From Marinitoga sp. 1197 (lineage in GTDB: Bacteria; Thermotogota; Thermotogae; Petrotogales; Petrotogaceae), in assembly GCF_001021165.1 (NCBI RefSeq), contig NZ_AZAY01000027.1, forward strand, positions 1-46,010: 46,010 nucleotides of DNA. The letters run 5' to 3'. The notes under the pieces were generated by a model. It had not been told where the DNA came from. It was given only the letters and a program-made list of their open reading frames with translations, and did not search any database. The position numbers were made by a program, and so were the translations under genes. Positions 1 through 46,010 of the stretch are shown one piece after another. The stretch's first letter is position 1. Each line of letters begins with the position of its first letter.

Positions 1-2
1 TA

Positions 3-416
3 TCAGATGGAGAAATAAAAAGCTTTGCCAAAGAAATAGAAAACCTATTGAGCAAAATGGACAACAGAATATTCATGGGATTAGATGAAAAATACATAAA
101 AGCGATAATGTATAGTTATCTAATACTAACGCCATATGCAATGGTAAAAATGGAATATCCAGTAGAAAATGGGTATATAGACATAGCAATGTTCAAAAGA
201 TACGAAGAAGTACCATATGAAGCAATAATAGAAGTAAAATACATAAAACAAAAAGAATACACAGAAGAAAAATTAAAAAGGAAAATAAAACAGGCAAAAG
301 AACAAATAGAAAAATACAAGAAATCATATGAATTGGATTATAAAAGAGAAGACTTAAAAAAATTCATAGTTATTTTTGTTGGTAAAGAAGCAAAGTATAT
401 TGAGGAAGTAAAATAA
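3..416 (+). CDS. AAA-ATPase-like / PD-(D/E)XK nuclease family protein, C-terminal part (5' end outside window)
   Basis: The reading frame is open from the window edge, so only the C-terminal ~137 residues are present. It matches the C-terminal nuclease-like module (PDDEXK_9, formerly DUF1703) of large proteins that begin with an AAA-ATPase-like domain. The visible signature is YIDIAMF followed by EAIIEVKYIK, that is the D-x(n)-E-x-K pattern of PD-(D/E)XK folds, then a charged helix. The family is multi-copy in Thermotogota and Bacteroidetes; its cellular role is not established. The coding strand is very rich in A. A hairpin terminator begins at the stop codon. A gene of the same family starts at the other end of the window (45392). 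Confidence 0.75.
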   Translation, partial: SDGEIKSFAKEIENLLSKMDNRIFMGLDEKYIKAIMYSYLILTPYAMVKMEYPVENGYIDIAMFKRYEEVPYEAIIEVKYIKQKEYTEEKLKRKIKQAKEQIEKYKKSYELDYKREDLKKFIVIFVGKEAKYIEEVK

Positions 417-440
417 ATCGGGCATTTCGCCCCGATTTAT
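413..440. terminator. Bidirectional intrinsic terminator
   Basis: The arms AAATCGGG (415-422) and CCCGATTT (431-438) form an 8-bp stem with an 8-base loop between two convergent genes. T-rich sequence follows on the right and A-rich sequence precedes on the left, so it can serve both strands. Confidence 0.75.
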
Positions 441-454
441 TATTAAATATCCTT

Positions 455-772
455 TTATTTCTCTTTTACTTCTATTATAATTTCCAACTTCAGTGCTTGA
501 TCTCTAAAATTTGGCGGATTTTTTTTCCACATTTCAAATTTTTCTTTGCTTTTGTCAATATATTCTTCGTAACATAATTCACAACTGCCAGAACGATAGA
601 ATTTCAAAAATCTTATACTATCTTCATTTTCTATGAGACTATAAGCTTCATCTTCCTCATCAAATAAAACTTTTTTCATTAAGTCTAAAGCATTTTTATC
701 TTTTATTTCATCTTTAAAATATTCTTCAACTGCTTTATAATTTTCTAATCTTTTAAATACTCTTTTATGCAT
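455..772 (-). CDS. Conserved hypothetical protein, 105 aa
   Basis: I do not recognise this family. The protein is small, highly charged and without signal peptide or membrane segment, so it is probably cytosolic. It has one CxxC pair (CELC, about residue 65) and is otherwise helical in appearance, ending in a beta-like stretch with EIIIEVKEK. The start is supported by an AGGAGG ribosome binding site eight bases upstream of the ATG. It is the last gene of the minus-strand run SBP - HD-GYP - rodA - rlmH, starting 9 bases after rlmH ends, so it is almost certainly cotranscribed with rlmH. No function is proposed. Confidence 0.7.
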   Translation of the reverse strand: MHKRVFKRLENYKAVEEYFKDEIKDKNALDLMKKVLFDEEDEAYSLIENEDSIRFLKFYRSGSCELCYEEYIDKSKEKFEMWKKNPPNFRDQALKLEIIIEVKEK

Positions 773-781
773 AGCTACCTC

Positions 782-1246
782 CTAATAATGATATTTTTCA
801 TTGTTATTTATTTTAAATGCTCTATATATTTGCTCTAATAATAATAAAACTGCCATTTCATGTGTAAAGGTCATATTTGAAATTGAAAGCAAAAAATCCG
901 CATTTTTTTTGATATATTCATGATGTCCTAAAGGTCCTCCTATAAAAAATGATATATTTTTTCTTCCTATTCTCCATTTTTCAATCTTATTTGCAAAATC
1001 TATTGAACTTAATTGTTTTCCTTTTTCATCCAGAACAACTTTAAAAACTTGGGGTAAAAAATATTTTTTTAATTTCATTTTATCCTGATTTTTATATTCT
1101 TCAACTGTTATTTTATTTAAATCATTTGATAATGGTAACTCTACCAATTCAATTCTATCATATTTTTTATTCCACTTTAAATATTGTTCTATTCCCATTT
1201 TTATAAACTTTGTTTTGGGTTTTCCTATGACATATACTTTTATCAT
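782..1246 (-). CDS. rlmH: 23S rRNA (pseudouridine-1915 N3) methyltransferase RlmH
   Basis: RlmH is a small SPOUT-class SAM methyltransferase that modifies pseudouridine 1915 in helix 69 of 23S rRNA and acts as a dimer on assembled ribosomes. The 154-residue protein has the family length. It starts with the strand IKVYVIGKPK and has the SAM-binding turn FIGGPLGHH in the C-terminal half. It ends with the knot helix EQIYRAFKI plus a Y-H-Y terminus like the conserved YH end of the family. An ATG nine bases further upstream (1255) overlaps the AAGGATG ribosome binding site, so the inner ATG at 1246 is preferred. It lies between rodA and the small hypothetical in one operon. Confidence 0.95.
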   Translation of the reverse strand: MIKVYVIGKPKTKFIKMGIEQYLKWNKKYDRIELVELPLSNDLNKITVEEYKNQDKMKLKKYFLPQVFKVVLDEKGKQLSSIDFANKIEKWRIGRKNISFFIGGPLGHHEYIKKNADFLLSISNMTFTHEMAVLLLLEQIYRAFKINNNEKYHY

Positions 1247-1273
1247 TAAAATCATCCTTTATTCTTTAGTTTT

Positions 1274-2386
1274 TTATTCATTATCCAGATAATTATTCTC
1301 AGTAAACATTTCTGTTGTCGCAATTCCTTTTGTTACCAATCCCAATAAAAAGGAAAATGTTATTATTTGACTTCCACCATATGAAATTAATGGTAAAGGT
1401 ACCCCTGTAACAGGCATTATTCCAAGATTCATACCAATGTTTTCATATACGTGCAAATATATAATTACTATTGTCCCAAAATATATATATTTCCAAAATT
1501 TTCTTTCTGTTTTTTGAGCATATATATATAATCTATAAATTAATAAACCATATAAAAATATAATCAAAATGATTCCTAAAAAACCTAATTCTTCACCAAT
1601 TACTGCTGTTATAAAATCATTGTGATCTTCTGGAACAAAGTTTGATAGGTTCATAAATCCATTTAAATAACCTTTTCCAAATAACCCACCTGATCCTATT
1701 GCTTTAACTGCTTGTAATGTGTTATAAGCCACACCAGCTGCATTTTTTTCTGGAAACAAAAAACCTATTATTCTTGCTCTTTGATAGTCTTTCATAAAAT
1801 AAAATGCAAATGGCATTGAAAATAACATTAAAAATAAAGATGTTTTCCAGGTTTTTTCATGTTGTCCTGAAACATATGTCAATAAAAACCATAATGTAAA
1901 GGTGAATAATGTCATACCTAAATCAGGTTGTTTAAAAATCAATGCAAGACCTATTAATGTTGTAAAGGATAATATATAGTATGCTTTTTTATTTTTTTCT
2001 GATAAATATTTTGCTAAAATAATTAGCGTAAATATTAAAAATAAGTGAGAAGGTTGAATTCCAACCGGACCTATTCTTATCCAGCGTCTGGCACCATATC
2101 TTGCCCGTTCAAAAAACAATACATATATTAATAATAATAATGTTATACCATATAAATGAGGTATTATACTTTTCAAAATTCTTTCTTTCAAAAAATATGT
2201 AAAGAAAAAAACTACTATTCCTAGAATGGAAAAGATTATTTGTTTATAATAATTATCCTCTATATATTCACCATAAGTCGCTGTTCTTACCATAAAAATA
2301 CCTATAATCAATAAAGAAATATATATTAAAGGAACAATATATTCAAATCTTCTCATTCTTTCAAATGGCTCTACCTTTATTTTCAC
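1274..2386 (-). CDS. rodA: Rod-shape-determining SEDS peptidoglycan polymerase RodA
   Basis: This SEDS-family (FtsW/RodA/SpoVE) integral membrane glycosyltransferase polymerises lipid II during lateral wall growth. At 370 aa it has the family length with about ten membrane helices. Recognisable motifs are KQPDLGMTL (residues ~155-163), the loop VPEDHNDFI, and VPLPLISYGGSQ near the C-terminus, equivalent to the conserved P-x-S-x-GGS signature. The start codon is GTG with a GAGGAGG site upstream. The GTGA at 2383-2386 overlaps the TGA of the HD-GYP gene, giving translational coupling. RodA rather than FtsW is chosen because of the overall similarity; no partner PBP2 or mreB is in the window. 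Confidence 0.9.
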   Translation of the reverse strand: MKIKVEPFERMRRFEYIVPLIYISLLIIGIFMVRTATYGEYIEDNYYKQIIFSILGIVVFFFTYFLKERILKSIIPHLYGITLLLLIYVLFFERARYGARRWIRIGPVGIQPSHLFLIFTLIILAKYLSEKNKKAYYILSFTTLIGLALIFKQPDLGMTLFTFTLWFLLTYVSGQHEKTWKTSLFLMLFSMPFAFYFMKDYQRARIIGFLFPEKNAAGVAYNTLQAVKAIGSGGLFGKGYLNGFMNLSNFVPEDHNDFITAVIGEELGFLGIILIIFLYGLLIYRLYIYAQKTERKFWKYIYFGTIVIIYLHVYENIGMNLGIMPVTGVPLPLISYGGSQIITFSFLLGLVTKGIATTEMFTENNYLDNE

Positions 2387-4422
2387 AGATATTTCCTCCT
2401 CAAAAATTCAATAAATTTAGATGCCAAAATAGGATCAAATTGTGTTCCTTCATTTTTTCTGATTTCTTCTATTATTTCTTCAATACTCATTTCTTTTTTA
2501 TACGGTCTTTCTGTTCTCATTGCATCAAAACTATCTGCAAGAGATATTATTCTAGAAAAGTATGGTATATTTTCTTCTTTTAAACCATCTGGATAACCTG
2601 TACCATCCCATTTTTCATGATGATGTCTTACTATTTTTGTATATTCTAAAAGATATTCGCTACTGGAAAGTATTTCATAACTTTTTATTGGATGTTCTTT
2701 TATTATTTCATATTCTCTATCATTTAATTTTCCTGGTTTGTTTAAAATAGTTTGAGGAATAAAAAATTTACCTATATCATGTGTTATACTTGCCCAATAT
2801 ATTTTCCTTATTTCTTCTTTATTTAAATTCAAAAATTCTGCAAATTCTGTTGCGTACTTGGCAACTCTCTCAGAATGACCTTTGGTATATTTATCATAAT
2901 ATTCTAGTGCTTTAATAAGCGCTAATATAATATTTTTATGTAACTTTCCCTCTTCCTTAGACAATCTTTTTAATCTTATAAATGCAGATGTAAGACTGCT
3001 CAATGTTTCAACAAATTTTATGCTCTCATCTGAAATCTCAACATCTTCATCAGTATCAAGAGAAAGTTGACCAATTATAACTCCTTTTATTTTTAATGGT
3101 GACATTATACTTTTTCTTATTGACATACTTGCATTTTTCACTATTTCTAATGTTCCATCATCTAAAAGTTTTTTATCTTTTTGTATAATATTATCCATTA
3201 CTTTGGTTTTTTTTGCGTATATAAAATTATCTTCAGATAAATTAACTTTTTTTAAAATTTCGAAATTGTGCCCATATGTTGAAATAAATTTCCAATTATT
3301 TTTATCTTTAATGGCAATACTGCCATATTTCACTTCAGGGATACTGCTTATTGATATTTTTAAAAATTCATCAAAAAATGTTTTTTCATCTATATTTTCC
3401 AAACTAATTTTTCCAATTATCTTAATAATGCTCTCAAACTTGTTTATATATTCTTCCAATCTTCTATTTGTTTCTATTAATTCTTCATTCATCGCATGTG
3501 CTTCTTCATATGCTGATTCTAACTCAATTTTATCATTATTTATTCTATACATCATCTTATTAAATGCTTCTCTTAAAATTTCGAATTCATTTATTTTAAA
3601 TTTTTCAGTATATAACTCTTCTTTTCCTTTTTCTAGATGTTCCGAAAAAAATTTTACAGGATTTATAATACTCTTTTCTAAAAATCTAATAAAAAGATTT
3701 TTTACTATATAATAAAATAGAATCACTATAAAAAATAAGCTCAGGGATACTTTAAAAAATGAATAAATCTTTTCTTTAAAATTAACAATATAATAGTATT
3801 TTTTTGAATAAAATATAAAATTTTTGTACATTACAAATTTTTGAATAGGTTTATTCAAAGTAATTTTTTCATCATTTAACAAAAGATTTTTTATTTGACT
3901 CAGTATAGCTTCTTGATTTATCTCAAAAATCAAAAGGCCCTGAAATATTTTCTGATTAGAAATTAGTTCATAAAAATACGGAACTATATAATACGAACTA
4001 TTGTCAATATTAATTTGAATATATTTCTCTTTTTCTAATTCATTTAACTTATTTTTTATTTCCAACTTTAGATTATTACTCAATTTCTTTTTTGGATATG
4101 TTTTATCAATTATATCAACATACGGCTTATAGTCAATGATTGATACTATATATTTATTACTATTTACTATATCTTCTAAAATTTTTTGAGAATTAACAAC
4201 ATAAGCATACGAATTGGTTATCAATTTTATATTGTTAAAAATCAAATCCTCTTGGATTTTTATTGTTTTTAATATTTTTTTATATTGTATATCCATTCTT
4301 CTTTCCGCATCAAAATAAATAATGTGGAAGGTAAATATTACCCACATTAAATAAAGGATTAAAAATAAAGATAAAAATATTAGTTTTATGTTGTTTTTAA
4401 ACCATTTTTTTAAAGAAATCAT
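2383..4422 (-). CDS. Membrane sensor GAF - HD-GYP cyclic-di-GMP phosphodiesterase
   Basis: A 679-residue sensor enzyme predicted to hydrolyse c-di-GMP. Order of parts: membrane helix ~12-33, an extracytoplasmic sensory region ~35-220, second helix ~222-242, HAMP-like linker ~245-295, coiled coil with EELIETNRRLEEY ~310-335, GAF domain ~345-480, then HD-GYP ~490-679. The catalytic signature is intact: HD at residues 548-549 (THDIGKF), the paired histidines in VRHHHEKWDGTGYP, and the LADSFDAM helix. An AGGTGATT site precedes the ATG, which directly abuts the stop of the solute-binding protein gene. The GTG of rodA overlaps its stop. The context suggests the binding protein upstream delivers the signal to this enzyme, but that is inference. 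Confidence 0.9.
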   Translation of the reverse strand: MISLKKWFKNNIKLIFLSLFLILYLMWVIFTFHIIYFDAERRMDIQYKKILKTIKIQEDLIFNNIKLITNSYAYVVNSQKILEDIVNSNKYIVSIIDYKPYVDIIDKTYPKKKLSNNLKLEIKNKLNELEKEKYIQINIDNSSYYIVPYFYELISNQKIFQGLLIFEINQEAILSQIKNLLLNDEKITLNKPIQKFVMYKNFIFYSKKYYYIVNFKEKIYSFFKVSLSLFFIVILFYYIVKNLFIRFLEKSIINPVKFFSEHLEKGKEELYTEKFKINEFEILREAFNKMMYRINNDKIELESAYEEAHAMNEELIETNRRLEEYINKFESIIKIIGKISLENIDEKTFFDEFLKISISSIPEVKYGSIAIKDKNNWKFISTYGHNFEILKKVNLSEDNFIYAKKTKVMDNIIQKDKKLLDDGTLEIVKNASMSIRKSIMSPLKIKGVIIGQLSLDTDEDVEISDESIKFVETLSSLTSAFIRLKRLSKEEGKLHKNIILALIKALEYYDKYTKGHSERVAKYATEFAEFLNLNKEEIRKIYWASITHDIGKFFIPQTILNKPGKLNDREYEIIKEHPIKSYEILSSSEYLLEYTKIVRHHHEKWDGTGYPDGLKEENIPYFSRIISLADSFDAMRTERPYKKEMSIEEIIEEIRKNEGTQFDPILASKFIEFLRRKYL

Positions 4423-5103
4423 CTAATCACCTATTAATTTATTCCTTCTATATTTTAGTATTAAAGGATTTATTTTTTTTAATAATTTTTCTGATCTAGC
4501 TCCTATACCTACATCACTTTTTGTTAAAGGCTCGCCATATATTTCAACAGGAAATTTTTTCATCAAATATATTGCATTCACCAAATCAAAAAAAGCTCCA
4601 TCAACTTTTTTGTTTAAAACAGCATTTAAACATTCTTCATTGGTTTTATATATAGTATAAATAATATCTTTTCCAGATTTTTTCCATTTTAAAACAGTTT
4701 TATAACCAGTAGAATCTTTTTTTACAGCAAAAGTTTTCAATTCATTATTTTTATTATCTTTTAATTTTAGAATAACGAGACCTGTTGTTAAATAGGGTAT
4801 GGAAAAGTTGATATATTTTTTTCTTTCAGTAGTTATGTGAATACCCCCTATTATAATATCCATATCATTCAATGCATTTTCTATTAGATCTGGAAAAGAA
4901 TAAATATATATATCGACCTTTTCATTTAAATCTTTAGAAAGCATCTTTATTATATCAATATCTATACCTTTTAACAAATATCCATTTGTGGTTTCTTCAA
5001 AGTAGGCATAAGGCTCTGTTAATGCTATTCCAACCTTTAATATAGGAAAAGATATTGTTGTAAGTAAAAGTAAAAGTACAATTACTATTAAAAACTTATT
5101 CAT
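4423..5103 (-). CDS. Periplasmic solute-binding protein (SBP_bac_3 type), stand-alone
   Basis: A secreted or lipid-free periplasmic binding protein of the amino-acid type (SBP_bac_3). It has a typical signal peptide (MNK followed by a hydrophobic stretch to about residue 18). The mature protein then opens with LKVGIALTEPYAYFEE, followed by GIDIDIIKML and DIIIGGIHITTERKKYINFSIPY, the classic first-lobe signatures. The family usually has about 240 mature residues; this one is 226 in total, slightly short. An AGGAAGGTGA site precedes the ATG. No ABC permease or ATPase lies nearby. It is instead the first gene of an operon with a membrane HD-GYP protein, so it may act as a signal-binding partner rather than a transporter component (inference). 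Confidence 0.85.
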   Translation of the reverse strand: MNKFLIVIVLLLLLTTISFPILKVGIALTEPYAYFEETTNGYLLKGIDIDIIKMLSKDLNEKVDIYIYSFPDLIENALNDMDIIIGGIHITTERKKYINFSIPYLTTGLVILKLKDNKNNELKTFAVKKDSTGYKTVLKWKKSGKDIIYTIYKTNEECLNAVLNKKVDGAFFDLVNAIYLMKKFPVEIYGEPLTKSDVGIGARSEKLLKKINPLILKYRRNKLIGD

Positions 5104-5133
5104 TTCTTCACCTTCCTAATTTTTTATATTACA

Positions 5134-5142
5134 ATTATATCA
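5134..5142 (-). promoter_or_regulatory. Extended -10 promoter of the SBP/HD-GYP/rodA/rlmH operon
   Basis: On the minus strand the sequence reads TGATATAAT, an extended -10 box about 30 bases upstream of the first gene. No good -35 box is seen, as is usual for extended -10 promoters. Confidence 0.5.
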
Positions 5143-5149
5143 TACTAAT

Positions 5150-5257
5150 TTTGATTATCTTAATATATAAAATGAATGCTGTAAAAAAAATTGTTTTTTT
5201 GACAATAATTTTAAAGATAAAAATCGGGCTACCTAAGTAAATTTGACTTTTTGGATA
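5150..5257. repeat. Degenerate copy of the palindromic element found at 30896-31095
   Basis: Bases 5228-5257 match the reverse complement of the left end of the 30896-31095 element at 26 of 30 positions, and all four differences are transitions. The similarity continues leftward through ATAATTTTAA (5206-5215). An A-run/T-run hairpin at about 5184-5204 resembles the element's inner hairpin, and sequence at about 5152-5180 resembles its other arm. The inner AGCCGTC/GACGGCT stem is missing, so this is an internally deleted, diverged copy. It occupies the intergenic space between divergent operons. Confidence 0.55.
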
Positions 5258-5273
5258 TTCTTAATGTTATAAT
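5243..5273 (+). promoter_or_regulatory. Promoter of the DUF2520-panB-birA-hpt operon
   Basis: TTGACT at 5243-5248 and TATAAT at 5268-5273 are separated by 19 bases, slightly long. The -35 box lies inside the end of the degenerate palindromic element. The ribosome binding site CAGGAGG follows at 5293-5299. Confidence 0.5.
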
Positions 5274-5304
5274 ATAAATGACAAAAAATTTTCAGGAGGT
5301 TATT

Positions 5305-6012
5305 ATGATAAATATTATTGGACCGGGTAGGGTTGGAAAAACTTTATTCAACTGTTTTAAAAAGAAAAATATTTCTATTAAATTATTTTCCAAAGATGAT
5401 GATAAAAGTAATATTTCTGGCATTGTTATAATAACAACACAGGATGAAAAAATTAAAAATGTATGGACTGAAATAAAAAATTACAATATAGAAGCGGTTG
5501 GACATTGCAGTGGTATTTTAGATTCAAATTTTTTTGGTGATATTCCTCATTTTTCTATGCATCCTAATTTCCCGTTTTCTTCACCCTTAAAATGTGATGC
5601 TTTAAAGAATATAGTATGGGGTATAGAAGGAAATTCTAAAGGAATTGAATATGCAAAAAATTTAATTGATATTTTAGATGGAAAATATGTTATAATACCA
5701 CAAAATAAAAAAGTTTTATATCATCTGGCTGCAGTTATAGCTTCTAATTTTTCTTATGGATTAATTAAAATGTCAAAGGTTTTATATAATGAAATTGAAA
5801 TTGATAATATTAACCATTTAATTGACCTTTCCATTATATCTTTAAATAATATAAAAGAAAAAGGTTTAAAAGGCGCTTTAACTGGCCCTGTTTCAAGAAA
5901 TGATTTATATACTATAAACAAAGAACGTGAAGAATTTAATAAAATTTTTGGAAATGTTGAAGTTTATGATTTTTTTATAGATTTACTCTATAAAATTAAG
6001 GAGGATGAATGA
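5305..6012 (+). CDS. Rossmann-like / DUF2520 protein, candidate ketopantoate reductase (PanG-type)
   Basis: A 235-residue protein with an N-terminal NAD(P)-binding Rossmann fold (IIGPGRVGKT, residues ~4-13) followed by a helical DUF2520 domain. The motifs GHCSG, FSMHPNFPFSS (about residue 85-95) and LTGPVSRND (~190-198) are typical of that family. The ATG at 5305 is chosen because CAGGAGG lies just upstream; an upstream in-frame ATG at 5278 falls on the promoter. The gene is followed two bases later by panB. Members of this family have been described as an alternative ketopantoate reductase (PanG), the step after PanB, so the neighbour supports that role here. The assignment is inference from family and context, and there is no panE in the window. 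Confidence 0.8.
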   Translation: MINIIGPGRVGKTLFNCFKKKNISIKLFSKDDDKSNISGIVIITTQDEKIKNVWTEIKNYNIEAVGHCSGILDSNFFGDIPHFSMHPNFPFSSPLKCDALKNIVWGIEGNSKGIEYAKNLIDILDGKYVIIPQNKKVLYHLAAVIASNFSYGLIKMSKVLYNEIEIDNINHLIDLSIISLNNIKEKGLKGALTGPVSRNDLYTINKEREEFNKIFGNVEVYDFFIDLLYKIKEDE

Positions 6013-6013
6013 T

Positions 6014-6829
6014 ATGAGTATAAAAAAAATACTAAAAATGAAAAATAAGGAAAAAATCGCAATGATAACAGCCTATGATTATATCAGCGCCAAAATTGCA
6101 GAAGCTGCTGGAATTGATATGATTTTAGTTGGAGATTCTGCCTCTAATGTTATGCTTGGTAATGAGGATACTATCAAAATAGGTATGGATGAAATGTTAA
6201 TTTTTATAAAAGCTGTAAAAAAAGGGGCTCCTAATACATTTGTTGTTGGAGATATGCCGTTTTTGAGTTATCAAATTTCTGAAAGTGAAGCAATAAAAAA
6301 TGCCGGATTAATATTAAAAGCTGGAGCTGATGCAGTTAAGCTTGAAGGAGGTTATAATGTTGCTCCTTTAATAAAAAAAATGGTAGAATTCGGAATTCCT
6401 GTAATGGGTCATATTGGATTTACCCCGCAATCATATAAACAAATAGGTATTTCTTCTAAAGGTAAAACTAAAACAGAAGAAGATTTACTTATAGAAAGTG
6501 CTGTTGCACTTGATGATGCTGGTGCATTTTCTCTTGTTTTAGAAATGGTTACAGAACCTGTTGCAAAAAAAATTACAGAATCTATTTCTATTCCAACAAT
6601 TGGCATTGGTGCTGGAAGATTTTGTGATGGGCAGGTGTTAGTATGGCACGATTTTCTTGGTCTGAATAAAGACTTTGAACCTAAATTTTTAAAAAAATAT
6701 TTGAATGGTTTTGATTTATTTAAAGAAGCTATTGAAAATTATTCGAAAGAAGTAAAAAATGGTATTTTTCCTGAAATAAAAAATGTTTTTAAACCCATTG
6801 AAGGCAGTGATCAAAATAATAGGAGATAA
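6014..6829 (+). CDS. panB: 3-methyl-2-oxobutanoate hydroxymethyltransferase PanB
   Basis: PanB transfers a hydroxymethyl group from 5,10-methylene-tetrahydrofolate to 2-oxoisovalerate, giving ketopantoate, the first committed step of pantothenate and CoA synthesis. The 271-residue length is typical. Visible motifs are the opening ITAYDY, the Mg-ligand aspartates in LVGDSASNVMLG and VVGDMPFLSY, the glutamate in VKLEGG, and GHIGFTPQS and IGIGAGRFCDGQVLV. The ATG at 6014 is chosen over that at 6005, because the latter lies within the AAGGAGG ribosome binding site. The 3' end overlaps the start of birA. Confidence 0.95.
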   Translation: MSIKKILKMKNKEKIAMITAYDYISAKIAEAAGIDMILVGDSASNVMLGNEDTIKIGMDEMLIFIKAVKKGAPNTFVVGDMPFLSYQISESEAIKNAGLILKAGADAVKLEGGYNVAPLIKKMVEFGIPVMGHIGFTPQSYKQIGISSKGKTKTEEDLLIESAVALDDAGAFSLVLEMVTEPVAKKITESISIPTIGIGAGRFCDGQVLVWHDFLGLNKDFEPKFLKKYLNGFDLFKEAIENYSKEVKNGIFPEIKNVFKPIEGSDQNNRR

Positions 6830-7553
6830 TATTATATATTTTGATACAATAGATTCAACCAATGCATACTTAAAAAAATACTGGAAAAAACTTCCTTCTG
6901 AAACTATAGTCTGGGCTTCTAAACAAACAGGTGGTTATGGTAGAATGAAAAGAAAATGGATATCCCAAAGGGGAGGTTTATGGTTTTCTGTATTATTTAA
7001 ACCAAAAAATCGACCCATGAATCCCTGGCATTATGTAAGGTTATACACCATGTCTATTAAATATGTTTTATCTAAATATAGACTTGAAACAGTTATAAAA
7101 TGGCCAAATGATTTATTGGTAAATAATAAAAAAATATGTGGTATTTTAGGCGAAGGAATATATGTCGGAAATAACATTTCTGCTATTATTGTTGGCATTG
7201 GACTAAATGTGAATAATATAATTCCAGACGATTTAAAAAACATAGCTACAAGCTATGTTGAAGAAAAAAACAAAGAGTTAAATCTAAAAAAGTTGTTAAA
7301 ACAGATTAATTCGACGGCATATTATAAATATTATCTAAAATATTTTAAAAAAGATAAAATTTCCATTTTCACAAAGTTATGGATAAAAAATCTTAACATT
7401 AGACATGGAGATTTTATAAAAATAATATCGCAAAGTATTGAAAAACGTGGTAAAATTGTTTCAATACATGGTGATTATTTGGAAATAGATTTTGATGGGA
7501 AAATTGAAAAAATTTATGCTGGTGAAGTTTCAGTAAGAAAGGAGAGGATTTAA
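6807..7553 (+). CDS. birA: Biotin--[acetyl-CoA-carboxylase] ligase BirA, single-domain type
   Basis: This enzyme activates biotin with ATP and attaches it to the carrier lysine of biotin-dependent carboxylases or decarboxylases. The protein is a group I ligase without the N-terminal DNA-binding domain, so it should not act as a repressor. Key motifs are the substrate loop DSTNAYLKKY, the biotinyl-AMP loop GYGRMKRKW, KWPNDLLVNNKKICGIL, and IVGIGLNVN; a small SH3-like C-terminal domain follows. The start is uncertain. GTG at 6807 gives an N-terminus with IIGDNIIYFD, which resembles other single-domain ligases, but has only a weak ribosome site. An ATT at 6831 has AGGAG five bases upstream, and ATG 6783 is also in frame. 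It overlaps panB and abuts hpt. Confidence 0.9.
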   Translation: MIKIIGDNIIYFDTIDSTNAYLKKYWKKLPSETIVWASKQTGGYGRMKRKWISQRGGLWFSVLFKPKNRPMNPWHYVRLYTMSIKYVLSKYRLETVIKWPNDLLVNNKKICGILGEGIYVGNNISAIIVGIGLNVNNIIPDDLKNIATSYVEEKNKELNLKKLLKQINSTAYYKYYLKYFKKDKISIFTKLWIKNLNIRHGDFIKIISQSIEKRGKIVSIHGDYLEIDFDGKIEKIYAGEVSVRKERI

Positions 7554-8084
7554 ATGGAGATTAATCCAAAAAAATTAAAGGTATTATTAACTGAAAAACA
7601 AATACTTGAAAAGGCAAAAGAATTAGGAAAACAAATAACTGAATATTATAAAAATATTGATGAAGAGATTGTTGCTGTATGTGCATTAAAGGGTTCTGTT
7701 CATTTTTTTTCTGATTTAGTTAAACATATAAATCATGATATGGTATATTATTTTGTAAGGGTTTCAAGCTATCATGGAGGTACATCTTCAACAGGTAAAA
7801 TAACCGTAAATAGCTGGACAAATGAACCACTTGAAGGAAAACATATACTTCTCATTGAAGATATTGTGGATACTGGCAATACAATTAGATTTTTAATCAA
7901 TGAATTTAAAAAGCAAAATCCTGCTTCAATAAAACTAACCTCTCTCCTTATAAAAAATGCTCATGATCACGGAATAAATGTAGACTTTCCCGGTTTTGAA
8001 ATAGATAATTATTTCGTTATTGGTTACGGACTTGACTACGAAGAAAAATATCGAAATTTACCATTTATTGGTTATGTAGAATAA
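7554..8084 (+). CDS. hpt: Hypoxanthine phosphoribosyltransferase
   Basis: A purine-salvage enzyme that converts hypoxanthine (and usually guanine) plus PRPP to IMP or GMP. It is 176 aa, the usual length. The PRPP-binding loop is LLIEDIVDTGNT (~residues 100-111). The early CALKGSVHFF segment and the C-terminal DYEEKYRNLPFIG are standard HPRT signatures. The ATG directly follows the birA stop, with AAGGAGAGG as ribosome site inside birA. The next gene, a purine nucleoside phosphorylase, acts one step earlier in the same salvage route. Confidence 0.95.
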   Translation: MEINPKKLKVLLTEKQILEKAKELGKQITEYYKNIDEEIVAVCALKGSVHFFSDLVKHINHDMVYYFVRVSSYHGGTSSTGKITVNSWTNEPLEGKHILLIEDIVDTGNTIRFLINEFKKQNPASIKLTSLLIKNAHDHGINVDFPGFEIDNYFVIGYGLDYEEKYRNLPFIGYVE

Positions 8085-8090
8085 TATTTG

Positions 8091-8099
8091 TGATATAAT
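8091..8099 (+). promoter_or_regulatory. Extended -10 promoter upstream of the purine nucleoside phosphorylase
   Basis: The sequence TGATATAAT lies 41 bases upstream of the start codon. It is followed by an A/T-only inverted repeat (8095-8103 with 8115-8123). The -35 region is poor (TTGGTT at 8068-8073 with a 20-base spacer). Confidence 0.35.
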
Positions 8100-8139
8100 A
8101 ATAATATATAATGTTATTATTATCTCTGGAGGTGTTTTT

Positions 8140-8970
8140 ATGAATGATATTAGCGAATATGTAAAGAATGTAAAAGAAGCTTCTAAATATATAAAAGAAA
8201 AAATATCAAACCAACCAGAAATTGCAATTGTATTAGGATCAGGACTACACGGTATTTCTGAAAAATTAGAAAATTCATTAAGTATATCATATACCGATAT
8301 TCCGAATTTTCCTGTTTCAACAGCACCTGGTCATAAAGGTGAATTAATGTTTGGTAGCATATCTGGAAAAAACGTTATGTTAATGAATGGTAGATTTCAT
8401 TATTATGAAGGATATACTATGAAGGAAGTTACATTTCCAATTAGAGTTATGCAAGAATTAGGCATAAAGATTTTAATAGTTACCAATGCAGCAGGTGGTA
8501 TGAATCCAAATTTTGAAGTTGGTAATCCTTGTATAATTACAGATCAGATTAACTTTATGGGAGATAATCCATTAATTGGACAAAATTGCGAAGAATGGGG
8601 ACCAAGATTTCCTGATATGAGTGAACCTTATGATAGGGAATTAACAGAAAAAGCTATATCCGTAGCAAAGAAATTAGGAATTCCTGTATATACCGGTGTT
8701 TATCTTGGTATTACCGGTCCTACATTTGAAACGCCTGCTGAATTAAAAATGATGAGAAATTTCGGTGCTGATTTAGTAGGAATGTCTACAGTTCCTGAAG
8801 TTATTGTTGCAAATCATGGGGGAATAAGAGTTTTAGGCCTATCCGCTGTTACTGATAAAGCTGTACCGGATGAATTAAAACCGGTTACTGCTGAGGAAGT
8901 TATAGAAATAGCAAATAAAACTGGTGAAAAAATAGCTGAAATAATTTTATCTTTATTGGGTGAATTATAG
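8140..8970 (+). CDS. punA: Purine nucleoside phosphorylase (inosine/guanosine type)
   Basis: It cleaves inosine or guanosine (and deoxy forms) with phosphate to the free base and ribose-1-phosphate. The 276-residue length fits the trimeric, mammalian-like PNP class. Motifs seen are IVLGSGLHG at the phosphate site, GRFHYYEGY, the long LIVTNAAGGMN signature, ITGPTFETPAE, and GMSTVPEVIVANH followed by TDKA in the base-binding pocket. The GGAGGTG ribosome site is ideal. The product of this reaction is the substrate of the adjacent hpt enzyme. Its stop codon directly touches the GTG of the next gene. Confidence 0.95.
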   Translation: MNDISEYVKNVKEASKYIKEKISNQPEIAIVLGSGLHGISEKLENSLSISYTDIPNFPVSTAPGHKGELMFGSISGKNVMLMNGRFHYYEGYTMKEVTFPIRVMQELGIKILIVTNAAGGMNPNFEVGNPCIITDQINFMGDNPLIGQNCEEWGPRFPDMSEPYDRELTEKAISVAKKLGIPVYTGVYLGITGPTFETPAELKMMRNFGADLVGMSTVPEVIVANHGGIRVLGLSAVTDKAVPDELKPVTAEEVIEIANKTGEKIAEIILSLLGEL

Positions 8971-9963
8971 GTGAGAAGGTTTTTTTTTCTAATATTTCTT
9001 TTTATCTCTATATTCTCATTTTCAGAAAAAATTGATATATACAATAAGATTTTTTATAAACCTGGATTACACATGGAGTTATATACAGACTCCATGTTTT
9101 TGAATTTTGAATACACATTTTTAGGAAAATATTCTTATATGAGTTCATCCGAACTACTGAATTACGTCTGGTCACAGGATAGAAATTTAATAGGAGGCCA
9201 GATGTATGTTGAGTCTAATTATTATACACATGCTATTTCTTCAAGTCATGCCGTTGGACTTCTACAATTAAAACCTATAGTTGCACAAGATTTTGGTATT
9301 CATAATTTATTTAACCCAATTGATAACATAACTGGTGCCACTGCTTATCATAGTTATTTATATAAAATTTTTCAATCTGAAAAACAGCAGATAGCAGCCT
9401 ATTATCAAGGACCAACATCTGTTTTAAAAAGTGGTATAAATTCTTCTGGTTTGAATTATTATAAAAAAGTAAAAAAAGCTCAAAAATTTTATAAAAATAC
9501 CGAAATTTACTCTCCGTTTTTAATTGGGATTAATGGAAAAGTATCGTTAAATTACTTTGAGCTAAATACATATTCTGGACTTGCTTATAAGAATTTTGAA
9601 GTTTATTCCACCCAAAATTTATCTTTTATCAAAGAAAATAATTCCACTAAATTTAATAAATTAAGTGTTACCTATGGATTGATGTATTTTCCAAAATCTG
9701 ATTTCTCAATAGGATCATCATATGGAAATAATTTAAACCTCTATTTACGTCTTGGCTATCCCTGGTCACAAAATATATTATCTTTAAATAACTTAAAATT
9801 TATGAATTCTTATTATCTGAATATTGAGTATAAAAATGGAATATGGATAAAATCTTATATAGATAATAATTTTATCTTTATTACTGGTTTTTCTATATAC
9901 GACATAAAATTCGGAATAATTATAAACTCTGATTATAGAATCGGTATTTATATGAGTCTTTAG
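8971..9963 (+). CDS. Secreted lytic transglycosylase (SLT domain) with unknown C-terminal domain
   Basis: The protein begins with a signal peptide (MRR then a Phe/Ile-rich core to about residue 18) and is predicted to act on peptidoglycan. Residues ~60-170 are an SLT/lysozyme-like domain. The catalytic glutamate is E81 in QMYVESNYY, followed by AISSSHAVGLLQL, the usual GLMQ-type motif, and AAYYQGP. Residues ~180-330 are rich in aromatic and beta-like segments and I do not recognise them; they could be a wall- or outer-envelope-binding beta domain. The start is a GTG immediately after the pnp stop, and fliF follows ten bases downstream. It therefore sits in the flagellar operon and may open the wall for basal-body assembly (inference). 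Confidence 0.8.
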   Translation: MRRFFFLIFLFISIFSFSEKIDIYNKIFYKPGLHMELYTDSMFLNFEYTFLGKYSYMSSSELLNYVWSQDRNLIGGQMYVESNYYTHAISSSHAVGLLQLKPIVAQDFGIHNLFNPIDNITGATAYHSYLYKIFQSEKQQIAAYYQGPTSVLKSGINSSGLNYYKKVKKAQKFYKNTEIYSPFLIGINGKVSLNYFELNTYSGLAYKNFEVYSTQNLSFIKENNSTKFNKLSVTYGLMYFPKSDFSIGSSYGNNLNLYLRLGYPWSQNILSLNNLKFMNSYYLNIEYKNGIWIKSYIDNNFIFITGFSIYDIKFGIIINSDYRIGIYMSL

Positions 9964-9973
9964 AGGTGAGTTC

Positions 9974-11524
9974 ATGGGATTTTTTCAAACTATAAAAGAT
10001 TATTGGGAAAATTTTTCTCTAAATCAAAAAATTATATATTCTATCTTAATTGCAACTGTTATCTTTTTGTTAACAATTTTAATTATATTAAACTTAAGAC
10101 CTAATTATCAGGTCTTAATAAGTGGTGTTGACGAACAACAGGGTGGAAAAATTATATCGAAATTAGAAGAGTTAAATATTCCATATAAGGTTGGTCCAGG
10201 TGGCTCTATTCAGGTGCCGGAAAAATACAATAAATATGAACTATGGATGAAATTAGCTTTAAATGGTGTTTTAGGAAATCAGATACAGGGGTATGAATTA
10301 CTTCAAAAACAGAATTTTGGAGCAACAAGTTATGATAAACAGGTAAATTATCAAATTGCTCTTGAGGGTGAATTATCTAAATCTATTTCAACTATGAAGG
10401 GCATACAGTATGCAAGGGTGCATATTGTTCTGCCTCCAAGAACTTATTATACTCCTGCTGAACAATCAAAACCAACTGCATCTGTTTTATTATTTCTTGA
10501 ACCTGGTGCTACAATAGACTCTGCACAAGTTAAAGCTATAATGGATTTTGTTGCAGGCGCTGTACAGAATCTTGAGTCTAAAGATGTAAAGGTTGTCGAT
10601 AATAATTCCAGAAATTTAAGCGCTCAGGTTATATCAGAAGGTAATATTGCAGATGCAGCTACAAAATTTGATTTAAAAAGAAAGATAGAAGAATATTATA
10701 CAGAAAAAATAGAAAATAAATTACAAAGAGTTTTCGGTATGGGAGCCATTGTTGTTATTCCTGAAGTTGAATTAAACTGGCAAAAAATAGAAGAAGAAGC
10801 AAGAAAGGTTCAACCTGTTAATAAAAATACAGGAATTATTGTTAGTGAACAAAGAGAATCTGAAGAAAAAAAGAATTTTTCAGGTATATCAAATGTTCCA
10901 GGTGTGGATTCAAATGTTCCTCCTTATACCACACAAACACCGGATAATCAAAATAGTGATACTTATAAAACCTCTAAAACAATTACAAACTACGATTTCA
11001 ATGAAATATACCAAAAAGTTACTGACGATAAAAATGGCGAGATTGCTCAAAAATCTATTACTGTTTTCATAGATTTAGATAAGTCACCTATTCCAGAAAA
11101 TGAAACTACTAAAGCTCAAATTAAAAGTGCTATTTCAACTGCTACTGGCGCAACTCCTGCTAATATTAATATATTATTCACTAAATTCAACAAAGATTTA
11201 GAAGCTGAATATCAAAAAATTATTCAACAGTCTAAAAGGGCTAAAACAATTACTGCTATAACCATTATTTCTGTAATTTTGATTTTTGTTTTAATATTGT
11301 TGATTATCGGAATAATAAATGTTAATAAGAAAAGAAAAGCAAGAAAAACACTTATTGAAAGAAAGAAAAAACTTGAAGAAGCTGCAAGTAGAATTATTGA
11401 GGAAATTGAACCGGAAACTACAGAAATTAGTGAAGATCAAAAGGTTTTTGAAAAACTTGAAAAAACAGTCGATCAAAATCTTGATGATGTTGTCGAAATA
11501 TTAAAATACTGGATTAATCAATAA
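9974..11524 (+). CDS. fliF: Flagellar MS-ring protein FliF
   Basis: FliF forms the membrane MS ring, the foundation of the flagellar basal body and of the rotor. The 516-residue protein has a membrane helix at ~20-43 and the ring-building motifs LISGVDEQQGGKI, VPEKYNKYELWMKLALNG and YARVHIVLPPRTYY. A variable Ser/Pro/Thr/Gln-rich middle section (~290-340) follows, then a second membrane helix at ~418-443. The acidic C-terminal tail (VFEKLEKTVDQNLDD...) is the part that binds FliG. The ribosome site GAGGTGAG precedes the ATG. The order fliF-fliG-fliH-fliI is the classical operon. Confidence 0.97.
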   Translation: MGFFQTIKDYWENFSLNQKIIYSILIATVIFLLTILIILNLRPNYQVLISGVDEQQGGKIISKLEELNIPYKVGPGGSIQVPEKYNKYELWMKLALNGVLGNQIQGYELLQKQNFGATSYDKQVNYQIALEGELSKSISTMKGIQYARVHIVLPPRTYYTPAEQSKPTASVLLFLEPGATIDSAQVKAIMDFVAGAVQNLESKDVKVVDNNSRNLSAQVISEGNIADAATKFDLKRKIEEYYTEKIENKLQRVFGMGAIVVIPEVELNWQKIEEEARKVQPVNKNTGIIVSEQRESEEKKNFSGISNVPGVDSNVPPYTTQTPDNQNSDTYKTSKTITNYDFNEIYQKVTDDKNGEIAQKSITVFIDLDKSPIPENETTKAQIKSAISTATGATPANINILFTKFNKDLEAEYQKIIQQSKRAKTITAITIISVILIFVLILLIIGIINVNKKRKARKTLIERKKKLEEAASRIIEEIEPETTEISEDQKVFEKLEKTVDQNLDDVVEILKYWINQ

Positions 11525-11536
11525 AGAGGTGATTTT

Positions 11537-12499
11537 ATGGCTGCAGATAAAGGTAACGCTACTACAGGTTTGAGAAAAGCAGCTATTCTTGTGGTTTTAG
11601 TTGGACCGGATAGAGCTTCAAAATTATTACAAGAATTAAATGAAGAAGAGGTGGAAATGCTGACACTGGAAGTCGCCAATCTTGGTAAAATTTCAGAAGA
11701 AGAAAAAAGCGCCGTTTTAAATGAATTTTTTGAATTAATGAAAGTAAAAGAATTCATTAAAGAAGGCGGGGTTGATTATGCCAAAAAATTGCTTGAAGAA
11801 GCTTTTGGTCCTGAACAGGCAATTAAAATTATTGAAAATCTCGTTACAAATTTACAGGTTAAACCTTTTGATTTCTTAAAAAGAATCGATATTACTCAAA
11901 TTACAAACGTTTTACAAAATGAACATCCACAAACCGTTGCACTGGTATTATGTTATCTGCCACCATCTGCTGCTGCGCAGGTTATTGCTGGCTTGCCTGA
12001 GGATCTTCAGGTTGACGTAATTAAAAGAATTTCTATTATGGATAGAGCCACTCCAGATGTTGTTAAGGAGGTGGAAAGTCGTATGAAAGATAGATTATCA
12101 TCATTTGCTGCCCAACCTTTTAGTCAAGTTGGAGGAATAGAAACAACTGCCGAAATTATGAATAATATTGATAGAACCGTATCAAAAAATATTTTTGATA
12201 GATTATCAGAATCAGATCCAAAATTATCAGAAGAAATTAGAAAGAAAATGTTTGTATTTGAAGATATTCTCAAACTTGATGACAGAACTATTCAAAGAAT
12301 ACTCAGAGAAGTTGATACTCGTGATTTAACGCTATCTCTAAAAGGTGCGTCTGAAGAATTAAAAGATAAAATTCTATCTAATATGTCCCAAAGAGCCAGT
12401 CAAATGATTGTGGAAGAACTGGAATTCATGGGACCTGTCAGACTAAAAGATGTTGATGAAGCACAACAAAGAATTGTTGCAATTATCAGAAAATTATAA
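11537..12499 (+). CDS. fliG: Flagellar motor switch protein FliG, cut short by an in-frame TAA
   Basis: FliG couples the MS ring to FliM and the stator and generates torque. The 320-residue frame contains all three domains: the N-terminal FliF-binding part, the middle EHPQTVALVL motif, and the C-terminal MFVF motif followed by the torque helix (DDRTIQRILREVDTRDL). It stops at TAA (12497-12499) straight after IIRKL. If that codon is read through, the same frame continues ESGEIIIAGGGGEELIV to a TAA at 12551-12553. That closely matches the normal end of T. maritima FliG as I remember it (RRLEEAGEIVIARGGGEELIM). A GAA-to-TAA change would explain the stop. Truncation removes 18 residues of a ~338-residue protein. 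The gene may be functional, mutated, or misread by sequencing. Confidence 0.95.
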   Translation: MAADKGNATTGLRKAAILVVLVGPDRASKLLQELNEEEVEMLTLEVANLGKISEEEKSAVLNEFFELMKVKEFIKEGGVDYAKKLLEEAFGPEQAIKIIENLVTNLQVKPFDFLKRIDITQITNVLQNEHPQTVALVLCYLPPSAAAQVIAGLPEDLQVDVIKRISIMDRATPDVVKEVESRMKDRLSSFAAQPFSQVGGIETTAEIMNNIDRTVSKNIFDRLSESDPKLSEEIRKKMFVFEDILKLDDRTIQRILREVDTRDLTLSLKGASEELKDKILSNMSQRASQMIVEELEFMGPVRLKDVDEAQQRIVAIIRKL

Positions 12500-12553
12500 G
12501 AATCCGGTGAAATTATTATTGCTGGTGGAGGAGGAGAAGAATTAATTGTTTAA
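12500..12553 (+). other. Orphaned conserved C-terminal tail of FliG, in frame after the stop
   Basis: Seventeen sense codons in the fliG frame follow the TAA at 12497 and encode the family's conserved tail. They end with their own TAA at 12551-12553, which overlaps the TTG start of fliH (12546). The GGAGGAGGAG that encodes the glycine/glutamate run is also the ribosome binding site for fliH, which may partly explain its conservation at DNA level. Confidence 0.85.
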
Positions 12554-13232
12554 TAGAAAAATAATCAAAGGACAGTATATTATTTTTGAATCACCAGAAA
12601 ATACACAGGAATTAGAAAAAGAAAGTGCTGAAGAAATTGCAAAAAAAATTATTGAAGATGCTGAAAGAAAAGCCTCAGAAATAATAGAAAATGCAAAACA
12701 TGAGGCAGAAAATATTGTTAACGAAGCTCATTTAGCCTATGCAGAGGAAATTGAAAAAGCAAGAAGAGAAGGCAAAGAGAGAGCAGAAAATGAGCTTAAT
12801 TTATTGATTGAGCAATATTCACAACAGCTCAATCAATTATTGTCCTCTTTTGAAAAATCTATAAATTTAGAACTATACAATGTAAGAATGCTTTTATTTA
12901 ATATATTAAAATTATTAGTCAATAAATTTCTGGATATTGAAATCTTATCTTCTCCAAAATGGATAGAAAATTCATTAAATAAAATTATAGAAAAATTTAT
13001 TAATTTTAATAAAATAAAAATACATATTAGCTCTAATATTATAAATAATTACTCGCAATTGATAGAAAAATTTGACTCTCTGGATAATATTGAAATAATA
13101 GAAGACATCACTTTGCCGGATTTTTCTCTTTCTGTACATACGGATATGGGAAAAATTATTATTAATAAAGATAATATTATTAAGCAAGTTAATACTATAA
13201 TCGAGGAAGAATTAAATGATGAAAGATTATAA
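12546..13232 (+). CDS. fliH: Flagellar assembly protein FliH
   Basis: FliH regulates the export ATPase FliI and links it to the export gate. The 228-residue protein is divergent but has the family layout. A short N-terminus is followed by a long charged coiled coil (about residues 20-105) with repeated A-x-x-x-A/E-type spacing such as EIIENAKHEAENIV. The C-terminal domain, about 120 residues, contains LPDFSLSVHTDMGKI. It starts at TTG behind GGAGGAGGAG; a stop codon sits directly upstream in frame, so no earlier start is possible. It overlaps fliI by 17 bases. The assignment rests on position between fliG and fliI plus the architecture. Confidence 0.85.
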   Translation: MFNRKIIKGQYIIFESPENTQELEKESAEEIAKKIIEDAERKASEIIENAKHEAENIVNEAHLAYAEEIEKARREGKERAENELNLLIEQYSQQLNQLLSSFEKSINLELYNVRMLLFNILKLLVNKFLDIEILSSPKWIENSLNKIIEKFINFNKIKIHISSNIINNYSQLIEKFDSLDNIEIIEDITLPDFSLSVHTDMGKIIINKDNIIKQVNTIIEEELNDERL

Positions 13233-14541
13233 TGATATTTATGAAAATATAAACAAAAAAATTACCTCCTTAGATTTTTTTTCGCTGGAAGGAATTGTAG
13301 ATAGAATCACAGGCGTTGTTATAGAATCCAGGGGACCAGATGTGTCTCTTGGTGATTTGTGTTCTATAACATTAAAAGATGGAAATACTGCACTATGTGA
13401 AGTTGTTGGTTTTGTTGGAAATAGAGTTTTATTAATGCCTTTTGAAGATGTTCATGGTCTTTATGTTGGAGCTAAAGTAAAAAAATTAAACAGAAAGGTA
13501 TCAATTGGAATTACTCAAAATCTATTAGGAAGAGTTTTAGATGGAATAGGAAGACCAATAGATGGAAAGCCCCTACATATTGAAAAATATCGTTCTATAT
13601 ATTCTCCGCCTCCAAATCCTTTAATAAGAAATAAAATAGAAAAACCTTTATCTGTTGGAGTTAAAGCTATAGATGGATTAATAACTCTCGGGCAGGGTCA
13701 AAGGATTGGAATTTTTGCCGGTAGTGGTGTTGGAAAAAGCACATTATTGGGTATGATTGCAAGAAATACATCTGCTGATATTAATGTAATCTCATTAATA
13801 GGTGAGCGAGGAAGAGAGGTTAGAGAGTTTATTGAAAGAGATTTAGGAGAAGAAGGTTTAAAACGCTCAATTGTCGTCGTTTCAACTTCTGATCAACCAG
13901 CTTTGATGAGAACCAAAGCTTTACTCAGCGCAACCACTATTGCAGAATTTTTCAGAGATCTCGGATATAATGTTATGCTAATGGTAGATTCTTTAACACG
14001 TTGGGCTATGGCTCAAAGAGAAATAGGGCTTTCAATAGGCGAACCTCCAGCAACGCGAGGATATACTCCAAGTGTTTTTGCGGAATTACCTAAAATATTG
14101 GAAAGAGCCGGTAATTCTGATAAAGGTAGTATAACTGCAATTTATACTGTTCTGGTTGAAGGCGACGATTTTAATGAACCAATTTCTGATACTGTTAGAG
14201 GTATTGTAGATGGACATATTATTTTATCCAGAAGATTGGCAGAATCTTCGCATTATCCAGCGATAGATGTTTTATCAAGTATAAGCAGATTAATGTCATC
14301 TGTTGTTTCGGCCGAACACCTTGATGCTGCTTATACGGTTCGTGACATTATGGCAACATATAATGATGCAAAGGACTTAATAGAAGTTGGCGCATATAAA
14401 GAGGGAACTAGCAAAAAAATTGATATTGCAAAAAGGGAAATTGATAATATCAATGCTTTTCTAAAACAGGGAACATTTGAAAGACCTTCATTTGATGAAA
14501 TAGTAAGTCAATTAATAAAATTAGCGAAAAAATTGAAATAA
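13216..14541 (+). CDS. fliI: Flagellum-specific ATPase FliI
   Basis: FliI is the F1-beta-like ATPase of the flagellar type III export apparatus. The protein is 441 aa, the family length. Seen are the Walker A loop GIFAGSGVGKST (~residues 171-182), GERGREVREFIE, the Walker B region VMLMVDSLTRWAMAQRE, and the export-ATPase signature GEPPATRGYTPSVF. Two adjacent ATG codons (13216, 13219) are possible starts behind GAGGAAG. FliJ, which often follows, is absent, and the operon ends here before a new promoter. Confidence 0.97.
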   Translation: MMKDYNDIYENINKKITSLDFFSLEGIVDRITGVVIESRGPDVSLGDLCSITLKDGNTALCEVVGFVGNRVLLMPFEDVHGLYVGAKVKKLNRKVSIGITQNLLGRVLDGIGRPIDGKPLHIEKYRSIYSPPPNPLIRNKIEKPLSVGVKAIDGLITLGQGQRIGIFAGSGVGKSTLLGMIARNTSADINVISLIGERGREVREFIERDLGEEGLKRSIVVVSTSDQPALMRTKALLSATTIAEFFRDLGYNVMLMVDSLTRWAMAQREIGLSIGEPPATRGYTPSVFAELPKILERAGNSDKGSITAIYTVLVEGDDFNEPISDTVRGIVDGHIILSRRLAESSHYPAIDVLSSISRLMSSVVSAEHLDAAYTVRDIMATYNDAKDLIEVGAYKEGTSKKIDIAKREIDNINAFLKQGTFERPSFDEIVSQLIKLAKKLK

Positions 14542-14548
14542 ATGAAAA

Positions 14549-14578
14549 TTGACTTTTTATTATTTAATATGGTAAAAT
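14549..14578 (+). promoter_or_regulatory. Promoter of the sugar-permease operon
   Basis: TTGACT (14549-14554) and TAAAAT (14573-14578) are 18 bases apart, and the -10 box is preceded by TGG, giving an extended -10. The ribosome site GGAGG follows at 14605-14609. Confidence 0.6.
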
Positions 14579-14616
14579 AGGTGTTACAAAATTTTTAGTT
14601 GATTGGAGGAAAGTAT

Positions 14617-15981
14617 ATGCCAGCTGAGATTCTCATTCCTGTTATAGGCATCGTTATTGCTATATTATTGGCGATTTTTATGAAAGTATCCAAATACTTT
14701 CTTTCTCCACATGCATGGAGACGAACGCGTGAAAGTATAACTGCATATTTATATATTTTACCATCCATGATTATTTTATCTATTTTTGTCTTCTGGCCTA
14801 TTATATATTCATTTGTTTTGAGTTTTTTTAAATGGGATTTTAAAAATCAAGCAAACCCTCAGTTTATAGGTTTTGACAATTATGCTCAACTTTTTAAATT
14901 AAAACATCCCGTTGATTTAACATTTAATGTTGCTTTTTTAGGTACTTTTTTTATAGTATTTTTTACAGCATATTTTTTGAATGCTTTATTGGATTTGAAA
15001 AGAATTCCTGATAAAAAAATTAAAAATTTTATAATTTTTAATTCTATTTTGGGATTATTTGCGTTTATTCTTTGGAATTATATTAATTATCAATTTCAAT
15101 GGATTATATTTCTATGGCTCGCTTTTTCATATGTTGCAATTGCTGCAATGAAAAAAATAGAAGGAACACCCGATAAATTATTATTGAGATTAATATTATT
15201 TTTAATTATTTATATTGTAGGAATAAAATTTATAAAAATACCAGAAATTGTGAATTATTTAAGTATGGCAAAAGAAGAAGCTGACTTTTTGAAAGCCATA
15301 TGGAATACAAGTTATTATGTCTTATTATCAATGCCTATAACAATATTTTTATCTTTAATAATAGCTTTATTGTTTTATCAAGAAATCAGAGGAAAAGTTG
15401 TTTTTAGAACTATATACTTTATACCTTTTGTAACTAGTGTTGTTGCCGTTTCATTAGTCTGGCAATGGATATTTAATGACAATGGTTTATTAAATTACAT
15501 TCTGTCATTTTTCGGCGTAGATAAAGTTTTATGGTTAAAGGATGAAAAATGGACAATTCCAACAATAGCTATTATTTCCATATGGAAACTGGTAGGATAT
15601 TACTCTATAATTTTCCTTGCAGGACTTCAAAATATAGATAAAAGTTATTATGAAGCTGCAGAGGTTGACGGCGCAACAACATGGCAAAAATTTGCTTATA
15701 TAACATGGCCTTTGCTTTCTCCAACAACATTCTTTATTTTAATTGTTTCTATGATTGGTGCATTTAAAGTGTTCTCTGAAATTTTTGTTCTTTATTCAGG
15801 ACTCCCAGGTCCATACAACAATAGTGGTTTGACAGTTGTTTATTATGTTTTTGAAAAATTCTATGGTGAACAGAGAATGGGACAGGCAAGTGCAGCTGCA
15901 TATGTGTTATTTGGTATTATACTGATTTTTACCTTTATACAATTTGTAGCTGGGAAAAAACGTGTCCATTACGATTCTTAA
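14617..15981 (+). CDS. Sugar ABC transporter permease, MalF type, with extra membrane segments
   Basis: One of two membrane subunits of a carbohydrate ABC importer. The C-terminal half is a normal binding-protein-dependent permease: WNTSYYVLLSMPITIFLSLIIA, VVAVSLVWQWIFNDNGLLNY, and the EAA loop YYEAAEVDGATTWQKFAYITWPLLSP that contacts the ATPase. Normal members have about 290 residues; this one has 454. The standard FIGFDNYAQLFK is followed by about 120 inserted residues containing several hydrophobic helices before the family pattern resumes at FLKAIWNT. An additional N-terminal helix is also present. ATG 14617 follows GGAGG. The second permease begins 12 bases after the stop; no binding protein or ATPase gene is nearby, so the substrate cannot be named. 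Confidence 0.88.
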   Translation: MPAEILIPVIGIVIAILLAIFMKVSKYFLSPHAWRRTRESITAYLYILPSMIILSIFVFWPIIYSFVLSFFKWDFKNQANPQFIGFDNYAQLFKLKHPVDLTFNVAFLGTFFIVFFTAYFLNALLDLKRIPDKKIKNFIIFNSILGLFAFILWNYINYQFQWIIFLWLAFSYVAIAAMKKIEGTPDKLLLRLILFLIIYIVGIKFIKIPEIVNYLSMAKEEADFLKAIWNTSYYVLLSMPITIFLSLIIALLFYQEIRGKVVFRTIYFIPFVTSVVAVSLVWQWIFNDNGLLNYILSFFGVDKVLWLKDEKWTIPTIAIISIWKLVGYYSIIFLAGLQNIDKSYYEAAEVDGATTWQKFAYITWPLLSPTTFFILIVSMIGAFKVFSEIFVLYSGLPGPYNNSGLTVVYYVFEKFYGEQRMGQASAAAYVLFGIILIFTFIQFVAGKKRVHYDS

Positions 15982-15993
15982 GGGGGTCTTATA

Positions 15994-18213
15994 ATGTCCT
16001 GGAATAAATTTGCTAATACTATGGGTACTTTAATTGTATATTTGTTGGTTATTGGTGGAGCTATTGTAATGGCAATGCCATTTGCCTGGATGGTTGTAAC
16101 TTCATTTAAAACCGGTAGCGAAATAGCACAATGGCCACCAAGATGGACATCAAAAAATTTCAAATCTGAAATTTCAGTAAACATTAAAAATGTACCTTCA
16201 ACAACACTTGGCAATCAGGGAAGTCTTAGTTTAGCTGAATTCAGAGCCTCTCAAAGTGGAGAGATATATAATCCGTATAAAAAGGTTTTTATCGTTGAAG
16301 ATGATCCAATAAAAAGAGGTTTAGTTACCTTAACTTTTACAAAAATAAATTATGCTGATAATGAAAACATCAATACTTTAATTAAAGAAATAAAAGAATA
16401 TAATGCTAAATTTCCTTTGATAAAAGAATTATCCAATAAAATAAATCTATTAAAAGAAAATCCACAAAGTTTTGAGAATTTTTATTTCGGCTTATATTCA
16501 TCCTCAAATGGATTATTTAAAAAATCTCAAATATTAAAATCACTGGATAAAGAAATTAAAAATTCTATCAATTACATTGATAAATTTTTAAAGATTTCTT
16601 TAAATAGAGTCCCATATCTCAGAGTTAAAGATACTGATAACTCAGTAATAAAAAATGAAAAATTAAGAAAAAAGGATGAGTTAAAAAATTATCTTTTAAA
16701 ATTAAAAAACAGTTTATCCGACGTATCTGCTTTAATAGAAAATTTTTCAAAAGGTACTGGAATAATTTCAAATGATGAAATTTCTCATATAATTGAAAAA
16801 TTAAATTCTATCAATTTTGTATCATTCACTGATATGTATTTAAGAAATGTCAATAGATTACTGGAAAAAAATATTTATAATTCAATAATCTATAACAAAA
16901 ATTCTTTGAAATTTAAAGCATTTTTTGAAAATAAATTTAATGATGTTCAAAAATATACCTCTAATGACTTAACAATACAATTCAAGGTTCCAACTAAAGA
17001 AATAATGAAAGCTAATTTCCTCAAAAAACTTGAATCATCAGATATACCAGATGAATTAAAAAATGAAATAGATAAAAATATCGATATATTAAAAATTAAA
17101 GATAACTTTGTATTAAATTTAGAACACGACTTTAATGACCAAGTATTATCTATTTTAAATATCAATTCAGAAGATTTATCGCGAGCATTGATGATAATCA
17201 GAAGTCTTTCTAAAATAAATAATGTAAATGTTGATAATATCAATAACTATTTAAATACTTTTGATCTTGACTTTATAAATGAAAAAAATATCGATAAATC
17301 AAAATTATTAAAACTGTCTAGCATCAGAAATGACTATAATAAAATCCTTGAAAAATTCAATAAGGTTTATTCAGATTCAATTTCCATAGTTAATTTAATT
17401 AAAGCACCTTCTTTTATTGATAAAGTTTATTATAGAAACTATTCTACTATTGAAATATATTATAAAGATTCATATGCTGTATGGTTTCTTGACGATATAC
17501 CAACAATGAAAGCTAATTTTACGCCAACAGAAATCTTTTCAAATGTTTTTCAAAACTATGTTGATGCATGGAACGCTGCACCTTTTTCAAAATATTATAT
17601 AAATACCTTATTCATGGCAACATCTACAACTATTCTTGAGATTATTATTGCATCAATGGCCGCTTTTGCATTTGCTAAACTTGAATTCTGGGGTAAAAAT
17701 ATTTTATTCACATTATTTTTAGCAACAATGATGGTTCCAGGGGAAGTTATGCTTGTTCCAAACTTTATAACAATAAGTAAATTTAGATGGCTTGATACAT
17801 ATTATGCATTAATAATACCGTGGATAGTCAGTGTATTTGCTATATTTTTATTAAGACAACAGTTTTTGACAATTCCAAATGATTTATGGGACGCTGCTAA
17901 AATAGATGGGAGTTCAAGCTGGCGATTCTTATGGACTGTTATGGTTCCTTTAAGTAAACCTGCATTAATTACAGGTGCTTTATTAAAATTTGTAGGAAGT
18001 TGGAATGCATTCTTATGGGTATTAATCGTTACCAAGTCTCCAGAAATGCGCACCTTAGCTGTAGGATTACAAACATTTACAACAGAATCCGGTACATTAT
18101 ATAATCTATTAATGGCTGCTTCGACATTCTCTGTAATTCCAATAATTATATTGTTTATTTTCATGCAAAAGTACTTCGTGGCAGGAATAGCACGTTCAGG
18201 ATTGAAAGGATAA
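15994..18213 (+). CDS. Sugar ABC transporter permease, MalG type, with ~460-residue extracytoplasmic insertion
   Basis: The second membrane subunit of the importer. MalG-type permeases have about 280 residues; this one has 739. The family start is normal: membrane helix ~10-33, then SFKTGSEIAQWPPRW. The normal continuation PTEIFSNVFQNYVDAWNAAPFSKYYINT only appears at about residue 509. Between them lie roughly 460 residues rich in Lys, Asn, Ile and Leu, without membrane helices, apparently helical and presumably facing outward as the first periplasmic loop. The rest is canonical, including the EAA loop WDAAKIDGSSSWRFLWTVMVP and the LKG end. The frame is continuous, so this is a real insertion and not a frameshifted fusion. 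Ribosome site AAGGGGG precedes the ATG. Confidence 0.9.
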   Translation: MSWNKFANTMGTLIVYLLVIGGAIVMAMPFAWMVVTSFKTGSEIAQWPPRWTSKNFKSEISVNIKNVPSTTLGNQGSLSLAEFRASQSGEIYNPYKKVFIVEDDPIKRGLVTLTFTKINYADNENINTLIKEIKEYNAKFPLIKELSNKINLLKENPQSFENFYFGLYSSSNGLFKKSQILKSLDKEIKNSINYIDKFLKISLNRVPYLRVKDTDNSVIKNEKLRKKDELKNYLLKLKNSLSDVSALIENFSKGTGIISNDEISHIIEKLNSINFVSFTDMYLRNVNRLLEKNIYNSIIYNKNSLKFKAFFENKFNDVQKYTSNDLTIQFKVPTKEIMKANFLKKLESSDIPDELKNEIDKNIDILKIKDNFVLNLEHDFNDQVLSILNINSEDLSRALMIIRSLSKINNVNVDNINNYLNTFDLDFINEKNIDKSKLLKLSSIRNDYNKILEKFNKVYSDSISIVNLIKAPSFIDKVYYRNYSTIEIYYKDSYAVWFLDDIPTMKANFTPTEIFSNVFQNYVDAWNAAPFSKYYINTLFMATSTTILEIIIASMAAFAFAKLEFWGKNILFTLFLATMMVPGEVMLVPNFITISKFRWLDTYYALIIPWIVSVFAIFLLRQQFLTIPNDLWDAAKIDGSSSWRFLWTVMVPLSKPALITGALLKFVGSWNAFLWVLIVTKSPEMRTLAVGLQTFTTESGTLYNLLMAASTFSVIPIIILFIFMQKYFVAGIARSGLKG

Positions 18214-18215
18214 AT

Positions 18216-18560
18216 ATGGAAAGAAAAAAAATCATTGTCGGTAAAAAAAAGAAAAAAAGAAAAAATATTAATTTTGTAAAAGTTATAATACTATTTTCTA
18301 TTATATTTGTTATAATATATTTCAGCATTCAAATGATTCGTATGCTATTCATTTATAATGAATTAGTAAATGAATATAAAAAAACTCGCAATGAATTTGA
18401 ACATTTACAAAAACGTCTTTATGAAATAGAAAAAGAAAGGGATATGATAAAAAAATTATTAGAAGAAAAGGGTGTGACAATAGAAAATGGAAAAATTAAT
18501 TATAACTACGTCCCACAAACCATCGAAGGAACAACTACAGCGAGCCAAACAACTCGCTAA
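18216..18560 (+). CDS. FtsB/DivIC-like septum-formation-initiator protein
   Basis: A 114-residue bitopic membrane protein. It has a very basic cytoplasmic N-terminus (KKKKKRK), one membrane helix at about residues 22-42, then a coiled coil (NEFEHLQKRLYEIEKERD) and a short flexible tail. This is the layout of FtsB/DivIC/FtsL, which form a trimeric divisome complex, but the sequence is too simple to separate it from other small coiled-coil membrane proteins. It starts three bases after the permease stop, behind AAAGGAT. Its last 74 bases are also the beginning of the next gene in another frame. Confidence 0.6.
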   Translation: MERKKIIVGKKKKKRKNINFVKVIILFSIIFVIIYFSIQMIRMLFIYNELVNEYKKTRNEFEHLQKRLYEIEKERDMIKKLLEEKGVTIENGKINYNYVPQTIEGTTTASQTTR

Positions 18561-19248
18561 AAAATATGGTTTAATATATAAAAACAGAAGACATTTAAAA
18601 ACCGGTAATATATTCTTTGTTGTAGAAAAGAATTTAACCGTAAAAGTAAAAAAGAATGACTTTGAATTTTTCTTTCATCCTTCTATTGTAAAAATAAGAA
18701 TGAAAAATTTTGTGTCAGATAAAAAAGATTATTTACTGAATAATTTAGAATTAAAAGGAAATGAAATTATTTTAGATTTAACTTTTGGTCTTGGTAGTGA
18801 AGCTTTATTAATTGCTTCTCAATTAGACAATGGAAAATTAATTGGTCTTGAAGGTTCATTCCCTATATATTTTGTTGTTAAAGAAAGTATAAATTATTAT
18901 CCATATAAAATAAAATGGTTAAAAGAAGCTTCAAATAAAATTGAAGTAATAAATGATAATTATAAACACTTTATAAGAAATCAAAAGGATAAAAGTTATG
19001 ATATTATATATTGTGATCCAATGTTTGAAAATCCCGTATTTGAATCTTCTGCGCTAAACCCATTGAGAAAGTTTGCTGTTTATGAAACATTAGAACCTTC
19101 AGACATCGAAGAAATGAAAAGAGTTGCAAAAAGTAAAGTTATTGTAAAAGCTCATGTAAAGGATTCTATATGGAATAAATATAAATTTGATAAAATTGAC
19201 GGGAGCAAAAATTCAGGTGTGTTTTACGGGGTGATTTATATAAAATGA
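18487..19248 (+). CDS. RsmJ-like class I SAM-dependent methyltransferase (DUF548 family)
   Basis: A 253-residue SAM methyltransferase resembling RsmJ, the 16S rRNA m2G1516 enzyme, and its Gram-positive YpiP-like relatives. The N-terminal ITTSHKPSKEQLQRAKQLAKKY is typical of the thermophile/Firmicute branch. The SAM motif is ILDLTFGLGSEALLIAS (about residues 95-110), followed by GLEGS, and the catalytic motif is IIYCDPMFENP, equivalent to DPMYP in RsmJ. The start at 18487 is preferred because the TTSHKP segment is family-conserved, which forces a 74-base overlap with the preceding gene. A GGGTG lies about 14 bases upstream. It overlaps miaA by four bases (ATGA). The exact rRNA or other target is not shown by sequence. 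Confidence 0.8.
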   Translation: MEKLIITTSHKPSKEQLQRAKQLAKKYGLIYKNRRHLKTGNIFFVVEKNLTVKVKKNDFEFFFHPSIVKIRMKNFVSDKKDYLLNNLELKGNEIILDLTFGLGSEALLIASQLDNGKLIGLEGSFPIYFVVKESINYYPYKIKWLKEASNKIEVINDNYKHFIRNQKDKSYDIIYCDPMFENPVFESSALNPLRKFAVYETLEPSDIEEMKRVAKSKVIVKAHVKDSIWNKYKFDKIDGSKNSGVFYGVIYIK

Positions 19249-20147
19249 AAATACCTGTAATATTAGGTCCTACCGCAGTTGGCAAAACTGGAATTCTCAC
19301 AGAGTTTGGAGATGATTTTGAAGTTGTATCTTGTGATTCAAGACAAATATATAAATATATGGACATCGGTACCGCAAAACCTACAAAATATGAACAGAAA
19401 AAAATCAAACATCATTTGATTGATTTTATAGAACCAAATCAATATTATAATGCATATATGTATAGATTAGATGCTTTAAAGAGTATTGAAGATATTTTAA
19501 ATAGAGGAAAAATTCCAATAATATCAGGTGGAACTGGATTATATTTCGATTCTATATATAAAGGTTTTTTTGAATCACCGTCTTCGTTAACATTAAGAAG
19601 TTATTTAAGAAAATTAGAGGAAAAACAACCAGGAATCATAAGAGAAATATTAAAAGATGTTGATCCTGAAAGTTATTTAAGAATACATCAAAATGATTTA
19701 AAACGAAGTATCAGAGCTTTAGAAATATATATTATATCTGGAAAAAGAATGTCTGAATTAATAAAAAATCACAAAGCACATTCCCCCTATGAATTTAATA
19801 TAATTATACTGGATAGAGATAGAAAAGAGCTTCATGAAAGAATAAATTTAAGAGTTGAATTAATGATAAAAAATGGATTAATTGATGAAGTAAAAAAACT
19901 AATTGACATGGGATATAACAAAAACTTAAATTCTTTGAATACTATTGGATATAAAGAAGTATTAGAATATATTGAGGGGAAATATGATTATGATAAAATG
20001 ATACATCTTATAAAAAGAAATACAAGACGTTATGCCAGACGGCAGATTATATATTTTAGAGGATATGATAATGCAGTATGGATAAATTTATCAGAAGAAA
20101 AATATGTGATAAAGAAAATTAGAGATTTGATTTTTTTAAATTTATAA
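19245..20147 (+). CDS. miaA: tRNA dimethylallyltransferase MiaA
   Basis: MiaA adds a dimethylallyl group to A37 of tRNAs reading UNN codons. The 300-residue protein has the P-loop GPTAVGKT (residues 8-15), the prenyl-acceptor motif CDSRQIYKYMDIGTAKP, HHLIDFIEPN, GGTGLYFDSI and the C-terminal RRYARRQIIYFR. Translation is coupled to the methyltransferase by an ATGA overlap. hfq follows after 33 bases, a miaA-hfq order shared with many bacteria. Confidence 0.97.
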   Translation: MKIPVILGPTAVGKTGILTEFGDDFEVVSCDSRQIYKYMDIGTAKPTKYEQKKIKHHLIDFIEPNQYYNAYMYRLDALKSIEDILNRGKIPIISGGTGLYFDSIYKGFFESPSSLTLRSYLRKLEEKQPGIIREILKDVDPESYLRIHQNDLKRSIRALEIYIISGKRMSELIKNHKAHSPYEFNIIILDRDRKELHERINLRVELMIKNGLIDEVKKLIDMGYNKNLNSLNTIGYKEVLEYIEGKYDYDKMIHLIKRNTRRYARRQIIYFRGYDNAVWINLSEEKYVIKKIRDLIFLNL

Positions 20148-20180
20148 TTAATTAAAATTCATCTTAAAGGGGGAGTTAAA

Positions 20181-20420
20181 ATGGCTGAAAAATTTAATTT
20201 ACAAGAAAGATTTTTAAATTTGTTGAGAACAAATAAAATTGAATGTAAAATTTACTTTGAAGGCGGATTTCAAACAACTGGTTTTATAAAATCCTTTGAT
20301 AATTTTACCATATTACTGGAAAAAAAAGGACAGCAATCGCTTGTATATAAACATGCGATAAAAATGATTGTACCAATGAAATATGTAAGATTATTCCAGC
20401 AAGATAACAGTGGACAATAA
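20181..20420 (+). CDS. hfq: RNA chaperone Hfq
   Basis: A 79-residue Sm-like protein forming a hexamer that binds small RNAs and mRNAs. Sm1 is represented by CKIYFEGGFQTTGFIKSFDNFTILLE, too long to quote beyond its turn GFIKSFDNF; Sm2 is YKHAIKMIVP, nearly the canonical YKHAI signature. The C-terminal tail is short, as in thermophiles and Gram-positives. AAAGGGGGAG is the ribosome site. It is probably cotranscribed with miaA. Confidence 0.97.
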   Translation: MAEKFNLQERFLNLLRTNKIECKIYFEGGFQTTGFIKSFDNFTILLEKKGQQSLVYKHAIKMIVPMKYVRLFQQDNSGQ

Positions 20421-20451
20421 GCTTAATTTATAATAATAGAATAATCAATTT

Positions 20452-20477
20452 TATCCAGAAGATTTTTCTTCTGGATA
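20452..20477 (+). other. 10-bp hairpin between hfq and the M23 peptidase gene
   Basis: TATCCAGAAG (20452-20461) pairs perfectly with CTTCTGGATA (20468-20477) around a 6-base loop. There is no T-run behind it, so it is not a standard intrinsic terminator. It lies in the leader of the following gene and a TATAAT is at 20429-20434, so it could be a 5' mRNA stabiliser, an attenuator or an Hfq-related site; its role is unknown. Confidence 0.5.
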
Positions 20478-20504
20478 GTTGAGTATATATTTAGGAGGTA
20501 TGTT

Positions 20505-21497
20505 ATGAAAAAATTATTTATTATTTTGATTATTCTTTTTAGTTTCGTTTTATCTTTTTCACAAAGATTCTTACCACCAGTAAAAGATTCATATCTTACT
20601 TCATCTTTTGGAGAATACAGAGATACTGGGGATAAACCTCATTTTCACCTTGGTATTGATTTTTCATCATTTTCAAGAATTGGATATCCTGTAAATGCAG
20701 CTGCTGATGGTTATGTATATAAGATATGGTTAAACCACAAAGTTTATGGAAATACTATTTTTCTATATCATCCAGATTATGATTTAATAACTGTTTATGC
20801 ACATTTAAATTCGTTTAAAGGTATACTATCCGAAATTGCTAATTCTGTAATCAGCGAGGTTGGAAATACTTTTGCAGAAGTTAAATTTCCTGAGGATGAA
20901 ATTAGAGTATCAAAAGGTGAAGAAATTGCCTATTCAGGAAAATCTGGAGAAGCAGAAGTTCCACATGTGCATTTTGAAGTTAGAGAACTCAGAAAATCTG
21001 GAAATGAAGAAATTGAAATTGTTAGAGACGCTTTAGAATTTGTTGATTATATTGAAATGAGACCAAGGAAATTAGAAGCTCTTGAAATCAGGTCAAATAA
21101 TAGAACATTTAAATTACTTGAAGATCAAATTACTGAAATTCCATTTGCTACTCTTCCAAAATTAGAAGTAAAAGCTGATGAAAAAATTGGAAATAATACG
21201 AAAATTATTCCAAGAAAAATTTCCCTACGCGTAAACGATGAGCTTGTTTATGAAATTGAATTTGATGCTATTAGAGCAGATGAAATGTATTCAGCCAATA
21301 CTGTTTTTGGATATGGATCAAATATTTTTACGTACTGGCTTAAGTTATATTCATCATCATTCATAACTCCTATTAAAGTAAATAGATGGAATGAAATTGC
21401 ATTTACATTAAAAGATAGAAATCCTGCTGAATTAATTCTTGAAGATATATGGGGAAGTGTAAAAGTTTATAAATTAGTATTGGTAAAAGAAATGTAA
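20505..21497 (+). CDS. Secreted M23-family (LytM-type) metallopeptidase
   Basis: A 330-residue secreted protein with a clear signal peptide (MKK, hydrophobic core to about residue 18, then FSQ). The peptidase M23 domain spans about residues 25-185. Zinc ligands are in the HxxxD motif at H48-D52 (HLGID) and the HxH motif at H154/H156 (PHVHFE), with YAHL in between, so it looks catalytically complete. Such enzymes cleave peptide cross-links in peptidoglycan. A loop of about 50 residues (GILSEIANSVISEVGN...) is inserted before the last strand. The C-terminal 140 residues form a beta-rich domain that I do not recognise. AGGAGG precedes the ATG. It appears to be a single-gene unit. Confidence 0.88.
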   Translation: MKKLFIILIILFSFVLSFSQRFLPPVKDSYLTSSFGEYRDTGDKPHFHLGIDFSSFSRIGYPVNAAADGYVYKIWLNHKVYGNTIFLYHPDYDLITVYAHLNSFKGILSEIANSVISEVGNTFAEVKFPEDEIRVSKGEEIAYSGKSGEAEVPHVHFEVRELRKSGNEEIEIVRDALEFVDYIEMRPRKLEALEIRSNNRTFKLLEDQITEIPFATLPKLEVKADEKIGNNTKIIPRKISLRVNDELVYEIEFDAIRADEMYSANTVFGYGSNIFTYWLKLYSSSFITPIKVNRWNEIAFTLKDRNPAELILEDIWGSVKVYKLVLVKEM

Positions 21498-21559
21498 CTT
21501 AAAATACAATAGATTTTATTTTAAAATTAATTTTATATAAGTCTATTGATGTATATTTT

Positions 21560-21568
21560 TGGTATAAT
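21560..21568 (+). promoter_or_regulatory. Extended -10 promoter of metK-rpsT
   Basis: TGGTATAAT lies about 60 bases before the metK start. No clear -35 box is seen. The short A/T-rich leader leaves no room for a SAM riboswitch. Confidence 0.5.
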
Positions 21569-21626
21569 AGTAATCTGGATATCGATTAAATTATAATATA
21601 ATTAAAAATTAAAAGGAGGAAGAAAA

Positions 21627-22823
21627 TTGAAAAAAAGACTTTTCACAAGTGAAAGTGTTACTGAAGGGCACCCAGATAAAGTTGCTGACCAAATTTCAGA
21701 TGCAATATTAGATGCTTTATTAGAAAAAGATCCATTTTCAAGAGTTGCTGTTGAAACATTAGTAACAACTGGTGTTGCAATGGTAGCTGGAGAAATTTCG
21801 ACAAAAGCATATGTTGATATACCCAAAATTGTAAGACAAACAATTTTAGAAATTGGATATACACGAGCAAAATATGGTTTTGACGGTGAAACATCTGCTG
21901 TTTTAGTTTCAATTGATGAACAATCACCAGATATTGCTATGGGTGTAGATAAAGCATTAGAAGCTAAAAGTGGAGAAATAAAGGATGAAGACCCCTATGA
22001 AAAGTTAGGTGCTGGAGATCAGGGAATTATGTTTGGTTATGCTACAAATGAAACTCCAGAATTAATGCCATTACCTATAGTTTTAGCTCATAAATTGGCA
22101 TACAGATTATCAGAAGTTAGAAAAAATGGTACATTGAAATTTTTAAGACCTGATGGGAAAACACAGGTTACTGTAGAATATGATGAAAATGGTAAACCTA
22201 TTGAAGTTGAGACTGTATTAATCTCTACACAACATGAACCAGATTTTACTATAGAAGAAATAAGAGAAGCATTAATTGAACATGTAATAAAACCTATTAT
22301 TCCAGAAAATTTATTGACAAAAAATACAAGAATTCTGGTTAATCCAACTGGAAGATTTGTGTTAGGTGGTCCTCATGCTGATACCGGTTTAACAGGAAGA
22401 AAAATAATAGTCGATACATATGGTGGTTGGGTGCCACATGGAGGAGGAGCATTCTCTGGTAAAGATCCAACAAAAGTTGATAGATCCGCTCATTATATGG
22501 CTCGATATGTTGCAAAAAATATAGTAGCTGCTGGATTAGCTGATGAAGTTATGATTCAATTAGGTTATGCTATTGGTGTAGCGAAACCTGTTTCTATCTT
22601 AATTGATACCAAAGGAACTGCTAAAGTTGATGAAGAAAAATTATACAACGTTGTAACTGAAATGTTTGATTTTAGACCTGGTGCTATTATTAAAAATTTA
22701 GATTTATTAAAGCCAATGTATAAAAAGACCGCTGCTTATGGACATTTTGGAAGAAATGATGTAGAATTTCCATGGGAAAAGACCGATAAGGTTAATGAAT
22801 TAAAAGCTGCATTTGGATTATAA
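21627..22823 (+). CDS. metK: S-adenosylmethionine synthetase MetK
   Basis: MetK makes SAM from methionine and ATP. The protein is 398 aa, full length. Signatures are [20 protein letters not shown] at the N-terminus, [12 protein letters not shown] (about residues 127-138) and the phosphate loop [19 protein letters not shown] (~271-289). The start is TTG with AAAGGAGGAAG upstream, six to eight bases away; ATG alternatives inside the gene would remove conserved residues. SAM from this enzyme feeds the several methyltransferases in the window. rpsT follows after 31 bases. Confidence 0.98.
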
Positions 22824-22854
22824 TAATAAAATAATATAAAGGAGGAATTTTAAC

Positions 22855-23136
22855 GTGCCAAATGTAAAATCTGCTAAAAAAAGAGTAAGACAAACAGCTA
22901 AAAGAAGATTGAGAAACAAAAGTTATAAAACAAGAGTTAAAAACTCTATCAAAAAGGTATTATTAGCTATTGAAGAAAAGCAGGAAAAAGAAGTTTTAAA
23001 TGAATTGTTAAGCAATGCTTTCTCTGTTATAGACAAAGCTGCTAAAAAAGGTGTTATACATAGAAATAACGCAAATAGAAAAAAAGCAAGATTGACAAAA
23101 AGAGTTAAAGAATATTTAGGCGAAACTGAAAAGTAA
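22855..23136 (+). CDS. rpsT: 30S ribosomal protein S20
   Basis: A small, very basic helical protein that binds 16S rRNA. The 93 residues start with [20 protein letters not shown], the conserved S20 opening, and contain [19 protein letters not shown] near the end. The start is GTG behind AAAGGAGGAAT. A strong terminator follows six bases after the stop. Confidence 0.97.
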
Positions 23137-23137
23137 T

Positions 23138-23172
23138 AAAAAACTTCCCGAGAACATCGGGAAGTTTTTTTT
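23138..23172. terminator. Intrinsic terminator after rpsT
   Basis: AAAAACTTCCCGA and TCGGGAAGTTTTT form a long stem with a 5-base loop (GAACA), followed by further T residues. It lies between rpsT and the convergent phosphatase gene and, having A-runs on the left side, may work in both directions. Confidence 0.9.
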
Positions 23173-23207
23173 ACATATAAATATTCTCATTTAAAAGTTT
23201 TATTATT

Positions 23208-25367
23208 TTAATATTTATTTAGTACAAAATGATCAAGAATTACATTAACAGGAATAAATCCATCTTCTTTCTTCTTATCTGTTTGTTGTGCAACACCTTT
23301 AACAAGAACTTTTACCTGATTTTCTGTAACTATAACTTCTACATAGTGATGAAGTCCTGTAATATCTTTTGTTGTAAATGGATATTTTTCATCATAAGAT
23401 TTAACCTTTGAATATAATGGAGCTCCACCTCCACCTGTAACTATATAATTAATTTTGTTATTGGTAAATCTTTCATACATATGGAAATGACTGTTAAATA
23501 CAATATCAACACCATATTTTTCAAATACAGGTTTCCAATAATTAATAGTTGGACTTACAGGTTCTACGCCATACTCAGTACAATTCGTCCAGAAAGGTTC
23601 GTGGAAAAATACAAATTTCCATTTCGAATTTTTATTCTTTTCTAAATCATTGATTAACCATTGAGTTTCTCTTTCCATTCCTTCTTTATCTTTCTGCATT
23701 AATAATACATCAGCATCTAAAACTATAAAATGAGCATCTCCATAATTAAACGAATAATATTGTTCATTATAATCTCCGCCACCTTGTGGTGTAACAAATG
23801 AGCTGAAATAATATTTTGAATTATATTCATGATTTCCTAAAACGGGATAGAATGGTGAATTGGCTGCTATATTCTTTATTGCCCAGAAAAATCCATCCCA
23901 ATCACTCATAATTCTTCCATCCATTACAAGATCCCCAACATGAACAACAAAATCTGGATTTTCCTCTGCTATTTTATCAGCAACTATTCTATGTCTTTTA
24001 TTATATGTTCTTGTATCCGCATATACTACAAATTTAAATTCTTTTACTTTTTCAGAAACTGTTTTAAATGTATAAGTTTTTGTTGTTACCCCCTTTGCTG
24101 CACCATCTTCAACTATTAATTTATATGTATATTCTTTTCCAGATTCTAACCCTTTTATTTCTAAATGATGTAATACACTTTCATTATTATCTTCATATAC
24201 TTTTCCATTAACAACCACTTTTCCTTTTGCTGGAACAAGTGTTTTCCAATTAACATATACACTATCTTTAGATACATCTGAAAGATATGGACCCCATAAT
24301 ACTTTATTTTCTTCTGCATATTTTCCAACAACAGTCGCTGCATTCACACTTTCTTCACCTTTAACTATTATCTCAGTTGATTTTATTGTATTCATACCTG
24401 GTAAGTCGATCTTAACTGTATAATTTCCTTTTTTAGCAGGAAATGTATATTCTCCATTTTCATTAGTATATGCAACAATATATAATGTTCCATTCTTATC
24501 ATATATATTAACTTTTGTATCTTTTATTGGTTTTCCATTCTCAAAAGTAGCTTTTCCTTTAACCAAAGTATATTCAACACTTCTTAAATCAAATGCTGTT
24601 TTTAATAATGAAGACAAATCTTTACCAACCATGAATATTCTTTGAAATGTTACTTTTTCCCCATTTTTTATAGAAACTGTTTTAATTTCTGGATCTGCAA
24701 AAATATAGGAAATATGTATATCTCTTAATTTTCCTTCTTCGCCAGTTTCTGTTGTAGTAACACCATAAGCAATTTCATCACCTTGTGCTCCTAACAAATC
24801 TGTATCTATTCTATTTACTTTATAACCGAGACCAAATGTAAATGGTCTTGCATATCCAAAAAATGTTGCGTCTCCCAAAATCATTTTATCTATATCTTTT
24901 CCACTTTGATTTTCAAGAGTTGTTTTCATTATTAAATAATTTACACCAGGTAATAGCATATATGTAGAGGTAATTTTAACTCCTGGTATGTCAGAATGAT
25001 GACCTACTAATTTTAATACTGCAGGTCCTCCATCAGAACCATTATTCAAAACAAATACATTTTCATAAATTGCTTGTTTTGGCCAACCAAAATATGTATG
25101 CATTTCATCAAATTGATCTTCTCCACCTAAATAAATAGCATCAAGAAGATTTCCTCCAGACTTCATATATCCGTGGTAATTGCCAAGATTACCGATTAAA
25201 AATTCAACCTTTTCATTGGATAAAATATAATCTCCAACCTTACCATCTGCAGCTGGTCCTGGTAATAATTGACTCTTATCCATAATTTTGAATGCTTTAG
25301 CATTTGGAAATACAGATACAGCTAATAAAACTACTAACATCAATAAAATATATAACTTTTTATGCAC
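23208..25367 (-). CDS. Secreted purple-acid-phosphatase-like metallophosphoesterase
   Basis: A 719-residue exported protein. Signal peptide at about 1-22, an N-terminal beta-rich domain I do not recognise (~25-285), a carboxypeptidase-regulatory-like beta sandwich (GKPIKDTKVNIYDKNG...NGEYTFPAKKG, ~295-350), a fibronectin-like domain as in purple acid phosphatases (WGPYLSDVSKDSVYVNWKT), and the metallophosphatase domain (~450-719). Metal-ligand motifs are present in order: YADTR, HVGDLVMDG, LGNHEYN, FFHEPFW and SHFHMYERF, so it should be an active dinuclear phosphoesterase outside the cytoplasm. The start is GTG behind AGGGGGT; an in-frame TTG at 25460 is the -35 box and is rejected. Confidence 0.85.
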   Translation of the reverse strand: MHKKLYILLMLVVLLAVSVFPNAKAFKIMDKSQLLPGPAADGKVGDYILSNEKVEFLIGNLGNYHGYMKSGGNLLDAIYLGGEDQFDEMHTYFGWPKQAIYENVFVLNNGSDGGPAVLKLVGHHSDIPGVKITSTYMLLPGVNYLIMKTTLENQSGKDIDKMILGDATFFGYARPFTFGLGYKVNRIDTDLLGAQGDEIAYGVTTTETGEEGKLRDIHISYIFADPEIKTVSIKNGEKVTFQRIFMVGKDLSSLLKTAFDLRSVEYTLVKGKATFENGKPIKDTKVNIYDKNGTLYIVAYTNENGEYTFPAKKGNYTVKIDLPGMNTIKSTEIIVKGEESVNAATVVGKYAEENKVLWGPYLSDVSKDSVYVNWKTLVPAKGKVVVNGKVYEDNNESVLHHLEIKGLESGKEYTYKLIVEDGAAKGVTTKTYTFKTVSEKVKEFKFVVYADTRTYNKRHRIVADKIAEENPDFVVHVGDLVMDGRIMSDWDGFFWAIKNIAANSPFYPVLGNHEYNSKYYFSSFVTPQGGGDYNEQYYSFNYGDAHFIVLDADVLLMQKDKEGMERETQWLINDLEKNKNSKWKFVFFHEPFWTNCTEYGVEPVSPTINYWKPVFEKYGVDIVFNSHFHMYERFTNNKINYIVTGGGGAPLYSKVKSYDEKYPFTTKDITGLHHYVEVIVTENQVKVLVKGVAQQTDKKKEDGFIPVNVILDHFVLNKY

Positions 25368-25431
25368 TTTAATACCCCCTTTTTGAATGATAATATATAT
25401 ATACATATATATTATATGTATGCAAAATATA

Positions 25432-25460
25432 ATGCTACACCTTTTTATTCGTTTTGTCAA
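25432..25460 (-). promoter_or_regulatory. Promoter of the phosphatase gene
   Basis: On the minus strand TTGACA (25460-25455) is followed after exactly 17 bases by TAGCAT (25437-25432), an imperfect -10. A TATATT lies slightly further downstream. An alternating TA tract (about 25385-25420) fills the leader. Confidence 0.45.
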
Positions 25461-25569
25461 ATATAAAAAACGCTATCTAAATCCTTTGAGATTATTTAAA
25501 TATAATTATTTCTTATTAATAAATAAAATTTATTTTTTTAAAAATATACTTTAACCTCCTCTATAGGAA

Positions 25570-25598
25570 TTGACAAAAATAAAAAAAAAGAGTATAAT
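25570..25598 (+). promoter_or_regulatory. Consensus promoter of the TetR-exporter operon
   Basis: TTGACA (25570-25575) and TATAAT (25593-25598) are separated by exactly 17 bases, a perfect housekeeping promoter. Confidence 0.85.
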
Positions 25599-25600
25599 AA

Positions 25601-25620
25601 AATCGAACGAACGTTCGATT
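25601..25620 (+). promoter_or_regulatory. Palindromic operator, probably bound by the adjacent TetR regulator
   Basis: AATCGAAC and GTTCGATT are perfect inverted repeats around GAAC; the centre CGAACGTTCG (25608-25617) is itself a perfect palindrome. It lies at the expected transcription start just after the -10 box, so a bound dimer would block transcription. Position and symmetry are typical of TetR autoregulation. Confidence 0.8.
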
Positions 25621-25632
25621 GGGGGTGATTAT

Positions 25633-26235
25633 ATCGAAAGCATTAAAGAAAGAATTTTTAAAAGTGCTGTGGATTTATTTTTTAAAAAGGGATTTGAAGC
25701 TACTGGGGTTAGAGAAATTGCAAAAAAAGCAAATGTTAGTATATCCATGATTAATTATCATTTTGGATCAAAAAAAGGAATTTTAAAAGAAATTATAGAA
25801 GTATTTTTTTCTCGAATGAACGAACTGCTTGAAAATGAACATATAATAGAAAAAGATTTTGAAAAGAGATTACGTCTTGCAATAAAATCTTTAATTCAGG
25901 CTTTAAGAGAAAATGAAAAACTGTTTAAAATTATAATGATTTATATTCCAGAAAGTGAAAATGAACTTTTGAACCTGCGAACAAAAAAACTTAAAAATAT
26001 AATTTTCAAAAAAGTACTACAAGATAAATTTAAAAAGGAGAATAAAAATATACGATATGATATCATCGGTCCAGCTTTAAGTGGTATGATTTTTTCACAT
26101 TTTTTATTAAAAGATTTAATTCCTCAAATTGTAGAAACTAAAATAGATGATGATTTTTATAAAATATATCCTGATTATATAGCAGATATATATTTATATG
26201 GTGTTTTGAAAAAATTTGAAGAGGAGTTGGAATAA
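25633..26235 (+). CDS. TetR-family transcriptional regulator (apparent AUC start)
   Basis: A 200-residue regulator. The N-terminal helix-turn-helix region is clear: RIFKSAVDLFFKKGFEATGVREIAKKANVSISMINYHFGSKKGIL. I quote it only to show the order; the recognition part is ANVSISMINYHFGSK. The C-terminal ~140 residues are the ligand-binding and dimer domain. Between the promoter and the conserved domain the frame contains no ATG, GTG or TTG. The ribosome site GGGGGTGAT (25621-25629) points to ATC at 25633, seven bases after the GGGGG; ATT 25642 is a weaker option. The stop overlaps the ATG of the exporter by one base (TAATG), so it very probably controls that exporter and itself. Confidence 0.9.
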   Translation: MESIKERIFKSAVDLFFKKGFEATGVREIAKKANVSISMINYHFGSKKGILKEIIEVFFSRMNELLENEHIIEKDFEKRLRLAIKSLIQALRENEKLFKIIMIYIPESENELLNLRTKKLKNIIFKKVLQDKFKKENKNIRYDIIGPALSGMIFSHFLLKDLIPQIVETKIDDDFYKIYPDYIADIYLYGVLKKFEEELE

Positions 26236-28373
26236 TGGAAAAGTATATTGATTTTTTGTTCAAAAATAAGAAAAAACTACTATTTTTGCTTGGAATTATC
26301 AATTTAATTGCCTTAATTGGTTTGTTTCACATAAAAATAAATGTAGATATGAAAACATTTTTACCTACAGACTCAAATTATATAAAAAGTTATGATCTAA
26401 TAGAGAAAAAATACGATCTATCAGATCAATTAATTGTAATGCTAGAAATTGAAAAAAATCCACTTGAAGATATAAATACATATAAAAAAATCTGGCAACT
26501 TCAAAGAGATATTGAAAAAATAAATGGTGTTAATTTTATATCGAGTTTATTTCCACAATCATTACCTGGTTATAACATTAAAAATGCTGATGATATAAAT
26601 ATTTCTTTTTTAAATAGATTAAATCAGATAACATTATTTAAAGAAAAATTTTTAAAAGTGAAAAATAATAAATATTATACATTATTGACAATACCATTAA
26701 AAAGTGAAGATTTTAAAGTTGTGGATGAGATTGAAAAAAAATTAAAAGATGTGACATATTATAGTGCAGGTACACTTTTTTTTACAAAAAAACTCTTTGA
26801 TTATTTATTTAACATGGTTATATTCCTGCCGCCTTTTGCATTTATTGTTATGTTATTTATATTCTCAATGCAATTGGGTTCAAAAAAGGTTGCTTTTTTT
26901 TCTGTAATTCCAGCAGGTTTAGGTGCTCTATGGACAATGGGATTAATGGGATGGTCTGGAAAAGAAATGGGAATATCCACAATCTTAGTTCCAATATTTA
27001 CAATAATAATGGGTAGCGCCGATGGTATGCATTTTTTAACACATTTTATAGAATATAGAGAAAATGGGTTAAATAAAAGACTCGCAATAATAGAAACATT
27101 ACGAAGTACTGGAATTGCTATGATTATGACAACAATAACAACAATTATAGGTTTTATATCAATGGTATTTATTAATTCCAATATGATGAAAGAAATGGGA
27201 ATATGGTCTTCATTTGGTATAGGTTTTGCTGGAATTGCAACCTTATATATTTTACCTTTGATTATTTCTGGCAATGTTGAATTAAAAAGAAAAAGACCAC
27301 ATATGTTTAACGTTGATTTTACAAAAAAATTATGGAATAAAAAAGGTATTTTTGTATTTATAATCATTATATTATTTTTTGTTTTTCTCATTCCAACTAT
27401 AAATATCAAATTTGATCAAATCTCCATGTTTAAAAACTATACCAAAGTAAGAAAAGACTATGAAAAATTGAAAAATATTTTTGATTTTAATATACCTATA
27501 ATGGTAGATTTTGAAACAGCAAAAGAACCACTTGATAAGATTTATTATAAAGAGATGAAAACTTTAGAGAAAAGTCTATCAAATACAATAAATGAATTTA
27601 ATTACCCCCAGGATTTTCTTGAAATAATGGGAAAAGAATTCTTTAAATTCAAAACATACCCAAATCCCATACAAATTTTAATAATAAAAAATGCTGTAAA
27701 AAATAACCCATCAATTCCTTTATTTGATCTCACAAAAGGTAAAAGTTATTTAGGTATTATAATAACAAAAGATAATTCAGAAAATACTTTAAAAATGGTA
27801 AAAAATATCATAAATAAGCTCAAAGCGAAAGAAATATTTAAAAATATAAACGTTACTGGAATGGGATATGTCTTTGATGAAATGAATACAACAGTATTAA
27901 ACAGTCAGGTTAAAAGTATATTTTTAAGTGTATTTCTGGTATTTATTTCCGTATTTTTCATGATTAGAAAATTAAAAACATCATTTTTTGCAATTTTACC
28001 CTTAATAGGTGCTTTGATCGTTGAATTTGGAACAATGGCATTATTGAAAATTCCTTTAAATATTCAAAGTGCTTTAATGGCGAATATAACAATAGGTGTC
28101 GGTGTAGATTACGCTATACATATGATAGGAACATATAGGTACTATAAAAATAAGGTAAAAAATCCTATTGAAAAAACATTTGATGTTGTACAGAAACCTA
28201 TTATGGCAAATGCTCTTGGCCTGGCTTTTGGACTTTCAGTATTGAATGCTTCACCATTCACATTCCATACATACTTATCAATTATAATGTGGGTTGGCAT
28301 GCTAAGTGCTTCCTTATTTACATTAATATTATTACCAAATCTATTAAAGCTTGATAAAAAAATCTCCCGATAA
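26235..28373 (+). CDS. RND/MMPL-family exporter (HAE3-like)
   Basis: A 712-residue inner-membrane transporter with the duplicated RND layout: helix 1 at ~14-33, a large external loop (~35-195), five helices, then the same pattern again with helix 7 at ~375-393 and a second loop. Each half has the proton-relay-like helix motif: MGSADGMHFLTHFIE in the first and VGVDYAIHMIGTY in the second. These match the MMPL/HAE3 group that exports lipids or hydrophobic compounds, driven by protons or sodium. The substrate cannot be deduced. It is translationally coupled to the TetR gene and ends in its own terminator. Confidence 0.88.
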   Translation: MEKYIDFLFKNKKKLLFLLGIINLIALIGLFHIKINVDMKTFLPTDSNYIKSYDLIEKKYDLSDQLIVMLEIEKNPLEDINTYKKIWQLQRDIEKINGVNFISSLFPQSLPGYNIKNADDINISFLNRLNQITLFKEKFLKVKNNKYYTLLTIPLKSEDFKVVDEIEKKLKDVTYYSAGTLFFTKKLFDYLFNMVIFLPPFAFIVMLFIFSMQLGSKKVAFFSVIPAGLGALWTMGLMGWSGKEMGISTILVPIFTIIMGSADGMHFLTHFIEYRENGLNKRLAIIETLRSTGIAMIMTTITTIIGFISMVFINSNMMKEMGIWSSFGIGFAGIATLYILPLIISGNVELKRKRPHMFNVDFTKKLWNKKGIFVFIIIILFFVFLIPTINIKFDQISMFKNYTKVRKDYEKLKNIFDFNIPIMVDFETAKEPLDKIYYKEMKTLEKSLSNTINEFNYPQDFLEIMGKEFFKFKTYPNPIQILIIKNAVKNNPSIPLFDLTKGKSYLGIIITKDNSENTLKMVKNIINKLKAKEIFKNINVTGMGYVFDEMNTTVLNSQVKSIFLSVFLVFISVFFMIRKLKTSFFAILPLIGALIVEFGTMALLKIPLNIQSALMANITIGVGVDYAIHMIGTYRYYKNKVKNPIEKTFDVVQKPIMANALGLAFGLSVLNASPFTFHTYLSIIMWVGMLSASLFTLILLPNLLKLDKKISR

Positions 28374-28388
28374 AGGGAGATTTTTTTA
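28356..28388 (+). terminator. Intrinsic terminator of the exporter operon
   Basis: AAAAAATCTCCC and GGGAGATTTTTT form a strong stem around the loop GATAAA, which contains the stop codon of the exporter gene. A T-run follows. Confidence 0.9.
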
Positions 28389-28422
28389 TTGTATTAATAA
28401 TTGAGCATTTTTATTCTTAACA

Positions 28423-28431
28423 TGGTATAAT
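28423..28431 (+). promoter_or_regulatory. Extended -10 promoter of the serine dehydratase genes
   Basis: TGGTATAAT lies about 35 bases before the first gene. TTGAGC at 28401-28406 is a possible -35 box with a 19-base spacer. Confidence 0.5.
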
Positions 28432-28464
28432 AATATAGAAACTATTAATTTTTGAGGTGATTTT

Positions 28465-29121
28465 ATGTCTATGTTGGATGTTGTTGGCCCGGTAATGGTT
28501 GGTCCATCGAGTTCTCATACACTAGGAGCATTAAAAATATCCCGATTTGCTTATAAATTGTTTGGTGAAAAACCCGATAATGTTGAGTTTTTTTTACATG
28601 GATCCTTTTCAAAAACATATCTGGGTCATGGTACAGATAGAGCTTTAATTGCCGGCATTTTAGGATTAAGAGAGTATGACTATGAAATAAAAAACGCATA
28701 TGACCTTGCCAAAAGAAAAAATTTAAAATATAAATTTATAGAAGCAGATTTAGGGGATGTTCATCCAAATACATTATTAATTAGAATGAAAAAAGGAGAT
28801 AAAATGAATGAAGTTCAGGGAAGTTCAATTGGCGGAGGTTCTATTAAAATAACAAAAATAAACGGCGTTGATTGTGATTTATCAGGAGATTATAATACAT
28901 TAATAATTGTTAATAAAGATGTGAAAGGTGCGTTAGAAAATATTTTAAAATTAATCCAGGTTAATGTTGCCAATCTTTATTTAAAAAGAACGAATATTCT
29001 GGAAGGACGTGCTTTAACCATATTAGAACTTGACGAGAAACCAACCAATTTTAATGAGCTGGAAAATTTAGAATGCGTCATTAAATATTTTTATGTTGGA
29101 AGTGATAATAGTGACATTTAA
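28465..29121 (+). CDS. sdaAB: L-serine dehydratase, beta subunit
   Basis: One of two chains of the iron-sulfur L-serine dehydratase, which deaminates serine to pyruvate. At 218 aa it has the beta-subunit length. It opens with the conserved VVGPVMVGPSSSHT and has LHGSFSKTYLGHGTDRAL, DVHPNT and GSSIGGGSI. The C-terminal ~75 residues (YNTLIIVNKDVKGALENI...) form an ACT domain that usually senses serine or a related amino acid. GAGGTGATT is the ribosome site. The alpha subunit overlaps by 11 bases. Confidence 0.95.
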   Translation: MSMLDVVGPVMVGPSSSHTLGALKISRFAYKLFGEKPDNVEFFLHGSFSKTYLGHGTDRALIAGILGLREYDYEIKNAYDLAKRKNLKYKFIEADLGDVHPNTLLIRMKKGDKMNEVQGSSIGGGSIKITKINGVDCDLSGDYNTLIIVNKDVKGALENILKLIQVNVANLYLKRTNILEGRALTILELDEKPTNFNELENLECVIKYFYVGSDNSDI

Positions 29122-29974
29122 ACATATTCTGGAAATGTGGAAAGAAACTAATATTCCATTTGATGAAATAATTTTAACTGAAGAAATGGTTGAAACAGGT
29201 ATGGATCCTGTTATAATAAAAAATAACCTGAAAAGATTGGTTGAAGTTATGATAACAGAAGCAGAAAAAAATTATGGAAAAAAACATGAAAGTTTGACGG
29301 GATTAACAGGAAATAATGCATCTAAATTGATAAATCACAATCCAAAAATATTGGGGGAATTTAATTATGTAGCAACTATAACTGCATTATCAACAGCAGA
29401 AAACAATGCATCGATGGGAAGAATAGTAGCATGTCCAACAGCTGGTTCATGCGGAGTTGTTCCTGCAATATTATTTGCCTTAAAAAAAGTTCACAATGCC
29501 AAAATGGAAGACATAGTTTCATCATTTATAATTAGTGGTGCAATAGGTAATATTATTGCTAAAAAATCTACAATTTCCGGTGCTGCTGGCGGGTGTCAGG
29601 CTGAAATTGGAACAGCAGCGGCAATGGCATCTGCTGCTTTAACCTATTATTTTTCAAAAGATGCTGAAAAATGTGGCCACGCTGCATCATTAGCATTAAA
29701 ATCATTAATGGGACTTGTTTGTGATCCTGTAGGTGGGTTTGTTGAAATTCCGTGTGTAAAAAGAAATGCATCAGCAGCTAACGTAGCAATTACTACAGCT
29801 GAAATGGCATTAGCTGGGATAGAAAGTGTCATACCATTTGATGAAGTTGTAGATGCAATGTATAGGGTTGGAAAAATGATGCATGAAGATTTAAGAGAAA
29901 CGGGAAATGGTGGAATTGCGACTACACCTACAGCACAAAAATTAGTGGAAGATATTAAAAAGAGATGGAAATAA
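29111..29974 (+). CDS. sdaAA: L-serine dehydratase, alpha subunit (Fe-S catalytic chain)
   Basis: The catalytic chain of serine dehydratase. Three conserved cysteines that hold the [4Fe-4S] cluster are visible in PTAGSCGV, GLVCDPVGG and EIPCVKRNA. The serine-binding part GCQAEIGTAAAMASAAL and the LRETGNGGIA terminus are normal. The GTG at 29111 is chosen because GGAAGTGAT lies just upstream; GTG 29102 and TTG 29093 are also in frame. Its last codons (KKRWK) lie in a perfect palindrome shared with the end of the facing patatin gene. Confidence 0.95.
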   Translation: MTFKHILEMWKETNIPFDEIILTEEMVETGMDPVIIKNNLKRLVEVMITEAEKNYGKKHESLTGLTGNNASKLINHNPKILGEFNYVATITALSTAENNASMGRIVACPTAGSCGVVPAILFALKKVHNAKMEDIVSSFIISGAIGNIIAKKSTISGAAGGCQAEIGTAAAMASAALTYYFSKDAEKCGHAASLALKSLMGLVCDPVGGFVEIPCVKRNASAANVAITTAEMALAGIESVIPFDEVVDAMYRVGKMMHEDLRETGNGGIATTPTAQKLVEDIKKRWK

Positions 29975-29990
29975 TCATTTCCATCTCTTT
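29959..29990. terminator. Bidirectional terminator inside both convergent coding ends
   Basis: AAAGAGATGGAAAT (29959-29972) pairs perfectly over 14 bp with ATTTCCATCTCTTT (29977-29990) around the loop AATC. The two stop codons are adjacent in the loop region (sdaAA ends at 29974, the patatin gene at 29975). A/T-rich flanks on both sides allow termination in both directions. Confidence 0.85.
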
Positions 29991-30772
29991 AATTTATTTT
30001 CGGAATCTTTATAACCCAAATCTATTAATTTTTTGGAATACTCACCTGAAAAATTCAAAGGAAATGGAACTGAATCTGAAGGTCTTATTATGATTACATT
30101 TTTCTTTGTTAATAAAAATGTAATTAATAACCAATCTGTTGGGTTATCTATTACTGGAAATACGCCTATTATTTTATCATATCCATATTTCTCTGCCAAC
30201 AATGCCGGATATACATTTGAAAATACTCCACCATCTGTATATTTCTTTCCTTCTATTTCAATTGCTCCAAATAACGGATAACTTGCACTAGCGAATATAT
30301 AATCTACCATTCTTCCTTTCATTTCATTCTTTCTGACAAAAACAGGTTTAAAATCTGTTATATTAAATGCTAGTATCCCATAATCATATCTTGAATTCAA
30401 TATTAATTCTTCAGATATTATCGTATTTAAAAAAGTATAAAGAGGTGAAGGGTCAAAAATAAAAGGCTTTAACTTTTTACTATGATCTTTTATATCAAGA
30501 TCAAAAACTTTTTCTGCGTTTATATTTTTCCATAATTCTTCAACTTTATCCAATTTTCCCATAACAAACCCTGCACCATTCAACGCACCTGCTGAAACTC
30601 CATATATTCCATCTATTTTAATGTTATTTTCAATAATATATTTTAAAATTCCAATTTCATAGGCTCCAGCTGCACCTCCACCACCCAGAACAAGTAAAGT
30701 TTTTGAAAATATTATTGTGAAAAATATCATTATATATAATATATATGTGGTTAGTAATTTTTTATTATAAAT
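29975..30772 (-). CDS. Patatin-like phospholipase, probably exported (apparent AUU start)
   Basis: A serine lipase/acyl hydrolase of the patatin family. The oxyanion-hole loop LGGGGAAGAYEIG, the nucleophile elbow GVSAGAL (GxSxG) and the catalytic DGG motif (YTDGGVFSN) are all present, so it should be active on phospholipids or lysophospholipids. ATG 30730 lacks any ribosome site and would leave half a signal peptide. ATT at 30772 lies seven bases after GGGGAG (30785-30780 on the minus strand). It gives 265 residues with N-terminal YNKKLLTTYILYIMIFF, a proper basic-then-hydrophobic signal or anchor sequence. The frame is open over this whole stretch. Confidence 0.87.
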   Translation of the reverse strand: MYNKKLLTTYILYIMIFFTIIFSKTLLVLGGGGAAGAYEIGILKYIIENNIKIDGIYGVSAGALNGAGFVMGKLDKVEELWKNINAEKVFDLDIKDHSKKLKPFIFDPSPLYTFLNTIISEELILNSRYDYGILAFNITDFKPVFVRKNEMKGRMVDYIFASASYPLFGAIEIEGKKYTDGGVFSNVYPALLAEKYGYDKIIGVFPVIDNPTDWLLITFLLTKKNVIIIRPSDSVPFPLNFSGEYSKKLIDLGYKDSENKLKRWK

Positions 30773-30808
30773 TTTATCACTCCCCTTAATTTTTATAAAT
30801 ATATAAAT

Positions 30809-30817
30809 ATTATAACA
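30809..30817 (-). promoter_or_regulatory. Extended -10 promoter of the patatin gene
   Basis: The minus strand reads TGTTATAAT about 37 bases upstream of the proposed ATT start. The -35 region is A/T-rich without a clear box. Confidence 0.4.
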
Positions 30818-30860
30818 TATTTATATATTTGTTTATTATTCATTACGAAATTTTTTTCTA

Positions 30861-30889
30861 TTGACAAAAATTTACAGTTGTTGTATAAT
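30861..30889 (+). promoter_or_regulatory. Consensus promoter of the nad operon
   Basis: TTGACA (30861-30866) and TATAAT (30884-30889) are exactly 17 bases apart. The palindromic element begins seven bases further on, so the transcript would carry the whole element in its leader. A second TATAAT created by the flanking duplication lies at 31096-31101. Confidence 0.8.
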
Positions 30890-30895
30890 AAAGTA

Positions 30896-31095
30896 AAAGG
30901 TGTCCAAAAAGTCAAATTCACTCAGGCAGCTCGATTGCTTATCCTTAAAATTATTCATTCTCAGCCGTCGCTCAGATTTTTCATCCATGAAAAAGCTTCA
31001 CTCAAAAAAACGTCCTGTTTTTTTGACGGCTTTCATTCATAATTTTAAGGCAATCTTCGAGCCTTCATTTCATTTTAGACTTTTTAGACAGTCTT
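30896..31095 (+). mobile_element. 200-base palindromic MITE-like element with 12-base target duplication
   Basis: The identical 12-mer TATAATAAAGTA stands directly on both sides (30884-30895 and 31096-31107). The two ends are inverted repeats, with 14 of 18 outermost positions matching. Pairing continues inward: GCTCG with CGAGC, GATTGC with GCAATC, CCTTAAAATTAT (30943-30954) with ATAATTTTAAGG (31039-31050), AGCCGTC (30963-30969) with GACGGCT (31025-31031). The centre holds two perfect hairpins, TTTTTCAT/ATGAAAAA (30977-30994) and AAAAAAAC/GTTTTTTT (31004-31024). A 66-codon frame inside it has no ribosome site and is not considered a gene. No transposase is encoded, so it would need one elsewhere. 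Confidence 0.8.
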
Positions 31096-31131
31096 TATAA
31101 TAAAGTATAATAAAGACATGGAGGCGATATT

Positions 31132-31884
31132 TTGAAAGTATTTCTTTTAGGAGCGGGAAATTCTGCAAAAATTATTCTGGATGAATTGGATTTCGAAAAG
31201 GTTTATGTATATGATAAAAATTTCAAACAATTTGAAAAACTAAAAGAGATACATAATGAAATCGAATATTTAGATATTAAAAACTTAGAAACTACTGATG
31301 TTGATTATATCATAGAAGTAGCTTCTGTTGAAGCATTAAAGAATTATGGACTAAAACTCCTTGATATGAATAAAAATTTAATTGTCTTAAGCACAGGCGC
31401 TTTTGCAGATAAAACTTTTAGATATAATTTTGTGAAAAAATTAAATAACAAAAATATTAATGTTTACGTTGTATCTGGAGCAATCGGTGGAATTGATCTA
31501 ATAAGAACTATAAGCAATAAAATAAATACAATCACATTAATAACCCGAAAAACACCAAAAAGTCTTGGAATTGATATTACAAAAGAAAAAATAATTTTTG
31601 AAGGTAATTCAATAGAAGCTATTGAAAGATTTCCTAAAAATATAAATGTTGCTGTTACGCTGGCATTGGCAATAAAAAATTTTGAAAAGGTAAAAGTTAA
31701 AATTATAGCAGATCCTTTTATTGAAAGAAATGTACATTCAATAGAAATAAAATCAGAGGTTGGAAATTATACCTTTAAATTTGAAAATTATCCATCAAAA
31801 AATCCAAAAACCAGTTATCTGGCACCATTATCTATAGTTGGATTATTGAAAAACATTCACTCAAATTTCAAAATAGGAGGATAA
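31132..31884 (+). CDS. nadX: L-aspartate dehydrogenase NadX
   Basis: Converts L-aspartate with NAD(P)+ to iminoaspartate, which NadA uses; it replaces the oxygen- or fumarate-dependent oxidase NadB, as in T. maritima. The 250-residue protein begins with the Rossmann loop [10 protein letters not shown]. It contains STGAFAD, the catalytic-domain segment [13 protein letters not shown], and the family's C-terminal [13 protein letters not shown]. The start is TTG behind GGAGGCG. It is the first gene of nadX-nadA-nadC with only two bases to nadA. The palindromic element separates it from its original promoter. Confidence 0.95.
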
Positions 31885-31886
31885 AA

Positions 31887-32825
31887 ATGATAACAGAAAC
31901 TGTTGTTGAAAAAGATTTTTTAATAAAAAAAATAAAAGAGTTAAAAAAGAAAAAGGATTATACAATATTAGCCCATAATTATCAAATTGATGAATTACAG
32001 GATTTAGCAGATATAACAGGGGATTCATTACAACTTGCAAAACTTGCAACAGAAATAGAAAACGATAAAATACTATTTCTTGGTGTGGATTTCATGGCAG
32101 AAACATTGAAAATATTAAACCCAGAAAAAAAGATATTAGTTCCAACAACAGGAGCCACATGTCCAATGGCAAATTCTCTAACACCAGAAATAATAAAAGA
32201 ATATAAAAAAAGATTTTCAAATGCTCCTGTTGTATTATATGTAAACAGCACTGCAGAATGCAAAGCACTTGCTGATTACACATGTACATCAGCCAATGCC
32301 GTTGATGTGGTAAAAAAAATAGATGCAGATACAATATTATTTGGTCCAGATAAAAACCTTGGTTCATATGTCGCAGAAAAAACTGGGAAAAAAATTATTC
32401 CAATTCCTGGTGGAACGGGATATTGTTATGTACATAATAGATTTTCAACAGAAGATGTAAAAATAGTAAAAGAAAAGTATCCAAACGCAAAAATAATAAT
32501 ACATCCAGAGTCGCCTAAAGAAGTGAGAGATTTATGTGAATATATTGGCAGTACAGGTCAGATGATGAAATTTCCAGAAACAGATGGATCCAATGAGTTT
32601 ATAATTGGAACAGAAATTGGAATGATTCATAAGTTGCAAAAAACATTTAAAAATAAAAAATTCTATCCATTAAAAGAATTAGCAATATGTAATAATATGA
32701 AGAAAAATAATCTGAAAAATGTATATCTTTCTTTATTGAATGAAGAACATGAAATTACCTTACCACAAGAAATTATAGAAAAGGCAAAAATTCCAATTCT
32801 AAACATGTTTAAAATAATGGAGTGA
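31887..32825 (+). CDS. nadA: Quinolinate synthase NadA
   Basis: Condenses iminoaspartate with dihydroxyacetone phosphate to quinolinate using a [4Fe-4S] cluster. The 312-residue length is typical of the short thermophile form. The three cluster cysteines are C92 (ATCPMA), C180 (GYCYVH) and C268 (AICNNM), with spacing like that of other NadA proteins. [30 protein letters not shown] and IIHPESP are further signatures. AGGAGG lies upstream of the ATG. Confidence 0.97.
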
Positions 32826-32829
32826 TTAT

Positions 32830-33654
32830 ATGTTTGAATATGAAATAAATCTATTAAAAGAATGGATAGAAAGAGATAATCAATTTTTTGACATTGCTTC
32901 ATATGAATTAAGAAGAAAAGAAACAAAAGGAACTATAATTTTAAAAAACTCAAATGTTATATTATCTGGAATAGAAATAATAGAAAAGTTATTAAAAGAA
33001 TATAAAATAAAAACAGAGTTTTATTTTAAAGATGGTAATTTTGTTAAAAGTGGAATTATAGGTAAAATAAGTGGGAATGCTTATAATATTTTAACGGTTG
33101 AAAGAACAATGTTAAACATACTTTCTTTAATGAGCGCTATTGCAACAAAAACAAATAAATTAGTTAGTAAGATTAATGGAAAAACAAAACTTGCTGCTAC
33201 AAGAAAAGTATTTCCAGGACTGGGAAACCTTGAAAAAATTGCTGTGTTACATGGTGGTGGCGATACTCATCGATGGAGTTTATCAGAAAGTATAATGATA
33301 AAGGATAACCATATAAAATTATATGATGGTGTGGAAAATGCCATAAGTGCTGTGAAAAAATATAAATCTTTTACAAAAAAAATAGAGATAGAAGTTGAAA
33401 GTAAAGATGATGCATTTCTTGCAATAAAATCTGGTGTAGACATTATTATGCTCGATAATTTTGATTCAAAAAATGCAAAAATTCTTGCCCGAGAATTAAA
33501 AGAAAGATATCCGCAAATAATTATAGAAGTTTCTGGTGGAATTAGTGAAGATAATTATCTTGAATATGTTGATGATAATATTGACATAATTTCAATGGGA
33601 AAATTAACAACAGAAGTAAATTATATTGATTTTTCATTGGAAATAACAAATTGA
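32830..33654 (+). CDS. nadC: Nicotinate-nucleotide pyrophosphorylase (carboxylating) NadC
   Basis: Transfers phosphoribose from PRPP to quinolinate with loss of CO2, giving nicotinate mononucleotide, the last step of this operon. At 274 aa it has family length. The active-site segment reads ATRKVFPGLGNLEKIAVLHG, then GGDTHRWSLSESIMIKDNH. This differs from the common TRKTTPGLR...NHR form and looks more like the archaeal variants. The C-terminal barrel has IEIEVES, IMLDNF and EVSGGI. Four bases separate it from nadA. A terminator follows directly. Confidence 0.95.
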   Translation: MFEYEINLLKEWIERDNQFFDIASYELRRKETKGTIILKNSNVILSGIEIIEKLLKEYKIKTEFYFKDGNFVKSGIIGKISGNAYNILTVERTMLNILSLMSAIATKTNKLVSKINGKTKLAATRKVFPGLGNLEKIAVLHGGGDTHRWSLSESIMIKDNHIKLYDGVENAISAVKKYKSFTKKIEIEVESKDDAFLAIKSGVDIIMLDNFDSKNAKILARELKERYPQIIIEVSGGISEDNYLEYVDDNIDIISMGKLTTEVNYIDFSLEITN

Positions 33655-33680
33655 GGCATTCCACCTCAATTTGTTTTAAT
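33645..33680 (+). terminator. Intrinsic terminator of the nad operon
   Basis: AACAAATTGAGG (33645-33656) and CCTCAATTTGTT (33664-33675) form a perfect 12-bp stem with a 7-base loop, followed by a T-rich tract. It starts within the last codons of nadC. The remaining stretch to 33801 holds nothing recognisable. Confidence 0.9.
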
Positions 33681-33801
33681 TTATGCAACATTCTTAATTT
33701 AAACCTATAATAGAGATAAAATCACCCTTTTCAAATTTAAATTTTTTAAAGCAATTTTTTCATTAACATATTCAAGAGATAATTTTATAAATAATCCACG
33801 G

Positions 33802-35835
33802 TTATTTATTCAATATATTGATAGCTTTATCAAGAAGTGTTTTTAAACTTTGTGATGTTTCCTTTACTTCATCAAGCAAAGCGATATTTTTTTCTTTATT
33901 TTTATACTCAAAACTATTTGCATATTCATGCAAATCTTTGTGCAATTTTAAAATATCTCCCCATATTGATTTTAATTCATCTGGAAGATTTTGAGATATA
34001 ACCCTTATTAAAATACCAAAACCACACTTATCAGAACTACTTTCTGATAATAATCTTAAATTTTCATTTGTTGATTTCTCAAATCTTTTCACCCAATCTG
34101 TATGTGACTCTTTTGCTTTTTTTAATTCTTCTATTAAATCCTGTTTTGTAAATAACTTAAATGATGAAAATATATCTACTGTTTTTATTAATTCAAATGA
34201 TTCTTTTTCTACTGTATTTAGCAACTCTGTATTTCTATCTTTTATATAAATCTGCTCTTCGATTACTTCTTCCATATCTTCTTTTAAAGCATTTACAAGT
34301 TCTGTAATATTTTGTGATGATGCTGTTAATTCCTCAACTGCTGCTCCCTGCTCTTGAGCACTTGCAGCTAAATTATCTGAATAATTAGAAATTTTTTCAA
34401 CAGAATCTATAAGTTCATATAATTGATTCGCTGTTTCTTCGTTAACAGAAGAAACACCTTTTATATTTTCAGACATATCCATAACCATTTCTGATGTTTC
34501 ATTTACACCAGTCATAACCTCTCCAAGATTTTCTCTTATACTTTCAGCAGCTTTTCTACTTTCCTCTGCTAACTTTCTAATTTCATCAGCAACAACAGCA
34601 AAACCCTTTCCTGCTTCGCCTGCTCTTGCAGCTTCTATTGCAGCATTTAACGCCAATAGATTTGTCTGTTCAGAAATATTAGTTATAGTTTCAACTACAT
34701 CATTTATGATTTCAGCTTTTTCAGCTACTGACTTTACTTTATTAACAATTGGTATCATGTTTTCAGTAATATTTCCCATAGTTTTATTAATCCTATCAAG
34801 ACCAACTTTACCATTATTAGCAACTTCATTGATATTATGAGCAATTCCACTTAATTCCACAGCTGTATTGGCTAAACTTTGAATATTATCTGATATTTCA
34901 TAAGTACTTGCATTTTGTTGTTCAACATAATTTGTTATATTATTTAAAGACTCTATATTATTTTTTAAAGAATTAAGAGCCTTTTCAAAATTATCATCAA
35001 AATTCTTTAATTCAAGGTTTATTGAATTAAATTGGGTTATATTATTTCTAAATCTATTAAAGAAATTCTTTAATGATTGTCTGAATGAATCAATAAATAT
35101 ATTAAAGAATTTTGATATTTCACCTATCTCATCGTTCTTAGAATACTCAAGTTTAGAAACTAAATCTCCACCATTTTCCGATAATTCACCCAATTTATTC
35201 CTGACAATATACAATGGGTTCATTAATTTTGAAATAAATATATAGAGTAATATCAATGCTAAAATTATTATTATTGATATTCCAATTATTATCATTTCAA
35301 GAGATAATATAGAACTTTCAAAATCCTCTGTTTTTACTTTTGTAAATTGTGTATTGATTTTTTCTAGTTCATCAAAGGCATTTAAAGCCGGACCATCATC
35401 TATTTTTATTTTTTTATCTATTTCTGATATGCTTAGACCCTGTTTTTTCAATTCGGCAGCTAATTTTATATTTTCACCATATAATTTAAAAGTTTCTTCA
35501 ATTATTTTAAGATATTTTATCTCTTCCTGAGTAATATCTGGAATATTTTTATACATTTCAAAATCTTTCATAACTTTTTCTTCTCGATCAAAAAATCTTG
35601 TTACATATTTTTCATTTCCTCTTAAAACATAATTTTTGAATAAATGTATACCTCCACCATATCCAAATTGTTCTTTAATATCCGAAAGGAGATCCTGCCT
35701 CTTAGTTACTGTATTTACATAATCTTCCCATTTAAGTTTTAATCCTCTCGTTTCTTTAACAACAAAAAATCCAATAATCGAAAAAATAATAATACCTAAA
35801 ATTACCATTATAGATATTTTTGTTTTTATTTTCAT
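33802..35835 (-). CDS. Methyl-accepting chemotaxis protein with C-terminal CZB zinc-binding domain
   Basis: A 677-residue transmembrane chemoreceptor. First membrane helix ~7-27, a helical external sensor ~30-180, second helix ~183-206, HAMP ~207-262, then the long signalling coiled coil. The hairpin tip that contacts CheA/CheW is [20 protein letters not shown] followed by [20 protein letters not shown]. The last ~110 residues look like a chemoreceptor zinc-binding (CZB) domain: SHTDW, then a cysteine in KCGFG, then LHKDLHEYA, the expected His-Cys-His-His ligand order. It is a single-gene unit with its own promoter, divergent from trmB. Confidence 0.9.
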
Positions 35836-35876
35836 TTTTTCACCCCTTTTTCAATTTAATATTATTTCTTTTTTAT

Positions 35877-35905
35877 ATTATATCATATTTTTATATCATT
35901 GTAAA
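35877..35905 (-). promoter_or_regulatory. Promoter of the chemoreceptor gene
   Basis: Minus strand: TTTACA (35905-35900), 17 bases, TATAAT (35882-35877), the latter preceded by TGA to form an extended -10. Confidence 0.65.
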
Positions 35906-36010
35906 AATTTAATTACTACATCAACTATTATTATTTTTACAGAAAAATAATAATATCTTTTATTTATTATGATAATATTAAATTTAGACTTAAAAAAAGG
36001 AGGATTTTTA

Positions 36011-36955
36011 ATGCATGATAAAATTGGGGTGTTAAAATATTTTATGAAACCCCAGCAATATGATACATATCCTATAAAATGGAACGAAATATTTGGAAAT
36101 AAAAGAAAAATATATGTTGAAATAGGATTTGGCAGTGGAGAATATATGACTGCACTTGCAAAATCTAATCCGGACATTAACTTTATTGGATTTGAAACCT
36201 CTTTGACAGCTTTGTACAAAGCACAAATTAATTTCCACAAAAATAATATTAAAAATGCTCGTGTTATTCAGGGAGATGCTCGTCTTTTAATAAGAGAATT
36301 ATTTCCATCTAATTCAATTTCAAAATTAATAGTGAATTTTCCCTGTCCATGGCCGAAAAAACGACATAAAGAAAGAAGAATTTTTATTACATCGTTTATT
36401 AATACTCTTGCTGATGTTTTAAAAAAAGGCGGAACAATAGAATTAGCAACTGATGTAGATTGGTATGCTCAAGAAGTTTATGAGAATTTCAGTAATTCTG
36501 AATTTTTTGAAACGCAGGATATTATCAAAAATTTTAATAGACCTATAAAAACAAAATATGAGTTAAAATGGGATAATGAAGGGAGAAATAAATATTTATT
36601 AATTGCAAAAAAATTAAAAAGTTTTAAAATCAAAAGAGTTCTGGAGGGAGTGAGCGAATTGCCTCATAAAAATATAAAGGATATTGATATAGAAAAATTA
36701 AAAAGTTTAAAAGATAAAACATTCAAAGATAACAACATAACCTTTACAGTAAGCTCTGTATATGAGGATTTATTAAATGATAGATTCTTACTCAGGGTTG
36801 TTTCTACTGATGATGACTTCATGCAACAATATTATATATCAATATATAAAAAAACAAATGATTGGCTTGTTAAATTAGATTCAACAACAATTCCATACAG
36901 AACCCCTGCTGTAAAATACACTGTTTATAAAATTGCAGAATTAATTGAAAAATAA
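36011..36955 (+). CDS. trmB: tRNA (guanine-46 N7) methyltransferase TrmB, long form
   Basis: Forms m7G46 in the variable loop of tRNAs. The SAM-binding loop VEIGFGSGEYM (about residues 38-48) and the tRNA-binding active-site region NFPCPWPKKRHKERRI are clear. Typical bacterial TrmB has about 210-220 residues; this one has 315. The extra ~100 C-terminal residues (from about residue 215) form a separate alpha/beta domain, of a kind I associate with thermophile TrmB proteins. ATG 36011 is chosen because AAAGGAGG lies just upstream; an in-frame ATG at 35969 has no ribosome site. Confidence 0.93.
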   Translation: MHDKIGVLKYFMKPQQYDTYPIKWNEIFGNKRKIYVEIGFGSGEYMTALAKSNPDINFIGFETSLTALYKAQINFHKNNIKNARVIQGDARLLIRELFPSNSISKLIVNFPCPWPKKRHKERRIFITSFINTLADVLKKGGTIELATDVDWYAQEVYENFSNSEFFETQDIIKNFNRPIKTKYELKWDNEGRNKYLLIAKKLKSFKIKRVLEGVSELPHKNIKDIDIEKLKSLKDKTFKDNNITFTVSSVYEDLLNDRFLLRVVSTDDDFMQQYYISIYKKTNDWLVKLDSTTIPYRTPAVKYTVYKIAELIEK

Positions 36956-36995
36956 ATCTTAAATATATTATAAAAATTATTATGTGGTGATTTAT

Positions 36996-38831
36996 ATGAA
37001 AACAAAAACTTTTAATCTTATCATTGTGTTATTACTTATACTTGGATTACTAATTATTTCCGTAAACTCATTATTTCAGATGAATAATGATAAAAAATTG
37101 CTCAATAATATGAAAAACTCAATATCTCTAATAAAAAATATATCTTCAGCTGTCTTTCATCTTCAGAATGAAAGAGGACTTGTTAATATGTATGTAAATG
37201 GTGAAAAAAGCGTTTACGATGAATTGGTAAAAGAAAGAAATCTATTTAATAAATATCTTGAAAATATTAAAAATTTAAACCTCGAAGATTTTTATTATAA
37301 AAAATTGGAGGATATTGAAAAAAAACTCAATTTATTGCGAAAAAATATAGGAAAAGATAATAATATAGATATTTTTATAAATTACACAACAATAATAAAT
37401 GATCTCCTTGATTTTTATAATTATTCCATAAAGCAAAAAACTGTTTCAGAAACAGGAAAATGGTTGTCTTCCATATACTTTCTCGAAAGGATTAAGGAAT
37501 ATTCTGGTGAATTTCGAGGTATATTTTCCGCTATTATATATAAAAAAATGAAAATAAGTGAAAAAGAATATTATTTACTTGATAGAAGTTTTTATTCACT
37601 TAATGAATTTCCGAAATTTAAGGGTTTATCATTTACAAAAGACACATATGAAAAATTAAATAAATTTTATACCTTTGAAGGTTATAAAAATTTATGGAAT
37701 TATTATGAACTTTTTGAGAAAAAATCTCCAAAACTATATGAATTAAATTCAAAAGATGTTTTTAAAAATCTAAGCATGCTTGTAAATTATTTTCAAAACA
37801 TAATAAATTATGAACTATCAAGTCTGGATTCAAATATATCTTCTATTTTAAAGGAAAAAATAACTTTTTTATTTATTGATACTTTTACGCTATTTTTTAG
37901 TATTATTATGGCTATATTTATTATTATTAATTATTATAAACTAATAAAGGTTAAAGATGAACTTGGTAAAAATCTGAGTTTATTTCAAACAATATTTGAA
38001 AACTCTCCTGTTGGAATAATAATTTTTAATACTAATTTAAAAGTAATTATGGCAAATCCAAGTTCGTTAAATGTCTTAAATTTGAAAAAAAATGATATTA
38101 TTGAATTTGATTTATCCACACTATCAAATAAAATTATAAAAGATAATATTTTTAATGTTTTAAAAGATAAAATTTCTTATTATGAAGGAGAATATACATC
38201 TTACATTTCTGGAAAAAAAATCATTTTACGGGCTAAATTTGCCCCTTTAAAAAAAGATAATTATATTATTGGAGGTATAATTATTATGGAAGATTATACC
38301 GAAAGAAATAATCTTGAGAAAAAACTTAAACATCTGGCTACTCATGATATATTAACGGAACTGCCTAATAGAACTCTATTCTTTGAAAATGTTAAAAACA
38401 TACTTGCAATTGCAAAAAGAAATAATTTAAAATATGCTTTAATGTTTATTGATATTGATAATTTTAAAAAAGTGAACGACAATTTTGGACATGATAAAGG
38501 AGATGAAATTTTAATAGAATTTTCAAATATTCTAAGAAATTCTTTAAGGAATTCTGATCTTATTTCAAGATTTGGTGGAGATGAATTTGTTGTATTAGTC
38601 CAATATAAAGAATTAAAAGATATACATACAATAACAAAAAAAATGTCAGAAAAAATATACAGGAAATTTAGTACAAATAAATGTTCTTTTTCTATTTCAT
38701 TAAGTATTGGTGTTTCATTATTTCCTGAACACTCTGAAAATATAGATACATTAATAAAATATGCTGATATGGCAATGTATAAAGCTAAAAAAATTAAAAA
38801 TACAGTTATTATATACAAAAAACCCCACTAA
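36996..38831 (+). CDS. Membrane NIT-like - PAS - GGDEF diguanylate cyclase
   Basis: A 611-residue sensor enzyme predicted to make c-di-GMP from GTP. Membrane helix ~5-25; external region ~30-285 with FHLQNERGLVNMYVNG, the hallmark LQxERG of NIT nitrate/nitrite-type sensor domains; second helix ~288-312; PAS domain ~325-435; GGDEF domain ~440-611. The active-site motif GGDEF is intact at residues 527-531. The inhibitory product-binding site RxxD (R518-D521) is present exactly five residues before it, so feedback inhibition is expected. NFKKVNDNFGHDKGDEIL is also canonical. The ribosome site is GTGGTGA. It follows trmB by 40 bases. Confidence 0.92.
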   Translation: MKTKTFNLIIVLLLILGLLIISVNSLFQMNNDKKLLNNMKNSISLIKNISSAVFHLQNERGLVNMYVNGEKSVYDELVKERNLFNKYLENIKNLNLEDFYYKKLEDIEKKLNLLRKNIGKDNNIDIFINYTTIINDLLDFYNYSIKQKTVSETGKWLSSIYFLERIKEYSGEFRGIFSAIIYKKMKISEKEYYLLDRSFYSLNEFPKFKGLSFTKDTYEKLNKFYTFEGYKNLWNYYELFEKKSPKLYELNSKDVFKNLSMLVNYFQNIINYELSSLDSNISSILKEKITFLFIDTFTLFFSIIMAIFIIINYYKLIKVKDELGKNLSLFQTIFENSPVGIIIFNTNLKVIMANPSSLNVLNLKKNDIIEFDLSTLSNKIIKDNIFNVLKDKISYYEGEYTSYISGKKIILRAKFAPLKKDNYIIGGIIIMEDYTERNNLEKKLKHLATHDILTELPNRTLFFENVKNILAIAKRNNLKYALMFIDIDNFKKVNDNFGHDKGDEILIEFSNILRNSLRNSDLISRFGGDEFVVLVQYKELKDIHTITKKMSEKIYRKFSTNKCSFSISLSIGVSLFPEHSENIDTLIKYADMAMYKAKKIKNTVIIYKKPH

Positions 38832-38846
38832 GGGGTTTTTTATTAA
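38817..38846. terminator. Bidirectional terminator between the cyclase and MFS genes
   Basis: AAAAAACCCC and GGGGTTTTTT pair around the loop ACTAA, which holds part of the cyclase stop codon. The convergent MFS gene ends at 38848, so it serves both strands. Confidence 0.88.
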
Positions 38847-38847
38847 T

Positions 38848-39975
38848 TTATATTTCTTTTACTTCATCAAAATTTTTTTTATAATTAAATAAGAATGCCG
38901 TTGATACTAAACTAATCATAGATAATATTAATATAAAGAAATTCATACCACCCATTGAATAAAAAATAGACAGATATGGCCCAAAAAAGTTTCCACTTAT
39001 CCTAAAAGCTGAAAATACTGCCATTCCTTTTTCTTCAAAACCAACAGATAGATATGACGCATATTCACTACTCATTGTTAAAGATAGACCAAGGAATAAT
39101 CCTGATATAATTATCAAAAATAGGAATAAAAACATCGATATTGAATTAGCAAACATCGCAAATATTAAAGTTGAAAATGTAGCAAGAGGTATCCAGATTC
39201 TCACTCCACTTATTTTATGTTTAAATAAATTTCCTAACATTAAAGATAATGCAAATATTGATATATATATTTTTCCAAATATTGGATTATTAATATACTT
39301 TTCTATAAAAAATGGCATTGTAGCCTGAAATCCAACTATAACTGCTAATGTTAAAATACCAAAAAAAGCAGCTAAAAATATTCTTGGCGAAAATTTTGCT
39401 ACCTGTTTTTTTACTTTTTCAGGATGAATATCTATAACAGGCAACTGTTTATAAACAAACAACGTAGCTATAAATAATATTACACCAACTGTCATCAAAA
39501 TATAATGTGACATATAAATAAAACCCGTACCTATTACAAGAGGACCCATAACTGCTCCGAAACTTGCCAAAAATTCAACTAAACCAAAATATTTTGACTG
39601 TTCTTTTGCAGAAAAATTTGATTTTGTTATTATTGTTAATGCATTAGAAAATAGTGCAGAATCAGCTACTCCCTGGATTGCACGAAATATTATTGCCAAT
39701 ACTGGTAATTTTAAAGATAATCCAGATAAATATAATGCTGTAGTCCATAATGCCATTGAATATAAAAATGTTTTACTTTCACCTTTTCTCTCTAATATCT
39801 TTCCCCAAAAAGAACCAAAAATAATGGATATTAAAGGAGTTATTCCTATATATGTACTTGCTAACAATGTTGAACCAAAAATTTCAGTTAATTGTGGAAA
39901 AGATGACGCTATTCCCACCTGAACAAATACCTGTAAAAATGGTAATGCGAGAATATATTTCAATGTGTTTTTCAA
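38848..39975 (-). CDS. Major facilitator superfamily transporter
   Basis: A 375-residue membrane protein with about twelve helices in two halves. The MFS loop between helices 2 and 3 appears as GKILERKGESKTFLYSMALW, and RAIQGVADSALFSNALTII is the helix 4-5 region. The substrate is not evident; drug or sugar-efflux type is possible. The start is placed at the TTG at 39975, nine bases after AGGAGG. The TTG at 39984 directly abuts that AGGAGG and is too close. It is a single-gene unit. Confidence 0.87.
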   Translation of the reverse strand: MKNTLKYILALPFLQVFVQVGIASSFPQLTEIFGSTLLASTYIGITPLISIIFGSFWGKILERKGESKTFLYSMALWTTALYLSGLSLKLPVLAIIFRAIQGVADSALFSNALTIITKSNFSAKEQSKYFGLVEFLASFGAVMGPLVIGTGFIYMSHYILMTVGVILFIATLFVYKQLPVIDIHPEKVKKQVAKFSPRIFLAAFFGILTLAVIVGFQATMPFFIEKYINNPIFGKIYISIFALSLMLGNLFKHKISGVRIWIPLATFSTLIFAMFANSISMFLFLFLIIISGLFLGLSLTMSSEYASYLSVGFEEKGMAVFSAFRISGNFFGPYLSIFYSMGGMNFFILILSMISLVSTAFLFNYKKNFDEVKEI

Positions 39976-39984
39976 CCGTCTCAA

Positions 39985-40597
39985 CCTCCTGATATTATCT
40001 ATTCTTAATCTTTACAGTCAACTTTAAACTATAAAGATTAAATTATGATGTATATTTTTTACTCACATATTAAATATATGATAATTATTGTTTCTAAAAC
40101 TCTTTTTAAATCAAAGTTTAATCATCATGTAACGATATATGTATTCATAAAAGTTTTTATTCTGTTTTTTTTATTTTCAACGCAGTATGTTATAATTGTA
40201 ATGTATTTGTTTATAGTTATGAACTTTTGTTATCCTATTAAATTTTCTAATAATACTAATTTCAGAAGTTAACAACCAAAAATGTTTATAACTATTATAA
40301 TTGTTGTTAAAACTTTCAACATATATATTTTTATGGTTGATAAATTACAACAGGAATATTAACAATCAACGTTAAAAGTTATTTACTTATGAACAATTTA
40401 AATATTATCAACTAAAAATATAGAACATATATTCGTATTATGTACTTTGAACCAAAATAATAAAAGTTACATTTAATTATTTTCAAAACTTTCAACACAT
40501 TAAAATACTCTATTATAAACATGTATACACTGTTATTAACTAACAACACTATCATAGCACCTGCACCAATATAAATAATATATAAAGGAGAAAAAAT
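39985..40597. other. 613-base noncoding region with short repeats
   Basis: No convincing gene lies here; the only frame of note (40045-40272) has no ribosome site and a low-complexity Phe/Ile/Val product. The region is extremely A/T-rich and contains recurring short motifs. The 13-mer AAAACTTTCAACA occurs exactly twice (40309-40321 and 40485-40497) with a partial form at about 40175. Several GTT...AAC inverted pairs occur, for example GTTAACAAC at about 40269. It could be a regulatory region for the gene at 40598, a small RNA locus or decayed sequence. Its function is unknown. Confidence 0.5.
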
Positions 40598-41836
40598 ATG
40601 AAAAAAATTTTGTTGTTTATTTTAATAATAATAGTAATTCTTTTTTCAATGGACATTATATATATATATTCATCAACTAAAAAAGCTTTGATTCCTGTAA
40701 AAACAAAGAACACCAATAATCTTGAAAAAGATATTTTCAAAATAAGCAGTAAAGATATAGAAGAAAATATAACAGTTGAAACATGGTTTAAAAAAATGAC
40801 AGAAGGTAAAACATTAATATTAAAAGACATTGTGACTGTTAATAAAAAAATTTATATTATAGGACAAAATGAAAGAATAAATCAAAATATAATAATAATA
40901 AGTCTTAATGAAGAAGGAGACATACTTTTCCAGAAAGAAATAAACATATCATCTAATGCAAAAATAAATACAGTAGAATACATAAATAATAAATTTTACA
41001 TAGTAGGAACACAGGATTACAAACCTGTGATTTATATAGTAAATAACTTAGGAATATTAATAAAATCAAAAGTATTCAATAATAAAGGTGAATTTATAAA
41101 AATTATAAAAGATGATTTCGAAAATATTTATGTTACAGGATTCATAATAGAAAAAAATAAAAGAACGGGATATCTAATTGAAATTAATGAAAATCTTGAT
41201 AAATTAAACGAATTTAAAATTACATGGTACAATGAAGAAATTATAACAGATATAAATTATGATAAAAACTATATATACTTACTTGGAAATACCAATTCTA
41301 CAGCAAATAATAATAATAATATTTTTATTATTAAATTAAATAAATTAAATTACGGTAATTACACAATATCAAAATATGGAAAAGAACAGTTAAATGAATA
41401 TGGTAATACTATTTTAAAAGACAATAAATTTTTCTATATTATTGGCTATAGTACAACAATAGATGGATTTCCATGGAAAGTATTAATAATTAAAACAGAT
41501 AAAGATTTCAACGAAATATGGAGAAAAGATTATCTTTTAAAAAAATCTGCAAGAGGATTATCTGCAAATATCATAAATAAAAAAATTATTATATCAGGAT
41601 ATACATTAGAAAAAAATAATGACTTTGATGGATTTATATTACTATTAAATAAAGATGATGGTGTTATTATAAAAGAAAATTATTATGGTGAAACTTTTGA
41701 TGAAAGAATTTTAAAAACAATATTGTTTGATAATAAAGCTTTAATATCAGTAGGATATCAGAAAAAAACAAATGATATTTCAGGAATAATATTATATTCA
41801 GATATAAACGGAAGATTAAATGGATTTATAAAGTAA
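40598..41836 (+). CDS. Membrane-anchored seven-bladed beta-propeller-like protein
   Basis: I do not recognise a named family. The 412-residue protein has a signal or anchor helix at about 3-24, and the rest is predicted outside the cytoplasm. From about residue 70 it repeats a unit of ~45 residues with the pattern hydrophobic-Y-I-x-G, a variable loop, then hydrophobic-I-x-L/I-N. Examples are KIYIIGQ, KFYIVGT, NIYVTGF, YIYLLGN, FFYIIGY, KIIISGY and ALISVGY, seven units in all, as in a seven-bladed propeller. AAAGGAG precedes the ATG. The stop lies 23 bases before the HD-GYP gene, so the two are probably cotranscribed and may form a sensing pair (inference). Confidence 0.75.
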   Translation: MKKILLFILIIIVILFSMDIIYIYSSTKKALIPVKTKNTNNLEKDIFKISSKDIEENITVETWFKKMTEGKTLILKDIVTVNKKIYIIGQNERINQNIIIISLNEEGDILFQKEINISSNAKINTVEYINNKFYIVGTQDYKPVIYIVNNLGILIKSKVFNNKGEFIKIIKDDFENIYVTGFIIEKNKRTGYLIEINENLDKLNEFKITWYNEEIITDINYDKNYIYLLGNTNSTANNNNNIFIIKLNKLNYGNYTISKYGKEQLNEYGNTILKDNKFFYIIGYSTTIDGFPWKVLIIKTDKDFNEIWRKDYLLKKSARGLSANIINKKIIISGYTLEKNNDFDGFILLLNKDDGVIIKENYYGETFDERILKTILFDNKALISVGYQKKTNDISGIILYSDINGRLNGFIK

Positions 41837-41859
41837 TCAACGATAATTGGAGGTTAAAA

Positions 41860-43614
41860 ATGAAAAAAGAAAAATTATCTTTATATCAGTTAATATCAAA
41901 AAGTATAATGACAATAGTTATAACAAGTATTGTTTTAGTATTAATTTTAATCAGCATATTTAGCTATATAAATTTATTAAAAGTAGAAAAATCACTAAGA
42001 AATAATACAGAAAGTCTAATAAGATTTGCATTTAATTCATTATATAATACACTATATGATTTTGATTCTGTTTTTTATGAAAAATTAGATACATTAATGA
42101 ATGAAATCAAAACATCACAGAATATAAATGAATCAATAGAAAAATTTGTTTCAACATCATACAAATCAAATAGAGAAAATAATGTCATAAAAAAAGTAAA
42201 TATTGAGTCTATAGATATAAAATTAAAGAATAAACTGATTAATCTTCAAAAATATAATTATCTAATAGAATTAGATTTAAAATCTGACAAATTACTAAGA
42301 AATATATATATAAAAACAGATGAGAATTTTTATGTTTTAAGTTCCATTCTATCTATTGATAGAATAAAAAACACAATAAATAATTTAGCAAATTTAAAAA
42401 ATGAATATGACTTTATTTCAGATATCAATATATGTACACACGAATTTGAAGGATTGTCACAAAACTTTTCTAATTTAACAGATGAAGATAAAAAGTATTT
42501 AGAAAAAGTATTTTCTACTGAAAAAGATATCGTTATAAAAAATAATGAAAAAGTAAAATTTTACTATGTATGGAAATATGAAGATGAAAAAACATTATTC
42601 ATGCCTATTGGTATAATATTAAAATTAGATTTTAACAAATATCGAAGTTCAATAATAATAAGTATTACTTTATTTTTTATATTGTTAAGTATAGTTATTA
42701 TAGCAATAGTTAAAAAAGCACATAAAGTATCAAAACAGATATCAAAACCATTTGAAATAATGCTTGATAATATGAAAAATTTTCAGAAAATACGTTATCT
42801 TGAATTTGATAAAATTATGGAAAAGTGTGAAATTAAAGAAATTAATGAGTTGATGACTGAATACCAAAAAATGGCTGAAGATATTATGACATCATTTGAA
42901 GAAATTAATGCTATGAACGAAGAATTAGAATCTTCTTACAAAGAAATTGAAAAGATTAACAATGAATTAGAAGATGCTTATCTTAATTTTAGTACACAAT
43001 TATCCATCATCGCAGAAGGTTATGATGAAACAACAGGTAATCATGTAAATAGGGTTGGAGAATTATCCGCTTTTATTGCAGAAAAACTTGGTTTAAATAA
43101 TGATTATGTTGAGAAAATAAGATATTATGCTCCTTTACATGATATAGGAAAGATAATGATACCAAAAGAAATATTATTGAAAAAAGGTCCATTAACAGAA
43201 GAAGAATGGAAAGTTATGGAAAAACATACAATATATGGTGGTGTTTTAATTGGAGATTCTCCAAAATTCAAAATAGCAAAGAACATTGCACTTTATCATC
43301 ATGAAAAATATAACGGTGAAGGTTATCCATATGGACTAAAAGGTGATAAAATTCCAATATGTGCAGCAATTGTTTCTGTTGTTGATGTTTATGATGCTCT
43401 ACGTTCAGAAAGACCTTATAAACGTGCATTTTCTCATGAAGAAGCTATAAATATAATATTAAATGGAGATAATAGAACTAACCCTCTGCACTTTAACCCT
43501 GAAGTTTTAAATATACTGAAAAAATACGAAAAAGATGTTAAAGAACTCTGGAATATTATTGATAAAAAATCTTCTAAACTATTAGAACTTTTAAAAAATA
43601 TTGAAAAAATATGA
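41860..43614 (+). CDS. Membrane sensor HD-GYP cyclic-di-GMP phosphodiesterase
   Basis: A 584-residue protein with a membrane helix at ~16-38, an extracytoplasmic sensor region (~40-262), second helix (~264-284), a HAMP-like linker and coiled coil (EEINAMNEELESSYKEIEK, ~345-385), and a C-terminal HD-GYP domain (~385-560). The catalytic HD is at residues 427-428 (LHDIGK), with YHHEKYNGEGYPYG as the GYP motif; Asn replaces the usual Asp before the glycine, a change seen in other members. No GAF domain is present, unlike the enzyme at 2383. GGAGG precedes the ATG. Confidence 0.9.
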   Translation: MKKEKLSLYQLISKSIMTIVITSIVLVLILISIFSYINLLKVEKSLRNNTESLIRFAFNSLYNTLYDFDSVFYEKLDTLMNEIKTSQNINESIEKFVSTSYKSNRENNVIKKVNIESIDIKLKNKLINLQKYNYLIELDLKSDKLLRNIYIKTDENFYVLSSILSIDRIKNTINNLANLKNEYDFISDINICTHEFEGLSQNFSNLTDEDKKYLEKVFSTEKDIVIKNNEKVKFYYVWKYEDEKTLFMPIGIILKLDFNKYRSSIIISITLFFILLSIVIIAIVKKAHKVSKQISKPFEIMLDNMKNFQKIRYLEFDKIMEKCEIKEINELMTEYQKMAEDIMTSFEEINAMNEELESSYKEIEKINNELEDAYLNFSTQLSIIAEGYDETTGNHVNRVGELSAFIAEKLGLNNDYVEKIRYYAPLHDIGKIMIPKEILLKKGPLTEEEWKVMEKHTIYGGVLIGDSPKFKIAKNIALYHHEKYNGEGYPYGLKGDKIPICAAIVSVVDVYDALRSERPYKRAFSHEEAINIILNGDNRTNPLHFNPEVLNILKKYEKDVKELWNIIDKKSSKLLELLKNIEKI

Positions 43615-43620
43615 TATAAT
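43612..43620 (+). promoter_or_regulatory. Extended -10 promoter overlapping the HD-GYP stop codon
   Basis: TGATATAAT begins with the TGA stop of the HD-GYP gene. It lies 50 bases before the next gene, suggesting separate transcription of the secreted OB-fold protein. Confidence 0.45.
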
Positions 43621-43669
43621 CCCATGTTAAATAATATTAAAAATTGGACGCTAAAAAAGGAGGATAAAA

Positions 43670-45250
43670 ATGAAAAAAATCATAACACTTATTATTATTA
43701 TCTTAACTACTTTAAGTTTTGCAACTATATCAGAAATTTCAAAAGTTCGGGAATTAAAAGACTTGCAAACTGTAACAGTTAGGGGAATAGTAACCGTTGA
43801 GCCTGGTCCTTTTGATGTCAACATCATTTTCTTACAGGATAAAACAGGTGGAATTAATCTTTATTTTAGAGGAGGACAGTTTGAAAACGTAGAAAGAGGC
43901 GATCTTGTAGAAGCAAAAGGTTATTTATGGACACACAAAAACAATAAAGAACTTGTTTTAGAAAAAGATAATTCTTCACACTATTATAAAATAATATCAA
44001 AAAATAATCCTTTACCAGAACCAATTAAAATAAAAACCGTTGATATTAATAATGAAAATTATGAAGGAATGTTTTTAAAGGTTAAAGGAAAAATTGTTGA
44101 AATTGATAAATTCGATATGAGAAAAATATATATTGATGATGGTAGTGGTAAAGGTATGGTATTTATTAGAGAAAATACTGGAATAAATCCATCATTTTTT
44201 AAGGTTGGAATAAACATGGAAGCCGTTGGAGTATTAGGACAATACATGTCGTATTATGAACTCTGGCCAAGAAATATGAATGATATATATGTTGATGATG
44301 TATTTCCACCTGAAGTAAAAACATATGCAATTAGAGATAATTATATTTATGTTGAATTTAACGAACCAATTTTTGAAAATAGCATTATCTTAAACAAAAC
44401 AGTTAGAGTTTTAAAATCAAATATTTTAGAATATGAATTGAGTATGGATAATAAAATTCTAAAATTAAAGTTAAATTCATTAAATAATGCTTCAAAATTA
44501 GTTTTAAGATCAATTTCAGATAAAAATAATAACAAAATGGGAATGAAAATTATAAAGTTGAATTTAGAAAAAGATTCATATGCAAATAGAGTATTATTTG
44601 ACAACAACCATGGTCAAACAGCAGGAAATGCAGATTGGGTAATCAATGGTGGATATTCAGATTTTGCAGATGCAGCAAAAAATCTTGGTTTGAAGGTTGA
44701 AGAAATAAAGGAAGATTTCAATGAAGATATTTTAAATATGTATAAAATTCTGATAATTCCAGAACCAAACAAACCTTTCAAAGATTTTGAGGTATCAGCT
44801 ATACTGAAATTTGTAAAAAATGGCGGATCATTATTTATAATATCCGATCATGGAAATTCAGATAGAAATGGAAATGGTTGGGATTCGCCAAAAATTTTCA
44901 ACACATTCGTTGAAAAATTTGGGTTTAAATTTGCTGGAGATGATTTAGAAGAAGCACCATTAGCTTATGTTTATAATCATGAAATAACCAAAGGAATAAA
45001 AAAAATAGGTGTATGGAATGGCTCATCAATAGAAGTATTAAATGACAAAGTGAAAGTGTTAATTGCTAATTCTGAAAACAAACCATATATGGTTGTTACT
45101 ACATATGGAAAAGGAAAAGTAGTTGCAATTGGAGATAGCTCTCCATTTGATGATGGAACTGGAGATACCGGTGACTTGCTCCACAATGGCTGGCAATGGG
45201 GAGATGATGCACAACTTGCTATTAATACAATTAAATATTTAATAAAATAA
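43670..45250 (+). CDS. Secreted protein with two OB-fold domains and a glutamine-amidotransferase-like domain
   Basis: A 526-residue exported protein with a signal peptide (MKK, hydrophobic core, ends near SFA at about residue 18). Residues ~20-115 (VTVRGIVTVEPGPFDVNIIFLQD) and ~120-200 (MFLKVKGKIVEIDKF...YIDDGSGKGMVF) are two OB-fold, nucleic-acid-binding-like domains such as those in secreted nucleases of the YhcR type. A beta linker follows (~205-300). The last ~220 residues begin RVLFDNNHGQTAGNADW and include IIPEPNKPF, GGSLFIISDHGN and GKVVAIGDSSPFDDG, resembling the GATase-like DUF4350/IFT52 fold without an obvious catalytic Cys. No nuclease motif is seen. AAAGGAGG is the ribosome site. 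The function is unknown. Confidence 0.78.
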   Translation: MKKIITLIIIILTTLSFATISEISKVRELKDLQTVTVRGIVTVEPGPFDVNIIFLQDKTGGINLYFRGGQFENVERGDLVEAKGYLWTHKNNKELVLEKDNSSHYYKIISKNNPLPEPIKIKTVDINNENYEGMFLKVKGKIVEIDKFDMRKIYIDDGSGKGMVFIRENTGINPSFFKVGINMEAVGVLGQYMSYYELWPRNMNDIYVDDVFPPEVKTYAIRDNYIYVEFNEPIFENSIILNKTVRVLKSNILEYELSMDNKILKLKLNSLNNASKLVLRSISDKNNNKMGMKIIKLNLEKDSYANRVLFDNNHGQTAGNADWVINGGYSDFADAAKNLGLKVEEIKEDFNEDILNMYKILIIPEPNKPFKDFEVSAILKFVKNGGSLFIISDHGNSDRNGNGWDSPKIFNTFVEKFGFKFAGDDLEEAPLAYVYNHEITKGIKKIGVWNGSSIEVLNDKVKVLIANSENKPYMVVTTYGKGKVVAIGDSSPFDDGTGDTGDLLHNGWQWGDDAQLAINTIKYLIK

Positions 45251-45347
45251 CAAAGCAAAGTTTCTCTTGTATTTATCGCTTGAATAATAAAACGTATATA
45301 CAAATATCTTAAATCTCGTTAATTAAATTTTCGTAGAATACATTATA

Positions 45348-45356
45348 TGCTATAAT
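45348..45356 (+). promoter_or_regulatory. Extended -10 promoter of the right-end AAA-ATPase gene
   Basis: TGCTATAAT lies 36 bases before the proposed start. The upstream -35 region has no good match. Confidence 0.45.
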
Positions 45357-45391
45357 AATACTAAGAAAAAACAAGTGTGGAGATGATGAAA

Positions 45392-46010
45392 ATGAAAAAA
45401 TTACCAATAGGAGTGCAGGATTATAAAGAAATAATAGAAGAAGATTATATATACGTAGATAAAACAAAGTATATATATGATCTAATAAACAGTGGAAAGT
45501 TCTATTTTCTCTCAAGACCAAGAAGATTTGGAAAAAGTTTAACAATATCAACATTATATTATCTATTCAAAGGAGAAAAAGAATTATTTAAGGGAACATA
45601 CATATATGACAAATGGGAATTCAAGGAATATCCTGTAATAAAACTCGATATGTCAGATAATACAATGAATAATATTGAAAAATTTGAAAAATCATTAAAT
45701 AACACTCTGGATAAATTGTATAAAGAATATAATATAATACCAGATATAGATGATGTGCCAACAAAATTTGGAAATTTAATAGAAGAATTAAGTAAAAAAT
45801 ACAAAGAAAAAACAGTAATACTCATAGACGAATATGAATCACCAATATTAGAACATATAAACAATAAAGAAAAAGCAGAAGAATTTAGAGCATTTTTAAG
45901 AGAATTCTATAAAAAAGTAAAAACAAAAGATGAATACATAAAATTTGTATTCATAACGGGCATTACAAAATTCACAAAAACAGGAGTATTTTCTGCACTT
46001 AATAATTTAA
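45392..46010 (+). CDS. AAA-ATPase-like / PD-(D/E)XK nuclease family protein, N-terminal part (3' end outside window)
   Basis: The frame runs off the window; 206 codons are visible. The N-terminus is typical of AAA-ATPase-like (PF09820-type) proteins: KKLPIGVQDYKEIIEEDYIY, VDKTKYIYDLI, then FLSRPRRFGKSL, a P-loop of the RPRRFGKSLT type, and later TVILIDEYESPI as the Walker B strand. The complete family ends in a PD-(D/E)XK nuclease-like domain like the fragment at 3-416. The ATG at 45392 is preferred because GGAG lies nine bases upstream; ATGs at 45386 and 45383 are in frame too. The role in the cell is not established. Confidence 0.85.
   Translation, partial: MKKLPIGVQDYKEIIEEDYIYVDKTKYIYDLINSGKFYFLSRPRRFGKSLTISTLYYLFKGEKELFKGTYIYDKWEFKEYPVIKLDMSDNTMNNIEKFEKSLNNTLDKLYKEYNIIPDIDDVPTKFGNLIEELSKKYKEKTVILIDEYESPILEHINNKEKAEEFRAFLREFYKKVKTKDEYIKFVFITGITKFTKTGVFSALNNL

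Follow-up and report, generated by a model that had tools for sequence, protein, structure and literature searches.

The nadX locus

The window, that is, the whole stretch of 46,010 nucleotides of Marinitoga sp. 1197 DNA that was analysed, carries the nadX, nadA and nadC genes and, divergent from them, a patatin-like gene. From the patatin-like gene to nadX, the intergenic region contains a promoter, the sequence TATAATAAAGTA, a 200-bp element, a second TATAATAAAGTA and the nadX ribosome site, which lies between the right TATAATAAAGTA and the TTG start codon of nadX at 31132. The features are the following.

29975-30730, - strand: divergent patatin-like gene (Pfam Patatin), downstream of the element on the GGA-loop strand
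30861-30889, + strand: original nadX promoter, TTGACA-17-TATAAT, 12/12 to consensus, kept 5' of nadX across the genus
30884-30895, no strand: left copy of the duplicated target, TATAATAAAGTA, containing the -10 box
30896-31095, - strand (the strand of the GGA-loop RNA): 200-bp mobile element (MITE), ends uncertain by a few bases
30901-30913, + strand: left terminal inverted repeat, TGTCCAAAAAGTC
30924-31067, - strand: match to TwoAYGGAY RNA (RF01731), 45.1 bits for a gathering cut-off of 43
30955-31038, - strand: conserved core, a junction with two GGA-loop hairpins, 87.2 bits to model R1, with covariation
30977-30994, - strand: hairpin 2, loop C-AUGGAU-G, from fold and alignment
31003-31025, - strand: hairpin 1, loop C-AGGAC-G, from fold and alignment
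31074-31111, + strand: possible hybrid promoters TTTAGA-16-TATAAT and TTTAGA-17-TATAAT, 10/12 each, weak
31078-31090, - strand: right terminal inverted repeat, TGTCTAAAAAGTC, with its neighbours TGTCTAAAAAGTCTAAA, matching the partner insertion sequence
31096-31107, no strand: right copy of the duplicated target, TATAATAAAGTA, 200 bp after the left copy
31132-33654, + strand: nadX, nadA and nadC, 3' of the element, by Pfam (nadX as Asp_DH_C)

A sequence-only reading had described a perfect promoter, with its -10 box inside a 12-base target duplication, ahead of a palindromic insertion and a nad operon. The promoter, the operon and the overlap of the left TATAATAAAGTA with TATAAT were all as described. 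As for the duplication, identical copies of TATAATAAAGTA do flank the element, but the right copy continues into the near-repeat TATAATAAAGTATAATAAAG, which leaves the exact length of the duplication at this site uncertain. Because of this near-repeat, the second TATAAT that had been seen beside nadX is in fact present twice on the right side.

We also noticed a TTTAC-N17-GTAAA motif (30872-30898) that overlaps the nadX -10 box and is kept in most of the genus (L082-L085). It is possibly the operator of an NAD repressor. The insertion point lies in the right half of this motif, whose GTAAA is rebuilt by the opening bases of the element. One congener (G001) has two nadX genes, 73-74% identical to that of the window, and the promoter region is conserved at each.

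A short non-coding element inserted at an AT-rich target

On the forward strand, the inverted ends of the element read TGTCCAAAAAGTC (30901-30913) and GACTTTTTAGACA (31078-31090). Its only reading frame is a 66-codon GTG frame, and the element is thus short, non-coding and bounded by terminal inverted repeats, as a MITE is. Both strands are predicted to fold, with energies of -51.6 kcal/mol for the + strand (z -6.0) and -64.7 kcal/mol for the - strand (z -8.2), values equalled by none of 200 shuffles in either case. The palindromic element with a folded interior is therefore real, with exactly 200 bp between the target copies.

We compared the nadX upstream regions of six congeneric genomes, which hold seven nadX genes. 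The element was absent from 7/7, and in six of them the promoter region aligned as an empty site, reading TATAATAAAGTA in four and TATAATATGGTA in two; the region of congener G002 was too diverged for confident alignment. In its own genome, BLAST with the element found 48 matching places in both orientations, about 30 of them at a minimum of 81% identity, and a covariance model of the core (R1) found 71 copies. In the six congeners the same model detected 42, 36, 25, 5, 1 and 1 copies. Outside the genus it gave six weaker matches, all in a single further genus of the family, and the remaining members of the set of 40 relatives had none.

Target duplication was examined at copies with TGTC-type ends from this genus; the automatic search for ends and duplications covered all subfamilies and worked mainly for that type. 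At 44 copies, the longest direct repeat shared by left and right flanks averaged 9.1 nt, as against 5.7 (sd 0.22) when flanks were exchanged among copies, and the mean never exceeded 6.7 in 2000 such permutations. A repeat of at least 8 nt was present at 34 of the 44. The duplication is typically ~8-12 nt long and AT-rich, with 12 nt at nadX and mostly 8-12 nt elsewhere. These computations establish that the element is mobile and was inserted at nadX, with duplication of its target and with empty sites in relatives.

Using gene positions from a simple ORF picker, we examined the surroundings of 101 copies. The downstream gene was co-directional in 51 and opposite in 49 (P 0.92), which indicates no leader-type bias and departs from the consistent co-directional orientation of cis-regulatory leaders. 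The upstream gene was opposite in 65 versus 35 (P 0.0035), and divergent gene pairs outnumbered convergent ones (24 versus 8), whereas the short repeats of Pseudomonas fluorescens SBW25 favour convergent pairs (PMC2718517).

Longer versions of the element, of 273-402 bp, occur at seven loci. Their ends and core are unchanged and extra hairpins, none with an ORF, are inserted on one side, indicating that the element is modular. A second subfamily in the same genome (L339-L351) has the ends TGTCCAATTAGTAAAG and a different core. At L348 (1296-1379), the left end of the first subfamily is joined to the core of the second, and this copy is likely a recombinant of the two.

A partner insertion sequence with the same ends

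The terminal sequence also occurs in orphan copies, and by following these we arrived at an insertion sequence whose ends read TAG-N2-TGTC[CT]AAAAAGTCTAA. These ends (TAG-N2-TGTCYAAAAAGTCTAA) match the right end of the element, TGTCTAAAAAGTCTAAA, and the insertion sequence encodes a DDE_Tnp_1 transposase (Pfam, E 1.5e-12; 48.1 bits for a cut-off of 23). An autonomous element with shared TGTCYAAAAAGTCTAA ends and a transposase, as expected of the partner of a MITE, is therefore present. One copy in the same genome runs off contig 1 and the others are degraded; in congener G005 several copies stop at contig ends, as expected from a collapsed multicopy repeat; and congener G001 has a degraded copy of ~1 kb with both ends. 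Among these copies, none could be read as an intact full-length partner on one contig.

The transposase could not be assigned to the IS4 family, its C-terminal fragment scoring 34.5 bits for an NCBIfam equivalog cut-off of 115, nor to any named IS family by the NCBIfam cut-offs, and a search by sequence in the PDB returned no relative. Judging by the ends that the two have in common, the element is most likely moved in trans by the DDE_Tnp_1 transposase of the insertion sequence. Together with the empty sites, the dozens of copies in the same genome and the direct repeats at most of them, the identical ends of the insertion sequence give good support to the insertion proposed from the sequence.

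The interior belongs to the TwoAYGGAY RNA family

The fold of the interior had been recognised from the sequence, and it is real; its identity had been missed. On the - strand, the interior matches TwoAYGGAY RNA, with a score for the window copy that is only 2 bits above the Rfam cut-off (45.1 versus 43). Other copies of the genus score up to 52.2 bits and several subfamilies pass the gathering cut-off.

We wrote a structure of 22 pairs by hand on a MAFFT alignment of twenty diverse elements, and aligned 99 distinct sequences, out of 121 model matches, to the covariance model. Among these 99, 97.3% of cells were standard pairs and 18 of the 22 pairs had changed on both sides. The covariation score was 0.62, as compared with 0.19 for shuffled and 0.03-0.14 for slid controls, a figure flattered by the fact that this alignment was fitted to the model. 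The MAFFT alignment of twenty agreed with this (97.3% of cells paired, both sides changed in 15 pairs), and RNAalifold on a separate alignment gave 21/34. Both A-Y-GGA-Y loops persist although entire stems are exchanged, their fixed letters occurring in at least ~95% of the distinct copies that are not gapped at the position concerned. The two AYGGAY terminal loops that define RF01731 are thus a feature of the 99 copies, apart from AGGAC in place of the full motif in the first hairpin of the window copy and the loss of GGA from hairpin 2 in some members of one subfamily. Stem covariation and loop conservation are established by these computations, as is membership of Rfam clan CL00106, which TwoAYGGAY shares with E. 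coli CsrB.

In hairpin 2, GCGAAG/CTGAGC is also found in the stem and would give tandem G-A pairs, reported as characteristic of TwoAYGGAY (PMC4333381). G-U cells outnumber A-C cells on the GGA strand (36 versus 15), and for this reason we favour the GGA strand as the RNA strand.

The family extends well beyond this genus. Searched with Rfam TwoAYGGAY, a genome of Pseudomonas kilonensis gives 108 matches and a second Pseudomonas gives 47, and our genus core model finds Pseudomonas elements at E 1.5e-8. TwoAYGGAY also occurs in 33 of 200 genomes from the family of one Lachnospiraceae hit, many of which hold at least a dozen copies. In this genus, in Pseudomonas and in Clostridia, copies often lie as inverted pairs, 100-550 bp apart (six loci noted), with no obvious gene between them and with outer palindrome arms that vary by copy. 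The Pseudomonas elements (for instance L158, 1350-2150, and five further loci) have GCCCC/GGGGC at their ends, and a conserved stretch, gcgttttgcttacttttgcgcttctcaaaagtgagccgc, follows them.

A possible link with CsrA

The hairpin recognised by CsrA/RsmA resembles a C-A-Y-GGA-Y-G loop. A csrA gene was present in 7/7 genomes of the genus, so that paired GGA loops and a host CsrA, as expected of a CsrA-sequestering RNA, occur together. Among Lachnospiraceae, csrA scored above cut-off in 32 of 33 TwoAYGGAY carriers and in 18 of 41 non-carriers tested (Fisher P 6e-7, uncorrected for ancestry and motility). In general, csrA goes with motility. Binding of TwoAYGGAY RNAs to CsrA was proposed by the RMfam authors in 2014 (PMC4333381), and none of the papers searched linked TwoAYGGAY or CsrA with MITEs. 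We infer that the element RNA may bind CsrA, and that this may benefit the element or the host.

Incidentally, some Lachnospiraceae have extra, longer csrA genes, with seven csrA matches in G043. Two of these genes were examined as candidate element-encoded partners (L391, 1876-2926; L390, 1977-3218) and the idea was dropped, as each has a flagellin gene on one side and a small tyrosine-recombinase-like gene on the other.

An ordinary MITE might keep such hairpins for reasons of DNA or transcription that are unconnected with CsrA, such as cruciform formation, transposase recognition or insulation from read-through. Both strands of the long palindrome fold, orientation to the downstream gene is unbiased, and silent hairpin MITEs are common, the P. 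fluorescens repeats being an example (PMC2718517). A mere need for hairpins does not predict, however, that the A-Y-GGA-Y loops stay while the stems exchange; recurrence of the loop pair in other phyla, the excess of G-U over A-C cells and the association with csrA also speak against it. We find this explanation unlikely, though likelier than the other rivals considered below.

Consequences of the insertion for nadX

The insertion lengthens the nadX leader by ~212 nt. As had been read from the sequence, it moved nadX away from its promoter and gave the leader 200+ nt of structured RNA. That the element attenuates, stabilises or newly regulates NAD synthesis, also suggested there, is a weak reading. 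On the nadX sense strand, a search for an intrinsic terminator or attenuator found none, and the predicted hairpin that holds the nadX ribosome site was identical when the leader was folded with and without the element. On the nadX strand the sequence is ATCCAT, so nadX mRNA does not contain the GGA loops and the conserved RNA is antisense to nadX; control of nadX by CsrA through the window copy was discarded on this ground. A match to RsaH across the right junction (20.5 bits for a cut-off of 50) was attributed to chance. At the right end, the TTTAGA of the element lies 16-17 bp before the two TATAAT boxes; similar matches are frequent in this AT-rich region, which has 7 promoter-like sites of such grade as against 3.1 (sd 1.6) in shuffles.

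Could the insertion nonetheless be a selected change in nad regulation, acting on nadXAC expression through the structured leader or a hybrid promoter? The length of the structured leader and the two 10/12 sites would suit this idea. Against it stand the commonness of such sites, the empty terminator search, the unchanged fold around the ribosome site and the occurrence of the insertion in one species only, which gives no sign of selection at the locus. Strong effects on nadX are not supported, and we judge a selected regulatory change to be quite improbable. A native nad leader, riboswitch or attenuator, to which a conserved structured RNA directly 5' of a biosynthetic operon and the filing of RF01731 by Rfam as cis-regulatory might have pointed, is rejected as wholly implausible by the empty sites and the copy number, since instead of all relatives having the element at nadX and no copies elsewhere, it is absent from nadX in six congeneric genomes and has tens of copies at unrelated genes, with its conserved strand antisense to nadX.

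Discussion

We think it probable that nadX is preceded by a non-coding MITE, mobilised in trans, whose TwoAYGGAY interior makes an RNA that binds CsrA. Insertion took place at TATAATAAAGTA, immediately after the -10 box of the nadXAC promoter, and duplicated this target; the MITE was most likely moved by the DDE_Tnp_1 transposase of a full-size insertion sequence with TAG-N2-TGTCYAAAAAGTCTAA ends. Its interior is a TwoAYGGAY-type RNA in which a junction and two hairpins present A-Y-GGA-Y loops, with the structure kept by compensatory changes. A copy read in the direction of the GGA strand would give an element RNA able to bind CsrA dimers, and a genome with tens of copies would hold a dispersed set of CsrA-binding RNAs travelling with the element. 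At nadX, where the element is antisense to the GGA-loop RNA, its insertion mainly lengthens the leader.

The element resembles TwoAYGGAY RNA (RF01731, clan CL00106) in having two A-Y-GGA-Y-loop hairpins on a junction and a score above the gathering cut-off. TwoAYGGAY has been described as a candidate structured or cis-regulatory RNA, whereas in the present case it makes up the body of an element that has inverted ends, duplicates its target and reaches 71 copies. With the CsrA-sequestering sRNAs CsrB, RsmY and RsmZ, of which CsrB is in the same clan, the element shares hairpin loops bearing GGA. Those are single-locus sRNA genes, in contrast to a dispersed repeat with two loops per copy, whose RNA is predicted and with no promoter of its own shown. 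Like the MITE-like repeats of P. fluorescens (R0, R2 and others; Silby et al. 2009, PMC2718517), the element is short, non-coding, multicopy and intergenic with inverted ends, and R0 and R2 share their ends with an IS (PMC2718517). It differs from them by an interior that is a conserved RNA fold common to elements of other phyla.

A proposed CsrA-binding RNA thus appears to be carried by mobile elements, and an RNA body of the CsrA type on repeated elements looks general, target duplications having been examined in this genus. This suggests that the TwoAYGGAY family spreads as mobile DNA and is not a set of native regulators. More tentatively, and as a reading that we hold to be somewhat less likely than not, TwoAYGGAY could be a class of mobile elements, widespread among Thermotogota, Clostridia and Gammaproteobacteria, that keeps its twin CsrA-binding hairpins because CsrA binding helps the element, with up to about a hundred mobile CsrA sites per genome. 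Possible gains would be that element transcripts are silenced or stabilised, or that the host is tuned.

TwoAYGGAY, catalogued as a candidate regulatory RNA family and suggested in 2014 to be a CsrA sponge, here forms the body of a transposable element that duplicates its target and has a partner encoding a transposase. Rfam TwoAYGGAY matches in genomes need not, then, mark regulated genes. Should CsrA bind these loops, the abundance of CsrA sites in a cell would depend on how many copies of a mobile element it carries, which would link transposition to global post-transcriptional control.
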